Shown here one piece after another: positions 1 through 64,000 of a stretch of 64,000 nucleotides of DNA. Source of the stretch: Veillonella parvula DSM 2008 (lineage in GTDB: Bacteria > Bacillota > Negativicutes > Veillonellales > Veillonellaceae); the NCBI RefSeq assembly GCF_000024945.1, contig NC_013520.1, positions 1-64,000 of the forward strand, written 5' to 3'. Position numbers and translations under genes: made by a program. How positions within the stretch are numbered: the stretch's first letter is position 1; each line of letters begins with the position of its first letter. The notes below the pieces were generated by a model that saw only the letters and a program-made list of their open reading frames with translations, ran no database searches and was not told the origin of the DNA.

Positions 1-39
1 TATATATTTTTATAGGTTTTTGATGGATAACTTTCGAGG

Positions 40-236
40 TTATCCACATTTTTTCTCTTTTATCCTATAAAAACTAAAAAGTCAGTATTTATCTGGTTGG
101 AATAGACTTTTATTTTCACTTATTCACAGGTTATACACAAGTTATTCACAGGAATAATAGATTTTTCCACAGCTTTTACAGTGGTTATACACATTATTCC
201 TAAAGTTATACACATTTATCGCAATAGTTATTCACA
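40..236 (+). other. oriC: oriC upstream DnaA-box cluster
   Basis: Eight DnaA-box-like 9-mers lie in one orientation just before dnaA: TTATCCACA at 40-48, TTATTCACA at 120-128, 142-150 and 228-236, TTATACACA at 131-139, 185-193 and 206-214, and the weaker TTTTCCACA at 163-171. The stretch is AT-rich. This matches the upstream half of a bipartite Firmicute origin and probably also lets DnaA repress its own gene. Box positions are read directly; origin function is inferred from box density and from the dnaA-dnaN context. Confidence 0.88.
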
Positions 237-247
237 AGAGGCACGTT

Positions 248-1822
248 ATGCAGTCATTTGATTTAAATAATATATGGGAACATATATTGCTTGAGGCGAA
301 AAAGAATATGCAACATTTACCTGATGCATTGTATTTGCGCGTCACGTCATCGTTGATTCCCATGTCTCTCGAAAGTCATTCGATCCATATTGGGGTCATG
401 CAAACATTTGTAAAAAACTTAATCGACCAGCAGCCGCAGATTAGCAAGGCTTTACAAGATGCGATTACCACGGTCATCGGTTCCCATCGAGATATGGTGT
501 TATTCGATTTTAATCAAGAGAGTATAGATACTAATTTTGTTGATGAAAGTCTCATCGATACGCCAGTTGTAGCACCGCCAATGCCTTTACCACCTATAGT
601 AGAGGAAAAGGCTCATCAAGAGGAATTTTACACACCAGTCTATCAAGATCCTGTCTATATCGACCGCGCGCCAGCGCCTGTGGATATTCCAGACGAACCA
701 ATGATAGCGACACCAAAGAAACCGACAGAAACAATGTCAACATTGCAGTCTGATAATGTTCCTGTAGACTTGTCATTATCTAATCTCAATCCGGCGTACC
801 GTTTTGATAACTACGTAACGGGCAACGCCAACCGCATTCCTTTTGGAGCTGCTCAAAATGTAGCTGAATTTCCAGGCGGCGACTACAATCCGCTCTTTAT
901 CTACGGTCCATCTGGCCTCGGAAAAACACACTTGATGCATGCCATTGGCAATGCTATCAAGGAAAATCATCCACATATGAAGGTCATGTCCATTACGAGC
1001 GAAAACTTTATGAATATTTTCGTCGAAACATTGCAGCGCAACCAAGGTAAATTATTCCGCAACACATTCCGCAATATCGATGTTCTCATGATTGACGATA
1101 TTCAGTTCCTTGAAAGCCGTGAAAGTACGAAAACTGAGCTATTTAATACATTTAATGAACTATTAAATAACAACAAACAAATCGTGCTTACCTCTGATAC
1201 TATGCCAAATGATATGGAGCAGTTTGAAGATCGTCTTCGCTCTCGTTTCCAAGCTGGCTACATTGCCACAATGGAAAATCCAGATTTGGAAACGCGCATC
1301 GCCATCTTCAGATCACTGCTTGAACGTGAATATAAAAAGAACCGCATTATTCGCATCGATAATGATTCTATTAACTACGTAGCATTGCAATTTAGCGAAA
1401 ACGTCCGCGTGTTGCAAGGTGCTTTCACTAAACTCATCGGTACAGCGTCCATCGATCAACGTCTAGAATCTATTGACCTAGAATACACAAAACACGCCTT
1501 GGCGGGTCTCGTTCACACAGAAGAGGTGAACATAGTTAATATTGAAAGCATCCAGAATTTTGTAAGTTCTTATTTCAATATAAAAAAGCAAGACTTGCTC
1601 GGCAAAAAAAGGAAAGCCCAATTCGCATTCCCACGGCAAATCGCCATGTATCTATGCCGCGATATGATCAATGAAAGCTATCCACAAATCGCAGCAGCTT
1701 TCTCTCGTGACCATACGACAATTCTCCATGCGTACGATAAAATAACGAAGGAAATTGAAAAAAACGAAGAAACTAAACGAATGGTTGCAGAAATTAAACA
1801 GAAATTAACAACCTGTGGATAA
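248..1822 (+). CDS. dnaA: Chromosomal replication initiator protein DnaA
   Basis: DnaA binds DnaA boxes at oriC and, as an ATP-bound filament, opens the duplex and loads the replicative helicase. The 524-residue protein has the N-terminal interaction domain I, a long acidic, proline-rich linker (about residues 90-175), an AAA+ domain with Walker A GPSGLGKT at 220-227 and Walker B IDDIQ near 282, and a C-terminal helix-turn-helix domain with the DnaA signature FSRDHTTILHAYDKI. The linker makes it longer than the usual roughly 450 residues. The start has AAGAGG about 7 bases upstream. Its stop codon lies inside a DnaA box (1814-1822), so coding and origin sequence overlap. Confidence 0.98.
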   Translation: MQSFDLNNIWEHILLEAKKNMQHLPDALYLRVTSSLIPMSLESHSIHIGVMQTFVKNLIDQQPQISKALQDAITTVIGSHRDMVLFDFNQESIDTNFVDESLIDTPVVAPPMPLPPIVEEKAHQEEFYTPVYQDPVYIDRAPAPVDIPDEPMIATPKKPTETMSTLQSDNVPVDLSLSNLNPAYRFDNYVTGNANRIPFGAAQNVAEFPGGDYNPLFIYGPSGLGKTHLMHAIGNAIKENHPHMKVMSITSENFMNIFVETLQRNQGKLFRNTFRNIDVLMIDDIQFLESRESTKTELFNTFNELLNNNKQIVLTSDTMPNDMEQFEDRLRSRFQAGYIATMENPDLETRIAIFRSLLEREYKKNRIIRIDNDSINYVALQFSENVRVLQGAFTKLIGTASIDQRLESIDLEYTKHALAGLVHTEEVNIVNIESIQNFVSSYFNIKKQDLLGKKRKAQFAFPRQIAMYLCRDMINESYPQIAAAFSRDHTTILHAYDKITKEIEKNEETKRMVAEIKQKLTTCG

Positions 1823-2000
1823 CTCTGTGGATATATAGTGAATAACTTTGTGGATATCACAAAACTCGCACTTTGGTGTGAATATGTGGATAAGTGGGTA
1901 CAAACTATTAACATAGTTATGCACAGCTCATAATTCACACAATTATTGGCGCCGATTCACTTTTACACATATAAACAGACCCCTACTATTACTACTACTA
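1814..2000 (+). other. oriC: oriC downstream half: DnaA boxes and DnaA-trio unwinding element
   Basis: Between dnaA and dnaN, DnaA boxes appear mostly in reverse orientation: TGTGGATAA at 1814-1822 and 1885-1893, TGTGGATAT at 1826-1834 and 1849-1857, TGTGAATAT at 1877-1885, with forward boxes TTATGCACA at 1917-1925 and TTTTACACA at 1961-1969. A GC-rich GGCGCCG follows at 1948-1954. Then comes a triplet run, CTA CTA TTA CTA CTA CTA at 1983-2000, which on the opposite strand is the 5'-TAG-3' repeat of a DnaA-trio. The AT-rich stretch to 2220 is a good unwinding region. This layout closely follows the B. subtilis basal unwinding system; function is inferred. Confidence 0.85.
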
Positions 2001-2228
2001 AAACTAAGAAACAATTAGAAAAACAGTAGAAACAGATCTATCGTAGAATATATATAGAGCATCTACAATAGTAAATATAGAATATTACAAACAAAACAAG
2101 TAATTATTAGTGCTTCTACAATATATAAATCGTAATCACAAGCAACATATATATTAGAAATAATATAGTAGTTAATAATAAAATCCAATTATACAAATTA
2201 ATATAAAACTTTCAAAAAGGAGTAACAT

Positions 2229-3341
2229 ATGCATATTACATTCCCAAAAGCAAATCTTCAAAAAGCAATCAACGTATTGCAAAAGGTATCTCAAAATAAA
2301 ACAAGTTCCAACTTACCAGGTGCTATTTACATAACTACAAAAAATGGTCAAGTAGAATTGCAAGGTAACGACTTTGAACTTGGTATCCGTTTAACAATTG
2401 ACGGAGATATCAAAGAACCTGGTACTTTAGTAGTAGGTTCCCGTTATTTCCAAGAATTAATTCGTAAATTACCTGGCGATACTATCGAACTTTACAAACC
2501 AGAAGACGGAAATTCTTTGACAATCACATCTGGATCTTCCGAATTTAATCTTGTTACATTACACCCAGATGATTTCTCATTGGTTGAACAAATTCACGAC
2601 CAAGATCATGTAAACATCGATAGCTTTGCTATGAAAGAACTCATCGATTTAACAAACTACGCAGCAGCTACTGATGAAGATCGTCCTGTTTTTACCGGTG
2701 CTCTTCTTGAAATCAATGAAAACGAAGTCACTATGGTTGCTACCGATACACACCGTATGGCTGTTAAAAAAATCACTATCGATGAGCCAGCAACTACTCC
2801 AATGCGCGCTATCATTCCTACAAAAACGTTAGCTGAAGTATCTCGTTTATTACCAACAGATAATCCAGCCATGATCAATATCATTTGGAATCGCACACAA
2901 ATCGTATTTAATTTTGAATCTATTTATATTATTTCTCGCTTAATCGAAGGCACGTATCCTGAATATGAAAAGGTAATTCCTTCCCAATTCGATTCTAGCG
3001 CTGTAATCGACCGCCGCGAATTCGCTGGTGCTGTTGATCGCGTATCCTTATTGGCTAAAGACATCAGCTATAACGTAATTCGTTATGATTGGTCTGAAAG
3101 CAATGTCACATTGTCTACTCAAAATACTGAAATCGGTATGGCTAAAGAAGACGTAGCTGTTGAATTTAAAGGTACACCTTTTACAATCTCCTTCAATGGT
3201 CGTTACATCTCTGATATTTTGCGTCACAGCACAGGCGACAATATCCACTTGTTCTTAAAACAAAATGGTCCTGTTGTCATTCGCCAAGACAATAATCCGA
3301 ACTATACATACGTAGTAACACCAGTTCGCACGAATGCATAA
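2229..3341 (+). CDS. dnaN: DNA polymerase III beta subunit (sliding clamp)
   Basis: DnaN dimerises into the ring that holds DNA polymerase III and repair factors on DNA. At 370 residues it has the usual length for three repeated clamp domains. Recognisable stretches include the FTGALLEI segment in the middle domain, TYPEYEKVIPSQF, and the C-terminal tail ending YVVTPVRTNA. The ATG follows AAAAAGGAG by about 6 bases. It lies about 400 bases after dnaA with the second half of oriC between them, the standard Firmicute arrangement. Confidence 0.98.
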   Translation: MHITFPKANLQKAINVLQKVSQNKTSSNLPGAIYITTKNGQVELQGNDFELGIRLTIDGDIKEPGTLVVGSRYFQELIRKLPGDTIELYKPEDGNSLTITSGSSEFNLVTLHPDDFSLVEQIHDQDHVNIDSFAMKELIDLTNYAAATDEDRPVFTGALLEINENEVTMVATDTHRMAVKKITIDEPATTPMRAIIPTKTLAEVSRLLPTDNPAMINIIWNRTQIVFNFESIYIISRLIEGTYPEYEKVIPSQFDSSAVIDRREFAGAVDRVSLLAKDISYNVIRYDWSESNVTLSTQNTEIGMAKEDVAVEFKGTPFTISFNGRYISDILRHSTGDNIHLFLKQNGPVVIRQDNNPNYTYVVTPVRTNA

Positions 3342-3594
3342 AAGTAAAAGCAGGGCAGTAGTCAATGGAGGAGCTTGCGACGACAGAGACACTGCATCGC
3401 TTTGTTCTGAACGTAAGATTTTCTAGATAACAAAGTTATCTAAGAAAATCCACAGTGAAGAACTGTGCTTTGGGCTCCAACCAAATATAACTTTGGTCGG
3501 AACGTGCAATTTTTCGAAGAAAAATGCTCAGCGAGCGACCTGGACTCAGTATGATATATATGCTTATGTTAATTGTCTACTTTAGGAGAACTTT
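3342..3594 (+). other. Structured intergenic region with four consecutive hairpins
   Basis: This 253-base gap has four adjacent hairpins on the transcribed strand: 3417-3450 (15-bp stem with one bulged base, AAA loop), 3451-3467 (CACAGT/ACTGTG, 5-base loop), 3476-3501 (CCAAA/TTTGG inside TCC/GGA) and 3506-3527 (TTTTTC/GAAAAA inside GCA/TGC). None ends in a T-run, so this is not a simple terminator. It could be a structured leader of the S4-protein/recF genes, a small RNA or a dispersed repeat. I recognise no known riboswitch family. Confidence 0.55.
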
Positions 3595-3828
3595 ATGAAA
3601 GAGAAACAGCAGGTACCCATTCATACGGAGTACATTCAAATTGATCAGTTGTTGAAGTTAGAAGGCATCATTGAAACAGGTGGTCAAATTAAATCTTTCA
3701 TCGATGAAGGCATCCTTACCTTGAATGGTCAGGTCGTAACGGAAAAACGCAAGAAATGCCGCGTTGGTGATGTAATTTCTTGTGAAGGTCTCGATGTAGA
3801 CCTCATAATTACACAAGAGGAGGCATAA
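3595..3828 (+). CDS. yaaA: S4-domain RNA-binding protein, YaaA/RlbA type
   Basis: A 77-residue protein made almost only of an S4 fold, the RNA-binding module also found in ribosomal protein S4 and pseudouridine synthases. Visible features are IQIDQLLKLEGIIETGGQIK followed by GxVxVNG-like ILTLNGQVVTEKRKK and a short acidic tail. In Firmicutes this gene lies between dnaN and recF, as here; it probably binds structured RNA, perhaps on the ribosome. The ATG follows AGGAGAACTTT. It ends 3 bases before recF, so the two are surely co-transcribed. Confidence 0.9.
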   Translation: MKEKQQVPIHTEYIQIDQLLKLEGIIETGGQIKSFIDEGILTLNGQVVTEKRKKCRVGDVISCEGLDVDLIITQEEA

Positions 3829-3831
3829 TCG

Positions 3832-4932
3832 GTGAGAATTGACTCACTGCAATTATTCCAGTTTCGTAATTATAAGGATGTACAGATACAGTTTAACCCT
3901 GAGATTATCGTTCTGCACGGCACCAATGGGGCTGGTAAGACGAATATCCTCGAATCGATTTATGTTGGTACGATTGGTAAAAGCCATCGTACTAACGATA
4001 CATCGGATATGCTCATGTTTAATGCTGAAGAAGCAGGCATAGTTGTAAAATTCGAGAAAAAAGATACGCCTCAAAAGGTAAATATTAAATTATTCCGCCA
4101 AGGGGCCAAGGATATTCGTTTAAACGATACAAAAATATCTCAAAAAGAACTGATTGGTACATTAAATACAGTTATCTTTTGTCCTGAAGACTTACAGCTC
4201 ATTAAGGGGACTCCGTCTGGTCGTAGGCGTTTTCTAGATATGGAAATATCTCAGACCAGCGCTACTTACTATCATCAATTGATGCAGTATAATCGGTTGT
4301 TACAGCAACGAAATGCAGTCCTAAAAGAATATAGGGGAAAGAATACTATTCCTCTTGAAGAATGGGATTTGCAGCTAGCAGATATGGCGAGCTTTATCGT
4401 AAAGAAACGATTAGAAAGCTTGAAAAAAATCAATCTGCTCATCGATTTGATGAATCGTAAATTGACGGGTGGACTCGAGAATTTAACCATCGGTTATGAA
4501 CAGCCCTATATGGACAATGGTTCATTAGAATATACAAAGGAAGGCTTTTACGAACGCATCAAAGCAGCGTTGCCGCAAGATCGTCATCGATTGAGCACTA
4601 GTGTAGGTCCTCATCGCGATGATTTAAGATTCTTTTCCGATGCTATGGATTTAAAGAAATTTGGATCGCAAGGTCAGCAACGAACCGCTGTATTGTCTTT
4701 AAAGTTGAGTGAACTTGAGTTTATCAAGTCAGAGGTAGGAGAATATCCAGTTCTTCTTTTGGATGATGTATTGAGCGAACTTGATGAGTCGAGACGAGTG
4801 AATTTATTGCAGTTTATTCATAAACGAATTCAAACATTTATTACCACTACAGATATTCACGATTTTAAAGATTTGAAATCCGTTCAATTTATTTCTTGTG
4901 AAGGGGGAAATGTTCAGTATGGACAGCCTTGA
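3832..4932 (+). CDS. recF: DNA replication and repair protein RecF
   Basis: RecF is an SMC-like ATPase that helps RecO/RecR load RecA at single-strand gaps. The 366-residue protein has Walker A GTNGAGKT at residues 30-37, the ABC-type signature FGSQGQQRT and Walker B VLLLDDVLSELD near the C-terminus. The start is GTG at 3832, preceded by an AGAGGAGG site that overlaps the end of the S4 gene; the MRIDSLQLFQFRNY start fits the family. The downstream DUF721 gene begins inside its last codons. Confidence 0.97.
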   Translation: MRIDSLQLFQFRNYKDVQIQFNPEIIVLHGTNGAGKTNILESIYVGTIGKSHRTNDTSDMLMFNAEEAGIVVKFEKKDTPQKVNIKLFRQGAKDIRLNDTKISQKELIGTLNTVIFCPEDLQLIKGTPSGRRRFLDMEISQTSATYYHQLMQYNRLLQQRNAVLKEYRGKNTIPLEEWDLQLADMASFIVKKRLESLKKINLLIDLMNRKLTGGLENLTIGYEQPYMDNGSLEYTKEGFYERIKAALPQDRHRLSTSVGPHRDDLRFFSDAMDLKKFGSQGQQRTAVLSLKLSELEFIKSEVGEYPVLLLDDVLSELDESRRVNLLQFIHKRIQTFITTTDIHDFKDLKSVQFISCEGGNVQYGQP

Positions 4933-5821
4933 TCTTTGTTTACCAAAGGCCTTAGCAGAACTGAATTTACTGGAACAATATAAATTGAATACCCTCGTTC
5001 ACAAGTGGCGTGATGTAGTAGGCGATGTTATTGCTGATCATACGAAAATTGTGTCTATCAAGCCTCCAGACATGGTTATCAGTGCAGATAATTCCATGTG
5101 GATGCAGGAATTACAGATGCAAAAACGACGTATCATCGAGGCTATCAACAAGTATTACCGCCAAGAGGTAATCACCGATATTCGATTCATCATGAAACGC
5201 CAGAGCTATGTGAAAGTAGAAATTAATACGTCTCTCACGATTCCTGATGAACAGATTATTACAAAACGTATTAATTTTGCTAATATCGTGCTTTCAAAAG
5301 AAGATGTAGATGCCATCGATAAATCCTTAGAACAAACGGATAACGAAGAATTACGAGCTGCTTTCAGAAAAGTACAAATTACGGCTCGAAAGCGTGAAAT
5401 ATATTTAGAGCAGCATGGGTATCATCGTTGTAAGCGATGTGGCATGCACATGGAATCTAAAAAAGAAATCTGTCCGACTTGTGAATATGAATTGCATCGA
5501 AAACATATTAAGGACATTAAGTCTGTTATTAGAAAGTATCCATACTTTAAATACAGTGACTGTCAGCAATTTATACAGTGTACTTTCCCAGACTTTGCAG
5601 AAGCGATGCGGGAATCTATATACTTTTACTTAGATAAGATTTATAAAGGGTCCATCAATCGCCGTCATATGTTTATGGTGGCCATGCTCATCACCCATAA
5701 GAAGCCTGATGAGTTGACGGATCAGCATGTTATCAATTTGTGTAATAAATATCGATCAAAGTTCCTTGCTGAAGAGGAACAGCGCAAAATTGATGCTCTT
5801 AATGGGACATTAGAAAAGTAG
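4919..5821 (+). CDS. DUF721 (DciA-like) protein with C-terminal zinc ribbon
   Basis: The first ~90 residues fit the DUF721 family, related to DciA, the ancestral helicase-loader class: LPKALAELNLLEQYKLNTLV, then the conserved WRDVVGDVIADHT. A four-cysteine zinc ribbon follows (C171, C174, C185, C188), then about 110 helical residues of unknown role, so it is longer than a bare DUF721 protein. I chose ATG 4919, about 11 bases after AAGGGGG; GTG 4898 and ATG 4910 are upstream in-frame options, but the ribosome-binding site overlaps or crowds them. It overlaps recF by 14 bases. A replication-associated role is inferred from the family and the neighbours. Confidence 0.8.
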   Translation: MDSLDLCLPKALAELNLLEQYKLNTLVHKWRDVVGDVIADHTKIVSIKPPDMVISADNSMWMQELQMQKRRIIEAINKYYRQEVITDIRFIMKRQSYVKVEINTSLTIPDEQIITKRINFANIVLSKEDVDAIDKSLEQTDNEELRAAFRKVQITARKREIYLEQHGYHRCKRCGMHMESKKEICPTCEYELHRKHIKDIKSVIRKYPYFKYSDCQQFIQCTFPDFAEAMRESIYFYLDKIYKGSINRRHMFMVAMLITHKKPDELTDQHVINLCNKYRSKFLAEEEQRKIDALNGTLEK

Positions 5822-5835
5822 AGGGGGGCATTCTT

Positions 5836-8063
<2,228 letters not shown>

Positions 8064-8073
8064 GAGGTGACCC

Positions 8074-9555
8074 ATGTCTGATAATCATAATAATAACGTA
8101 GAGTTTACGTCTAACAAAGATCAACACCTAAAACGTTCCCTAAAGGCGCGTCATATGAATATGATCGCTTTGGGTGGTGCTATCGGTACAGGTTTATTCG
8201 TTGCTGGTGGTGAAGTCGTAAGTACAGCTGGCCCTGGTGGTGCTCTTGTAGCTTACGGCCTCATCGGTATCATGGTTTATTTCCTTATGACATCTCTTGG
8301 GGAAATGGCCACATATTTACCAATTCCAGGTTCCTTTGGGACTTATGCAAAACGCTATGTAGATCCTGCCTTTGGGTTTGCCTTAGGTTGGAACTACTGG
8401 TTTAACTGGGCTATTACCTTGGCTGCTGAAGTATTAGCAGGGGCGCTCATCATGAAATATTGGTTTCCTGATGTGCCTGCCATCGTATGGTCTGCTCTGT
8501 TTTTGCTCATTTTATTCGGTTTGAACTATTTATCTACTCGTTCCTTTGGTGAAAGTGAATATGTGTTCTCTAGCATCAAGGTGATTACCGTATTTGTATT
8601 CCTATTCTGTGGCTTTATGCTTATCTTTGGCATAGGTGGCACATCTCCAGGATTTGCGAACTGGACCGTAGGAGAAGCTCCATTTGTAGGTGGTTGGGAA
8701 TCTATTCTCGCTATCTTTATGGTGGCAGGATTCTCCTTCCAAGGTACTGAACTGATCGGCGTAGCAGCTGGTGAAGCGGAAGACCCTGAAAAGAACGTGC
8801 CAAAAGCGATTAATACAATCTTCTGGCGTATTCTATTGTTCTATATCGGTGCTTTCACGGTTATCGGTTTCTTGATTCCGTATACAGATCCAAATTTGTT
8901 GAACTCTAGTGTAGAGAACGTATCTATTTCTCCATTTACACTCGTATTTGACCGCTTTGGTTTTGCCTTTGCTGCTAGCTTTATCAATGCTATTATCTTA
9001 ACGGCTGTATTGAGTGCTGGTAACTCTGGTTTGTACTCTTCTACGCGTATGCTGTATGCACTCGCTAAGGAAGGTCAAGCACCTCAAATTTTTGCTAAGT
9101 TAAATAAACGCGGCGTTCCAGTGCCTGCGTTAATCTTAACGACAGCAATCGGTTTATTTGCATTCCTTACAAGCTTTATTGGCGAAGGTACAGCTTATAC
9201 ATGGATTGTTAATATCTCTGGTTTATGCGGTTTCATCGCATGGGTTGGTATCGCAGTATCTCATTATCGTTTCCGCCGTGCTTTCATTGCTCAAGGAAGA
9301 AATCTTAGTGAATTGCCATACAAAGCGTGGTTATTCCCAGTGGGACCAATCTTGGCGTTCATTCTTTGCGTCATCATTATCTGTGGTCAAAACTACTCCG
9401 CTTTCACAGGTGATACCATCGACTGGTACGGCGTATCCGTTGCCTATATTGGCTTGCCAATCTTCTTCGCAGTGTACCTTGGTTACAAATATATCAACAA
9501 AACTAAAGTTGTGCCGTTGAAAGAAGTTAACCTTGATCGTGACTTCGATAGATAA
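8074..9555 (+). CDS. lysP: Amino-acid permease, LysP-like (APC superfamily)
   Basis: A 493-residue, roughly 12-helix inner-membrane transporter. The LKRSLKARHMNMIALGGAIG start with GTGLF (G38, G40, F42), the GPGGALVAYGLIGIMVYFLM segment, the GWNYWFNWA stretch and the cytoplasmic GEAEDPEKNVPKAI loop closely match lysine-specific permease LysP and its amino-acid:proton symporter relatives. Substrate assignment rests on this overall similarity. It starts 10 bases after gyrB with AGAGGTGA as ribosome-binding site, so it may share the gyrB transcript. Lysine uptake is of interest because Negativicutes attach cadaverine, made from lysine, to peptidoglycan to bind SLH domains. Confidence 0.85.
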   Translation: MSDNHNNNVEFTSNKDQHLKRSLKARHMNMIALGGAIGTGLFVAGGEVVSTAGPGGALVAYGLIGIMVYFLMTSLGEMATYLPIPGSFGTYAKRYVDPAFGFALGWNYWFNWAITLAAEVLAGALIMKYWFPDVPAIVWSALFLLILFGLNYLSTRSFGESEYVFSSIKVITVFVFLFCGFMLIFGIGGTSPGFANWTVGEAPFVGGWESILAIFMVAGFSFQGTELIGVAAGEAEDPEKNVPKAINTIFWRILLFYIGAFTVIGFLIPYTDPNLLNSSVENVSISPFTLVFDRFGFAFAASFINAIILTAVLSAGNSGLYSSTRMLYALAKEGQAPQIFAKLNKRGVPVPALILTTAIGLFAFLTSFIGEGTAYTWIVNISGLCGFIAWVGIAVSHYRFRRAFIAQGRNLSELPYKAWLFPVGPILAFILCVIIICGQNYSAFTGDTIDWYGVSVAYIGLPIFFAVYLGYKYINKTKVVPLKEVNLDRDFDR

Positions 9556-9595
9556 CATATAAAATATATTGTAGTCAATTAGAGAGGATACAATT

Positions 9596-9913
9596 ATGAT
9601 TATTACTACAACTATGCATATTGAAAATAAACCTGTACAAGAGTACAAAGGTATTGTATTTGGTGAAGTCGTAGAAGGCCGTAATTTTGTGAAAGATTTC
9701 ATGTCTGGTATTCGAGACATTGTTGGTGGTCGTAGCGGTAGCTATGAAGATTCTTTGATGAATGCGCGCAAAGCAGCTCTCGACGAAATGTCTCAACGAG
9801 CTTCTAAATTGGGTGCTAATGCTATTATTGGCGTATCCTTCCAATATAGCACAGTAGGTGCACAAAATGGCATGCTTATGATTACATGCAATGGTACAGC
9901 TGTAGTAGTTTAA
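9596..9913 (+). CDS. YbjQ/UPF0145 family protein
   Basis: A 105-residue protein of the YbjQ (UPF0145) family, a small alpha/beta fold that forms pentamers in solved members and is often labelled heavy-metal-binding, though the function is unproven. The signature region ARKAALDEMSQRASKLGANA followed by IIGVSFQYSTVG is clear. A good AGAGAGGA site precedes the ATG. It is followed at once by a strong bidirectional terminator shared with the convergent RND gene. Confidence 0.85.
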   Translation: MIITTTMHIENKPVQEYKGIVFGEVVEGRNFVKDFMSGIRDIVGGRSGSYEDSLMNARKAALDEMSQRASKLGANAIIGVSFQYSTVGAQNGMLMITCNGTAVVV

Positions 9914-9916
9914 TAC

Positions 9917-9965
9917 AAAAAACCCCCTATAAAAAGTATTAGAAATTTTTATAGGGGGTTTTTGT
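9917..9965. terminator. Bidirectional Rho-independent terminator
   Basis: A 19-base arm at 9917-9935 (A-run, CCCCC, TATAAAAA) pairs with 9946-9964 across a 10-base loop, with A-run and T-run on the two sides. It lies between the convergent YbjQ-family gene (plus) and the RND permease gene (minus), so it can stop both. Confidence 0.9.
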
Positions 9966-10003
9966 ATTGTGTTTTATCTTATCTTGTCTTGTCTTATGGT
10001 ATC

Positions 10004-13000
10004 CTATTTTACCTTATACCAGCTTGCATACATGACAGGTAATACGATGAGTGTTAGAATAGTTGCCACTAGTAGGCCTCCGCTAAAGGCGATAGCCAAT
10101 GGGCTCCAGAATACAGATCCCATGAGAGGAATCATGCCTAAAATCGCTGCGATAGCGGTGAGCATGATAGGGCGGAAACGAAGTGTAGCGGAGTTGATAA
10201 TTGCTTCACGAGGTTCTTGGCCTTCTGCCTTGTGGATTTCGATTTGGTCTAACAAGATAATGGAGTTACGGATGATCATACCCGAGAGGGCGATGATTCC
10301 TAGAATAGCCATAAAGCCTAACGGTGTTCTCGTAATATTAAGTGCTAATACAACACCGATTAGCCCCAATGGAGCAGTGAGTAGAGCCATTAACATGAGG
10401 GCGATACGCTTTAATTGGAACATGAGGATTGTCATGATTACAAAGAGCATAATTGGGATTGGTGTTAATAGCTTTTGAACGGCTGTTTCGCTTTTTTCAG
10501 CGGCGCCGTCTAGGTCAATAGAATAGCCTGTAGGCAAGGAATCTCGAATGTCTTGTAATGATTTATAGACCTCTTTTGTTTTTGCATTGCCTAAGACACC
10601 GGCTTTTACATTCGCATGAACACTAATAGTTGGCATCATGTTGCGATGCCAGATAATACCATCCTCTTGAGCCATGGTAATAGTTGCAATTTGGCTAAGA
10701 GGTACGTAGGAACCATTGCCTGTTTGAATTGGCAAGGATGAAAGAGCACTTAAGTTATGTTGCTCGTTGTCACCTAAACGGAAGGTAACAGGAATGGTTT
10801 GGTTCCCTTCGTAGTATTCACCAGACTTAGTACCAGACAATAGACTTTGTAAGTGCAAGGATACAGCGTAGCTATCGATGCCGAGTAAACGTGCCTTGTT
10901 TGGATCGATGTGAATATTGGCTACAGGTTCTGTATCTGGCCAGTCAAAGGCGATATTTTGTAAGTCTTTATCGTCTTGCATTTTTGCTTTTACTTGGTTG
11001 GCAATTTCTTTTACCACTTTTTGATCAGGGCCAGCAATGCGAAGCATAACTGGATATTTAGATGGTGGGCCAATTTGTACAAATTGAGCATTTACGAGAG
11101 CTGAAGGAAATTCTTCATTTAAATAAGATGTTAATTCACCATATAGTTTATCCCGATCCTCTAAGGATTTTGTGACAATCACATATTGTAAGAAATTATC
11201 TCGTTGCAATTCTGGCTCTAAGGTGAGAACGAAACGCGGAGAACCTTGTCCAATGTACGAGGTAAAGGTTGAAATACGTTCGTCACCTTGCAAATGTTCA
11301 TCAATGATTTTTGCTTGGTTAGCAGTATACTCGATGGACGAACTTTGAGGGAATTGCATGGATACAATAATTTCATTACGCGTTGATGATGGGAAAAATT
11401 CCTGTTTAATCAACGGTAGTGAAAGCAAGGATAAAGCGAAGGCACCTAGAGTAGCCAATAAGACTACCTTGTGATGTCCTAGTGCCCAATGTAATAGTTT
11501 TTCAAACTTATCATAGAAGGTCACATTGAGCTTGTGCATGATACGGTCTCGTTTAGTCCATTCCGATTCCGGCTTTGGAGCCTTGTTTTCAATGATTTTA
11601 TAACCCAATACAGGGCTGACGAGAACAGAGGCGAACCAAGATAGGATGAGTGCCATAAATACAACAATGGATAAAGATTTTGTAAACTCTGCTACCATAC
11701 CTTGTGCCAATGCTAATGGCAAGAAGCCTGCACAGGTAATGAGCGTACCAGATAGCATAGGAAATGCTGTAGATTGATAAGCAAAGGTAGCCGATTTAAA
11801 GTGGCCCCACCCTTCTTCGAGTTTAACACTCATCATTTCTACAACGATGATGGCATCGTCTACGAGGAGGCCTAAAGCTAGAATTAAGGCACCTAAGCTC
11901 ACCTTATGTAGATAAATGCCGCTTTCATACATCAAGATGAACGTCGTAGACACAACGACTGGAATGGTAAGGGCTACCACAACACCTGTTCGTAAACCAA
12001 GGGATGCAAAGCTTACGAGCAATACGATGGCGATTGCTTCAAATAAGGATTGAGAGAAATCGCCAATAGATTCCTTAACGATATGGGGCTGATTCGATAC
12101 TTGCTTGAGTTCGAGGCCGGCAGGAATCGTTTTATTCAATTCTGCTAGCTTTTTATCGATGGCTTCACCAAATTCTATATTATTTCCACCTGCATCCATG
12201 GAGATAGCAATACCTATAGCCGGCTTGCCTTCGTAGTAGAACTGAGGACTACTAGGGTCTTGGTAGGTCATGGTTACATCGGCCATGTCACCGAGGCGCA
12301 ACGTTTGGTTATTGATGCGGATTGGCATATCTCGCACCGCTTGAGGGCTATCGAATAGACCGTTGACGCGAAGATATACATTGTTTGTATCCGTTGTAAT
12401 CACACCAGCTGGAACCATCATACTTTGCTGTTTAAGCGCTGTTAACAGCTGTTGTGTACTGACTTTATAGGATGCGAGTTTATCCTTGTTTATGGTTACA
12501 TTGAGGGTTTGCTGTTGAACCCCAATGAGGCTGATTTTTTTAACATTAGGAACAGATAAAAGCTGACGCTTTAAGTCTTCTGCTTGTTGACGCTTTTCTT
12601 CATAAGAAAATTCATCACCACTAATGGCATAGATAATGCCATATACATCGTCGAACCTGTCGTTGATGGTCGGTCCTTGAACGCCTGCAGGCAATGATTT
12701 CCATTCGTCGTTGATCATATTCCGCGCTTCTTCCCAAGCGGGACGAATCTTATCGGATGGCAAATCCTCTCTTAGATTGATATAAATAACGGATTTGCTG
12801 CCATCTGTGAAAGATTTTGTATAATCTACACCAGGAAGGTCGCGTAGTTTTTCTTCGAGTTTATCCGTTACCTGATTCGACATTTCTTGTGGAGAAGCCC
12901 CCGGCCAAGCAACACCGACCACCATGGTGCGCATCGTAAAATCAGGATCTTCCATGCGTCCCATATGGGTAAATGAGAAAATACCGAAGGTGAGGAGCAC

Positions 13001-13066
13001 AGCCATGAAGTAGTAGATAATGGACTTGTGTTTAAGAGCCCATTCGGCTAAGTTAAATTGTTTCAT
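10004..13066 (-). CDS. RND-family efflux permease
   Basis: A 1020-residue inner-membrane RND transporter of the AcrB/MdtB type that uses the proton gradient to move substrates into an efflux duct. It has the amphipathic start, two large periplasmic domains, and the TM4 proton-relay motif GLLVDDAIIVVEM with paired aspartates; TM8-12 segments close the protein. The start codon overlaps the adaptor stop codon in ATGA (13063-13066), so the pair is translationally coupled. No outer-membrane channel gene is adjacent, so a TolC-like partner must be encoded elsewhere. The substrate cannot be told from sequence. Confidence 0.93.
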   Translation of the reverse strand: MKQFNLAEWALKHKSIIYYFMAVLLTFGIFSFTHMGRMEDPDFTMRTMVVGVAWPGASPQEMSNQVTDKLEEKLRDLPGVDYTKSFTDGSKSVIYINLREDLPSDKIRPAWEEARNMINDEWKSLPAGVQGPTINDRFDDVYGIIYAISGDEFSYEEKRQQAEDLKRQLLSVPNVKKISLIGVQQQTLNVTINKDKLASYKVSTQQLLTALKQQSMMVPAGVITTDTNNVYLRVNGLFDSPQAVRDMPIRINNQTLRLGDMADVTMTYQDPSSPQFYYEGKPAIGIAISMDAGGNNIEFGEAIDKKLAELNKTIPAGLELKQVSNQPHIVKESIGDFSQSLFEAIAIVLLVSFASLGLRTGVVVALTIPVVVSTTFILMYESGIYLHKVSLGALILALGLLVDDAIIVVEMMSVKLEEGWGHFKSATFAYQSTAFPMLSGTLITCAGFLPLALAQGMVAEFTKSLSIVVFMALILSWFASVLVSPVLGYKIIENKAPKPESEWTKRDRIMHKLNVTFYDKFEKLLHWALGHHKVVLLATLGAFALSLLSLPLIKQEFFPSSTRNEIIVSMQFPQSSSIEYTANQAKIIDEHLQGDERISTFTSYIGQGSPRFVLTLEPELQRDNFLQYVIVTKSLEDRDKLYGELTSYLNEEFPSALVNAQFVQIGPPSKYPVMLRIAGPDQKVVKEIANQVKAKMQDDKDLQNIAFDWPDTEPVANIHIDPNKARLLGIDSYAVSLHLQSLLSGTKSGEYYEGNQTIPVTFRLGDNEQHNLSALSSLPIQTGNGSYVPLSQIATITMAQEDGIIWHRNMMPTISVHANVKAGVLGNAKTKEVYKSLQDIRDSLPTGYSIDLDGAAEKSETAVQKLLTPIPIMLFVIMTILMFQLKRIALMLMALLTAPLGLIGVVLALNITRTPLGFMAILGIIALSGMIIRNSIILLDQIEIHKAEGQEPREAIINSATLRFRPIMLTAIAAILGMIPLMGSVFWSPLAIAFSGGLLVATILTLIVLPVMYASWYKVK

Positions 13067-14127
13067 TGACTAACCGCCGTCCCTTCTTGTAACTGTTGGG
13101 TGCCTGCGGTGATGACAATGTCGCCCTTAGCTAAACCAGATGTGACGATGACGGAGTTCTTACCGAATTCACCAGTCTTGATAGGCACGAGATGAGCCTT
13201 CTTATCGCGGATGATATAGACCGCATTATTACCGTTAGAGTCTTTCACAAGAGCCGTCAATGGAATAGAAATATTGGTACTATCTGTGGTAGATAGATTA
13301 GCATTGACTGTCATGCCTAGTTGTACCTCTTTAGGCGCATTTTGTAAGGTAATTTTTATGGTATACGTTCTGGCTACAGGGTCAGGAACTGGTGAAATTT
13401 CACGTATTACACCTTGCACGGTTACATTAGGTAGAGCCCAGAAGGTAATAGTAGCAGGGCTCCCTACATGAATTTTACTCAATTCTTGTTCAGGAAGGGC
13501 AATAACTGCTTCTGGGTCGTGGCCGGCCGCTAAGGTACCAACGCTTTGACCGGCTGCTACGACTTGTCCTGCTTCAATATTGAAAGCTGTAATAATACCT
13601 GTATCAGGGGCCGTTAAATTAGTATAGCTATTTTGATTGCTGCTCAAATTAAGGCTTGCTTGTGCTTGTTGTAATTGAGCAGATGTGGCATTCAATTGGT
13701 TTTCAGCTTGGTCTAATTGCAATTTACTAATCGCTTGTTGTGCATAGAGCTCGCGGTATCGTTTAGCGTTGGTTTCTGCCAATTCGTAGGCTGATTGAGC
13801 AGCTTTTACAGCACCTTCAGCATTTTGTACCTGAGCTGATGTGTCTGAACCATTGACTTGAGCAATGACTTGGCCTGCTTGCACTACATCACCAACATTT
13901 ACAAATTTGTTGATGACACGCCCTCCAATTTGAAAGGCTAAGTTTGTTTCAGTTTTATTATGAATGGTGCCTGCATAGCCAGCATCAGTAGTTCCAGACT
14001 CTTCACCTATAGTGATGGTGCGCACCTTGAGACTTGTATCTTCAGGGGGCTTTTCTGATCCACAACCACTTATGATGGCGGTCCCTATTAATAGGGCGCC
14101 TATGGTTGCTATGATTCGTTGATTCAT
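13063..14127 (-). CDS. RND periplasmic adaptor (membrane fusion) lipoprotein
   Basis: A 354-residue HlyD/AcrA-type adaptor linking the RND permease to an outer-membrane channel. The N-terminus is a lipoprotein signal with hydrophobic core and lipobox ISGC, then a barrel-sandwich half (GGRVINKFVNVGDVVQAGQV), a long helical hairpin rich in Gln and Ala (about residues 95-165), the second barrel-sandwich half (APDTGIITAF) and beta-barrel domains. I start at ATG 14127 with AAGGAGAG just upstream; an in-frame ATG at 14172 would place 15 non-signal residues before the lipoprotein signal. It is the first gene of the two-gene pump operon. Confidence 0.92.
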   Translation of the reverse strand: MNQRIIATIGALLIGTAIISGCGSEKPPEDTSLKVRTITIGEESGTTDAGYAGTIHNKTETNLAFQIGGRVINKFVNVGDVVQAGQVIAQVNGSDTSAQVQNAEGAVKAAQSAYELAETNAKRYRELYAQQAISKLQLDQAENQLNATSAQLQQAQASLNLSSNQNSYTNLTAPDTGIITAFNIEAGQVVAAGQSVGTLAAGHDPEAVIALPEQELSKIHVGSPATITFWALPNVTVQGVIREISPVPDPVARTYTIKITLQNAPKEVQLGMTVNANLSTTDSTNISIPLTALVKDSNGNNAVYIIRDKKAHLVPIKTGEFGKNSVIVTSGLAKGDIVITAGTQQLQEGTAVSQ

Positions 14128-14565
14128 AGAATCTCTCCTTTTACTACCATATATAAGTCCTATGAAATACACTATACAAAATGATCATAGGACTTTATAT
14201 TTTATTGAACTTATTTTAGGATAGCAATTATTTCTAAATTAGCTATTATTTCTATATTAGGTTTAATTATATATTTTATACAATTTAATAATACTATATT
14301 TATGTTGAAAGTTCTAGCCTTTATGCAGAAAATAAAAGAATTATATACTTAATGTATATAATTGGTGATAATTTTTTAAAGTAATCTATATATTTTGATA
14401 GTATATGTATTACTTATTTTATGGATACAAAAATGTATCAAAAAAGTGAGTCCTCTATTGATTGAGCTGTATCCAAAAATATGTATAATTTCTGGGGTAC
14501 AGTTCATAGGAAGAGAACTCACTTCTTTAGCTTTTGTCAGCTTTTGTCTATGTATAGTTTGAACT
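14128..14565. other. Intergenic region upstream of the RND operon
   Basis: This 438-base AT-rich gap lies between two minus-strand genes. It must hold the promoter of the RND operon, but I could not pick a convincing -35/-10 pair. Its right part contains the long imperfect hairpin at 14444-14524 described separately. Confidence 0.5.
14444..14524 (-). terminator. Long interrupted hairpin, probable terminator of the CNNM gene
   Basis: AAGTGAGT at 14444-14451 pairs with ACTCACTT at 14517-14524; inner segments (CTCT/AGAG and CTGTA/TACAG) also pair, giving an 81-base interrupted stem. On the minus strand it follows the stop of the CNNM-type gene by about 40 bases, and the RNA then runs into a U-rich stretch (A-run at 14440-14445 on the plus strand), as expected for a Rho-independent terminator. 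Confidence 0.65.
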
Positions 14566-15921
14566 TTATTTTTCTTCTTCTTGTTCTACAATAGGTTCTT
14601 CATAGGTTACAAGAATTTTATCAATACGAGTATGATCCATATCGATGACTTCAAAGGTATAGCCATCCCATTTTGCCTTGTCTAATTCTTTTGGAATGCG
14701 ACCGAAGAGGACGTTTAAGAGACCGCCCATAGTTTTGTACAAATCATCTTCTTCACCTGGTAATTCTTGATCGATGTGAAAGAATTCTTTAAATTCATCT
14801 ACGTTGAGAAGGCCATCTACGAGCCATGCACCATCGCGTTCGATGATCTTGTTTTCTTCTTCCTTGATTTCTTCTTCACCGGAAGGCATAAGGCCTACGA
14901 TTTCCTCCATGATGTCATGTAAGGTGACAAGACCAGTAAAACCACCATATTCGTCGAGGATAATTGCTTCATGAACGCCTTCTGTACGTAGAACGTTCAA
15001 TAATTTCATAAGTGAAATGGATTCAGGAACGAGGACAGGTTCTTTCAAACAAGATTTAATGATATCGTGAATAGAACTTTCACTAGGACGTTGCATAATT
15101 TGAACTAATACGTCGGATACGGTAATGAGACCCTTTAATTCATCCAAGGAATCGGTACCTACAGGAATGCGGTAATGGTTGGCATTCTTGAGAACCTCCA
15201 TGATTTCATCTTCCGTACCGTTAAGATCAATCCATTTGAGCTGTGTACGAGGCGTCATTATATCACCTGCGTTCATATCTGCAAGATGGAAGATATTTTC
15301 TACGAGGATAGGTTCTTCCTCTTCGTAAGCACCCATGGCAACGCCTTCGGTAAGCATTTTATTAATTTCAGATTCTGTAACAGGGGCTTCTTCTTTTACA
15401 GTAACGCCTAATATTTTTAAGAGGAATTCTGTGGAAATGCCGAGGAAGCTAACGATTGGTTTTAGGGCTACAGAGAGCCAATAAATCGGTTTTGCTACCA
15501 CCACAGCGATGCCCTCAGGGCTATTTAAGGCTAATCGTTTTGGCACGAGCTCCCCTATAACGAGGGATAAATAAGTGATGATCGCAACGATGAGGAAGGA
15601 GCTCACTGAGGCTGCGTACGGCTCAATGCTTGGAATATTAGCAGTTAATATTTCTTCTAAAGGACCAGAGAAGGTGGCACCAGAATACAAGCCAGTTAAA
15701 ATACCAACGAGGGTAATGCCAATTTGAATCGTGGAGAACATATCATTTGGGTTCTCTGCCAATTCAAAGGCCTTTTTCGCGCGTTCATTGCCTGCTTCAG
15801 CTAATTCTTCAAGCTTACGTTTTTTAGCGTTTACGATGGCTAACTCCGTCATAGAGAATAAACCATTCGCGATGATTAATACGATGATAATTATAAAATC
15901 TAAGGTCAGATCACTGTCCAT
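14566..15921 (-). CDS. CNNM/CorC (HlyC) family membrane protein
   Basis: A 451-residue member of the hemolysin-C/CorC-like group now linked to Mg2+ and Co2+ transport. Order of domains: a DUF21/CNNM transmembrane region (about residues 1-200, starting MDSDLTLDFIIIIVLIIANG), a CBS-domain pair with DIMTPRTQLKWID and EAIILDEYGGFTGLVTLHDI, and a C-terminal CorC_HlyC domain with the usual DGLLNVDEF. The start has AAGGAG about 11 bases upstream. Transport activity is inferred from the family. An extended -10, TGGTATACT, on the minus strand (15988-15996) is a possible promoter. Confidence 0.92.
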   Translation of the reverse strand: MDSDLTLDFIIIIVLIIANGLFSMTELAIVNAKKRKLEELAEAGNERAKKAFELAENPNDMFSTIQIGITLVGILTGLYSGATFSGPLEEILTANIPSIEPYAASVSSFLIVAIITYLSLVIGELVPKRLALNSPEGIAVVVAKPIYWLSVALKPIVSFLGISTEFLLKILGVTVKEEAPVTESEINKMLTEGVAMGAYEEEEPILVENIFHLADMNAGDIMTPRTQLKWIDLNGTEDEIMEVLKNANHYRIPVGTDSLDELKGLITVSDVLVQIMQRPSESSIHDIIKSCLKEPVLVPESISLMKLLNVLRTEGVHEAIILDEYGGFTGLVTLHDIMEEIVGLMPSGEEEIKEEENKIIERDGAWLVDGLLNVDEFKEFFHIDQELPGEEDDLYKTMGGLLNVLFGRIPKELDKAKWDGYTFEVIDMDHTRIDKILVTYEEPIVEQEEEK

Positions 15922-16227
15922 GTAAGTAGATACTCCTTTTTAATGACATATAATTCTGCACATGAGAATAATAGAAATATTACTCCTAGTATACCATATC
16001 GGCATTAATAAGTGTTTTTAGCACAGAAAAAGGGGGGGTGCTGCTTTCATTTTTCTTTTTGTACTCATTAAATGCTACAAAAATATGTATTTCCTTTGTT
16101 GTCTACTATAATATGATTGATTTTAATTTGTAACTAGTACCCTAATAAGGGTATAGTATGTATAGAAATTAAGATTAGTATTAAATTTTAGGTCATATAA
16201 TTGGGGCTTCATGATAGGATTACATAG
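15922..16227. promoter_or_regulatory. Divergent promoter region with a palindrome
   Basis: This gap separates the minus-strand CNNM gene from the plus-strand methyltransferase gene. It contains an extended -10 for the minus strand at 15988-15996, a TATAAT at 16107-16112 on the plus strand without a good -35, and a perfect 6-bp palindrome TACCCT-AATA-AGGGTA at 16138-16153 that could be an operator or the top of a small hairpin. The promoter calls are tentative. Confidence 0.4.
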
Positions 16228-16827
16228 ATGGCAATAGAGCAAGAATGGGAAAATGTATTACAAATTAAAACAGCAGGCCGCGACGATAGTCGTTCCGATA
16301 CGGAGCATCATCCGTATGAGCCGACGGATTATTGCGTGTTGGAGCGTTTGGCAAATAGTGGTCATATTCGCAAGAAACATACCCTTATTGACTATGGCAG
16401 TGGCAAGGGTAGAGTTAGTATTTTCATGGCTTACCAAACGGGCTGTCATTCTATAGGCATCGAATATGATGAACGGCTATATGAAAAGGCTTTGATTAAT
16501 GGTGAAAGTCCAGCAGCGCGCCATCGCGTGTCTTTTGTGCACGGTGATGCGGCTCTCTACGAGTTACCTGAGCAGGCTGATCGATGTTTTTTCTTTAATC
16601 CCTTTGCCCTCCATACGATTAAGCGGGTATTAGGGAATGTATTTGATTCGCTATATTATAACCCTCGGGAGATTAAGTTATTTTTCTACTATGTTAATGA
16701 AGAGGTGGAGAACTTTTTAAATAACCATGTGCGCTTGGAACAAGAGGAACCTATTGATTGTAGTGATCTCTTTGAAGCAAGCGATGCAAAAGAACGAATT
16801 CTCGTCTATTCAGTTAACTTGTTTTAG
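16228..16827 (+). CDS. Class I SAM-dependent methyltransferase
   Basis: A 199-residue Rossmann-fold methyltransferase. Motif I, DYGSGKG, is at residues 55-61; an acidic residue that would bind the SAM ribose follows in IGIEYDE, and a later motif reads HGDAALYELPEQADRCFFFN. The FFFNPF stretch takes the place of motif IV, and the protein lacks a large substrate domain. The substrate is unknown. It stands alone between divergent and tandem neighbours. The ATG has only a weak upstream ribosome-binding site (ATAGGAT at about 13 bases). Confidence 0.85.
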   Translation: MAIEQEWENVLQIKTAGRDDSRSDTEHHPYEPTDYCVLERLANSGHIRKKHTLIDYGSGKGRVSIFMAYQTGCHSIGIEYDERLYEKALINGESPAARHRVSFVHGDAALYELPEQADRCFFFNPFALHTIKRVLGNVFDSLYYNPREIKLFFYYVNEEVENFLNNHVRLEQEEPIDCSDLFEASDAKERILVYSVNLF

Positions 16828-17269
16828 TGCAGTAATTTAAGACCTTTATGTAACAATTTGATATATTTTGATGTAACAGTTAAAAATCCGATGGATGCAA
16901 TAAATATTAGACTGATGCGATAAATATTAAACTAATCAATAAATATTGGATTGATGTAACAAATAAATATAAGACTTTAATATAGTAAGTTTATATATGA
17001 ATATAATGTATATAAACTTGATTAAATAACCTCGGTTTGAATAGTGCTTTAGTAGTATGAAATGCATACTATTTGGAACGTATTCAAATTGAGGTTTTAT
17101 TCTATTTTTAAGGAACTTTTACACATATTATTAAGGAAAAAGCAGATAAATTCTGCTATAATAATATATTAGAGATTATAAAATTAATTTATTTTTATGG
17201 TTCTATACATTGATTCGTATACGCTAATGTAGCGGATAGGACTGAGTGTATTGAATACAGGAGGTGCAT
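16828..17269 (+). other. AT-rich intergenic region with short degenerate repeats
   Basis: At 16890-16975, right after the methyltransferase gene, the sequence repeats a degenerate unit of the form GATG(C/T)AA(T)AAATATTA(G/A) about four times. The hairpin at 17028-17100 follows. The rest to 17269 must hold the promoter of the lysine-rich protein gene; I see no convincing pair of promoter boxes. No coding sequence is visible. Confidence 0.45.
17028..17100 (+). terminator. Nested hairpin with T-run
   Basis: AACCTCGGTTTGAATA at 17028-17043 pairs with TATTCAAATTGAGGTT at 17081-17096, and inside it TAGTATG (17053-17059) pairs with CATACTA (17065-17071). TTTTAT follows directly. This is a likely terminator for the methyltransferase transcript, or a leader structure for the next gene. 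Confidence 0.65.
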
Positions 17270-18394
17270 ATGGAACTCATCGATACAATGTTGATTGAAC
17301 GCATTCGTAAAGCTTTAATTAAACGATATGACCGAGATCAACAGATTCAACAAATGATTGAAGAAATTGGTGCAGAGGAAGGCCTTAATGAGTCCGAATT
17401 GGCTATCGTTTACCAAGCTTATTTAGAGGTAAAGGAACGGGTGTATTATACATCTTCTCTCGTTGATTTGTGGAATCAAATTGAAGATGTTCAAAAACGT
17501 ATGGCCTTATTGCATTCTTACGAATCTTTAGAAGAAGATTTATTTGGCGATGTGCTAGGTGACGATAAGGAAGATATTGTCATTTCTAATACATCTGGAC
17601 TTGGCAAGGGTGCTAGTCACAGTGATGATGCATATGCTATGGAACAGATACAATTATCTGACGTTCCTGTGCATCATGATTCTACGGTGGGTATGAATCA
17701 TATTAAATTGAATGAATTAAAATCTATAGGTGGTCTCTTTACTGGTTTTGGTGAAAGCTCCGGTAAGGAAATGGCAGATTTTGAAGATACTGCGATTGAG
17801 CACCTTGATGTAAAACCATTAGAAGGCGTTGAAAGCTTAGCAATTCATCATTTAGATGAAAATGAAGAGTTAAATGTAGATAGTCTTGATGAATTTTCGA
17901 AAGATAAGAAATCAGAGGAAGCTAAAGTGGATGATGAGGATATGTCGTCTATCGATCCATACACGGCGGTGAATGCTTTGTTATTTGGTAAAGCCGGTTT
18001 AGAATCTGATAAAACAAATAAGAAGATGGAAAAGCTTCTTAAAAAGAAATTAAAACGCGTTGACGATGAATGGGCGCGTATCAACGGTTCTGAGGACAAG
18101 AAATCTAAGGACGATAAAAAATCCAAGGAAGAGAAGAAATCTAAGAAAGATAAGAAGTCTAAAGAAGATAAGAAAGATAAAAAACACAAGAAGCATAAAG
18201 AAGATAAGCTTTATAAAGCCGAAGAAAAGTTAAAGAAAAAGAAAGACAAGGCTGAAAAGAAGCTTAAAATCTTAAACGATAAGTTAAAAACAGTCTTCTT
18301 AGCGGATACTTTCAAGAAAAAAGATAAGAAGAAAGACAAGAAAAAGGATCAAAAATCCAAAAAAGATGAATCCGCAAAAAAGCAGAATCGATAG
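17270..18394 (+). CDS. Lysine-rich protein of unknown function, with possible -1 frameshift extension to 18540
   Basis: I do not recognise this 374-residue protein. Residues 1-90 form a helical domain with alternating charged and hydrophobic residues; the middle is acidic; from about residue 255 to the end it is a highly basic Lys/Asp/Glu tail of DKKSKE-type repeats, predicted disordered or coiled coil. No signal peptide or membrane segment is seen. I start at ATG 17270, 5 bases after AGGAGG; an in-frame GTG at 17264 overlaps that site. Near the end is A AAA AAG (18376-18382) in the right phase for -1 slippage; the shifted frame stays open to 18540, adding 52 residues ending in a four-cysteine motif (CGKCKRCKGPKC). 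Confidence 0.8.
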   Translation: MELIDTMLIERIRKALIKRYDRDQQIQQMIEEIGAEEGLNESELAIVYQAYLEVKERVYYTSSLVDLWNQIEDVQKRMALLHSYESLEEDLFGDVLGDDKEDIVISNTSGLGKGASHSDDAYAMEQIQLSDVPVHHDSTVGMNHIKLNELKSIGGLFTGFGESSGKEMADFEDTAIEHLDVKPLEGVESLAIHHLDENEELNVDSLDEFSKDKKSEEAKVDDEDMSSIDPYTAVNALLFGKAGLESDKTNKKMEKLLKKKLKRVDDEWARINGSEDKKSKDDKKSKEEKKSKKDKKSKEDKKDKKHKKHKEDKLYKAEEKLKKKKDKAEKKLKILNDKLKTVFLADTFKKKDKKKDKKKDQKSKKDESAKKQNR

Positions 18395-18540
18395 TTTCCG
18401 TATGGAATAGTAAGGTCTCTGAAAAGATGGCCAAGGAGAGTGCTAGTGCGAAAAAATCAGCAGGTGCTGAGACTATCGACCGTGGATGCGGTAAATGCAA
18501 ACGATGTAAAGGGCCTAAATGTAAGAAATATCCAAGATAA
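18376..18540 (+). other. Candidate -1 frameshift site and cysteine-rich extension
   Basis: The heptamer A AAA AAG at 18376-18382 is the classic bacterial -1 slippery sequence, known from dnaX, and is in the correct phase with the upstream frame. Slipping gives GCA GAA TCG onward, open to TAA at 18538-18540. The encoded tail ends GCGKCKRCKGPKCKKYPR, a believable zinc-binding end. TCGATAGT at 18388-18395 can pair with ACTATCGA at 18472-18479, starting 5 bases after the heptamer, although the loop is long. A one-base indel in the A-run is the alternative. Confidence 0.55.
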
Positions 18541-18778
18541 TTGATAGTTATGTAATTACTAGAATATTACGTAACATATTACGTAGAATATGTGTACCAT
18601 ATATATGTAGTTTATGATATTTTATTAATCATTTAGGCAGTATAGTTAGGTAGTTTTGTTATGCATGTAACAATATAGTTATTTTTCTAACATACTAGTT
18701 AGGTTATCAGTTAGGCTGATAGTTAAGTTTAGTGTTAGGTTAATAATTAGAGTTATAGGATACAACAGTTAGGGGTTA

Positions 18779-20812
18779 ATGATGAATCGATGGCAGCGAT
18801 TATTTGAAGGTATACGAACAGAGATTAAGGTATTTATCTTTTTCTCTGCTTTGTTGACTGCATTTAGAATCGTGTTTCTTGCAGTATTTCAATCACAACT
18901 AGCTTCCGTGACGATGGAGAATATCCTCACGTCCTTATGGCTAGGCTTTAGATTGAGTCTCAAGACCGTCGGTTCTTTGTGTTTACTGGGCTTTTTAGGG
19001 GGTACGTTGGTGCATACCTTTGTACCCAAATGGCCGTCATTGCGCATTAAACAGGTCCTCTATTCCATTGCGACTATACTGTTGACATTCCTATTTCTGG
19101 GACGCATTCCGTTCTATAAAATCTTCAATTCCTCTTATAATGCGATGCTCATCAATGGCAAAAACGATGATATCGGCGCCATTGTAAATACAGCAATCAA
19201 CGAATATAATGCCCTCATGTACATCATTGGGGCCGTTGTATTGAGCGCAGCTCTTTGTTGGTTCCTCGTTCGTTTCTTAGGATGGGGTGCAAAGAAATAT
19301 AGTGACTATGCTGATGATCTAAGGAATGGTGATGATGCGGATAGTCTAAGAAATAGTGACTATGCAGATAATCAACGACTTTGTACTACTTGGTATCCTA
19401 AGACAAAGAAAACACAATGGATGACGGGCATTGGGTTGACTGTCGCTATTGGCGTACTAGGTCTATTCTTTAGATTTGGCGGTGCTTTCAGCTATACGAA
19501 CTCCATCAACTGGGAAAGTGCGGCTCGCCTCAGCTCCAATCTGTTGAATGAAAATATCCTCGACGATGTGCAGGCTCTCTATCGTGTTAAAAGCATTGCT
19601 AAACGGACGGCTGAGCTTGAGGTTATTAACTTAACGCCTCAAGAACTAAACGAAAAAATCACTGCCGTTGGTGGTAAGTTTAACGGTACAAATTTTGACG
19701 GCTCTTTTACGAGAACCATTACGACACAACGATTAGCGGATCAACCGCAGTCCATAAACCTCGTTCTTGGAGAATCCTATGGCTTGTGGCCGTTTCTCGC
19801 TGAATATAACGAGCCTGGTGCGTACCTCGTTGAACAAGGTCGTAAATACGCTGCCAGCCCTCAAGCGATGAGCACACAGCTAGCCCTCGCCCAAGGTACA
19901 GGCACGATGCCGGCCATCAATGGTTTGTTGACGGGGATGCCTGACACAGGGTTATATCCTAACTATGAAGGTGAAAGTTTCAAAGAGCCTTATGGTTTAG
20001 GTATTGGTCCTGTTATGAAAAAGCTAGGCTACAAGACTGTATTTTGGTATGGTGGCTTTAGTACTTGGCAAAACGTTAAGAACTTTGCTTTATCTCAAGG
20101 CTTCGATGAATTCCACGATGCTTCAGAAATGCCAAGCGAAGACGGCAACGCTTGGGGTGTAGGCGATAAATATTTATTTAAAGCTATTTCTGCCTACATG
20201 GATCAACATAGAGGGGAAAAAATTCTCAATGTTATCATGACTACTTCTAATCATCCACCGTATAGCATCAATGTCGCTAAGGAAGGCTACGATGTGAATA
20301 AGGTAAAAGGTCATTTGCCAGATTCTATCGAAGAAAACGATAAGCAATTGAACGAAATGGGCCATATTTGGTACGCAGACCACGTAATGGGTGATTTTAT
20401 CGCTCGCGAAGAAATAGCAGATCCTTCTGCACTCTTCGTCATTACAGGTGACCATAGCGAACGCTTTAACTTTGCTCGTGAAGTAGGCCCTAATGTGGCA
20501 TCTACTATTCCTATTATTTTTTATGGTCGCGGCATTCATAAAGATTGGCTTGCGCCTAATGCGTTCGGCATGAGCATTCAAATCATTCCAACCTTGGCGG
20601 AATTAATAGGCCGACCAGGTCAAACCTATGAAGCGATGGTACCAAGTTTGTTTACACAAGAGAAATTTGTATTTAATCATAGACTATATCTCGATAAAAA
20701 TGGCAAAGTGTTAGAACAAAGTGCGAGCATGCCTCAATCCTATGGCGATATGATTAAAAACATGCGCGAACTTGCGGCGTGGCGTATTAAACATGGAAAT
20801 AACATTAAATAA
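18779..20812 (+). CDS. LtaS-like sulfatase-fold phosphoglycerol transferase family protein
   Basis: A 677-residue membrane enzyme with about five N-terminal transmembrane helices (residues 1-185) and a large extracytoplasmic alkaline-phosphatase/sulfatase domain. Motifs include LVLGESYG, GTGTMPAINGLLTG (the Thr is a candidate nucleophile), TSNHPPY and TGDHSER for metal binding. In monoderms this family polymerises lipoteichoic acid; in diderms relatives modify envelope glycans or lipids with phosphoglycerol or phosphoethanolamine, so the product here is open. A 27-bp repeat in three copies lies in the linker after the helices. The start has only a weak AGGGG; ATG 18782 is equally possible. 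The 240 bases upstream contain many degenerate TTAGG-like words. Confidence 0.85.
   Translation: MMNRWQRLFEGIRTEIKVFIFFSALLTAFRIVFLAVFQSQLASVTMENILTSLWLGFRLSLKTVGSLCLLGFLGGTLVHTFVPKWPSLRIKQVLYSIATILLTFLFLGRIPFYKIFNSSYNAMLINGKNDDIGAIVNTAINEYNALMYIIGAVVLSAALCWFLVRFLGWGAKKYSDYADDLRNGDDADSLRNSDYADNQRLCTTWYPKTKKTQWMTGIGLTVAIGVLGLFFRFGGAFSYTNSINWESAARLSSNLLNENILDDVQALYRVKSIAKRTAELEVINLTPQELNEKITAVGGKFNGTNFDGSFTRTITTQRLADQPQSINLVLGESYGLWPFLAEYNEPGAYLVEQGRKYAASPQAMSTQLALAQGTGTMPAINGLLTGMPDTGLYPNYEGESFKEPYGLGIGPVMKKLGYKTVFWYGGFSTWQNVKNFALSQGFDEFHDASEMPSEDGNAWGVGDKYLFKAISAYMDQHRGEKILNVIMTTSNHPPYSINVAKEGYDVNKVKGHLPDSIEENDKQLNEMGHIWYADHVMGDFIAREEIADPSALFVITGDHSERFNFAREVGPNVASTIPIIFYGRGIHKDWLAPNAFGMSIQIIPTLAELIGRPGQTYEAMVPSLFTQEKFVFNHRLYLDKNGKVLEQSASMPQSYGDMIKNMRELAAWRIKHGNNIK
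19301..19381 (+). repeat. 27-bp in-frame tandem repeat, three copies
   Basis: Three 27-base units (19301-19327, 19328-19354, 19355-19381) encode SDYADDLRN, GDDADSLRN and SDYADNQRL in the linker between the membrane helices and the catalytic domain of the LtaS-like protein. Because the unit is a multiple of three, copy-number change would lengthen or shorten the linker without breaking the frame. Confidence 0.85.
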
Positions 20813-20908
20813 GGGATATTTATCTAATGATATAGTTAGAACAAGCTATATGAGTTTAAGAATTTGTAGAAACTAATTTGGCTAGTGCATGTTTAAGAGG
20901 AGCATGGA

Positions 20909-21877
20909 ATGGAGTTAATTTCGGTCATTGTACCCGTCTATAATGTGGAATCTTATGTTGCAGAATGTATTGAGTCCATTCAAAACCAAACGTATATGAA
21001 TTTGGAAATCATTTTAGTAAATGATGGTTCTACAGATGCTAGTGGTGATATTTGCGATAAGTATGCAGCCTATGATGAGCGAATACAGGTCATTCACAAA
21101 GAGAATGCTGGAGTTAGTGCTGCTCGTAATACGGGGATAGAATCGGCTAATGGTGACTATATTGGCTTTGTAGACTCAGATGATTACATTGCACCTACTA
21201 TGTATGAAGATATGTTAAAGCTCATGGCAGAACATGATTTAGATATCATAGAATGCACTGCTTTCAGAAATAATGGTGACACCAATATCGAAGGGTGCAA
21301 TGACGGGTCATTAGAAATTTTTAATCGAGATGAAGCGCTAAAAATGGCTATGTACGATTGTTTTGTTGCTGTATGGAGTCAATTGTATAAGCGAAGAGTT
21401 ATCAGCGATGTGCGTTTCCCTGTAGGCCGAAAATTTGAAGATTCTGCTGTATCTTATTTATTTATCGCTAATACAAAACGGGTGGGTCATATTAATCGCT
21501 GTTTGTATTATTATCGACTTAATCCTAATTCAACTACTCAAACTTCTTTTGATGCTAAATCTCGATGGGATTTTGTGCTCGGTTACGAGGAACGCTTGCA
21601 ATATGCTATAGATCATCAATTACCATATGTTGATGATTGCAATAGTTTATTGATGAAAGCCGTATTATCCTGTTTAACGGCTTACTATGCAAAGCCAACG
21701 GGTAATCAAGTGTATTACGATAAGTGCAAAAAAATGATTGAAACTTATCGTAATGATGCATCCTACAAGCTATTAAATTCTAAATATAAGCTCTTTTTAT
21801 GGTCCTTTGGCCGTGCCGATTGGATTCATAAAATAGGTGCTCGTTTATCGTACTTAGCAAAACAAGTACGTTCGTAA
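20909..21877 (+). CDS. Glycosyltransferase family 2
   Basis: A 322-residue GT-A-fold glycosyltransferase. It begins MELISVIVPVYNVESYVAEC, followed by ILVNDGSTD for nucleotide-sugar binding, NAGVSAARNTG, and FVDSDDYI holding the DxD-like metal motif. The ~100 C-terminal residues are helical. AAGAGGAG precedes the ATG by 6 bases. It starts a run of four surface-glycan genes with short gaps; the sugar transferred cannot be told from sequence. Confidence 0.9.
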   Translation: MELISVIVPVYNVESYVAECIESIQNQTYMNLEIILVNDGSTDASGDICDKYAAYDERIQVIHKENAGVSAARNTGIESANGDYIGFVDSDDYIAPTMYEDMLKLMAEHDLDIIECTAFRNNGDTNIEGCNDGSLEIFNRDEALKMAMYDCFVAVWSQLYKRRVISDVRFPVGRKFEDSAVSYLFIANTKRVGHINRCLYYYRLNPNSTTQTSFDAKSRWDFVLGYEERLQYAIDHQLPYVDDCNSLLMKAVLSCLTAYYAKPTGNQVYYDKCKKMIETYRNDASYKLLNSKYKLFLWSFGRADWIHKIGARLSYLAKQVRS

Positions 21878-21892
21878 TTGAAAGGTGAAACT

Positions 21893-22651
21893 ATGGCAAC
21901 TGTATCTGTAATAATCTTAGCGAGAAATGAAGAACACAATATTCATGACTGCATTGAGTCTGTGCAGTTTGCCAATGAAGTTTTAGTTATCGATGATTTC
22001 AGTACCGATGATACTGCAAAAATTGCTGAAGAAATGGGTGCTCGTGTTGTGCAACACGCCATGAATGGCGATTGGGGTGCACAACAAACCTTTGGCATTG
22101 AACAAGCGAAATCTGATTGGATTTTATTCCTTGATGCGGATGAGCGCATTTCTGAGCCTCTAGCGAAAGAAATTCAAGCTATCGTTGTAAACGAACCTAA
22201 TAAAGCGTATTGGATTCAACGGCGCAATAAATTCCATCATAACCACGCTACACATGGTGTATTGCGTCCAGACTATGTGCTTCGCCTCATGCCTAAAGAG
22301 GGTAGTTATGTAGAAGGCTACGTGCATCCTGCGATTATTACGCCATATCCAACAGAAAAATTACAACATCCGATGTACCATTATACCTACGATAATTGGC
22401 ATCAATATTTCAATAAATTCAACAATTATACCACATTATCTGCTGAAAAATATCGTGATAATGGTAAAAGCTGTTCTTTTATCAAGGATATAATTCTGCG
22501 TCCTACCTGGGCTTTCATCAAGGTGTACTTCTTACAAGGCGGTATTCTCGATGGGAAGATGGGCTTTATTTTGTCCGTTAATCACTACTTTTACACGATG
22601 ACTAAATACGTAAAGTTTTACTATTTACTAAAATCCAAGGGTAAATTGTAA
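21893..22651 (+). CDS. Glycosyltransferase family 2, WaaE/KdtX-like
   Basis: A 252-residue transferase with VIILARNEEHNIHDCIESV, VLVIDDFSTDDT and the metal-binding LDADERI. Size and the YWIQRRNKFHH... and YTYDNWHQYFNKFNNYT regions resemble the WaaE/KdtX group that adds a sugar to the lipopolysaccharide inner core. I start at ATG 21893 after AAAGGTGA; an upstream TTG at 21878 is in frame but has no binding site. The preceding gene ends 16 bases before. A lipopolysaccharide-core role is inference from family and context. Confidence 0.87.
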   Translation: MATVSVIILARNEEHNIHDCIESVQFANEVLVIDDFSTDDTAKIAEEMGARVVQHAMNGDWGAQQTFGIEQAKSDWILFLDADERISEPLAKEIQAIVVNEPNKAYWIQRRNKFHHNHATHGVLRPDYVLRLMPKEGSYVEGYVHPAIITPYPTEKLQHPMYHYTYDNWHQYFNKFNNYTTLSAEKYRDNGKSCSFIKDIILRPTWAFIKVYFLQGGILDGKMGFILSVNHYFYTMTKYVKFYYLLKSKGKL

Positions 22652-22664
22652 TAGAGGGAGCATT

Positions 22665-23603
22665 ATGTTAGGCAATTTTGGAAAACATTGGCATATAGGC
22701 CGTACTATATATGGCAAGCGCACATGGCGTGAAACGAGACGAACCTTCTTACATACAATGCGCTCTTGTCGTCATGACTCAACGGTTACGGAATTTGAAA
22801 ACTTCTTTAAATCTTATACTCCAGATCCAAAGCTGTTGGAAAAACATCCTAGTCTCTATGAATTGATGAGTCGTATGTTTTTGATTAAAAACTCTACGCC
22901 ACAATGGCGTTTGGAGGCACTTCGTCAGCATTTTACCATATTACAAGAGGTGTTTACGGATGAAGCGATTCAGCTCATGTATGTAGACGAAGCGGAGTTT
23001 GATTATTTCGATAAAAAACGGGGTATTACCCTTTGGAGTTCCGATGAGCTCGATATGTCTGCTCATCTATATTACGAGCCGGGACAACGTAAGGAAGGCT
23101 TCTTGACGGTTATGCTCTTGCTCGAAGATAAGGGCGTATACCATTCAAATATTCGCTTTGCTAAAGGCCATAACGGAGAGAGAACTCTTGTTATCGGTAC
23201 TATTCAAGGTTATAAAGATGGTCTTGAGCGAGCTAAGAAGATTACGAAAAAGATGTATGGTTACCGTCCGAAGAACTTCATTACCTTCTTGATTCGTGAA
23301 ATCGCTCATGCTGCGCAAGTAGAATCCATACTTGCCGTATCTGATGAAGGCTTCTATGCAAATTCACATATGGTGCGCGGCAATAAATCAAAGGTGGCTA
23401 TATTAGATACCTTGTGGGAGGATATCGGCGGTACCGTATTGGAATCTGATCCAAATTACTTTACTATTCCACTTGAAGAAGAACGCAAACCTATGGAAGA
23501 GATTAAATCACAAAAACGTAGCCAATATCGCAATCGTTATGCTCTTTTAGATGAGTATGAGGCTATGATTCAAGAAAACATAAAACCGTACGTAAAGGCC
23601 TAG
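22665..23603 (+). CDS. DUF535 (VirK/YbjX-like) protein
   Basis: A 312-residue member of the DUF535 family (VirK, YbjX, SomA), cytoplasmic proteins without a known reaction; in enterobacteria relatives affect virulence and envelope resistance. The family core is clear: GHNGERTLVIGTIQGYKDG, then AKKITKKMYGYRPKNF and the C-terminal SDEGFYANSHMVRGNKSK. No signal peptide or membrane segment is seen. AGAGGGAG precedes the ATG. It sits within the glycosyltransferase run, which suggests a link to lipopolysaccharide or polysaccharide handling. Confidence 0.87.
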   Translation: MLGNFGKHWHIGRTIYGKRTWRETRRTFLHTMRSCRHDSTVTEFENFFKSYTPDPKLLEKHPSLYELMSRMFLIKNSTPQWRLEALRQHFTILQEVFTDEAIQLMYVDEAEFDYFDKKRGITLWSSDELDMSAHLYYEPGQRKEGFLTVMLLLEDKGVYHSNIRFAKGHNGERTLVIGTIQGYKDGLERAKKITKKMYGYRPKNFITFLIREIAHAAQVESILAVSDEGFYANSHMVRGNKSKVAILDTLWEDIGGTVLESDPNYFTIPLEEERKPMEEIKSQKRSQYRNRYALLDEYEAMIQENIKPYVKA

Positions 23604-23612
23604 AGGTGTGCT

Positions 23613-24833
23613 ATGCGCGTAGCAATTTTAGAAAGTATTGTCATGCCTGCTGGTCATGAGGTGGAATTTGATCGTATTCTCATCAACGAATTAAAGCGTC
23701 AAGGTCATGAGCCAGTACTATTAGTACCGCAAAACTTTCCATTTAAAGTAGATTATGGAGTAGATATAGTGTACTTGGAAGGTGGAGAGGTAGTGACCTA
23801 TGCGGGAGCGTCTAAGTGGAAGAAGCCGTTTTTATCCATTTTACGAGAACGCCGTCGCCGTAGTTGGTTCACATCAGCAGCAGAAAAAATTAAAGAATAT
23901 AATATAGATGCTTTAATCATTCCTACGGGGACATATCGCTATATTAAAGCTTTGTTAGACACGCCGTTAAAGGACAGTAAGGCAGTAGTACATGTTATCT
24001 TTCATGGCATTGGCAAGGGAGAAATGGATCGCTTTATTAAGCAAGCTCATCGTGCTAATGCGTATAGAAACGTGTACCTCGATGTTATCTCTTTGCGCGA
24101 TGATATGTTGCGACCTGATTTACCGAGAGTTCGTAAAATCTTGCCTCCTGTGTTCTTGCCATCTAGTGAATTGAGTGGAGAACAGAAGAATAGTGATACG
24201 CAAGATAATGTTAATATAGAAGACCAAAAAGTTCCGAATTCTACAACTTGTATAGGTGCTAATTTGGAAACCTCTATATCAGCAAATAAACCGATAAAAT
24301 TAGGTTTCTTTGGTCAGTTTAGAAAAGAGAAAAATATTGAGCGCTTTATAGATGCCTTTGTATCGCTTAATTATGATGACTCGGTACAACTCGTCGTTCA
24401 AGGGGCAACGGTAAAGCCTGAAGATGGGGCTTTATTTGAGTCTATTATCAAGAAATATAGCCAGTATAATAATATTAAGTTCATTCATGCCAGTCTGATT
24501 GGAAAAGACTGGGATACAGCCTTATTGAGTGTAGATGCTTTATTATTGCCGTATGGAGCAGAGCGATATCGCTATCACTGGGCAGCTATGTTGTTCACTG
24601 CTATTGGCTTTCACAAGCCTGTTCTTATATCTCCAGAGATCAATCCAGAGGTATTAGAACAGTATTCTATTGGGGAATTTTTAAATTTAGATGATGTACA
24701 TTCCATCAGACAGGGGATTCAAGAGTTTGTAGAGAATTTACAGCATCATAAAGAGCAATATAATCAGGGGTTAATAGATGCAAATGAGGACTACAGTCAC
24801 CGTGCATTAATTAAATCCATCATACATGTATAA
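23613..24833 (+). CDS. Probable GT-B glycosyltransferase
   Basis: A 406-residue protein with two Rossmann-like halves. The N-terminal half starts MRVAILESIVMPAGHEVEFD and binds acceptor; a variable linker (about residues 185-225) joins it to a C-terminal half opening IKLGFFGQFRKEKNIERFID, typical of GT4-like enzymes, with LLPYGAERYRYHWAAMLF in place of the usual E-x7-E motif. It lacks a signal peptide. Donor and acceptor are unknown. It is 9 bases after the DUF535 gene and surely co-transcribed. Confidence 0.75.
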   Translation: MRVAILESIVMPAGHEVEFDRILINELKRQGHEPVLLVPQNFPFKVDYGVDIVYLEGGEVVTYAGASKWKKPFLSILRERRRRSWFTSAAEKIKEYNIDALIIPTGTYRYIKALLDTPLKDSKAVVHVIFHGIGKGEMDRFIKQAHRANAYRNVYLDVISLRDDMLRPDLPRVRKILPPVFLPSSELSGEQKNSDTQDNVNIEDQKVPNSTTCIGANLETSISANKPIKLGFFGQFRKEKNIERFIDAFVSLNYDDSVQLVVQGATVKPEDGALFESIIKKYSQYNNIKFIHASLIGKDWDTALLSVDALLLPYGAERYRYHWAAMLFTAIGFHKPVLISPEINPEVLEQYSIGEFLNLDDVHSIRQGIQEFVENLQHHKEQYNQGLIDANEDYSHRALIKSIIHV

Positions 24834-24879
24834 GGGGTACTATGTAAGGTTTGTAGTTTATATGTAAGGGAGAATTAAT

Positions 24880-26058
24880 ATGGGGGTATTATCAAGTGTA
24901 AGATTAGAATCATGGATTGCCATTATGATTACGTTGATGGCATGCTTTACAAGGCTATCCATGGCGGCTGGTCAAGTATTTTATGTTATTGCTATTTTGT
25001 TAAGTATTTTCTATATTTGGAAACATAGGCATGACTTATATGTTCCGTCCTATGTTAAAAAATATAGTAAAATGTTTGCTCTAATGTTGTTATTGTTATT
25101 GCCTTCCGCAGTATTAACAAACAATATAGCTGTAGGATTACCTGAATTTATCAATGTTTGGTTGTGGCGGATTCCTGTATTTTTTGTTATCGCCCTATGT
25201 ATTCGTGATAAGAAAACATTATTTACGATGCTTGTCGTATTTTTTGTGGATTTTGGTATCGATAATTTAGTAGCCTTTTATCAACATGTTTCAGGAATGA
25301 CCGATAGAGGATGGGGATTTGGTAGCAGCGTGTTGACCATAGCAGGCCTCATGGTTATGCTAGGGCCTATTTTTTGCGTTATTTTATTAGATTCGGCCTT
25401 TCCTAACTATGTGAAAGCATCCGCTTTATGGGCATTAGGTTGTGTTGGCTTTGGTATGTATGGCAATCAAAGTAGAGGATCTTGGCTTTTTAGTATGATT
25501 ATGGTGCCTATCGTATCCTTGCCATATATACTAAAACGATTCATTTATGTAGTCGTTGTTCTTGCTGCATTAGGTGGAGTCGTATGGGGATTTAGTACAC
25601 AACCACAATATGTAGCTAGGTTTGAGTCCATTACGAATACGACTACAGATGGTTCCAACCTAGGCCGCTTTGATGTGTGGACATCGTCTATTAATATGTT
25701 TAAAGACCATCCTGTGACAGGTGTAGGTATAGGTCAATGGCGTACTATATATGAAGCATCCTATCGATTACCAACGGAAAATCAACATTTATATCATGCA
25801 CACAATAATTTTATTCAACTTCTTGGTGAAGTAGGTCTGTTAGGTCTATTAGGGGTTCTTATCTTTTATGGATCTATTATTGTTGATAATTTTGTGGTTT
25901 GGTTTAAGAAGCGAGATCCTTATAGTCTCTGTGCTATGATTGCTGTTATTTGTTATGTATTTGTATTTGGCCAAGTGGAGTATACTTTAGATAATTCATC
26001 AGGAATGCGCATTATGTATTTTATGTTAGCTACGATGCTTCAATTGCGGGATAATTGA
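24880..26058 (+). CDS. O-antigen ligase/polymerase family membrane protein (WaaL-type)
   Basis: A 392-residue protein with about 10-12 membrane helices and the large periplasmic loop of the Wzy_C/O-antigen ligase family. The loop holds NLGRFDVWTSSINMFKDHP, GVGIGQW and YHAHNNFIQLLGEVG, where the histidine lies in the catalytic motif of WaaL ligases. This suggests transfer of a lipid-linked glycan to lipid A-core. Since a separate Wzy candidate is at 30084-31694, this gene more likely encodes the ligase. AAGGGAG precedes the ATG. It ends the first glycan gene run. Confidence 0.8.
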   Translation: MGVLSSVRLESWIAIMITLMACFTRLSMAAGQVFYVIAILLSIFYIWKHRHDLYVPSYVKKYSKMFALMLLLLLPSAVLTNNIAVGLPEFINVWLWRIPVFFVIALCIRDKKTLFTMLVVFFVDFGIDNLVAFYQHVSGMTDRGWGFGSSVLTIAGLMVMLGPIFCVILLDSAFPNYVKASALWALGCVGFGMYGNQSRGSWLFSMIMVPIVSLPYILKRFIYVVVVLAALGGVVWGFSTQPQYVARFESITNTTTDGSNLGRFDVWTSSINMFKDHPVTGVGIGQWRTIYEASYRLPTENQHLYHAHNNFIQLLGEVGLLGLLGVLIFYGSIIVDNFVVWFKKRDPYSLCAMIAVICYVFVFGQVEYTLDNSSGMRIMYFMLATMLQLRDN

Positions 26059-26245
26059 GAATCGTATATCTGTATTGGAAAGCATTTAACTACCATTTAA
26101 TAGACAATTAAGTAGGATTCAAATAGACTTAAAGAATAAATAACTACATAAAAGATAGGTGAAATCTATGTTTTTTTATAGTTTTACATATTTAAATATG
26201 ATACAATATATGTAAATATTGGTACATTGTATTCGTATGATAGAG

Positions 26246-26290
26246 AGGTTGTTTTCTTAATATTTTGAGATTGAGAAAACAACCTTTTCT
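26246..26290 (+). terminator. Perfect 12-bp leader hairpin with T-run before the polysaccharide cluster
   Basis: AGGTTGTTTTCT at 26246-26257 pairs perfectly with AGAAAACAACCT at 26274-26285 over a 16-base loop, followed by TTTCTT. It ends about 20 bases before the start of the initiating transferase gene. It may end the upstream operon, or act as an attenuator in the leader of the 13-kb cluster. Confidence 0.75.
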
Positions 26291-26309
26291 TATAATTTGG
26301 GGTATTAGT

Positions 26310-27749
26310 ATGAATAGTTCTATCTGTAATAACAATAATAAAAAGTTATTTATTAGTAAGCTCATAGTGCTTATAGCAGATTATATAGCTATTGTTTTGG
26401 GAACATTAGCAGCCTATTATTTGCGTTTAAACTTATCAATTTTACCGGTAAGTTCAAATTTTAAGGTAGAAGAAATTTACGTATATGGTGTTGTACCTAT
26501 CGTATTTTTAACTATATTATTGCTTAATAATGCCTATTCTGTGGTAACACCTTATTGGGATACGATGAAAAATTTATTCCGTAGCATTACGATCGGTGTT
26601 GTTGTATCTATTGTTCTCATGTACACAGGACATGTCATTAATGATGTGTCTCGTTTATTTGTTGCCTTTGCTTATATATGTATGCTCGTATTTATCTTTA
26701 GCGAGCGTTTTATTGTAGGAAAAATACTTTCAAAAACAGGATATTTAACAATTCCGATTCTTCTCGTTGGGGCGGGAAAGACAGCGGAACTTGTACAGAG
26801 ATCATTAGAGCGTATGCCGATTACTACCTATAAGATTATTGGTTATGTAGATGATAATCCTAAATCATCATCCATCGCTAAAGAATATCCATGCCTTGGA
26901 GCCTTTAAAGATGTAGAAAGCGTTATTAAAGATACAGGCGTTCAAACTGTACTGATTTGTGCTCCCGGACTTGAGTCTAAAAGATTAGTATCTTTGATTA
27001 ATCAATTACAATTATTGGTAAAACGAGTAGCATTTGTACCTGAATTATTTGGTTTACCTACTAGTAATATCAGTGCTCGTGGCATGATGGAAGAACAAGC
27101 CGTCATATTGCGTGTACAAAATAACCTAGCGCGCAAGTCTAATCGTATTTTTAAACGTATTTTTGATATTGTAGCTACCGTATGTGGCGGTATTTTGATC
27201 TTACCAATTCTCGCTATCATTGCTATATTGATTTACTTGGATTCTCCAGGACCTATCGTATTTGGTCATAAACGTGTTGGTCAAGGAGGGAAATCATTTT
27301 CTTGTTACAAATTCCGATCTATGGTACCAAATGCGCAAGAGGCTTTGGAGCAATATCTAAAAGATAACCCAGCTGCTCGTGAAGAATGGGAGCGAGATTT
27401 TAAATTGAAAGAAGATCCTCGCGTTACAAAAATCGGAAAATTCCTTCGAAAAACAAGTCTTGATGAATTGCCGCAGTTATGGAATGTTCTAGTTGGAGAC
27501 ATGAGCCTCGTAGGTCCAAGACCTATTGTTCGAGATGAAATTGTAAAATACGGCGATTATATAAATGACTTTTACCTTGTACCACCAGGGATTACTGGTG
27601 TTTGGCAGGTAAGTGGTCGCAGTGATACCACCTATGAAGAACGAGTGTTAATGGACTCTTGGTATGTTCACAACTGGTCTGTGTGGATCGATATTGTATA
27701 TCTGTTGAAAACTGTATTGGCTGTTGCTAAATCGAAAGGGGCCTATTAA
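26310..27749 (+). CDS. Polyprenyl-phosphate sugar-1-phosphate transferase (WbaP-type)
   Basis: A 479-residue initiating enzyme that moves a hexose-1-phosphate from UDP-sugar to undecaprenyl phosphate, the first step of repeat-unit synthesis. It has N-terminal membrane helices, a CoA-binding-like Rossmann middle domain (PILLVGAGKTAELVQRSLE) and a C-terminal catalytic domain with KRIFDIVATVCGG, KRVGQGGKSFSCYKFRSMVP, DELPQLWNVLVGDMSLVGPR and the closing GAY. I start at ATG 26310; the in-frame TTG at 26265 lies in the hairpin loop. Hexose identity (glucose or galactose) is open. It is the first gene of the cluster. Confidence 0.93.
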   Translation: MNSSICNNNNKKLFISKLIVLIADYIAIVLGTLAAYYLRLNLSILPVSSNFKVEEIYVYGVVPIVFLTILLLNNAYSVVTPYWDTMKNLFRSITIGVVVSIVLMYTGHVINDVSRLFVAFAYICMLVFIFSERFIVGKILSKTGYLTIPILLVGAGKTAELVQRSLERMPITTYKIIGYVDDNPKSSSIAKEYPCLGAFKDVESVIKDTGVQTVLICAPGLESKRLVSLINQLQLLVKRVAFVPELFGLPTSNISARGMMEEQAVILRVQNNLARKSNRIFKRIFDIVATVCGGILILPILAIIAILIYLDSPGPIVFGHKRVGQGGKSFSCYKFRSMVPNAQEALEQYLKDNPAAREEWERDFKLKEDPRVTKIGKFLRKTSLDELPQLWNVLVGDMSLVGPRPIVRDEIVKYGDYINDFYLVPPGITGVWQVSGRSDTTYEERVLMDSWYVHNWSVWIDIVYLLKTVLAVAKSKGAY

Positions 27750-27757
27750 TCGTTATT

Positions 27758-28729
27758 ATGAGGGATACTAGTTTTGATATTATGAAGGGAATTGCAATTT
27801 TACTTGTTGTTTTGGGCCATTCTGTACCGGATCAAGCAAGTTCTAGTGGAATTGCTAGTTATCCTTTATATTTGATGCGAACGATAATTTACAGTTTCCA
27901 TATGCCAGTTTTTTTCTTTGTGGCTGGCTATTTTATGCATATACCTTTGAAAGAAGGCTTTCAGAATTTTATAAAAGATAAAAGCATACGTTTGATGGTT
28001 CCATATTTTACAATTGGAATACTATATTTTCCTTTCAAATTAGCTTTATCAAAATTTGCAAATCAACAAATAAATGCGCAGGATATATGGAAAATATTTA
28101 TTGGTATTAATCCGGATGGAGAACTTTGGTTTTTATATTGTCTGTTCTTTATTTCAATCCTCATTGCCTTTTTTGTTAAGCGTGTAAATTTTGGTTTATT
28201 ATTAATATCTTTTATAGTTGGAATCTTTTCTGATGTATTAAATATCTTTTCTGTATCTATGATATCAAAGATATTGTATTATCAGTTTTTCTATATCCTA
28301 GGCTTATATATAAAGAAATATATGCTATTGGATCATATGAAATCTACAGTAATAGCACTTATATCTATGGTGATTTTTATTGTAGGTAACTATGCATTAC
28401 TTCATGATATGAATGCTTTTAAAATAGTTACTCTTATAACAGCGGTTTCGGGAATTAATATTACACATTATATTGCTGATCAAATTCAATCTAAAGTTAG
28501 TCTATATAAAACACTTTTAGTCTTTTTAGGTACTGTTTCAATGGATATATATATCTTTAGTGATATTGTTAAAATCCCATTTAGAATTGTACTTTGGTCT
28601 AAGCTAGGATTGTATTATGAAGCCTTTATTGTTTGCTTCTTAGCATCTACAACTCTATCTATTTTGATAGGTTATATCTTAAGAAAAAATCATTATTCAC
28701 GATTACTATGTCTTGGAATGAAAAAATAA
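27758..28729 (+). CDS. Acyltransferase 3 family membrane protein
   Basis: A 323-residue, roughly 10-helix membrane acyltransferase of the acyltransferase-3/OafA group, which O-acetylates or otherwise acylates surface sugars. The N-terminal FDIMKGIAILLVVLGHS holds the conserved histidine; SFHMPVFFFVAGY follows. It is 8 bases after the phosphosugar transferase gene. Codon use becomes more A/T-rich here than in the preceding gene. The acylated sugar is not known. Confidence 0.88.
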   Translation: MRDTSFDIMKGIAILLVVLGHSVPDQASSSGIASYPLYLMRTIIYSFHMPVFFFVAGYFMHIPLKEGFQNFIKDKSIRLMVPYFTIGILYFPFKLALSKFANQQINAQDIWKIFIGINPDGELWFLYCLFFISILIAFFVKRVNFGLLLISFIVGIFSDVLNIFSVSMISKILYYQFFYILGLYIKKYMLLDHMKSTVIALISMVIFIVGNYALLHDMNAFKIVTLITAVSGINITHYIADQIQSKVSLYKTLLVFLGTVSMDIYIFSDIVKIPFRIVLWSKLGLYYEAFIVCFLASTTLSILIGYILRKNHYSRLLCLGMKK

Positions 28730-28739
28730 GGATATATAT

Positions 28740-29846
28740 ATGAATAAAAAATTTGACTATTTAGTAGTAGGGGCGGGCCCATTTGGTGCAGTATTTGCCC
28801 ATGAAGCGCACAAGCGTGGTAAATCTGTACTTGTCATCGACCGACGCAATCACATAGCAGGTAATCTATATTGTGAAAGCAAAGATGATATCAATATCCA
28901 CGTCTATGGTGCTCATATCTTCCATACATCCTTGAAACATGTGTGGGATTATGTCAATCAATTTGCAGAATTTAATCACTATGTAAATAGCCCTGTGGCA
29001 AATTATAAGGGAGAGATGTACAATTTACCGTTTAATATGAACACGTTTTCTAAAATGTGGAATATTCGAACTCCAAAAGAGGCACAAGATATTATTACTA
29101 AACAACGAGCTGCCATCTCAGGGGAACCTAAGAATTTGGAGGAGCAAGCCATCAGCCTCGTAGGTACTGATATTTACGAAAAGCTTATCAAAGGGTATAC
29201 GGAAAAACAATGGGGTCGTAAATGTACAGAGCTACCAGCTTTTATCATTAAACGCTTGCCAGTGCGTTACACATACGATAACAATTACTTTAATGACCGT
29301 TTCCAAGGTATTCCTATGGGTGGCTATACCAAGATGATTGAACGCATGTTAGAAGGTATTGAAGTGCGTCTTGGCATAGACTTCCTCAAACATCGCGATG
29401 AATACGAAGCTTTGGCAGATAGAATTATCTACACTGGCCCTATAGATGAATATTTTGGTTATTCTGAAGGGATATTAGAGTATCGTGGTCTTCACTTTGA
29501 AACTGAGCGTCTCGAAGAGGAAAATCATCAAGGTGTTGCGGTGGTGAACTATACGGAAGGTGAAATTCCGTATACTCGTACCATTGAACATAAGCATTTT
29601 GAATTTGGTACACAGCCCGTTACGTATGTAACAAAAGAATATCCAAAGGACTGGAAAATCGGCGAGGAAGCGTATTATCCGGTAAATGACGTAAAGAATT
29701 TAGAGCTATATTCTAGATATGTTAAAAAGGCCGAAGCGATTTCCAATGTAATATTTGGTGGTCGTTTAGGTGAATATAAATATTACGATATGGATAAGGT
29801 TATTGCTAGTGCTTTAGCATTATGTAATAAGGAGTTTCAGGAATGA
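28740..29846 (+). CDS. glf: UDP-galactopyranose mutase
   Basis: Glf is an FAD enzyme converting UDP-galactopyranose to UDP-galactofuranose, so the polysaccharide probably contains galactofuranose. The 368-residue protein has the FAD motif VVGAGPFGAVFAHEA, the RRNHIAGN segment, YGAHIFHTS, GYTEKQWGR, RYTYDNNYF and the closing GGRLGEYKYYDMDKVIASAL, all typical. Length is normal. Its stop codon overlaps the ATG of a decayed acyltransferase gene (ATGA at 29843-29846). Confidence 0.96.
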   Translation: MNKKFDYLVVGAGPFGAVFAHEAHKRGKSVLVIDRRNHIAGNLYCESKDDINIHVYGAHIFHTSLKHVWDYVNQFAEFNHYVNSPVANYKGEMYNLPFNMNTFSKMWNIRTPKEAQDIITKQRAAISGEPKNLEEQAISLVGTDIYEKLIKGYTEKQWGRKCTELPAFIIKRLPVRYTYDNNYFNDRFQGIPMGGYTKMIERMLEGIEVRLGIDFLKHRDEYEALADRIIYTGPIDEYFGYSEGILEYRGLHFETERLEEENHQGVAVVNYTEGEIPYTRTIEHKHFEFGTQPVTYVTKEYPKDWKIGEEAYYPVNDVKNLELYSRYVKKAEAISNVIFGGRLGEYKYYDMDKVIASALALCNKEFQE

Positions 29847-30040
29847 GGATTGAGTGGATAGATTCACTAAAGGAGGCTACTATATTTTTAGATGTTGTTG
29901 GTCATGTTAATCGCAATTGTATTTTAGTTATCTAAATATTATGCAGCATTGTATGAGATTATCTAAATGAGTAATCATTTTAATTTAGTTGATTTAATGC
30001 ATATTTTTATAGCCCCTCTTTCTTTGGTAATTCCAAGTTA
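29843..30040 (+). pseudogene. Remnant of an acyltransferase-3 gene
   Basis: From the ATG overlapping the glf stop, the first 20 codons read MRIEWIDSLKEATIFLDVVG followed by HVNR, matching the RxxWIDxLKGxxIxLVVxGH start of acyltransferase-3 proteins. The frame stops at 29933-29935. Family-like sequence continues in another frame (YAALYEII at 29940-29963), and a possible HIFIAPLSLVI trace follows before similarity is lost. This looks like a once translationally coupled acyltransferase reduced by frameshift and deletion. The right boundary is approximate. Confidence 0.55.
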
Positions 30041-30083
30041 ATATAATTGAAATCATAAGATGAGAGTAGTAGGATGAGAGTAT

Positions 30084-31694
30084 ATGTCTAGTAATAAATA
30101 TATTGATAGTTTAATAGGATTAAGTTTTATATTTGTAATATTCCCTGTAATCCCCATGTCTTTACGAATAGGTTTTTTAGGTGGCGAGTTTTCAGCAAAA
30201 GCATCATTTTATACATTATTTATTTGTTTAGTGTATAGTGTATGGCTAAAAAGACATAGTCTACGTCACTATCATTTATATCGGAAAGAAATATTATATA
30301 TAGCTCTTTTAGGTTTAAGTATTACTGGATCTTTAATTTATGGTTTGATTAATTTCCCTTACTATGATTTAGTTCCTGGCACTAATTATATAAATCATAA
30401 ATTGGAAGCCATAATTCAATTGATATTTAATGAAACTGCGAGTGAATATACTTTATCAGTCATTCATTTTAGCTTTAGAGTTCTAAAGAATTCCTTGACT
30501 CAACTTATTTTTACATTTGGATTTTCTTATTTGATTTTCTATTGGTATAAAAATCGCTCTGAAACAATTACAAAAATAGTAAGTAAGGGTTCATTAATTT
30601 CTGCTAGTCTAGTTGTTATTTTTGGTGTTATTGAACTATTTTATTTTGGTAAACAACAATGGGCACTTTCATTATTAACATACATAAGACCTATTGTTCA
30701 TGCTATTGAGATTAATAATACATGGTGGCCACCATTATTTTGGTCTGAATTTCAAATTCGCTCTCTTTTTCCAGAGCCGTCCTTTCTAGGTATTTATACT
30801 GTTATTACAATTCCTTTTATATGGAATGTTATTTTTTCATCTAAGAATAAGAAATTGCTAATCTTTTCCTCCATTCTTTTATTACTTTTAGAAATGATTA
30901 CTTTATTGGCAAATAGTAGAACGGCAACTGTTTTATTGATAATAGATCATATATTGCTTGTAGTGGCACTTTGTATTCAGTTTAGAAACAAAAAATTTGT
31001 AGTACATACAGTTCTTGTAACTTTAATAGGTCTTTTAGCTTTTATAGGAAATATAGTATATACATCTAATGTTCTTTATGTACAAGATACTTCTAATAAA
31101 AGTACAACTAGTACAATAGTTAAAAATATATCAACTCAGCAGGTTGCAAATGAAATTAAATCTTATGGGGAAAATAATATTTCTTCACTATCTAAAAAAG
31201 ACAGGAGAAGTAATAATCAAAGATATGGTGTTATGAAAGCTGACTTAGATATTTTCAAGGAAAATCCATTATTAGGAATTGGGCAAGGATTACGTACCCC
31301 ATATGTTTTGAATCATTTAGATGAAGATACGTTAAATGGTGCGGAAGTAAAAATGTGGATTGAAAATATTAAAAATAAAGGCCTTATTAATATTTCTATT
31401 CCAATGTTGGGAGAATATACCTCTCGTTTATCGGAAACAGGGATCATAAGTTTTTTATTGTTTATGGGACCTATTGTATTCTTACTAGTTAGATTGCTTA
31501 TTTATGTATTTAAAAATCCAAAAGATATATATATTATATTTTTTACAATTGCTTATATAGAGTCTTTGTTGACAGGGATAGGAACGACTTTAAATGAGCT
31601 ATATTATTTTTGGATATTATTAGGGTTTGGTTATGCATTAGTATATACGAGAAATTCATATCGCAATAAGGTGGATGAAATTAGTGAATATTAA
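30084..31694 (+). CDS. wzy: Wzy-like polysaccharide polymerase candidate
   Basis: A 536-residue membrane protein with about 11-12 helices and a large hydrophilic loop near residues 345-455. Family sequence conservation is low, as usual for Wzy, but the region MKADLDIFKENPLLGIGQG in that loop matches the Wzy_C/O-antigen polymerase pattern, and a preceding NSRTATVLL helix fits. It lies in a cluster with initiating transferase, flippase and transferases, so polymerase is the best call. Very A/T-rich with many ATA and AGA codons. A weak AGGA precedes the ATG. Confidence 0.75.
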   Translation: MSSNKYIDSLIGLSFIFVIFPVIPMSLRIGFLGGEFSAKASFYTLFICLVYSVWLKRHSLRHYHLYRKEILYIALLGLSITGSLIYGLINFPYYDLVPGTNYINHKLEAIIQLIFNETASEYTLSVIHFSFRVLKNSLTQLIFTFGFSYLIFYWYKNRSETITKIVSKGSLISASLVVIFGVIELFYFGKQQWALSLLTYIRPIVHAIEINNTWWPPLFWSEFQIRSLFPEPSFLGIYTVITIPFIWNVIFSSKNKKLLIFSSILLLLLEMITLLANSRTATVLLIIDHILLVVALCIQFRNKKFVVHTVLVTLIGLLAFIGNIVYTSNVLYVQDTSNKSTTSTIVKNISTQQVANEIKSYGENNISSLSKKDRRSNNQRYGVMKADLDIFKENPLLGIGQGLRTPYVLNHLDEDTLNGAEVKMWIENIKNKGLINISIPMLGEYTSRLSETGIISFLLFMGPIVFLLVRLLIYVFKNPKDIYIIFFTIAYIESLLTGIGTTLNELYYFWILLGFGYALVYTRNSYRNKVDEISEY

Positions 31695-32445
31695 GATTTT
31701 AGTAGCAACACATAAACAATATTGGATGCCTGAAGATTCTGTTTATATGCCGATTCATGTAGGGCGAGAAGGTAAGGTTGATATTGGTTATACAGGGGAT
31801 CATACAGGAGATAATATATCTTCAAAGAATGCTAATTACTGTGAATTGACGGGCCTCTATTGGGCGTGGAAAAATCTTGATGCAGATTATATTGGTCTCG
31901 TTCACTACAGACGTTACTTTACACGTAAAGAGGTACGCTCTGTGGAGGGCAAAAAGAATCAAATTTTAACGGGAGCAGAATGGGAGAAACTGCTTTCACA
32001 ATATCCTGTAGTAGTAGCAGATAAGCGTAAATATTATATTGAGTCCAATCGTTCTCACTATAATAATGCCCACCATAGCTCAGGACTAGATGCGGCAGAG
32101 CAAATCATCGCTGAAAAATATCCCGAATATAGTACTGCTTTCACAAAGGTATGCAATCGCACTTGGGCTCATATGTTCAACATGTTCGTTATGCGTAGAG
32201 ATTTATTTGATCAATACTGTGAATGGATGTTTTCCATCTTAGAAGAAATCGAAAAACGTGTTGATATTTCTGATTATGATACGTATGAAGCACGTATCTA
32301 TGGTTTTGTTAGCGAAATCTTGCTTGATGTATGGATTGAAGCTAATAATATTAGCTATAAAGAACAAAATGTATCTTTTATGGAACCTCAAAATTGGATT
32401 AAAAAAGGTGGATTATTTTTAAAACGTAAATTATTTGGGAGATAA
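31675..32445 (+). CDS. DUF4422 family protein, probable glycosyltransferase
   Basis: A 256-residue DUF4422 protein, a family found in polysaccharide clusters and classed with GT-A-like transferases. Conserved features are IKILVATHKQYWMPED at the start, GDNISSKNANYCELTGLYWAWKN (shown in parts: CELTGLYWAWKN), YIGLVHYRRYF and the later MFVMRRDLFDQYCEWMF. I keep ATG 31675, close behind AAGGTGG; GTG 31684 would give the more typical MNIKILVATHK start. It overlaps the wzy end by 20 bases. Codon use is less A/T-rich than in its neighbours, suggesting a separate origin. Confidence 0.8.
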   Translation: MKLVNIKILVATHKQYWMPEDSVYMPIHVGREGKVDIGYTGDHTGDNISSKNANYCELTGLYWAWKNLDADYIGLVHYRRYFTRKEVRSVEGKKNQILTGAEWEKLLSQYPVVVADKRKYYIESNRSHYNNAHHSSGLDAAEQIIAEKYPEYSTAFTKVCNRTWAHMFNMFVMRRDLFDQYCEWMFSILEEIEKRVDISDYDTYEARIYGFVSEILLDVWIEANNISYKEQNVSFMEPQNWIKKGGLFLKRKLFGR

Positions 32446-32455
32446 TATACTGACT

Positions 32456-33547
32456 ATGATAAAGGTAATAGAACTTCCTATAGATAAAGATATGGGAGGT
32501 TTAACATCTTATGTTCTTCAATTATATAGAATGATTGATAAAAAAGAATTTGAATTAACATTACTGAGTTATGATGATCCTCAAAATTTTGATGTAAATT
32601 ATAAGGTAGAGACGGTTAGTAGACCGTATTATATTATTCAGTTTTATAAAAAAATGAAGTGCCTACTTTCTGAAGGAAAAGATATCATTCATTTTCATCA
32701 ATCTTATGTCAATATTATTCCTATTTTGATTGCTAAATTAGCTGGATTTAAAACTATTATTCTACATGCGCATAGCTCTAGTATAGATGATAATCGAAAA
32801 ATCGTACGCTTTCTAAAGACAGGATTACATAAGGTTGGAAGATTTTTATTACCTTATTTGGTTGATAAGTATATAGGTTGCTCAACTAAGGCATCAGAAT
32901 GGATGTTTCCTAGAACTTGTATAGATAGTGATTCATATTATTTATTACATAATGCTATTGATTTGGATTTATATGATAGAAATATAAATCTAGGTTTGGA
33001 GGTTAGACAAAAATTCAACATTCCTAAGGATGCATTGGTAGTAGGACATATTGGTCGTTTTACACCTGTTAAAAATCACCCTTTTATTATTGATATATTT
33101 AAAGAGGTATTAAAACAAAATCCTAATAGTTATTTATTTCTATTGGGGGATGGTGTAGAACGTCATAAGATTGAAAGTCTTGTAAAATCAGCAGCTATAT
33201 CTGACAAGGTTATTTTTATGGGGTATGTAAATAATACTGTTGAGGTTATGCAAGCTATAGATATTATGATATTACCATCATTATTTGAAGGGCTACCGCT
33301 AATTGCTATTGAGTCACAAGCATTAGGCATACCAATATTAGTATCTGATACGATTACACAAGAGGTTGTGTTAACTGATTTATGTATGGCTTTACCAATT
33401 GATAATCCTGAACAATGGGCTTATGAGATTATGTCTAAATTTGGTAAGAATAAATATATTGATTATAGATCTAGAATTAAAGAACTAGGTTATGATTCCT
33501 GTGTTGCTATAAAGAAGATTGAAAATATATACAAGGGAAAACAATGA
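32456..33547 (+). CDS. Glycosyltransferase family 4
   Basis: A 363-residue GT-B transferase of the GT4/EpsF type. The N-terminal MIKVIELPIDKDMGGLTSYV gives the glycine-rich acceptor loop; the C-terminal half has VVGHIGRFTPVKNH and the E-x7-E motif in LFEGLPLIAIESQALG. I start at ATG 32456; a TTG at 32435 in the end of the previous gene would add seven residues unlike the family. It ends in an ATGA overlap with the next gene. Sugar specificity is unknown. Confidence 0.9.
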   Translation: MIKVIELPIDKDMGGLTSYVLQLYRMIDKKEFELTLLSYDDPQNFDVNYKVETVSRPYYIIQFYKKMKCLLSEGKDIIHFHQSYVNIIPILIAKLAGFKTIILHAHSSSIDDNRKIVRFLKTGLHKVGRFLLPYLVDKYIGCSTKASEWMFPRTCIDSDSYYLLHNAIDLDLYDRNINLGLEVRQKFNIPKDALVVGHIGRFTPVKNHPFIIDIFKEVLKQNPNSYLFLLGDGVERHKIESLVKSAAISDKVIFMGYVNNTVEVMQAIDIMILPSLFEGLPLIAIESQALGIPILVSDTITQEVVLTDLCMALPIDNPEQWAYEIMSKFGKNKYIDYRSRIKELGYDSCVAIKKIENIYKGKQ

Positions 33548-34545
33548 GTTTTAAAGATTATATAAAAGAAAATCTACCGTGGATTCGATCTATCTATAGA
33601 AAAAGGTTGGCTCCAATCAATTTAATCCATAATATTTTTAATAAGCCAGTAGTTGTTTTACTTTATCATAGAGTTAATTATTTGAATCGTGATTTATTTA
33701 ATATTAATGTAACTCCTGATAATTTTGAAAGACATATTCACGTCTTAAAAAATCACTACAATGTAATAACTTTTAATGATTTAAAACGCAATGATATAAA
33801 GGAACCATCTGTTATTATTACCTTTGACGATGGATATTATGATAATTACAAATATGCCTTTCCAATTTTAAAAAAATATCAAGTTCCAGCGACGATTTTT
33901 ATAACATCTGGCGGTGTAGATACTGGTAAAGAGTTTTGGTGGGATCAATTAGAAACTGTTTTATTCGAAAATAAAAATTTAAGAGAATTAATTGAGTTAG
34001 ATATATTAAATCAAAGACATGTATTTGATGTATCTGATGATAAAAAGAGATTACATAGTTTTTATACGTTACACCATATGCTTTTTTCTCTACATCCTAA
34101 TGAAAGAGATATGATATTAGACAGATGGTATGAATCTTATGGATTGAAGGTTAACCCTAATAATAGGACTATGACTTCATCGGAGTTAATAGAATTATAT
34201 CAAAGTCAGTTAATTACATTAGGAGCGCATACTATACACCATCCAGCGTTGAAACAAATTAGTAGAGAAGAACAAATACATGAAATACAATCTTCTAAGC
34301 TTTTTTTAGAAAATTTGTTACACACGGATATAGATATTTTTGCGTATCCTTTTGGTCATAAAGAAAGTTTTGATCAAGTGACAGAACAAATTGTTCAAGA
34401 TCTAGGATTCACATATTCAGTTAGTACTAAAAGAGCACAGCTTCATTCTAATACTAATCCATTTTCTATACCTAGATTCGGCATTGAAGACTGGTCAGAA
34501 GATGAATTTATACGACAAATGAAGTTAGTATGGTTTGAAAATTAG
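33544..34545 (+). CDS. Polysaccharide deacetylase-fold protein (carbohydrate esterase 4-like)
   Basis: A 333-residue NodB-fold protein. Motifs seen are LLYHRVN, the metal-binding TFDDGYYDNY (two aspartates), the HTIHHP motif with its histidines, and FAYPFGH. All residues expected for an active N-deacetylase are present. No clear signal peptide is seen, so it may act in the cytoplasm on lipid-linked sugars or be a transferase-associated modifier. It is translationally coupled to the preceding GT4 gene by ATGA (33544-33547). Confidence 0.87.
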   Translation: MSFKDYIKENLPWIRSIYRKRLAPINLIHNIFNKPVVVLLYHRVNYLNRDLFNINVTPDNFERHIHVLKNHYNVITFNDLKRNDIKEPSVIITFDDGYYDNYKYAFPILKKYQVPATIFITSGGVDTGKEFWWDQLETVLFENKNLRELIELDILNQRHVFDVSDDKKRLHSFYTLHHMLFSLHPNERDMILDRWYESYGLKVNPNNRTMTSSELIELYQSQLITLGAHTIHHPALKQISREEQIHEIQSSKLFLENLLHTDIDIFAYPFGHKESFDQVTEQIVQDLGFTYSVSTKRAQLHSNTNPFSIPRFGIEDWSEDEFIRQMKLVWFEN

Positions 34546-34557
34546 GGGATTTTTATA

Positions 34558-35352
34558 ATGTTGACTATATCTGAAATTCAAGATCATTTATATATAATGC
34601 TTAAAGAGTTTGATTCCTTTTGTAAAGAGAATGATATTAAATATTCGTTATCAGGAGGATCATTATTAGGGGCCATTAGGCATAAAGGTTTTATTCCTTG
34701 GGATGATGATATAGACATTTGTTTAAGTCGGCCAGATTATGAAAAATTAATTACTATATTTCCAATGGTTTTAAATAGCGATTACCTGCTTAGATCCATT
34801 GAGCGTAATAACTCAAAATATCCTTTTGCACGATTAGAAAAGCTTGATATCAGGATTGAAGATGAGTACAGTAATGCTAATCAGTTTTTATTTATGGATA
34901 TTATGCCTGTTGATGGATTGCCAAATGATAAAAATGAAGTTATTAGTATCTATAAAAAACGTAAAATTTATAGTAAGATGCTTGAACTGTGTGATGCTAA
35001 ATTAGGACATGGTAAATCATTTACTAGAGCATTTATCAAGTCTATATTAATTATTTTTGCTAAATGTGTGGGATATAAATATTGGGCTCATAAATTAGAT
35101 CAATTAGCAAAACAGTATGATTATAATACTTCTGATCATGTAGGCGCTATTACTGGTGGCGTTTATGGTGAAGCTGAATGTATGGTAAAGGATGCTTTTG
35201 AAAAACGTGTCCCTATAGAGTTTAGAGATTTAAAATTAGAGGTTTTTTCATGTTACGATACATATTTAAGTAATTTATATGGTCGTAACTATATGGAAAT
35301 ACCACCAGAAGGTAAACGTAAAATATCAAGTATTAGAGCATATGAGATTTAA
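34558..35352 (+). CDS. licD: LicD family phosphotransferase
   Basis: A 264-residue LicD-fold protein, a nucleotidyltransferase-type enzyme that moves a phospho-alcohol such as phosphocholine or ribitol phosphate from its CDP form to a glycan. The signature GGSLLGAIRHKGFIPWDDDI with the metal-binding WDDDID is intact, as is DIMPVDGLP. No licA/licB/licC genes for choline are nearby, but an IspD/TarI-like cytidylyltransferase follows directly, which favours an alditol-phosphate donor made by that enzyme. Donor identity is inference. Confidence 0.9.
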   Translation: MLTISEIQDHLYIMLKEFDSFCKENDIKYSLSGGSLLGAIRHKGFIPWDDDIDICLSRPDYEKLITIFPMVLNSDYLLRSIERNNSKYPFARLEKLDIRIEDEYSNANQFLFMDIMPVDGLPNDKNEVISIYKKRKIYSKMLELCDAKLGHGKSFTRAFIKSILIIFAKCVGYKYWAHKLDQLAKQYDYNTSDHVGAITGGVYGEAECMVKDAFEKRVPIEFRDLKLEVFSCYDTYLSNLYGRNYMEIPPEGKRKISSIRAYEI

Positions 35353-35368
35353 TGTATAGGGGTATAGC

Positions 35369-36088
35369 ATGAATATAGGTATTATTTTTGCTGGAGGAAC
35401 TGGACAACGCATGAGTTCTACTGGCACACCGAAACAATTGCTAGAAGTTAATGGGAAACCAATATTAGTGTATACGCTAGAACACTTTCAAAATAATAAT
35501 AATATTGATGGAATTGTTTTAGTAGTATTAGAGTCTATTATTGAAGAGGTTAGTAAATTAGTACAAAAGTATAGTTTGGACAAAGTCAAATCGATTATTC
35601 CAGGTGGAAAAACAGGACAGGAGTCGATTTATCTTGGAATTCAAGAGTCTTCAAGACTATATGATGAAGATAGTATAGTTTTATTACATGATGGGGTTAG
35701 ACCTATTATCTCTAATGAGCTAATTAATACGTGTATATCGTCCACAAAAACATATGGTAATGCCATTACTGTTTCACAAGCTATAGAAACTATTGTTTTA
35801 AAAGATAATGAGCTTTCTCATGTAGGGAAAATACTTTCTCGAGATGAATGTTTACTTGCTAAAGCGCCACAATGCTTCTATTTAAAAGATATTTATAAGG
35901 CACATGAAAAAGCAAGATCTGAAAACTTGGAGTTCATAGATTCGGCATCTATGATGCAGTTTTATGGGGCTGAACTGTTTACAGTAATAGGACCAGCTGA
36001 GAATATTAAGATTACAACACCTATTGATTTTTATACATTTAAGGCTTATTTAGAAGTAAAAAATAGCCTCAATATCATGGGATTATAG
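35369..36088 (+). CDS. IspD/TarI-like cytidylyltransferase
   Basis: A 239-residue IspD-fold cytidylyltransferase. Motifs are IFAGGTGQRM, PKQLLEVNGKPILVYTLEHF, HDGVRP and the closing EIKITTPID-like NIKITTPIDFYT. IspD itself makes CDP-methylerythritol for isoprenoids, and TarI makes CDP-ribitol. The IFAGG start, and a position between licD and the flippase, favour a TarI/Bcs1-type role in making CDP-ribitol or a similar donor for LicD. It lies 16 bases after licD, in one operon. Confidence 0.8.
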   Translation: MNIGIIFAGGTGQRMSSTGTPKQLLEVNGKPILVYTLEHFQNNNNIDGIVLVVLESIIEEVSKLVQKYSLDKVKSIIPGGKTGQESIYLGIQESSRLYDEDSIVLLHDGVRPIISNELINTCISSTKTYGNAITVSQAIETIVLKDNELSHVGKILSRDECLLAKAPQCFYLKDIYKAHEKARSENLEFIDSASMMQFYGAELFTVIGPAENIKITTPIDFYTFKAYLEVKNSLNIMGL

Positions 36089-36097
36089 GCTGATATT

Positions 36098-37606
36098 ATG
36101 CGGACAGTTAGTGCAATTAAGAACATAAATTCCACGTTAATTGTATATGGATTTAATATGGTATTACAGTTTATTATCCGTTTTGTATTACTATATTATT
36201 TATCTATTGAATATTTAGGCTTAAATGGCTTATTTGATAATATTTTAACTGTATTATCTCTTACTGAATTGGGCATTGGTCCGGCTATTATATTTAGTTT
36301 ATATGCTCCTTTAGCTAATCATGATTTAGAAACAGCAAAATCAATCATGAGAATATTTAAAAAAGCATATATTTATATTGGTACACTTATTCTATTCTTA
36401 GGATTATGTATATCGCCTTTTGTTCAACATCTTATAAAGGTACCTCCTAATATTGCATATTTAAATATTTTCTTTTTACTCTTTGTTGTTGATACGGGTA
36501 TTAGTTATTTTTACTCTTATAAAAAATGCTTGCTTATAGCTGACCAAAAACAATATATAGCTAACTATTACAGAGGGATTACTCAACTGATAGGGAGTTT
36601 ATTCCAAATTGCCTTAGTCATTTTAACTCATAGTTTTTGGGTATATATTATTCTACGTATATGTATGACCTTTTCTGAGAATTTTTTAATAGCTAGAAAA
36701 GCCGATCATTTATATTCGTTCTTAAATGAAAAGAATATTCAGCCCTTAAATAAAGATATATACCAAAGTATTATTAGAAATATAAAGGCTTTAATACTTC
36801 ATAAAATTGGTGGTGTTACTGTTTTTGGAACATCAAATATTATTTTATCAAAATTTGTAGGTTTAAGTGCTGTTGCGTTATATACGAATTATTATTTGAT
36901 TATTAATGGTATCGATAAGTTGTCTGATCAAGTATTTAATGCACTAAAGGCATCTGTAGGAAATTTGAATGAGTCTCATGATGATGCTCATAAATTAGTT
37001 ATTTTCAAGAGATTAGAATTTATGACAGCTTATTTGGCTTGTTTTATCTGTAGTAACTTGTACCTTTTGTTAAATCCATTTATTACCATCTGGCTAGGAA
37101 ATAGCTATCGTTTTGATGAAAGTATAGTACTTTGGATGGTTATCAACTTCTATCTAATGTTTATGCGTAAAGGCGTCTTAGTATTTAAAGATGCCATGGG
37201 GCTCTTTTGGCAAAATCGATATATGTCCTTAATAGAGGCCTTAATAAATTTAGGATCTTCCATTATTTTGGTTCAATATTTTGATGTTTGGGGCGTGTTA
37301 TTGGCTATGTTTATCAGCACGATTTGTATGCCTTTTATAGTTGAACCATATGTTTTGTTTAAATATGGATTACGTTGGTCTTTGGTTAGTTATTTTAAAC
37401 TTTATTTCCGTTATACTCTAGTTACATTTGTATTAGTTTATTTCAGTAAATTCTTATCACAGTTTATTGCTTTGGATAGTGGTTGGTTTGGGCTTTTACT
37501 GGGGGTTGTATGTAATAGCATCTTTATAATAGCGGCATGGGGAATATTATTTTTTAGAAGCAAAGAATTAAGGTTTTATCTTGATTTAATAAAAAGTAGG
37601 CTATAA
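36098..37606 (+). CDS. wzx: Wzx-type polysaccharide flippase
   Basis: A 502-residue protein of the polysaccharide transporter (MATE/MVF-like) superfamily with about 12-14 membrane helices. It begins KNINSTLIVYGFNMVLQFII and has the YLGLNGLFDNILTVLSLTEL segment common to Wzx/RfbX homologues. It should flip undecaprenyl-linked repeat units to the periplasmic face for Wzy. It is 9 bases after the cytidylyltransferase gene. Strongly A/T-rich. Confidence 0.9.
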   Translation: MRTVSAIKNINSTLIVYGFNMVLQFIIRFVLLYYLSIEYLGLNGLFDNILTVLSLTELGIGPAIIFSLYAPLANHDLETAKSIMRIFKKAYIYIGTLILFLGLCISPFVQHLIKVPPNIAYLNIFFLLFVVDTGISYFYSYKKCLLIADQKQYIANYYRGITQLIGSLFQIALVILTHSFWVYIILRICMTFSENFLIARKADHLYSFLNEKNIQPLNKDIYQSIIRNIKALILHKIGGVTVFGTSNIILSKFVGLSAVALYTNYYLIINGIDKLSDQVFNALKASVGNLNESHDDAHKLVIFKRLEFMTAYLACFICSNLYLLLNPFITIWLGNSYRFDESIVLWMVINFYLMFMRKGVLVFKDAMGLFWQNRYMSLIEALINLGSSIILVQYFDVWGVLLAMFISTICMPFIVEPYVLFKYGLRWSLVSYFKLYFRYTLVTFVLVYFSKFLSQFIALDSGWFGLLLGVVCNSIFIIAAWGILFFRSKELRFYLDLIKSRL

Positions 37607-37619
37607 GAAGGGGATAATA

Positions 37620-38540
37620 ATGAGAATAACTGTAACTGGTGGGGCTGGATTTATTGGCTCTCATTTAGTTGATCGTTTAATAGAGGATGGTCATACTGTA
37701 CAGGTTATTGATAACTTATATACAGGAAACAAAGAATTTGTTCATTCGAAAGCACAATTCGTAGAATTGGATATTAGAGACCCAAAGTTATACTCTGTCT
37801 TAGAAGAATTTCGTCCAGACTATATATTTCATGAGGCTGCACAAACTGAAGTTTCCACGTCTATGCGTGACCCAATGTTAGATTGTGATATTAATTTGAT
37901 GGGGTTAATCAATTTACTTAATACAGCAGTAAAACTAGATGTTAAAAAGTTTTTGATGCCATCTTCTGCAGCGGTTTATGGTAATTTGGATACATTACCA
38001 TTAAATGAGGAAATGATTGGAAATCCATCTTCATTTTATGGATTAACAAAGTTAACTACAGAACATTATCTTCGTATTTATCATGAAGCTTTTGGATTAC
38101 CATATATATGTTATCGCTATTCTAATGTGTTTGGTCCACGACAAGGTAATGGTGGAGAGGGGGGCGTTATTAGTATTTTTGCTAAAGCGATTGTACAAGG
38201 CTCTCCTATTATTATTTACGGTGATGGAAAACAAACAAGGGACTTTATATATGTGGATGATGTAGTTGAAGCTAATATTTTAGGTATGCAACACCAGGTT
38301 ACAGGTATTTATAATGTAAGTACTGGCATCTCAAGTTCTGTCAATTTGTTAGTTGATGAGTTTAGAAATATTAGCGGTAAAGATATAGACGTAGTTTATG
38401 ATAAGCCTAGATTAGGCGATATTAGAGATTCTGTTTTGGCAACTGATAAATCAGAAAAAGAGCTTTTATTTACAGCAAAATATAATTTACACGATGGGTT
38501 AATAAAAACATATGAGTATTTTAAAACAGTAGAGGGCTAG
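37620..38540 (+). CDS. NAD-dependent sugar-nucleotide epimerase (GalE/extended SDR)
   Basis: A 306-residue extended short-chain dehydrogenase. The NAD motif TGGAGFIGS, DNLYTGNKE, FHEAAQTEVSTS, the serine SSAAVYG, the catalytic YGLTK and the RYSNVFGPRQ stretch match UDP-glucose/UDP-galactose 4-epimerase relatives. It could supply UDP-galactose for Glf, but UDP-glucuronate epimerases look similar. Start ATG follows AAGGGGATA. It ends 5 bases before the next SDR gene. Confidence 0.85.
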   Translation: MRITVTGGAGFIGSHLVDRLIEDGHTVQVIDNLYTGNKEFVHSKAQFVELDIRDPKLYSVLEEFRPDYIFHEAAQTEVSTSMRDPMLDCDINLMGLINLLNTAVKLDVKKFLMPSSAAVYGNLDTLPLNEEMIGNPSSFYGLTKLTTEHYLRIYHEAFGLPYICYRYSNVFGPRQGNGGEGGVISIFAKAIVQGSPIIIYGDGKQTRDFIYVDDVVEANILGMQHQVTGIYNVSTGISSSVNLLVDEFRNISGKDIDVVYDKPRLGDIRDSVLATDKSEKELLFTAKYNLHDGLIKTYEYFKTVEG

Positions 38541-38545
38541 TATTT

Positions 38546-39601
38546 ATGAATGATGTTTTATCTTATGAGTTGGAACGCACTGTTGAAGATATTCATATTT
38601 TCTTATCTAAACTTTCAGGGAAAACTATTTTGATAACGGGGGCAACCGGATTCATAGGATCTATGCTCACCCGATTGTTTTTAGTTAGTAATATGAAATA
38701 TGGGACAGATATTAATATTATTTGTTCCGTGAGAAATATAGAAAAGGCAGAGGCTTTGTTCTCTAACCTTAAGAATTCAGAACAGTTAGTCTATATTACT
38801 AATGGCCTTGTTGCATGTAATGATTCTGTTGATTATATATTTCACACTGCAGCACCTACTACATCTAAGTTTTTTGTTACACAGCCAGTTGAAACGTTAA
38901 ATGATAGCATTAGTACAACATTAGACGTCTTGCAATATGCAACAAAGAATAGAGTTAAAAAAATCGTATATTTATCCTCTATGGAACAATATGGTATTCA
39001 GCAAGTAGATTATCAAAATATGACTGAAGATGATTTAGGTTATATTGATCATTTAGATGTTAGAAGTTCGTATTCTGAAGGTAAACGTATTTGTGAATGT
39101 TACTGTAGTGCTTACTTTCATGAATATAATGTACCTATTTGTATTGCTCGCGTTGCACAATGTTTTGGTCCAGGTCTTTCACTTTTAGATAATCGTGTAT
39201 CTATGCAGTTTGCTAAAAGTGTTATGCATAATGAAAATATTGTTTTACATACCAAAGGACAATCTGTATCAAACTTTTGTTATATAACTGATGTACTTTC
39301 GGCCTTGGTACTATTACTGTTTAAGGGAGAATGTGGAGAAGCATACAATATATGTAATAGTAATGAAACAAGAAGTATCAAAGATATTGCGAATTTAGTA
39401 GCAAAAGAAGTCGCTAAGAGTAAAATAGACGTGGTATTTGATATACCGGATAATGCCAATCAATATGGATATGCACATGATGTAAAGTTTATTTTAAATA
39501 GTGAAAAAATCCAGTCGTTAGGGTGGAAACCTAAGATCAACATGGTAACAGGATATAGAAATTTAATTGATTATATAAAATATGAGAAGAATATCTCATA
39601 A
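38546..39601 (+). CDS. NAD-dependent epimerase/dehydratase family protein
   Basis: A 351-residue extended SDR with an extra ~25-residue helical N-terminus before the NAD motif LITGATGFIGSMLT. FHTAAPTTSKFFVTQPVETL, LSSMEQYG, the catalytic YSEGKR and RVAQCFGPG follow. These features resemble NDP-sugar dehydratases and UDP-glucuronate decarboxylase relatives. With LicD and the cytidylyltransferase upstream, a role in making the CDP-linked substrate is also possible. It is the last gene of the cluster, followed by a terminator. Confidence 0.82.
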   Translation: MNDVLSYELERTVEDIHIFLSKLSGKTILITGATGFIGSMLTRLFLVSNMKYGTDINIICSVRNIEKAEALFSNLKNSEQLVYITNGLVACNDSVDYIFHTAAPTTSKFFVTQPVETLNDSISTTLDVLQYATKNRVKKIVYLSSMEQYGIQQVDYQNMTEDDLGYIDHLDVRSSYSEGKRICECYCSAYFHEYNVPICIARVAQCFGPGLSLLDNRVSMQFAKSVMHNENIVLHTKGQSVSNFCYITDVLSALVLLLFKGECGEAYNICNSNETRSIKDIANLVAKEVAKSKIDVVFDIPDNANQYGYAHDVKFILNSEKIQSLGWKPKINMVTGYRNLIDYIKYEKNIS

Positions 39602-39677
39602 GGGTAAAGAATAGTCGTACCGAATCGTATATGTTAAAAACAAGTATGTTAGAGTAACTTGGTAATATATAATTTGT

Positions 39678-39710
39678 AAAGACAGTTGATTATATCAGCT
39701 GTCTTTTTTT
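39678..39710 (+). terminator. Rho-independent terminator of the polysaccharide cluster
   Basis: AAAGACAG at 39678-39685 pairs with CTGTCTTT at 39699-39706, extended by TGA/TCA, followed by a T-run. It lies 77 bases after the last SDR gene and closes the Wzx/Wzy-type operon. Confidence 0.88.
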
Positions 39711-39823
39711 ATGTGTAAAATTCGTCACAACATTCTCATATATTTCATGTATTTTATGATGTATACAAGTCATCCTGGTAGTTATCAGTTGGCGTAGTAT
39801 TCATATAGTTTGAGAGGAAGAAT

Positions 39824-39841
39824 ATGAGATATAGAGAATGA
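39824..39841 (+). CDS. Five-codon leader minicistron overlapping the next start
   Basis: ATG AGA TAT AGA GAA TGA at 39824-39841 encodes MRYRE and has a well-placed AGAGGAAG upstream. Its stop overlaps the ATG of the following acyltransferase gene (ATGA at 39838-39841). That gene has no other close ribosome-binding site, so translation of the short frame may feed it. The alternative is that the site serves 39838 directly at a long spacing. Confidence 0.4.
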   Translation: MRYRE

Positions 39842-40914
39842 GAGCGAGCAATATTGAATTGTTGCGTATCATTTCGATGATACTAATTATTATGCACCAT
39901 TTTAGCGTGCACGGTTGTTTCCCCATTACGCCAGATTTAACGTTTAATAAGGTGTTTCTCCAAGTATTTGGACTTGGAGGCAAGGCTGGTGTAGTTGCCT
40001 TTGTTATGATAACGGGCTATTTTATGGTTTCTAGTAGTTTTAAGCTGCACAAGTTTGCCAAGTTAGTAGGGCAAATATGGTTTTACAGCATTGCCATGTT
40101 GGGCGTGGCTATGGGTTTAGGACTCGATACGGTGACGTCAAGGAATATGATGCTCGCTTTATTGCCTATTGGCGCCATGAGTTGGTTTGGTCAGAACTTT
40201 TTGGTACTCTATTTACTAGCGCCTATTATTAATCGAGTACTTCGTTGGCTACAGCATAAATACTACGTTATGCTTCTAGTGATTTCCACGGTAATTTGGT
40301 TCTTAATACCGACGGCATTGAATTTGTGGCCTAATGTACCACATACTACCTTTGGATTCAAACATATCTTTTCCTTTGTTATATTCTATTCGATGGGGGC
40401 ATATATCAAGCTGTATGGCTCACATATAACAAAGAAAATAGGTATTATATTTAGCACCATAGGCCTTGTAGGGGCCTTTCTAGGGGACATCATTGTCGAT
40501 GTACTAGCCATGACGAATTCAGCGTATATGAAACAGATTTTCTACTTTACGCAAAATGATTATGGCTTCTTTCAATTGCTATTAGGTATTGGCTTATTTA
40601 TTATTTTTTTGAAAGCAAAGATCACTTATCGCCCTTGGATTAATGTGGTAGCATCTACTACCTTTGGTATATATCTATTGCATGATAATAAGCTATTCCT
40701 TCATTACATGTGGGATAATGTATTGGCAACATATCAGTACTATGATTCAATACTATTACCTCTGTATGCAATTCTTGTAGTGGCGCTCATTTTTGTCGTC
40801 GGTATGATTGTAGACTATGTGCGGTTGGCTTTCATAGAAAAACCTGTGATGAAAGCAATTACGCCAAGCCTCGACCGGATTCAGTCAAGGGTTGAGAAAG
40901 TACTGCCATTATAA
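39838..40914 (+). CDS. Acyltransferase 3 family membrane protein
   Basis: A 358-residue, about 10-helix acyltransferase. It begins MRASNIELLRIISMILIIMH, whose following HHFS gives the conserved histidine pair, and continues with AFVMITGYFMV. The family adds acetyl or other acyl groups to surface polysaccharides. It stands outside the cluster terminator and has more balanced codon use than the genes before it, so it may be a separate unit modifying the same polymer. Translation may be coupled to a five-codon leader. Confidence 0.88.
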   Translation: MRASNIELLRIISMILIIMHHFSVHGCFPITPDLTFNKVFLQVFGLGGKAGVVAFVMITGYFMVSSSFKLHKFAKLVGQIWFYSIAMLGVAMGLGLDTVTSRNMMLALLPIGAMSWFGQNFLVLYLLAPIINRVLRWLQHKYYVMLLVISTVIWFLIPTALNLWPNVPHTTFGFKHIFSFVIFYSMGAYIKLYGSHITKKIGIIFSTIGLVGAFLGDIIVDVLAMTNSAYMKQIFYFTQNDYGFFQLLLGIGLFIIFLKAKITYRPWINVVASTTFGIYLLHDNKLFLHYMWDNVLATYQYYDSILLPLYAILVVALIFVVGMIVDYVRLAFIEKPVMKAITPSLDRIQSRVEKVLPL

Positions 40915-40933
40915 TGCGATTATCGGTGTTTTT

Positions 40934-40942
40934 TGGTATAAT
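40934..40942 (+). promoter_or_regulatory. Extended -10 promoter
   Basis: TGGTATAAT at 40934-40942 is an extended -10 element 38 bases before the small secreted protein gene. No good -35 is seen, as is common for extended -10 promoters. Confidence 0.5.
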
Positions 40943-40980
40943 ATATAAGTATTCTTACCATAAAACGGGAGGTAATTATA

Positions 40981-41307
40981 ATGCGTAAATTCTTGTATAT
41001 GTTAGCGGTATTGCTTGTATTAATTGGCATTAGCACAAACGATGTAGAAGCTCGTCAAGATGTGTATGCTACGACATATCTCGGTAATAACTGGTATGTA
41101 GATCAAGACTCTGTAAAGCGAGTGGGGGATATACTCAACTTTACGGTGTACACAACAGCAGGTCTTAGCTATAAAGTGACATCTAGTGATGACAACTATT
41201 ACAATGCAGACGTGTTTTACGATAATAATAAACTCGTATCGGATAATGGCCAATCCGTCTGGAAATCTCCAGGCATGATGGCAGCTATGCGCGTGGCGCG
41301 TAGATAA
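40981..41307 (+). CDS. Small secreted protein of unknown function
   Basis: A 108-residue protein with a signal peptide (MRKFLYMLAVLLVLIGIS, probable cleavage after VEA) and a mature domain of about 80 residues with alternating beta-strand pattern: NNWYVDQDSVKRVGDILNFT, then YKVTSSDDNYYNADVFYDNN. I do not recognise the family with certainty; short periplasmic proteins of this look are common in Negativicutes. CGGGAGG precedes the ATG. A strong terminator overlaps its stop. Confidence 0.75.
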   Translation: MRKFLYMLAVLLVLIGISTNDVEARQDVYATTYLGNNWYVDQDSVKRVGDILNFTVYTTAGLSYKVTSSDDNYYNADVFYDNNKLVSDNGQSVWKSPGMMAAMRVARR

Positions 41308-41390
41308 AAAGGCAGAAATTATTGATATGTCCTCCATTACTGAATATATAGTAATGGAGGACATGTTATATAATCTCTGCCTTTTCTTTT
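41307..41390. terminator. Long nested hairpin with T-run
   Basis: Outer arms AAAAGGCAGA (41307-41316) and TCTGCCTTTT (41376-41385) enclose a perfect 14-bp inner stem, 41327-41340 with 41351-41364. A T-rich tract follows. It ends the small secreted protein gene. The right inner arm is immediately followed by a remnant toxin-antitoxin region. Confidence 0.85.
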
Positions 41391-41400
41391 GCTTTGGAAA

Positions 41401-41506
41401 AAGCAAATAGCCCTTCGTTACCAGTGACTGGATAACTGAAAGGCCATTTCATCATATTCTTTATTCTTTTGAGATGAGCCCGACGGTTCTACTCGCTTGG
41501 CTATCT
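41401..41506 (-). ncRNA. Orphan copy of the antisense-RNA antitoxin region
   Basis: Bases 41392-41549 repeat 44448-44606 at high identity. This copy keeps the minus-strand promoter, TTGACG-17-TATAAT (41541 down to 41513), the same nested terminator hairpin (41405-41449), and a start expected near 41506. The sequence where the toxin gene should be is replaced by the terminator of the preceding gene; only the last codons (CTTTGGAAA...TAG) remain recognisable. An ATG at 41327 gives a 27-codon frame with that ending, but its start lies in the hairpin arm and it lacks a hydrophobic helix like the intact toxin. Confidence 0.6.
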
Positions 41507-41512
41507 ACTTAT

Positions 41513-41541
41513 ATTATAGGGATAAAAATATATATCGTCAA
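41513..41541 (-). promoter_or_regulatory. Antisense promoter, orphan antitoxin copy
   Basis: On the minus strand TTGACG (41541-41536) and TATAAT (41518-41513) are separated by exactly 17 bases, near the housekeeping sigma-factor consensus. The same promoter is present at the second copy. Confidence 0.75.
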
Positions 41542-41589
41542 ATTCGAATGAACGATAATATAGCTTTCAATAGATTTTTTATAATTATG

Positions 41590-41614
41590 GGCAGCACTTA
41601 GGTGCCGCCTTTTT
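41590..41614 (+). terminator. Rho-independent terminator
   Basis: GGCAGCAC at 41590-41597 pairs with GTGCCGCC at 41602-41609 (one G-T pair) over a TTAG loop and is followed by TTTTT. It lies upstream of the autotransporter promoter and insulates that gene. Confidence 0.8.
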
Positions 41615-41660
41615 CTTTTGTTATTTATTATTTTTTTGATGATGAAACAGTTTTCTTATG

Positions 41661-41690
41661 TTTACAATAATAGCCCCTATAAATTATAAT
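41661..41690 (+). promoter_or_regulatory. Promoter of the monomeric autotransporter gene
   Basis: TTTACA at 41661-41666 and TATAAT at 41685-41690, spacing 18, lie 47 bases before the ATG. TTTACA within GTTTACAA also occurs before the trimeric autotransporter genes at 46784 and 49702. Confidence 0.65.
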
Positions 41691-41737
41691 TAAAAAGATT
41701 TAATGGTAATTTATAGTATGAATGAGAGAGGGTTCTT

Positions 41738-44173
41738 ATGAAACGTGTGTGTAAAGCAAACTTATCATTAGCGATTGCCCTGACGATTGCTAGCTCTGTA
41801 ATGCCTAATGTAATGGCAGAAGATACTGTTATTAGTGCCGTTAAGGGTGAGACCTTAAACTTGGGAAAGGTACAAGGGACACTGTATGGTATTGATGCAG
41901 ATAATAAGAGCACTATTAATGCAGATTATGTATCTGGTAGACTAATGGATGGACGAAAGACTATCATTACTAGTCAAAATGGAAGTACTGTGAATATTAA
42001 AAATGGCGATCTTCAAGTTGGTCGTGGCAGTAATCCACTTGTTATTGCTAAAGGCGGTACTGTAAATCTCGGCGTAGATGGTAATAAGGGTAATTTTACT
42101 GGCCATGATATGTCCATTGAAGGCGATGTGCGTATCGATGGTAGCGATACACATCCATCTGAAATTAATATCGGTGTAGATAGTGATGAAGTACTATGGA
42201 CTGGCTTTGCTCTCAACTTAGCAGATAAGAATGCAAAACAGCCAAACCATATCAATGTATTTCTTGGTGATCGTGGTTATTGGGACCATATGTATCAAGG
42301 TGGTTTAAATGGCACTAGATATAGCACAATGACAACTCCAAGCCATGTACATCGTTTGGTAGGTTCAAAAAATCGTAATTTTGAATCCATAGTAACTCAA
42401 AGTGAGCATAATGAAATTCACATTGATAAGTTAGAAGGTCATGTAAACTTTATTTATGATCCAAATGGTGAGTATGATGACAAAGAAGATCCAGATTACA
42501 AAGAGCGTAAAAATCTTGTAAATGGGTTGACTCCAGAATCCTTCTGGGGTGGTGATATCCATATTACAAGTGCGGCACCTAATTCCGGTGCTCATATGTA
42601 TACGAGTCGTAAGGGATTAGACTTGTCTAGTGAAGATAATGTAAATAAAGTTTTAGATAACTTGGCACATAAGGTGTACTATCACAATTATGTAAATGGT
42701 GAAAGAAATCTTCAAGGCACGGTTGCTATTGCTTCTGAAGGTGCTGAATCCGCGCGTTTTAAAGTATTAACCGAAGGTCATGCTAAGGAAGGTGCTATCA
42801 CGTGGCAGGCTGATAAAAATGGTCAAGGTAAATATGAGTATGGTAAGGTGCAACCGACTCCGAAGCCTGAGGTACAACCGGCTCCGGCTCCAATGCCTAA
42901 ACCGGAAGTGAAACCAGCACCGCAACCGACTCCGAAGCCTGAGGTAAAACCGGCTCCGGTTCCAACGCCTAAACCGGAAGTGAAACCAGCACCGCAACCG
43001 ACTCCGAAGCCTGAGGTAAAACCGGCTCCGGTTCCAACACCCAAGCCGGAAGTGAAACCAGCACCGCAACCGACTCCAAAGCCTGAGGTAAAACCGGCTC
43101 CGGTTCCAACACCTAAGCTGGAAGTGAAACCAACACCGTAACCGACTCCAAAGCCTGAGGTAAAACCAGCGCCAGCGCCTAAACCGGAGGTGAAACCAGC
43201 ACCGCAAGCAACTCCAAAAGCTGAGGAAAAACAAGCACCGGCTCTCGAGCATAATCCTCAGATGCATGTGAATATGGGTGCCTTTGATACACCACATATG
43301 CGCGGCGCTCGTTCCGCCATTATGAGTAATATTAATGGTTGGAGAACGTTGACAGATAATATGTATCGTTCACGTGTATTACAACAAGGCGAACCAACAG
43401 GTATTTGGGCTCGCGTTGGTGGAGGCAAATATAGCTTTAATGGAAACGGAATCGATACAGATACCACATACACTCGTATCCAAGGTGGTTACGATGCTAA
43501 AACTGGTAGCGGTTGGACTATAGGTGGTCAAGTTTCCTATCTTCGTGGTAACGATGATTACATTTTCAACGGCTCTGGTAAGGAAAAAGCTTTCGCTGTC
43601 GGTACGTATGGTTTGAAAGATCTTGGTAACAACCAATATATCCATATTGAGTCCCAAGTAGGTCGTGCATCTAACGATTTCACTGTTCGTAATGAGATTG
43701 GTGAAAAACTTTCTGGTGAGACTAAAACTAATGCGTATACAATTGGTGCACGCTATGGTAAAACCGTGAAACTTTCAAATGGTACATATATCGAGCCACA
43801 AGCACAATTGAGCTATACTCACTTTGGTGGTGATAGCTTCAATGCTGGCAGTATGCAAGTAGATCAGTCTGGTGTGAGCAGTACAGTAGGCGGTCTTGGC
43901 CTTGAAATCGGTAAACATTTCGGCGCAGGTAATCTATATACTCGTCTTGGTGTTAACCATGCATTCTCCGGTACAGTAAAAACTACGTATACAAGTGGTG
44001 CTACTACTAAATACACTTCCGAGGACATTAAAGGCACTTGGACAGATTTAGCCTTTGGTGGTCGCTATGGTTTTAATGCAAATAACAGCATCTTTGCTGA
44101 TATTAGTACAGGTCTATCTGGTGATCATAAGGCCGGTTGGTCTGTAAATGCAGGATTTACACATAAATTTTAA
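41738..44173 (+). pseudogene. Monomeric (type Va) autotransporter adhesin interrupted by an in-frame stop
   Basis: One frame runs 41738-44173 and is broken only by TAA at 43139-43141 (codon 468), where the repeat pattern expects CAA (Gln): a single C-to-T change. The 811-residue product would have a signal peptide (cleavage near VMA-EDT), a beta-helix-like passenger ([20 protein letters not shown]), proline-rich repeats of the type [12 protein letters not shown], and a C-terminal autotransporter beta-barrel (about residues 545-811) ending in Phe. The barrel half cannot be exported without the N-terminal half, so the gene is off unless the stop is read through. A start at 43190 would lack a signal. 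AGAGAGGG precedes the ATG. Confidence 0.82.
42851..43205 (+). repeat. 72-bp tandem repeats encoding a proline-rich linker
   Basis: Four full 72-base units start at 42851, 42923, 42995 and 43067, and a shortened fifth follows at 43139 onward. Each encodes [20 protein letters not shown]-type sequence of 24 residues. Units 1-3 are nearly identical. The fourth carries the TAA stop and other changes. The length is a multiple of three, so unit number can change without frame loss. Confidence 0.92.
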
Positions 44174-44275
44174 GCGAATTATTAATAGATAGGAGCGATT
44201 TTAGTACATCGATAATTGCATGACAGGTAAAGTCGCCTATTGATTCATTCATATATTTCTTTAAAACGTTTCTTA

Positions 44276-44304
44276 TTGTATCGAGCATTAGTTCGACTTA
44301 TAAT
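44276..44304 (+). promoter_or_regulatory. Probable toxin promoter
   Basis: TTGTAT at 44276-44281 and TATAAT at 44299-44304 with a 17-base spacer lie about 60 bases before the small hydrophobic toxin frame. Confidence 0.55.
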
Positions 44305-44362
44305 AGGATTAGGATAGTCAACGAGGTTGGGCCTCTCTTTGTTAATGAAGGGAGGGGTGTCT

Positions 44363-44464
44363 ATGAGTGATTATGAGTTAATCATGCTAATTCTAGAGGT
44401 AATAACTGTAGTTATTGCCTTTGGAGCACTTGTGGCTCTTATTTGTCTTGGAAAAGACAAATAG
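44363..44464 (+). CDS. Small hydrophobic toxin of a type I toxin-antitoxin pair (holin-like)
   Basis: A 33-residue peptide, MSDYELIMLILEVITVVIAF followed by GALVALICLGKDK: a short polar start, one membrane helix and a charged end. This matches the putative holin-like toxin (TxpA/BsrG-type) family in Firmicutes. A strong GGGAGGGG precedes the ATG by 5 bases. Directly after the stop lies a nested hairpin, and from the other side a consensus promoter drives RNA across it, the standard convergent toxin/antisense-RNA layout. Overexpression of such peptides damages the membrane in known cases; toxicity here is inferred. Confidence 0.75.
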   Translation: MSDYELIMLILEVITVVIAFGALVALICLGKDK

Positions 44465-44559
44465 CCCTTCGTTACCAGTAACTGGATAACTGAAAGGCCA
44501 TTTCATCAATTATTTATAGTTCTGAGATGAGCCTAACGGAACCACTCGCTTGGCTATCT
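44455..44559 (-). ncRNA. Antisense RNA antitoxin (RatA-like)
   Basis: From the minus-strand promoter TTGACG-17-TATAAT (44594 down to 44566), transcription should start near 44559 and run leftwards about 100 bases to the nested hairpin at 44459-44503, then a U-rich end opposite the toxin stop. The RNA would pair with the 3' end of the toxin mRNA. The boundaries are inferred from the promoter and hairpin. Confidence 0.65.
44459..44503. terminator. Nested bidirectional hairpin at the toxin/antitoxin overlap
   Basis: AAATAGCC...GTTACCAG pairs stepwise with CTGGATAAC...GGCCATTT (AAAT/ATTT, GCC/GGC, GTTA/TAAC, CCAG/CTGG). It follows the toxin stop codon and ends the antisense RNA. The same hairpin is at 41405-41449 in the orphan copy. 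Confidence 0.7.
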
Positions 44560-44565
44560 ATCTAT

Positions 44566-44594
44566 ATTATAGGGATAAAAATATATATCGTCAA
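44566..44594 (-). promoter_or_regulatory. Antisense-RNA promoter
   Basis: On the minus strand TTGACG (44594-44589) and TATAAT (44571-44566) are separated by 17 bases. It is identical in spacing and boxes to the promoter in the orphan copy. Confidence 0.78.
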
Positions 44595-44640
44595 ATTGAG
44601 ATGAAATACATTATTATAATAACTACATATAAATAATCAT

Positions 44641-44738
44641 AAAAGCTGTACATACATAGATTAGATTGAACGGCTTTGATGTCAAAGCCAATGTGACATC
44701 AAAGGTAGTTCAAAAGTCGACTGTGTGTACAGCTTTTT
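44641..44738. terminator. Long nested palindromic hairpin
   Basis: AAAAGCTGTACA (44641-44652) pairs with TGTACAGCTTTTT (44726-44738), TTGAAC (44666-44671) with GTTCAA (44708-44713), and TTTGATGTCA (44675-44684) with TGACATCAAA (44694-44703). A-run and T-run flank it. It is either a large bidirectional terminator or a small palindromic mobile-type element. Confidence 0.65.
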
Positions 44739-44790
44739 GTGTTTTGGTTTTAGTGTGTTTGTGTGAAAATAGTCATTGGAAGAATAGACA

Positions 44791-44836
44791 GAAAAGGCTG
44801 TAATTGAATGCGATATAACTGCATTTCAATTACAGC
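44791..44836 (-). terminator. Terminator of the small membrane protein gene
   Basis: GCTGTAATTGAATGC (from 44798) pairs with GCATTTCAATTACAGC (44821-44836) with one bulged base. On the minus strand it follows the small membrane protein gene and ends in CTTTTC. Confidence 0.7.
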
Positions 44837-44860
44837 TACTTTTAGGTTCTGTAAGAGGTT

Positions 44861-45118
44861 TTAGTTATCTTTCTTGATAAATTTCACGATAATACCGCCT
44901 ACGGTCGATGCAATGCCGAGGCCGAGACAGAACATACCGATGGTGTGGATAAGAATGGATGTCTGGTTATTCTTGGAAATGGCCTGTGCCGCTTGTTGTG
45001 CACTGGTCGCATGTCTTGCGATTTCTACGTTGTTCGCTGATGGATCTGGAATGATCAGCAAGATGACTACGGCGATGATTAAAGCTATAATACCCATCGG
45101 TAATAATTTGTTCTTCAT
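44861..45118 (-). CDS. Small two-helix membrane protein of unknown function
   Basis: An 85-residue protein with two membrane helices, at about residues 5-24 (MGIIALIIAVVILLIIP) and 57-79 (IGMFCLGLGIASTVGGIIV), joined by a polar segment rich in Ala, Gln and Asn. It ends KFIKKDN. I do not recognise a family. Its orientation is opposite to the adhesin genes around it. AAAAGGAG precedes the ATG by about 5 bases, a good site. Location next to the toxin-antitoxin pair and adhesins says little about its role. Confidence 0.72.
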   Translation of the reverse strand: MKNKLLPMGIIALIIAVVILLIIPDPSANNVEIARHATSAQQAAQAISKNNQTSILIHTIGMFCLGLGIASTVGGIIVKFIKKDN

Positions 45119-45480
45119 TGTAATACTCCTTTTAAGAATTCATTAAACGTTGTTTATATATTTTGATTATACACTTATTATAAATATTTAAGAAGAGCTT
45201 ATATATAGATAAAATGAAATTTACTTATGTATATAAAATAATATTATGGATTGTAACGATTATATTGTATGGATATTTTGTATGAATGTAGCATATTGTA
45301 TTGTATTTGCATTGACAATTCTTTATATATCTATATAAAATAGAAATAATTTCATGTGTTGTTCATGATGAAATCATGAGTCATCGGTATATGTAATCGT
45401 GTGTAATTAAGTATTATGTATATGATTAAGTATGTACGGTATTAAGTAATGAGAAGTGTGTTTGTACGTAAGAGTGTGTA
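45119..45480 (+). promoter_or_regulatory. Promoter region of the inverse-autotransporter gene
   Basis: This 362-base AT-rich gap holds TTGACA at 45312-45317 and TATAAA at 45334-45339, spacing 16, on the plus strand. Transcription from it would give a leader of about 135 bases before the ATG at 45481. The left end should contain the divergent promoter for the small membrane protein gene, which I could not define. Confidence 0.6.
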
Positions 45481-46524
45481 ATGAAATATATAATCGTGTT
45501 GATGAGTGCCCTTTGCATGTTCGTTATGCCCGTATCGGGGGAGCAGGTAAATAAAGCAGAGCAGCCTATGCAGGGGACTACGGTAAAACAAGTTCATAGT
45601 GAAAGTAAGACCATATTATCTGACGACTCAGATACCTTTCATGTTAATTCGTCTCATACTCCAGATCATGTTATCGGTCAGGGCGGATTGGAGATGCCAG
45701 ACTCCACAGATAAAAAGACGACTCGTTATTCCGATACAGATGCGGTCAACTCTGCGTTGCAGGCGGTGGTCATGACTGGTGTTCATTCCGCAATGCACGG
45801 ATCGAAGGCGAAACCGTGGATGCAGCGAACCGTCTTGTCATTGCGCTTTCAGAAAAACTGGAAACCCTTGTACGGTGTGGAAACATTGCAGCCGTTAGGT
45901 CATTATGATGAGACATCTCGTCATGTGTGGTTTACACAGGAGCGGTTGGCGAATGCTGCGGATACAGGAACGACGGCGAATGTAGGCATCGGCTATCGCC
46001 GAATTGCTGAGAACGATGACCATTATTACGGTGGCAATCTGTTTTATGACCATCGGTTCAGAGGCAATCACGGTCGCATGAGTGTCGGGCTGGAGTACGT
46101 GTCGGGGATCGGTGCGTTTCGCATGAACTGGTATCGCGGTGTGTCTGGTGAGCGTTCCCTTGATGGTGCGACGCGTATGGAAAATGTGTCTAACGGATAT
46201 ACTGCGGAGTACGGGACTAGCTTCAAGAATGCCCGTTGGGCGCGCGTGTACATGGAAGCCTATCGTTGGCAGTTGCGGCGCAGTGCGGATAAGCATGGCT
46301 TGCGCATCGGCACGGAGTTGCAGCTCACGCCGAGAATTTCCGTGGACATGGGCTACAACAAACCGGAGCATGAGCACGGCAGTCCGTACGGTAAAATCAT
46401 GTTCCGTCTAGCCGGTGTCGATACGGCTTGGTTTGGTGGTAACCATCGATTGGATACAAAAACATCGGTTCGTGCTAATATGTTGGAAAATGTGCGTCGT
46501 CAACATATGGTGCACGTTGATTGA
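45481..46524 (+). CDS. Stand-alone inverse-autotransporter (intimin/invasin-type) beta-barrel protein
   Basis: A 347-residue secreted protein with signal peptide (MKYIIVLMSALCMFVMPVSG), a ~75-residue polar stretch, and a barrel domain from about residue 115. TTANVGIGYRR, YYGGNLFYDH, GNHGRMSVGLEYVS and FRMNWYRGVSG follow the pattern of the inverse autotransporter beta domain of intimin and invasin. In those proteins a long C-terminal passenger follows; here the protein ends ~20 residues after the barrel. It may be a passenger-less relic or a separate outer-membrane porin-like protein. Its G/C-rich codon use differs from the surrounding genes. The ribosome-binding site is weak. Confidence 0.75.
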   Translation: MKYIIVLMSALCMFVMPVSGEQVNKAEQPMQGTTVKQVHSESKTILSDDSDTFHVNSSHTPDHVIGQGGLEMPDSTDKKTTRYSDTDAVNSALQAVVMTGVHSAMHGSKAKPWMQRTVLSLRFQKNWKPLYGVETLQPLGHYDETSRHVWFTQERLANAADTGTTANVGIGYRRIAENDDHYYGGNLFYDHRFRGNHGRMSVGLEYVSGIGAFRMNWYRGVSGERSLDGATRMENVSNGYTAEYGTSFKNARWARVYMEAYRWQLRRSADKHGLRIGTELQLTPRISVDMGYNKPEHEHGSPYGKIMFRLAGVDTAWFGGNHRLDTKTSVRANMLENVRRQHMVHVD

Positions 46525-46601
46525 TAGATATATATATCTATTTATTATTTTGATAAAAGTAGCATAAGAATCTATATTTATTTTTTAGATAAAAGCAACA
46601 T

Positions 46602-46661
46602 AAGGAGCTGTTTTATAGTATCAGATGATTGTCATTTGGTATGAAAAGACAGTTCCTTTTT
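46602..46661 (+). terminator. Nested hairpin terminator after the inverse-autotransporter gene
   Basis: AAGGAGCTGT at 46602-46611 pairs with ACAGTTCCTT at 46649-46658 (one G-T pair), with an inner TCAGATGA/TCATTTGG stem, followed by TTTTTT. It lies between the inverse-autotransporter gene and the promoter of the next gene. Confidence 0.75.
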
Positions 46662-46690
46662 TATACATTAATTCATAAAAATTTATTTTG

Positions 46691-46719
46691 TTTACAAAAT
46701 AGAAAAAGAGTGGCACAAT
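46691..46719 (+). promoter_or_regulatory. Promoter of the SLH-tailed trimeric autotransporter gene
   Basis: TTTACA at 46691-46696 and CACAAT at 46714-46719, spacing 17, lie 65 bases before the ATG. The surrounding GTTTACAAAATAGAAA nearly repeats GTTTACAAGATAGAAA at 49480-49495 before the next autotransporter. Confidence 0.6.
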
Positions 46720-46783
46720 ATTCATGAAGCTATAATGAAGAATAAGTTACACGTGGAATTCATTAGGGAATGGAGAGGATAAA

Positions 46784-49189
46784 ATGAGCAAGCGTAAACT
46801 TATATTATCTGTGTTGATTAATGGTGTGTTGTTATCGAGCCTATATGTGGCCGGAGCGGTGGATGTGACACCGGGCAACGGGAACGGTGTAGCTATTGGC
46901 ACGGGCAGTAGTGCACCGAAGGCGGAAAACGTAGCCGTTGGCAAAGGTGCCGGCATTTCTTACTCGAACGGTGCTAGTGAGGCTACAGGTGATGTAGCTA
47001 TCGGCAATGGAGCAGGTATTAATAACTATGCTAGCCAAGGCGGTAGTATAGCTATCGGTAAAAATGCAAAGGTTGAAAATATGGCCGGTGGTGGAGAGGC
47101 TAGCTTTGCGTTAGGGCAAACGACCTACAGTGGAGGTTTTTTTTCTTCTGCTAGAATCCCTGCGGATCCTACAAAGGTGGTAGGCAGTGTCGCTATCGGT
47201 GATAATACATTTGCTCGTACCGGCAGTACCATGATTGGATCTCATAATTATAAAGGGGACCTTGGAGATACTACGGTAGATAGTGCATCCACAAGAAAAG
47301 ATGCATTAAATGTTTATACAACAACAATTGGTGCTAATAGCTTTAGCAATGGGGCTTTCACTACAAGCACAGGCGTATATAATATTATCTCCAGTGATTA
47401 TAATGGTGGACGAGCTGCAAATTCTACAAAGAATTTCGGTGCCACCATTAATGGTACATTGAATAGTATTGAATCAAAAACGGGTAGCTATTATTCGGGT
47501 GTTGCGAATAGTATCGTAGGTACTGCTAATCGGACCTTTAACTCCAATGGGTCTCTCGTATTTGGTGCTGGCAATGAAATAACGAATTCTGTAGCCGATA
47601 TTTCAGCACCAAGTTCGGGAGGTAATTCCGCTAAGGAATTATCTGAGAAATTACGTTCCGCTGTCAAAAATTCTAACGGTGGCGGTTCTACTATGGCATT
47701 TGGTAGCGGTAATAAGGCGGATTATACACTTCGCTCCGCACTTATGGGTGTCAATAATACATTGACTGGCGACCAAAGAAATAAAAGTACGAATACCATG
47801 TTGACGGGCTTTCACAATACGGCGGATAAGGTGTCCAATACGACTGTAATAGGGTCTGAAAATACGGTGACTAATTCTAAGAACAGTCTTGTAATGGGGG
47901 ATAATCGTGAGGTAAAAGATGCCAATCATGCGGTTCTCATCGGTTCTACAGACAGCAAGACTACGACATCTGTTAATAATGCGGTCGCTGTTGGACATAA
48001 TACGAATGTAACCGTAGAGGGCGGTGTTGCATTGGGCAGTGAATCGAAGGCTACTGTGGCGGCTGGATCCGTTGGGTATGATCCGAGTACAAAGGCACAG
48101 TCCACGAATACGGATTCTACGTGGAAGGCGACTAAATCGGCCGTATCTGTCGGTGATGCAAATAACAATATTACGCGTCAGATTACATCTGTAGCAGCCG
48201 GCACAAAGGATACGGATGCGGTGAATGTGGCACAGCTCAAAAAGTTGCAAAATCAAGTGAATGCGAACGGCTCCACTACTGTCAGTGCAGGTAAACATAT
48301 TAATGTGACAACTACGACGAACGGAACGACTAAAGATTATAAGGTAAGCCTATCTGACGATATAACGAATCAGATTACAAATAACACAACAAATATTAAC
48401 AATATACAAGGTGATGTGACCAACATTAAACAGAATGTAACCAATATTCAAGGTGACATTACTAATATCAAGCAGGATGTAACCAATATGGGGCGGAATG
48501 TAGCTCGTCTGGATAAAAAGGTTAACAAATCCGTGGCCGGAGTGGCCGCACTTGCCGCCTTGCATCCATTGGATTTTGACCCTGATGCAAAATGGGACTT
48601 TGCTGCTGGTTATGGCCACTATCATGATGGCAATGCCGCTGCATTGGGGGCTTTTTACAGACCAAATGAGGACTTGCAATTTAGTGTAGGATCTACTGTC
48701 GGTAATGGCGAAACCGTTGTGAATGCCGGTATGTCTGTGAAAGTAGGTGCTCACAGTAATGTATCCCGTTCTCGTGTAGCCATTGGTAAGGAAGTTTTGG
48801 AACTTAAGAAAACTGTAGCGGTACAAAATGCGCAGATTCAAAAGTTGACTGCTCTTTTGAATGGATTGGCTGGAACGAATATGAAAGCAGACCGCAGCAC
48901 ATTATTCCCTGATGTGCCGAATAATCACTGGGCATATGCGGCGGTTAGCGATCTATCTCGCCGGGGTCTTGTGGAAGGCTATCCTGATGGTACATTCGGA
49001 GGAGACCGTATGTTGACCCGTTATGAATTTGCTCAAATTGTATACCGAGCTATTCAAAACGGTGTTGTCGTCGATGATCGACTCGTATCTGAATTTGGTC
49101 CTGAAATGGCGTTATTCCGTGTGGATACTATTGCTAAGAATCATGAAGGACAACCAACTATTGAACGTGTAAGGGTTAATAAAAAATAG
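46784..49189 (+). CDS. Trimeric autotransporter adhesin (YadA-type) with C-terminal SLH domain
   Basis: An 801-residue type Vc autotransporter. It has a plain signal peptide (MSKRKLILSVLINGVLLSSL), YadA-head repeats (VAIGTGSS, VAIGNGAG, IAIGKNAK), a connector DTDAVNVAQLKKL, a stalk of 11-residue coiled-coil repeats (NIQGDVTNIKQNVTN), and the anchor near residues 586-655. A coiled-coil linker leads to an SLH domain near residues 706-757 (LFPDVPNNHWAYAAVSDLSR, GLVEGYPDGTFGG). In Negativicutes SLH domains bind polyamine-modified peptidoglycan, so this tail may tie the adhesin to the wall from the periplasm. Only one SLH module per chain, but three per trimer. GGAGAGG precedes the ATG. Confidence 0.92.
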   Translation: MSKRKLILSVLINGVLLSSLYVAGAVDVTPGNGNGVAIGTGSSAPKAENVAVGKGAGISYSNGASEATGDVAIGNGAGINNYASQGGSIAIGKNAKVENMAGGGEASFALGQTTYSGGFFSSARIPADPTKVVGSVAIGDNTFARTGSTMIGSHNYKGDLGDTTVDSASTRKDALNVYTTTIGANSFSNGAFTTSTGVYNIISSDYNGGRAANSTKNFGATINGTLNSIESKTGSYYSGVANSIVGTANRTFNSNGSLVFGAGNEITNSVADISAPSSGGNSAKELSEKLRSAVKNSNGGGSTMAFGSGNKADYTLRSALMGVNNTLTGDQRNKSTNTMLTGFHNTADKVSNTTVIGSENTVTNSKNSLVMGDNREVKDANHAVLIGSTDSKTTTSVNNAVAVGHNTNVTVEGGVALGSESKATVAAGSVGYDPSTKAQSTNTDSTWKATKSAVSVGDANNNITRQITSVAAGTKDTDAVNVAQLKKLQNQVNANGSTTVSAGKHINVTTTTNGTTKDYKVSLSDDITNQITNNTTNINNIQGDVTNIKQNVTNIQGDITNIKQDVTNMGRNVARLDKKVNKSVAGVAALAALHPLDFDPDAKWDFAAGYGHYHDGNAAALGAFYRPNEDLQFSVGSTVGNGETVVNAGMSVKVGAHSNVSRSRVAIGKEVLELKKTVAVQNAQIQKLTALLNGLAGTNMKADRSTLFPDVPNNHWAYAAVSDLSRRGLVEGYPDGTFGGDRMLTRYEFAQIVYRAIQNGVVVDDRLVSEFGPEMALFRVDTIAKNHEGQPTIERVRVNKK

Positions 49190-49213
49190 AATATATATAT
49201 GATTTATATTGTG

Positions 49214-49243
49214 AAAGCCGAGGCTCTAGGGCCTCGGCTTTTT
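49214..49243 (+). terminator. Rho-independent terminator
   Basis: AAAGCCGAGGC (49214-49224) pairs with GCCTCGGCTTT (49231-49241) over a 6-base loop and is followed by T residues. It ends the SLH-tailed autotransporter gene. Confidence 0.92.
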
Positions 49244-49701
49244 CGTGTACCTGTAGGTGATAAATTTTCTGTATATAAAATTATCTTATCTATGAAAGCA
49301 TTAAACTGAAAAGTCTAAAAATATGAAATTGATTACGTAATTACAATAATCGTTATATTTCGATATGTGGATTTATCGTAAAATTTGATAGGAAAGATGA
49401 AGATTCTATTTCTTAAAATTAAAAAGTATTAAATATGAAATAAATAAACCACAAAAATGAAGAAAAGATGAAAAAAGTCGTTTACAAGATAGAAATTTTT
49501 TGATATTGTATTGCCGTGGGTGAGTATATGATGAAGAATCATGAATAATTATAGTATTCGTATCGTAATTGAGAATACTAGTATTTGATGTAAGAAGTGT
49601 AGATGATAATCAATCTTTATACTTCTTCTTTTTATTATCTTTGCAATATTATGCAACACAAGTGGTGTGTTTTACTGAGGTTTCGGTAAGAAAGGATAAT
49701 C
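49244..49701 (+). promoter_or_regulatory. Promoter and long leader of the giant trimeric autotransporter
   Basis: TTTACA at 49481-49486 and TATTGT at 49504-49509, spacing 17, form the best promoter; the leader would be about 185 bases. Within it AAGAAGTGTAGA (49592-49603) pairs with TTTATACTTCTT (49616-49627), followed by CTTTTT, a terminator-like structure before the ATG. The left half (49244-49480) is AT-rich without visible genes. Confidence 0.6.
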
Positions 49702-52700
49702 ATGAATCGAATTTATAATGTTATTTGGAGTAAAACAAAAAAATGCTATGTAGTAGTATCTGAAATCGTAAAAACAGGTGGCGGTAAGGTAAAATCCGTA
49801 CAAACTGGTACAACTTGGGCACGTATGAGTGCAGTTATGGCGGTAGCGGCGTTATTGATGGGCGGTAATATTACTACAGCTAATGCAGCTACATATGCTG
49901 CTATGACAATTGATGCAGTAAATGGCTCTGGTTATGCTACTGGTAATGTAGTTTATGGTGAAGGTAGCTATTTATATAACTATCAAAACCCTGGGAACCT
50001 GACACCATTTGATAACAGTCATTTGTACAATGGTACAGATAGAGGTAACTATACAGAAAATAGCTTTGCCGGCATTGCTATCGGTACTCATACAAATATT
50101 CAGGAAACAGCGCATCCTACTTATTATTCCGGCTTGGCTATCGGTAACTATGCTCAGGCCACAGGTGGTATTTCCTTTGCTTTAGGTCATTATGCTCAGG
50201 CCTTATCACCATCTGCTATGGCTCTTGGTACAGCTACAAAGGCGAGCGGATTTAACTCCTTGGCTATGATGCGTCAATCTGCTGCAGAAGGTGAGTTCTC
50301 TACAGCATTGGGTACTGCATCTTGGGCAAAGGGTAATGGTAGTTTTGCCATGGGTTACTCCGCTACAGCAAAAGCGGATCAATCCATTGCAATCGGTGCG
50401 GCAGAAACTATAAAATTACCTGGTCAACAACATGGTACTCCAAGTGCTAAATATAATGGCGATGGTAATACCGTAACAGAAGGGGCTCGTTCTCTTGCTT
50501 TCGGTACAAAAGCTCGTACTGCAGTTGGTGCAGATGATTCTATGGCATTCGGTTCTTCATCCAGTACCGGTGGCGCCAATGCGGTAGCTATGGGTTATAG
50601 TGCTAATGCTAGTGCAGAGAATGCCTTTGCCATCGGTAATACGGCGCAATCATCCGCACAAAATGCTGTGGCAATGGGTAAAAGTGCAAATGCAAGTGGT
50701 GTAAGCAGCTTTGCTATGGGTAGTAGTTCTAATGCTGCTGGTGCCGATGCTATTGCTATGGGTAGTTCTTCCCAAGCAAAATTATCCAACTCCATCGCAT
50801 TAGGTGGTAATGCTAAATCCTTGGGTGCTGATGCGCTTGCACTTGGTGGTGCGGCGAATGCCTCTAAAGATGGTGCCATTGCAATCGGTAAAGAAGCAAA
50901 AGCAAACAATACTAATACGACAGCTATCGGTCTTGGTGCCACTGTTACAGGTACTAACTCCATGGCTATTGGTACAAATGCCGTTGCAGAATCCAATAAC
51001 TCCTTGGCATTGGGCACTGGTACGGAAGTAAGAGGTGCCTTGGTTAATGGTTTCTCTGCTTTTACTAACCAACAAAATAACAATGTTGCAAACGGTGTAG
51101 TTGCGGTAGGTAACGTAGGTTCTGAACGTCGTATCATCAACGTAGCGGGTGGCGAAAACGATACTGACGCAACAAATGTAAAACAATTAAAATTTGTAAA
51201 CAGTAACTTAGCAAAATCCATCGCAGGTCCTACTTATACGGGCTATGAAGCGAATGGTTCTACATATAAAGCGCCTGATTTCAATATCAAGAACAGTACT
51301 TACCATACGGTAAAAGAAGCTGTTGAAGCGGCGCAAACGAATTTCTTCAGTGCTAAAGGTACATCTGCCGATGCGAACTACGATAACACAGGTGCTACAG
51401 GCAACAATGCGACAGCGGCCGGTGTACGCGCTTCTGCAGCAGGTAACTTCGCGACAGCTGTCGGTGCTGATGCGACTGCAGCTAATGCGAACAGCACTGC
51501 TATCGGTTATAAAGCTAAATCCAGCGTAGATGACGGCGTTGCATTGGGTGCGAATTCCGTTGCTTCCGTTGCAGCAGGCACAGCAGGCTATAATGTTAAA
51601 ACTGCAGACAGCCGTACAAACGGATATAGCGGATTGACAGGCGCTGCGTTGACTTCCACTATGGGGGCGGTGTCCGTAGGTGACGGTGGTACAAAAACTC
51701 GTCAAATCACAAATGTGGCTGCAGGTACAGCGGATACTGACGCTGTTAACGTGGCACAATTGCGCAATGTTAATTTGAAAGTAGCTGGCAACACTGGCAA
51801 AAATGACGTTTTATTAGATAACCAAACATTGACTGTAAAAGGCGACGGTTCTTATGTTACGACATCTGTTAACAACCAAACAATCGATGTGACGTTGACT
51901 GATGCTACTAAGAATAAAATCGACAATGCAGCAAATAAAGACTTGTCCAACATTACGGACGGCGGTAAATCCGTTATCCGTGATGAAGCTCAAAAAGCAG
52001 TTAAAGTTGTTGCTGGTAAAAATACGACCGTTACAGAAGGTACGGACGGTACATATAAAACATATAAAGTTGACGTAGATGCTCCTGACTATCAATTAGT
52101 TGAAAACAGCAGTGCTGCAGATAAAGCTTACACTGTATCTGGCAATAAAGTTGACTTAACTGTACAAGATGCTAAAAATCCTGCGAATAAGAAAACTGTA
52201 ACTATCAAGGATATCGCGTCTAAAACAGAACTTGATACTACAAAAACAGAGCTTATTAATAAAGGTTTGAAATTCGATGCTGATAATGGCGGCGAAAAAA
52301 CAAATAAATTAGGCTCCAAGGTAACAGTAGCTGGTGATGGTACTAACATCAATACTACAATTACACAAACTGGCGACGATACAACAATTAAGGTTGCATT
52401 GGGTCAAGACATCAATGTTAATACGGTAACTGCTACAAAAACTGTAAAAGCTGGTACTGCCACTATGGGTACCCAATCTGTAACAGATAATAAAAGTGCT
52501 GCTCAGAACGGTAACTTTGTATCCGGTTTGGACAATAAATCTTGGACTTTAACTGATCCTACTTTTGTATCCGGTCGTGCGGCAACAGAAGATCAACTTA
52601 AAATTGTCAGCGATGCTGTAAAAGCAGCTAATGCAAGTGCTTCTGACTATCGCTTGATCGCTAATCCGAACAATGCGGCAGACGGCTCTTATAAAGTTGA

Positions 52701-55700
52701 TAACAATAAAGTTGATTTGCAAGTGAAAGACGAAAAATCCAGTGATGTTAAAACTGTAACGATTAAGGATATTGCGTCCAAAACTGAACTCGATAAAGTA
52801 AAAGACCGCTCCGTAAAATATGACGGTAACACAGGCCATGACACAGTAACTTTGGAAGGTCCTAACGGTACAAAAATTACTAACTTGAAAGATGGTAACG
52901 TAGCAGCTGGTTCTAAAGATGCTGTAAACGGCGGTCAATTACATCAAGTAAAACAAGACCTTGGCGATCAAATTACGAATACCAAGAATGACTTGATTAA
53001 CACAGGTCTCAAATTCGATGCTAATGTAGGTGGCGTAAAAACTAACAAATTAGGCTCCACTGTTACAATTCAAGGTGAAGGTACTGCTGCTGACGCTGAT
53101 TATAGCGGTGAAAACCTCAAAACTTTCATCAAACAAGATGCGGCGACAGGCAATACGACTATCGACGTGAAGATGAATAAAAACCTTAAGGTTGAATCTG
53201 TGAAGGTTGGCAAAAATGGTAAGGACGGCGTATCCATTACAGGTCCTGACACAGCGAACGGTACAGATGGCAAGGTAGCTGTTACTGATAAAAACGGTAA
53301 TGAAGCAGTTTCTATTTCCGGTAAGGACGGCGTAGGCCACATCGGCTTGACAGGCCCTGCAGGAACGAACGGCGTGAACGGTACTAACGGTATCGACTTG
53401 TCCGTGAAACCTGGTTACAACGATGCTGCTACAGGCGTTAAAAGCGAAAAAGGTGTAGACGGTACAAATGGTCTTACTCGTATCGTATACACTGACGGCA
53501 ACGGCGAGCACCAAGTTGCGACTATGGAAGACGGTTTACAATTCACTGGTAACAACACTGGTACCGTGAATAAACAAAAATTGAACTCCTTGGTGAAAGT
53601 ACAAGGTGAAGGCGTAACTGAAGCTGAGTCTACTACATTCAAGAGCGCATCTGGCAATATCAACGTAAAAGCTGATGGCACTGACAAATTGGAACTTCAA
53701 TTGGCGAAAGACCTTAAAAATCTTGATTCCGTAACAGCCGCTAAGACTGTGAAAGCAGGCAGTGCTACTATGGGTGGTCAAACTGTTAACAATGCAGCTG
53801 GTGATAGCGAAACAGGCAATTATGTAACAGGCCTTGATAATAAAGATTGGGATGCAAATAAGATTGTATCCGGTCGTGCCGCAACAGAAGATCAATTGAA
53901 AAAAGCGTTGGATGCTCAAAGTGCTAACTCCACTGATTATCGTTTGATCAAAAATCAAGCGGCAGGCTCTAATGGAGACTACACTGTAGATGCAAACGGC
54001 GATGTAGCGTTGACTGTACAAGATAAGAATCATCCAGATCAAACAGAAACCGTTACCATCAAAGACGTTGCTTCTAAATCCAAACTTGATAAATTGAATG
54101 ACCGTGCTGTTAAGTATGATTTGGACCCTACTGGTAATCCTGATAAATCCAAGGTAACTTACGAAGGTCCTGCATATAACAACAAACAAGGCGGCACTCA
54201 CGTAACGAATGTAGCATATGCTACAGGCAACGATGGCAGCGAAGCGGTTAATGTGGACTACTTGAATGACAAAATTAAAGATAGTGCGGACGCATTAACT
54301 AATAAAGGTTTGAAATTCGATGCTAACCAAGGCGGCGAAAAAACTAACAAGCTTGGCTCCAAAGTGACTATTAAAGGTGAAGGCACTGCAGCTGACGAAG
54401 ATTACAGCGGCGAAAACATCAAGACTTTCATCAAGCAAGATGCACAAACTGGCGACACTACTATTGACGTGAAGATGAATAAAAACCTTAAAGCTGAATC
54501 CGTGAAGGTTGGTAAAGACGGCAAAGAAGCTGTATCCATCTCCGGTAAAGACGGCGTAGGTCACATCGGTCTTAACGGTAAAGACGGCCGTAGCGCTGAC
54601 ATTTCTGTTGAAAAAGGTGATCCGGATCTCAACGGTAACGAAATCACTCGTATCAAATACACTGATGAAAACGGTAAGACACATCAAGTGGCAACCAAAG
54701 ATGACGGCATGGCATATGGTGGTGACTCTGGCGACGTTATTAAGAGAAAACTTAACACTCAAGTAAATGTTAAGGGTGGCGTAACTGATAAAACTAAACT
54801 TTCCAACGATGACAACATCGGCGTTGTATCTGACGGTACAGATACATTGATGCTTCGTTTGGCGAAAGACCTTAAAGGTCTAAATTCCGTTACTTTCAAC
54901 AACGGTGCAAACGGTAAAACCGTTGTAAACGGCGAAGGCATGACTATTAAAGATGCAGCAGGTAATCCGTTGACAGCTGTTACAAAAGACGGCGTGAAGA
55001 TTACTGATGGTCCTTCCATGACGAAAGACGGCATCGATGCAGCTGGTAATAAAATTACAAACGTTCAAGACGGTAATGTTGCAAAAGATAGCAAAGACGC
55101 TGTAAACGGTGGCCAATTGCATACAGCTATCGAAGACATCAAAACTAAAGGCTTTGGTCTTGAAGCAGAAGACGGTCAATCCGTGAAAAAAGCTCTTGGT
55201 GAAACTGTTAAAGTTAAAGGTGATGACACGAATATCAAAACATCCGTAGACGGCGGTGCTGTTAAGGTGGAATTGAAAAAAGACATCACTGTAGATACTG
55301 TAACAGCTAACACTGTGACTACAGGCAATACTAAGATGGATACAAACGGCGTTACTATCAAGGACGGCGCTAATGAAGCGACTAAGTTGACTAAAGATGG
55401 CTTGCAAATCAATGATGGTGGCAACAAAGCTGTTACTATCAATAAAGATGGCTTAACAATCGAAAACGGTCCTAAGGTAACAAAAGACGGTATCGATGCG
55501 GCTAATAAGAAGATCACTAATGTGGCTGATGGTACTATTGGCGCTGGTAGCAAGGACGCTGTAAACGGCGGTCAATTGCATACAGCTATTGAAGACATCA
55601 AATCCACAGGCTTCGGTCTTAAAGCGGAAGACGGTAACTCCGTGAAGAAACCTCTTGGCGAGACAATCGACTTGAAAGGTGACGGCAATATCAAAACTTC

Positions 55701-56895
55701 CGTGGATAACGGCGCCATCAAAATGGCATTAAATGATAAGATCACTCTTGGTCAAGATCCAGCAAAACAAGTTAACATCGACGGTTCTGCAGGTACGATT
55801 ACAGCTGGTAATGGTGGTAATCAAGTTAAGATTGACGGCAATGATGGTTCCGTAACGGCAAATACCGTGAAAGCCGGCGACGTAGTTGTAGGTAAACAAA
55901 CTTCTGACGGTAAAGAAGGCAACTTCGTAACAGGTTTGGATAACAAAACTTGGGATCCTGAAAACCCTGTAGCAGTTCCAGGTCGTGCCGCAACAGAAGA
56001 TCAATTAAAAGCTGTTAATGACGACTTCAATAATAAAGCAAGAACAGGCCGTGTATTCCAAGGTGACCAACCTGGCGATAGCGGTAAAGTGGTTCGTGGA
56101 TTGGGAGATACTATGAACCTTACTGGTGGTGCTGATGTGAACCGTTTGGCGGATAATAATATCGGTGTTGTGAAAAATTCCACTGGTGATGGTTATAACA
56201 TTAAGTTGGCTAAAGATTTGAAAGGTCTTGAGTCCGTAACTACTACGGATGCTGCTGGTAATACAACTGTTATGAACGGTGGCGGTATGACAATTACACC
56301 TGCTCAAGGTAATGCTGTAAGTCTTACTAAAGACGGCCTCAATAACGGTGGTAATAGAATTACTAATGTAGGCCCTGGTGTAGATGGCACTGATGCGGTT
56401 AACGTAAATCAATTGAGCAGTGCTATGCGTAGCGTGGATGGTAAAATCGCTGATGTAGGTGCTACTAGTGCAGCTATTTCTGGCCTCAAACCATTACAAT
56501 ATGATCCATTGGAACCAACTCAAGTATTGGCTGCTGTAGGTCACTACAAAGGCAGTACAGCTGCAGCTGTAGGCGTGGCGCACTATACTAATGAATCTAC
56601 AATGTTCCATATGGGCGTATCTCTTGGCGGTCATGACAACATGATTAATGCGGGCGTATCCTACAAATTTGGTACATCCGATGCTAAGAAAGCGGTTCCT
56701 GCACGTTACAAAGCCGGCCCTATCAGCTCTGCATATGTATTACAGGATGAAGTGACTGCTTTAAAAGCTGAAAATGAACGTATGAAACAACATGACCTAG
56801 AGTTAACTGCTAAATACGATCAAGTACAACGTGATAATGAAGAAATGAAGGCTCAAATCGCATTGTTGATGCAACAAGCAGGTCTTACAAAATAA
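49702..56895 (+). CDS. Giant trimeric autotransporter adhesin with ESPR and C-terminal coiled coil
   Basis: A 2397-residue type Vc adhesin. It begins with an extended signal peptide (ESPR): MNRIYNVIWSKTKKCYVVVS, then a hydrophobic core ending TTANA-A. Residues ~100-480 are YadA-head repeats (FAMGSSSNAAGADAIAMGSS type). A long stalk repeats modules such as NKGLKFDA..GGEKTNKLGS, KTFIKQDA, GRAATEDQL and KDAVNGGQLH. The anchor is near residues 2255-2322. About 75 residues follow it, the last ~50 as a coiled coil (LQDEVTALKAENERMKQHDL), which should lie in the periplasm; YadA itself ends at the anchor. GAAAGGAT precedes the ATG. Related Veillonella adhesins act in biofilm and aggregation; the ligand here is unknown. 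Confidence 0.95.
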   Translation: MNRIYNVIWSKTKKCYVVVSEIVKTGGGKVKSVQTGTTWARMSAVMAVAALLMGGNITTANAATYAAMTIDAVNGSGYATGNVVYGEGSYLYNYQNPGNLTPFDNSHLYNGTDRGNYTENSFAGIAIGTHTNIQETAHPTYYSGLAIGNYAQATGGISFALGHYAQALSPSAMALGTATKASGFNSLAMMRQSAAEGEFSTALGTASWAKGNGSFAMGYSATAKADQSIAIGAAETIKLPGQQHGTPSAKYNGDGNTVTEGARSLAFGTKARTAVGADDSMAFGSSSSTGGANAVAMGYSANASAENAFAIGNTAQSSAQNAVAMGKSANASGVSSFAMGSSSNAAGADAIAMGSSSQAKLSNSIALGGNAKSLGADALALGGAANASKDGAIAIGKEAKANNTNTTAIGLGATVTGTNSMAIGTNAVAESNNSLALGTGTEVRGALVNGFSAFTNQQNNNVANGVVAVGNVGSERRIINVAGGENDTDATNVKQLKFVNSNLAKSIAGPTYTGYEANGSTYKAPDFNIKNSTYHTVKEAVEAAQTNFFSAKGTSADANYDNTGATGNNATAAGVRASAAGNFATAVGADATAANANSTAIGYKAKSSVDDGVALGANSVASVAAGTAGYNVKTADSRTNGYSGLTGAALTSTMGAVSVGDGGTKTRQITNVAAGTADTDAVNVAQLRNVNLKVAGNTGKNDVLLDNQTLTVKGDGSYVTTSVNNQTIDVTLTDATKNKIDNAANKDLSNITDGGKSVIRDEAQKAVKVVAGKNTTVTEGTDGTYKTYKVDVDAPDYQLVENSSAADKAYTVSGNKVDLTVQDAKNPANKKTVTIKDIASKTELDTTKTELINKGLKFDADNGGEKTNKLGSKVTVAGDGTNINTTITQTGDDTTIKVALGQDINVNTVTATKTVKAGTATMGTQSVTDNKSAAQNGNFVSGLDNKSWTLTDPTFVSGRAATEDQLKIVSDAVKAANASASDYRLIANPNNAADGSYKVDNNKVDLQVKDEKSSDVKTVTIKDIASKTELDKVKDRSVKYDGNTGHDTVTLEGPNGTKITNLKDGNVAAGSKDAVNGGQLHQVKQDLGDQITNTKNDLINTGLKFDANVGGVKTNKLGSTVTIQGEGTAADADYSGENLKTFIKQDAATGNTTIDVKMNKNLKVESVKVGKNGKDGVSITGPDTANGTDGKVAVTDKNGNEAVSISGKDGVGHIGLTGPAGTNGVNGTNGIDLSVKPGYNDAATGVKSEKGVDGTNGLTRIVYTDGNGEHQVATMEDGLQFTGNNTGTVNKQKLNSLVKVQGEGVTEAESTTFKSASGNINVKADGTDKLELQLAKDLKNLDSVTAAKTVKAGSATMGGQTVNNAAGDSETGNYVTGLDNKDWDANKIVSGRAATEDQLKKALDAQSANSTDYRLIKNQAAGSNGDYTVDANGDVALTVQDKNHPDQTETVTIKDVASKSKLDKLNDRAVKYDLDPTGNPDKSKVTYEGPAYNNKQGGTHVTNVAYATGNDGSEAVNVDYLNDKIKDSADALTNKGLKFDANQGGEKTNKLGSKVTIKGEGTAADEDYSGENIKTFIKQDAQTGDTTIDVKMNKNLKAESVKVGKDGKEAVSISGKDGVGHIGLNGKDGRSADISVEKGDPDLNGNEITRIKYTDENGKTHQVATKDDGMAYGGDSGDVIKRKLNTQVNVKGGVTDKTKLSNDDNIGVVSDGTDTLMLRLAKDLKGLNSVTFNNGANGKTVVNGEGMTIKDAAGNPLTAVTKDGVKITDGPSMTKDGIDAAGNKITNVQDGNVAKDSKDAVNGGQLHTAIEDIKTKGFGLEAEDGQSVKKALGETVKVKGDDTNIKTSVDGGAVKVELKKDITVDTVTANTVTTGNTKMDTNGVTIKDGANEATKLTKDGLQINDGGNKAVTINKDGLTIENGPKVTKDGIDAANKKITNVADGTIGAGSKDAVNGGQLHTAIEDIKSTGFGLKAEDGNSVKKPLGETIDLKGDGNIKTSVDNGAIKMALNDKITLGQDPAKQVNIDGSAGTITAGNGGNQVKIDGNDGSVTANTVKAGDVVVGKQTSDGKEGNFVTGLDNKTWDPENPVAVPGRAATEDQLKAVNDDFNNKARTGRVFQGDQPGDSGKVVRGLGDTMNLTGGADVNRLADNNIGVVKNSTGDGYNIKLAKDLKGLESVTTTDAAGNTTVMNGGGMTITPAQGNAVSLTKDGLNNGGNRITNVGPGVDGTDAVNVNQLSSAMRSVDGKIADVGATSAAISGLKPLQYDPLEPTQVLAAVGHYKGSTAAAVGVAHYTNESTMFHMGVSLGGHDNMINAGVSYKFGTSDAKKAVPARYKAGPISSAYVLQDEVTALKAENERMKQHDLELTAKYDQVQRDNEEMKAQIALLMQQAGLTK
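52249..54520 (+). repeat. Repeated stalk module within the giant autotransporter
   Basis: The module beginning with codons for NKGLKFDA or NTGLKFDA and TNKLGS occurs near 52255, 52996 and 54301. Copies 2 and 3 continue with KTFIKQDA and TIDVKMNKNLK at closely similar nucleotide sequence. Two more copies lie in the next trimeric autotransporter (near 62437 and 63163). Confidence 0.8.
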
Positions 56896-56943
56896 TCGAA
56901 TCTGAATATTCGAGTTCTTAACCACTCATGTAAGGATTGTGAA

Positions 56944-56965
56944 AGCCGCCCTTTCCGGGGCGGCT
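56944..56965 (+). other. GC-rich hairpin between adhesin and periplasmic protein genes
   Basis: AGCCGCCC (56944-56951) pairs with GGGCGGCT (56958-56965) but no T-run follows. It lies in the 87-base gap between two co-oriented genes and may stabilise the upstream mRNA end or allow partial read-through. Confidence 0.6.
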
Positions 56966-56982
56966 CATCATAAGGAGGAAGT

Positions 56983-57627
56983 ATGAAATTCAAAACATTT
57001 ATGCCTGTATTGGCACTTGCTTGTGTATGCGCGGTAGGTCAAGCGGATGCGGCTCAAGATCGATTGATGATGCCAGAGAAACCAGCTGAACCATTAAACG
57101 TGATTGAAGCAGAAGTGGCTATTCCTGTACCTAGCGAAGAAGTTCACGACGTAGTGGATGCTTTCACACAATTCCAATTGGACCAAAAGGGCAAGCGTAT
57201 CATGGACGATTCCCGCGTTATGACCGGTCAAGAGCGTTACCGTAACAATGTGTTGTACTACATGAACGTTCGTCGTAGCTGGTACATTGTGAGCCATCGT
57301 TATAAGAAAGACAGCTATGCACGCATGGCATTAGATCGTTTGTACAATGATTACAAAAAGTTCTTTATGGATCGTGTGACTGTTTCTGACGATGAAAAAT
57401 TGGATTATGCACAACAAATCATCGATATCTTGGATCGCAATACGGCCAATATACATGATGATGAATTACGTTTCTACATGAATGAAATGGTTATCTTTAG
57501 CTTGAAAGAAGCTATGAAAGACGGTAATAATCGCGTGAAACCTGTGGACGAAAAAGGCGCTCCTGTAATGGAGGACGCACATGTGGTTGACCTTCGCACT
57601 GCAATCAACGCACCGACAGTTCAATAG
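56983..57627 (+). CDS. Periplasmic protein of unknown function
   Basis: A 214-residue protein with a clear signal peptide (MKFKTFMPVLALACVCAVGQ, cleavage after ADA) and a mostly helical mature domain: VVDAFTQFQLDQKGKRIMDD, RNNVLYYMNVRRSWYIVSHR and ARMALDRLYNDYKKFF. I do not recognise the family. AAGGAGGAAG precedes the ATG, and the gene follows the giant autotransporter by 87 bases with no true terminator between, so they may share a transcript. Some trimeric autotransporters need a dedicated periplasmic partner (for example SadB or TpgA); that role is a guess here. A strong terminator follows. Confidence 0.78.
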   Translation: MKFKTFMPVLALACVCAVGQADAAQDRLMMPEKPAEPLNVIEAEVAIPVPSEEVHDVVDAFTQFQLDQKGKRIMDDSRVMTGQERYRNNVLYYMNVRRSWYIVSHRYKKDSYARMALDRLYNDYKKFFMDRVTVSDDEKLDYAQQIIDILDRNTANIHDDELRFYMNEMVIFSLKEAMKDGNNRVKPVDEKGAPVMEDAHVVDLRTAINAPTVQ

Positions 57628-57724
57628 ATAGTTCGATTGCGACATAGACAATTGAATATTACGTAACGTATAAGAAGTGTTGTTGTGTTGTAATCTTATT
57701 ATGTTAAGACCGAAAATCGGGCTA

Positions 57725-57778
57725 TTATGTAAAAAAAATCGGGGTGTTGTTTGTATTGACAATACCCCTGATTTTTTA
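57725..57778. terminator. Bidirectional Rho-independent terminator
   Basis: AATCGGGGTGTTGT (57737 onward) pairs with ACAATACCCCTGATT over a TTGTATTG loop, with an A-run before and a T-run after. It lies between the periplasmic protein gene and the convergent small gene at 57776-58042. Confidence 0.85.
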
Positions 57779-58042
57779 TGCATATAGTTTTGCAATCAAT
57801 GTGATTCGCTGACCTTGAATCACCTTATATGTAATTTTTTTTACGATGGCCGTGAAGTTGTGACGCAGAAATTTTAACTGATCGTTAGGTTGAACGTCCG
57901 TGTCGTATGTGAACACGCCTTCTTCCCTGTTGAACTGACCTTTGATTGTGAAAGTTTGATTATCTCGTGTAACTACGATATCTTCCTCCGCAACCGGACT
58001 CGGTTGATTTGTATTCTGTTGTAAGATATTGAGTTCTGACAT
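57776..58042 (-). CDS. Small cytoplasmic protein of unknown function
   Basis: An 88-residue protein starting MSELNILQQNTNQPSPVAEE. A short disordered N-terminus precedes a compact beta-rich domain (VVTRDNQTFTIKGQFNREEG, then FTYDTDVQPNDQLKF and a repeated ITYK/ITLIAKLY strand pattern). I start at ATG 58042, preceded on the minus strand by AAAGGAGGAA at good spacing; an upstream in-frame ATG at 58096 would add 18 residues without a binding site. No family recognised; no signal peptide or membrane segment. Confidence 0.7.
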   Translation of the reverse strand: MSELNILQQNTNQPSPVAEEDIVVTRDNQTFTIKGQFNREEGVFTYDTDVQPNDQLKFLRHNFTAIVKKITYKVIQGQRITLIAKLYA

Positions 58043-58746
58043 AGATGAGTTCCTCCTTTCTGCTTTCAGTATAACAACAAAAGTTAAAAAACACATGGAG
58101 ATTTTCTATAAATAGTTTTCATATACCTATGCTCTATCTCTATGGAGTCCGCAACAAGGCCCGCAAAGTCCATTGATTCGTCGATGGTGCGCCGTGAAAA
58201 TAAACAGAAAAGGAATGCCGGTAATATGGTTTTTACCGCTCATTCCTTTTCTCACATAATAGAATGTTACCTTCATAGACATGTGTAATGTGCTAAAGTT
58301 AATTGGCTTAAGTAGGTATGTAGTAATTGTGTACGTACATTGAGTCGAAATGGCAAATTGCCGTGTACGATATCCGTTTATGACGAAATGCCATTCTATT
58401 ATATGGTCCATCTTAAAACAGGATGATGAAGAGAAAATAAATTTATCCGGCATCGGATGATATTGTTTCATAATCAGGGGCTGACTATTCCCGGTGAAAG
58501 CAGGTGAATGATCATAATCATACATTATATATAATACATTTAAATATAACTAAAATATTAATAATTTAAACTCATTATATCATGAAGATAAAATGAAAAA
58601 ATGTTTCAATTTCCAGTAAATATGTGGTATTTTAAGTATATACTTTTATCAAAATCGATGTAATTTCAATCATAAGTCGATTTATTTTTTTCTTTAATTT
58701 TTATTTATATAGATAGTGTTAGTTTGATTTTATAGGAGTAAGATTA
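58043..58746. other. Intergenic region with one symmetric hairpin
   Basis: This 704-base gap has no gene I can support. AAAAGGAATGCCGGTAA (58209-58225) pairs with TTACCGCTCATTCCTTTT (58233-58250) to give a long hairpin with flanking A and T, probably a terminator or palindromic element. The stretch 58500-58746 is very A/T-rich and should hold the promoter of the next gene. A 132-codon minus-strand frame (58127-58525) crosses the hairpin and has no ribosome-binding site. Confidence 0.5.
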
Positions 58747-59232
58747 ATGAACCGAGTATTTTAAGTAATTTGGAATCGCACAAAGGGCTGTTATGTCGTT
58801 GTGGCGGAAACAGCGAAGAACATGACGAAACGCTCTTCTTTGTCGGTTGTATTTTCTAAAATGGTAGGCGCTACTGCGGTTGCCGTTATGTTGACGGGCG
58901 TTATGATGCCTACGGATGCCTTGGGGGCAGCTCTTTCTGCATTAAAACTAATTCAGTATGATCCGTTAGAACCTACACAAATTATGGCTGGTGTTGGTGC
59001 ATACCGCAGCTCTACTGCCGTTTCATTAGGCTTAGCACATTATAAGAATGAATCTATGCTATTACACGCCGGTGTTTCTTATGCAGGTGGTGGTGATAAT
59101 CATTTAATGGCTAACGCAGGTGTGACTTGGAAATTTGGCAATCGTAGTGCAGAAGCCTCTGTACCAGATATGTATAGACGAGGTCCTATGGAGAGCGAAC
59201 GGCTTTTAGGGAGTATCAAAATTTCATTTTAA
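58747..59232 (+). pseudogene. Passenger-less trimeric autotransporter with a stop in its ESPR
   Basis: The frame from ATG 58747 encodes MNRVF-stop-VIWNRTKGCYVVVAE, an ESPR like that of the giant adhesin (MNRIYNVIWSKTKKCYVVVS) but with TAA at codon 6 (58762-58764) where Lys or Asn is usual. After the signal sequence (VMLTGVMMPTDALGA) there is almost no passenger: the YadA anchor follows at once (LIQYDPLEPTQIMAGVGAY to NAGVTWKFG) and matches the anchor of the giant adhesin. A start at GTG 58801 or ATG 58822 could still give a protein with an ordinary signal peptide. TAGGAG precedes the original ATG. It looks like a deletion remnant. Confidence 0.75.
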
Positions 59233-59295
59233 GGGGAACATAATTGTATATTTTAACTGTGATAGTGTTTTTAATATGTTAGGTTGAGGTGAAAG

Positions 59296-62200
59296 ATGAA
59301 GATGGATAAGAAAAAATTAGTCTATTTATGTGTAGGTGCATGTGTAACGACAACGTGTTTTCCAGCTATTCAAGTTGATGCGGCGGGGTTGTCAGCACCA
59401 AGTCTTAATGTAGGAGATCAGAATACTGCTACTGGGAACTATGTGGCAACGATTGGTTATAAAAATAAGGCAACTGGAGAGAATAGTATTGTTGTAGGGG
59501 ATAATAGTCAGGCAACAGGGGCTTCTTCTGTTGCTATGGGCTCTGAAGCGAAGGCGTTAGCCAAAAACTCTTTTGCTCTTGGGACGAAAACGACGGCTAA
59601 TGGCGTTAGCTCCGTTGCTTTTGGTAATGGCACATCTACAGCAGCAGGTGCAACAGGTGCAACAGCATTTGGTTATGAAACAAAAGCAAATGCTGTATCG
59701 GCAACCGCTTTTGGTTATCAAACTGAAGCCAGTGGTAGTAACAGTACTACGTTTGGTAATAATACAAAGGCATCTGGAGAACAGTCTACCGCGTTTGGCT
59801 CTGAAACAATAGCAGAGGGAAAGAATGCGACAGCTTTTGGTTATAAAACCAATGCTAAGGGTGAAGATGCGACAGCATTTGGTATTCGTACTATAGCTAG
59901 CGGTACGCAGGCCACAGCCTTTGGTTTAGAGAATATCGCATCTGCTAAATCAGCGACAGCTTTTGGTTCTAATAATACAGCTTCTGGTGAAAATAGTACT
60001 GTTTTTGGTGCTAAAAATATAGCGTCAGGTTCGCTATCTACGGTGTTTGGTTTCGAGTCGAAAGCAACAAATATACAGGCAACGGCTTTTGGTAATTCTA
60101 CAGAAGCAAATGGCGTGGTAGCAACAGCTTTTGGTAATGAGTCGGTTGCTAATGGTACATATGCCACAGCTTTTGGGAACTGGACGGTAGCTAATGGCAC
60201 GGCCTCTACAGCTTTTGGTGCAGGCTCTCATGCTTACGGTAAAAAATCCACTGCTTTTGGTAGTGAATCTCGGGCACATGGTGAAAATTCTTTGGCAGCA
60301 CTAGGGGGTTACACAGGTGCTAATGCACTTAATGGCGTAGCTCTTGGCTGGGGTTCTAAAGTAGAAAAAGCAGATACTTATGCATTAGGTACATTATCTA
60401 CTGCACATGGTGAAAAAGGTGCTACTGCTATAGGTACTAGCTCATTAGCTGCAGGTGATTATACGACTGCTATCGGGTACCAGGCAGGTTCACAATCCAC
60501 TGCCACCATGGCACCTAATGATGGTACGGTTCGCATTGATACAAGTAGTTTACAAAAAAGTAATGACAGTATTTTTATTGGTAAAAATGCTGGTCGTGAT
60601 GTATTGGGTGCGGATAATGTAGTTATTGGTAATTATAATGTAGCTGATAATGCACCCGGCACTAATAAAGGTACTTTCACCGGCATAACAGCGGTAGGTC
60701 GTGAAGCTAAAGTTCTTTCTAATAAAGGTGTTGCGGTAGGGTATACATCTTCCGTAGCTGCGAATAGTGAGAGTGCAATTGCTATTGGCGACCAAGCTAG
60801 TGCGAAAAATGCACCAAAAGGTATTGCTATTGGTAAAGGTGCGAAAGCAGAAGCGGAAGATGCTATTTCCATTGGTACAGGTAATACTGTATCTGGTGCA
60901 CATTCCGGGGCTATTGGTGACCCAACAACGATTACGGGGACAGGTACGTATACTATCGGTAACAACAATGGTATCGTGGCAGCTAATAACTCGGGTGCTT
61001 TTGGTAATAACAACACATTTACAGGTGCTATTAATAATGTTCGTATAATTGGTAATAATAATACAGTGACTGTTGATGATGCTATGATTCTAGGCAATAA
61101 ATCTACAGTAACTGGTGTTGCAGGTGTGGCTATTGGTACCAATGCAAAAGCCAATAATGCAAATGATGTAGCACTAGGTGCTAATTCTGAAACGACAGTA
61201 GCAGTAGGAACACCATCAGCATCTATAAATGGGGTTACTCATAATTTTGCAGGTATTGCTCCTAATTCAACTGTTAGCGTGGGTAAGAGTGGCGCAGAAC
61301 GTACAATCACAAATGTTGCAGCAGGTCGTATTAGTGCTACATCTACAGATGCTATTAATGGCAGCCAGTTATTTGCTGTTACAGAAGAGATTAATAAAGG
61401 TATTGTATATGCAGGTGATGTAAAAGCGGCTGCAGCAGGTGCTAATGAATTCACTCAAAAATTAGGTGAAAAAACGAATATTGTTGGTGGTGTTACTAAC
61501 GAAGCTGATTTAACAAATAATAACATTGGTGTTGTTTCTAATGGCGATGATACATTAACTGTTAAATTGAAAAAAGATGTTGATCTTGGTGCTAATGGCA
61601 GTTTAAAAACAGGGGCAACAACTATCAACAATACAGGTTTTACTAATGGTACAACGGCTATCACTGGTACAAGCGTAACCACAGATAAAATAACTGTAGG
61701 CCCTATCATTATCGATAAAAATACCGGGATTGATGCGGGTGGTAAACAGATTACAAATGTAGCAAGTGGCTTAGGTACGCAAACATTAGATACGGCTGAC
61801 GCTAACACATTGAAAAATGCAGCAACGATTGCAGACTTGAAAAAAGCAGTAGGAGATAGCTCTTATGACTGGAAACTTTCAGATGGTACTGCCCCAGCAA
61901 CGAATGTAGCGGATGGTTCTACTGTAAATATTAAAGGTTCTGCCAATGCGGCACCAACAACGACAGTAGGTGTAACGACGACACTTAATGGCAATGATAT
62001 TGCTGTTGATCTTAGCCAAAAGGCGAAAGACGATATCCAAAAAGGTGTAGATGCTAAAACAAAAGTAGATACAGAAGGTCTTACTTTCACAGGCGATACG
62101 GGGACTACAGGTGCTAAAAAATTGGGCGACACTGTTACCATTAAAGGCGGTGCTACAGGCACATTGTCTGACGGTAATATCGGTGTTGCATCCGATGGTA

Positions 62201-64000
62201 ACGGTACATTAAATGTGAAATTGGCTAAAACGTTAACCGGTTTAGATAGCGTTACAGCTGGTGGTACTACTATCAATAACGGCGGTTTGACTGTAGGTGG
62301 TAAGAACTATGTATCTCCAACAGGTATCAATGCGAACGATCAAAAAATTACCAATGTTGCTGATGGTACTGTAGGTGCAGGTAGCAAAGACGCTGTAAAC
62401 GGCGGTCAATTACACGATGCTAAAACTGAACTTATCAACAAAGGTCTTCGTTTCAACGCTGATAATAACGCTGAAAAAACGAATAAACTTGGTTCTAAAG
62501 TAACAGTAAATGGTGATGGTAATATCACTACTGAAATTACGCAAACCGGCGATGACACTAAGATCGGCGTTAAATTGAACAAAAATCTTAATGTTCAAAC
62601 GTTGACGGCTACAGATACCGTGAAAGCTGGCGGCGTAACAATGGGTAAACACGCTGATTCTAACAACTATGTAACTGGTCTTGATAATAAAGATTGGGAT
62701 GTAAATACATCTAATCCTGTAAGCGGTCGCGCAGCTACAGAAGATCAATTGAAAAAAATCAGTGATGTTGTTAAGAGCCAAGGTGCTGCTGCTACAGATT
62801 ACCGTTTGGTGAAAAATACAGCTGCTGCAGACGGTGCTTATACAGTTGATTCTAACGGCGATGTTGACTTAACTGTAGAGGATAAAAACCATGCAGGTAG
62901 TAAAGAAACTGTTAAAATTAAGGATGTTGCCTCTAAATCTAGCCTTGATAAATTGACAGATCGTGCTGTTAAGTATGACTTGGATCCAGCTGGTACTGTT
63001 GATAAAACTAAAGTAAGTTACGAAGGTCCTACTTATGCTAATAAAACTGGTGGTACTCACGTAACAAACGTGGCGTATGCTACAGGCAATAATGGCAGCG
63101 AAGCGGTTAATGTGGATTACTTGAAAGATAGAATCAAAGATAGCGAAGACGCATTAACTAATAAAGGCTTGAAATTTGATGCTAACAGTGGCGGCGTAAA
63201 AACTAATAAACTTGGCTCTACGGTTACTGTTAAGGGCGAAGGTAATGATGTTGATGCTAACTACAGCGGTGAAAACATTAAAACTTTCATCACACAAGAT
63301 CAAGATGGCAACACAACTATCGATGTGAAGATGAACAAAAACCTCAAAGCTAATAGTGTGGCCATTGCCGGTAAAAATGGTCAAGACGGCGTTACAATTA
63401 AAGGTGGCGACGCTAAAAACGGTGTAGATGGTACAAGCATTAACCGTTTAGTGACTGAAGATAAAGACGGCAATACACATACACTTGCAACGCTCGATGA
63501 TGGTATGATGTATGGCGGCGATACAGGTAATGTAATTAAAAAGAAACTTAACAATCAAGTGAATGTTAAGGGCGGTATCTCCGATGAAAGTAAATTAGCG
63601 ACTGAAGACAACATCGGTGTTGTTTCTGACGGTTCCGATACATTGAAATTGCGCTTGGCGAAAGAATTGAAAGGCTTGACGTCTGCTACTTTCACAAACG
63701 GCGGCAATAATACTGTTATCAATGGTGATGGTATGACCATCAATCGTGCTGGTGGCGATGCAGTAAGTCTTACAAAAGACGGCTTAAATAATGGCGGTAA
63801 TAAGATTACGAATGTTGCTGACGGCACGGACCCTAACGATGCAGTTAATAAATCTCAATTGGATAAAGCTACAGCAGCTGCATCTACAACGGTATCGGCA
63901 GGTAATAATATTACTGTGACACCTAGCACCAATGCGAATGGTTCCAAGAACTATGAAGTAAGTCTTAAAGATCAAGTGACATTGGGCTCTGATGCTACAA
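59296..64000 (+). CDS. Giant trimeric autotransporter adhesin, partial (continues past the window)
   Basis: The frame is open from ATG 59296 to the window end (at least 1568 codons). GAGGTG precedes the start. It has an ordinary signal peptide without ESPR (MKMDKKKLVYLCVGACVTTT, cleavage near VDA-AG). The head has many repeats of the type ATAFGxxxxA (59600-60250), a TAFG variant of the YadA-head motif, then AIGxxA repeats and HNFAGIAPNSTVSVGKSGAE. The connector ITNVAAG and a stalk with KDAVNGGQLHDAKTELINKG, GRAATEDQLKK and KTFITQDQ modules follow. The anchor lies beyond the window. Several stalk modules closely match those of the adhesin at 49702-56895. Confidence 0.93.
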   Translation, partial: MKMDKKKLVYLCVGACVTTTCFPAIQVDAAGLSAPSLNVGDQNTATGNYVATIGYKNKATGENSIVVGDNSQATGASSVAMGSEAKALAKNSFALGTKTTANGVSSVAFGNGTSTAAGATGATAFGYETKANAVSATAFGYQTEASGSNSTTFGNNTKASGEQSTAFGSETIAEGKNATAFGYKTNAKGEDATAFGIRTIASGTQATAFGLENIASAKSATAFGSNNTASGENSTVFGAKNIASGSLSTVFGFESKATNIQATAFGNSTEANGVVATAFGNESVANGTYATAFGNWTVANGTASTAFGAGSHAYGKKSTAFGSESRAHGENSLAALGGYTGANALNGVALGWGSKVEKADTYALGTLSTAHGEKGATAIGTSSLAAGDYTTAIGYQAGSQSTATMAPNDGTVRIDTSSLQKSNDSIFIGKNAGRDVLGADNVVIGNYNVADNAPGTNKGTFTGITAVGREAKVLSNKGVAVGYTSSVAANSESAIAIGDQASAKNAPKGIAIGKGAKAEAEDAISIGTGNTVSGAHSGAIGDPTTITGTGTYTIGNNNGIVAANNSGAFGNNNTFTGAINNVRIIGNNNTVTVDDAMILGNKSTVTGVAGVAIGTNAKANNANDVALGANSETTVAVGTPSASINGVTHNFAGIAPNSTVSVGKSGAERTITNVAAGRISATSTDAINGSQLFAVTEEINKGIVYAGDVKAAAAGANEFTQKLGEKTNIVGGVTNEADLTNNNIGVVSNGDDTLTVKLKKDVDLGANGSLKTGATTINNTGFTNGTTAITGTSVTTDKITVGPIIIDKNTGIDAGGKQITNVASGLGTQTLDTADANTLKNAATIADLKKAVGDSSYDWKLSDGTAPATNVADGSTVNIKGSANAAPTTTVGVTTTLNGNDIAVDLSQKAKDDIQKGVDAKTKVDTEGLTFTGDTGTTGAKKLGDTVTIKGGATGTLSDGNIGVASDGNGTLNVKLAKTLTGLDSVTAGGTTINNGGLTVGGKNYVSPTGINANDQKITNVADGTVGAGSKDAVNGGQLHDAKTELINKGLRFNADNNAEKTNKLGSKVTVNGDGNITTEITQTGDDTKIGVKLNKNLNVQTLTATDTVKAGGVTMGKHADSNNYVTGLDNKDWDVNTSNPVSGRAATEDQLKKISDVVKSQGAAATDYRLVKNTAAADGAYTVDSNGDVDLTVEDKNHAGSKETVKIKDVASKSSLDKLTDRAVKYDLDPAGTVDKTKVSYEGPTYANKTGGTHVTNVAYATGNNGSEAVNVDYLKDRIKDSEDALTNKGLKFDANSGGVKTNKLGSTVTVKGEGNDVDANYSGENIKTFITQDQDGNTTIDVKMNKNLKANSVAIAGKNGQDGVTIKGGDAKNGVDGTSINRLVTEDKDGNTHTLATLDDGMMYGGDTGNVIKKKLNNQVNVKGGISDESKLATEDNIGVVSDGSDTLKLRLAKELKGLTSATFTNGGNNTVINGDGMTINRAGGDAVSLTKDGLNNGGNKITNVADGTDPNDAVNKSQLDKATAAASTTVSAGNNITVTPSTNANGSKNYEVSLKDQVTLGSDAT
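62951..63180 (+). repeat. Stalk segment duplicated from the other giant adhesin
   Basis: Bases 62951-63180 (DRAVKYDLDPAG to NKGLKFDANSGG) align with 54101-54330 of the upstream adhesin (DRAVKYDLDPTG to NKGLKFDANQGG) with only scattered differences; the stretch encoding GSEAVNVDYL is nearly identical. The pair are direct repeats about 8.85 kb apart. Confidence 0.82.

Follow-up and report, generated by a model that had tools for sequence, protein, structure and literature searches.

A predicted -1 frameshift signal, conserved in Veillonella and a sister genus, would add a four-cysteine tail to a lysine-rich protein

To our knowledge, conserved frameshifts in non-mobile chromosomal genes of bacteria are few. 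In the dnaX gene of E. coli, an A_AAA_AAG heptamer is followed by a downstream stem-loop and preceded, about 9 nt upstream, by the element AAGGA. We found the same heptamer and a downstream stem at the locus described here, and the upstream AAGGA in close relatives of the genome under study, although the shifted dnaX product is the shorter one whereas the shifted product here would be longer, and the present host carries tRNA-Lys CUU as well. We know of no relation between the dnaX protein and the protein described here. The frameshifts of the IS1 and IS3 transposases likewise combine an A-rich heptamer with a structure and yield a longer shifted product; in contrast, the present gene is a single-copy, conserved chromosomal gene with no match to a transposase or mobile element. 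As at this locus, cso2, the gene of the carboxysome scaffold CsoS2, is a chromosomal, non-mobile gene in which a -1 shift and a 3' stem loop lead to a C-terminally extended isoform (PMC5009743); the likeness considered is one of design, and the present tail differs in being a short, basic four-cysteine module with no carboxysome involved. The E. coli copA gene also undergoes a chromosomal -1 shift that gives rise to an additional, metal-linked product, a copper chaperone (PMC5009743), but the copA shift truncates the protein, whereas here cysteines would be added and metal binding is putative. In some other bacteria, the zero-frame stop is reported to follow the dnaX site directly (PMC5009743), and in an enterobacterial survey, 57 of 69 clusters were of the kind in which the product is shortened (PMC4066793). 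Judged from its sequence, the signal described here is canonical for bacterial -1 frameshifting and closest to that of dnaX.

The window, that is, the whole stretch of DNA that was analysed, comprises the first 64 kb of a genome consisting of one contig of 2,132,142 bases. Among the genomes compared, the nearest relatives were V. parvula SKV38, V. rogosae, V. infantium and V. denticariosi. The lysine-rich gene occupies an open reading frame spanning 17264-18394 (Table 1), and its zero-frame product contains 19% lysine and no cysteine. The protein was found to be arranged as a helical N-terminal domain (about residues 1-97), an acidic/linker region and a lysine-rich C-terminal third; across the homologues, the lysine content was 11-21%. 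Neither the lysine-rich protein nor its tail had a match in Pfam or NCBIfam. An AlphaFold model of the N-terminal domain, for which the input was only six near-identical sequences, revealed two helices with a pLDDT of 66, and a Foldseek search with this low-confidence model returned nothing significant. An origin in a mobile element, phage or plasmid was considered and rejected, as the protein had no phage match and the tail had no plasmid match. In three sister-genus loci (L083-L085), the C-terminal half contained long DKVDELADKAxDLKxQA-type repeats in place of the lysine-rich stretch; these resemble amphipathic 11-residue repeats.

Table 1. Positions of the gene, the recoding elements and the tail in the window
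Feature	Position	Strand	Remark
Zero-frame gene, 374 aa product	17270..18394	+	Start ATG 17270 favoured by AGGAGG at 17260-17265
Slippery heptamer A_AAA_AAG	18376..18382	+	In phase in 12/12 tailed Veillonella
-1 frame extension, 52 residues + TAA	18382..18540	+	Cys4 module C-x2-C-x2-C-x4-C
Putative stimulatory stem, 5' arm, TCGATAGTTTC	18388..18398	+	11-bp helix, spacer 5 nt
Zero-frame stop TAG	18392..18394	+	Ends short product; last base 3-12 nt past heptamer in 18/18
Putative stimulatory stem, 3' arm, GAGACTATCGA	18469..18479	+	Pairs with 18388-18398
Second small hairpin, ACCGTGGATGCGGT	18479..18492	+	Predicted fold; directly behind stem

The first-pass annotation had described a heptamer in the correct phase for a -1 slip and an end of the lysine-rich protein 10 bases past it, and both were found as described, with the stop codon beginning at that distance and the zero frame reading GCA AAA AAG CAG AAT CGA TAG. 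An in-phase heptamer was present in all 18 genomes that carry the tail in the -1 frame (A_AAA_AAG in 15 and A_AAA_AAA in three, all of the sister genus), and in each of them the zero-frame stop lay within four codons of it. The codon that precedes the lysine pair was GCA, GTA, GAA, ACA, GGA, AAA, CCA or CAA. Because these codons specify eight residues (A, V, E, T, G, K, P and Q) and the third base is A in all 18 genomes, this A is conserved as a nucleotide and not through an amino acid. Despite the many lysine pairs in the gene, no other in-frame A_AAA_AAG was found in it within the close V. parvula group. A Shine-Dalgarno-like AAGGA was located 9 nt upstream of the heptamer in six of the seven close species; it was absent from the sister genus and from the window genome, where it is degraded to AAAGA. 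Three sister-genus loci (L079, L080 and L081) contained two in-phase A_AAA_AAG heptamers in tandem, reading CAA AAA AAG CCA AAA AAG stop.

An open -1 frame was confirmed between 18382 and 18537, closed by TAA at 18538-18540, and its 52 residues read AESIVSVWNSK...DRGCGKCKRCKGPKCKKYPR; the predicted junction of the shifted product is SAKKAESIVS (SAK.KAESIVSVWNSK). The cysteine cluster that had been singled out as lacking a zero-frame counterpart is indeed confined to the tail, which has four cysteines against none in the zero-frame product, and the same partition was evident across the 18 genomes, with exactly four cysteines in the tail and 0-1 in the zero-frame protein. The spacing of the cysteines was x2,x2,x4 in the 12 Veillonella genomes and x2,x3,x6 in the six sister-genus genomes, where the tail ended in a related module, GRCQVCxNxCxPxxxxCKKRQRALxK. 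Tail length ranged from 33 to 123 residues; the longest, in L080 (G022), was 123 residues compared with 56-59 and contained an insertion ahead of the same four-cysteine module.

Across the seven close species, the -1 frame had a dN/dS of 0.32, whereas the values for the two remaining frames, which were also interrupted by stops, were 1.1 and 1.7. In the cysteine part (the last 22 codons) of the same species, pN was 0.022 and pS was 0.232. Between genomes of the sister genus, the cysteine module had changed at 11.5-17 of about 18-19 synonymous sites and at 8-13 of about 71 nonsynonymous sites, such that the synonymous sites were near saturation with few residue changes. The -1 frame is therefore under purifying selection. 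As for the nature of the tail, searches of Pfam and NCBIfam linked its sequence to no known metal-binding family, and the best match in the PDB was the CGKCRVC structural-zinc lobe of alcohol dehydrogenase, which at an E-value of about 1 was not significant. In a different family of the class, weak matches to the tail (G588, G307 and G089) proved unrelated on inspection; two were a small CGHC-x-VC protein with its own start, and one was an unrelated stretch with stops. Judged by its four-cysteine pattern, which would suit a zinc site or iron-sulfur site of small size, the tail is probably a small, metal-binding cysteine knuckle.

The inverted repeat that had been noted as 8 bases, starting 5 nt past the heptamer, proved to be somewhat better than described, with 11 pairs including one G.U. 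In the window genome, the local fold had a predicted energy of -33.5 kcal/mol versus a shuffled mean of -24.8 (z of -2.66), and the helix began 4-7 nt past the heptamer in 18 of 18 genomes, in keeping with the spacing of about 5-8 nt that marks bacterial -1 frameshift sites. The stems were aligned in an ungapped 5' register counted from the heptamer. In this register, 90.7% of the cells were paired, compared with 24-50% in slid registers, and two-sided changes were present in seven of nine family-wide pairs; the covariation score was 0.721 versus 0.211 in shuffles, although the 3' arms were picked by hand as partners and the covariation count is thereby biased upward. A codon-resampling test, which keeps the tail protein and is free of the choice of 3' arm, yielded p values of about 0.001-0.11 for individual genomes; for five representatives, the Fisher combined value was about 2e-6. 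The two-sided changes show that the stem has been rebuilt by compensatory substitutions. No known RNA element was matched in Rfam at E up to 1. The second small hairpin, which was also predicted in the other six species of the V. parvula group, is a possible candidate stimulator.

To define the distribution of the gene, we searched with its N-terminal domain in a comparison that included one genome per species. Of the 28 genomes of the bacterial family, 21 contained the gene, with confident matches in three of its four genera; searches of 61 genomes from the order and of 398 sampled from the phylum did not find the domain outside the family. Within Veillonella, 13 of 14 genomes contained the zero-frame gene and 12 of 14 contained the tail. 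The frameshift architecture was present in 18 of the 21 gene-bearing species genomes, namely the 12 Veillonella genomes and six of the seven genomes of the sister genus (g4). In two further genomes, G007 (L077) and G023 (L082), the zero frame itself ends in a cysteine-rich C-terminus (MKRCVCKKKKDRCTC and KPCKGCKTKCNPCKKDKK); these are different sequences and not the result of a changed A-run, and they constitute natural versions of the protein that are always tailed. In G014, there was no tail in either frame. The frameshift may have arisen once and then been lost, or may have arisen twice, and the tree of the N-terminal domain did not discriminate between the two histories.

The first-pass annotation had left a choice between programmed shifting and an A-run switch. 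The alignment of homologues clearly favours the former, as the heptamer, the stop, the -1 frame and the stem were conserved together in 18 genomes of two genera; it also revealed that the relatives do not uniformly encode the tail in one uninterrupted frame. A sequencing error or strain-specific indel was ruled out by the identical phase in 18 assemblies, and a chance arrangement was ruled out by its recurrence in the 18 genomes. We consider it very likely, from these comparative data, that this chromosomal gene is subject to programmed -1 ribosomal frameshifting. Ribosomes in the lysine-rich C-terminal region would reach A_AAA_AAG and meet the stem beginning 4-7 nt downstream, whereupon a fraction of the tRNA-Lys in the P and A sites would re-pair one base back. 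The slipped ribosomes would read past the zero-frame stop close by and extend the protein with a basic tail of 33-123 residues that ends in the four-cysteine knuckle, and unslipped ribosomes would terminate to give the protein without a tail. Both isoforms would thus be made in cells in some ratio, with the shifted product likely being the minority isoform.

On the model of CsoS2 and the tau and gamma products of dnaX, our preferred reading is a helical, perhaps oligomeric protein in which only a minority of subunits would carry the metal knuckle, in a ratio set by frameshift efficiency. The zero-frame cysteines at the C-termini of G007 and G023 suggest that the conserved purpose lies in the cysteines, with frameshifting as a means of dosing them. 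More tentatively, the frameshift might act as a dial for the fraction of four-cysteine-tailed, metal- or redox-active subunits that responds to the balance or modification of the tRNA-Lys isoacceptors; we regard this extension as doubtful.

A related explanation, compatible with programmed frameshifting and not exclusive of it, is that the shift itself matters, in that slippage at the end of the lysine-rich stretch would sense the supply of lysyl-tRNA or the wobble modification of tRNA-Lys. The high lysine content of the gene agrees with this, as does the A-site AAG in a host with both isoacceptors; the tRNA loci examined in the window genome included both tRNA-Lys UUU and tRNA-Lys CUU (L119 and L135). 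However, three sister-genus genomes have AAA AAA at the site, and the strong selection on the protein sequence of the tail indicates that the tail product matters, so sensing by the shift is, in our estimate, unlikely. The presence of tRNA-Lys CUU beside UUU should lower slippage on AAG, and the balance of the two could tune it; according to the enterobacterial survey, tRNA-Lys CUU does not preclude such motifs in IS elements (PMC4066793). One review ties the two lysine tRNAs of Thermus to polymerase slippage instead (PMC5009743).

Slippage of RNA polymerase on the A-run, followed by ordinary translation of the altered mRNA, would also yield the tail. The site is an A-run of 6-9 bases across the 18 genomes, reaching nine in G003, and bacterial polymerases are reported to slip at runs of that length (PMC5009743, PMC3711429). 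In contrast, the run is just six A long in the window genome and in several others, which is under the n>7 run length cited for polymerase slippage in one of these sources (PMC3711429), and polymerase slippage gives no reason to expect a fixed, in-phase heptamer or a conserved stem spaced as for ribosomes. With six A and an unexplained stem, this mechanism is very unlikely as the general source of the tail, although it could contribute in G003. We give still less weight to the tail being a separate small gene that is translated by reinitiation or from its own start: ATG, GTG or TTG codons do occur in the -1 frame of some genomes, for example right after the stop in G009 and G004, but the start positions are not conserved and seven genomes have none of these codons in the -1 open frame. 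Least probable of all is phase variation, in which one-base changes in the A-run would toggle the tail between cells or strains; the variable run and the relatives with zero-frame cysteines, which imply that both states are viable, are in its favour, but we reject it because all 18 genomes (one per species) share a single frameshifted phase despite runs of 6-9 A, with none fused by an indel, and it accounts for neither the covarying stem nor the invariant A before AAA AAG.

With programmed frameshifting as the preferred explanation, the locus is one in which a four-cysteine module in a hidden frame would lengthen an uncharacterised protein, marked by a family-wide signal, a covarying stem and strong selection. 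No paper on frameshifting in Veillonella was found in the literature searched. The type of signal is known, but the sources searched contain no description of the gene family or its tail. The GeneTack survey admitted only clusters with five or more frameshifted genes (PMC3711429), so a gene limited to one family could easily have been missed in 2013. Annotation that ends at the zero-frame stop would miss the cysteine tail. Together with the relatives that have zero-frame cysteines, the locus provides a compact, naturally occurring system, in a genus that is anaerobic and human-associated, for testing why only part of a protein pool would carry a tail.

The gene neighbourhood gave no functional hint, as the downstream genes differed among Veillonella, G007 and G014, and the sister genus. 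In the window, the next gene (18779-20812) encodes a sulfatase-fold protein (PF00884) that resembles lipoteichoic acid synthase, and beyond it are two glycosyltransferases followed by a DUF535 protein.
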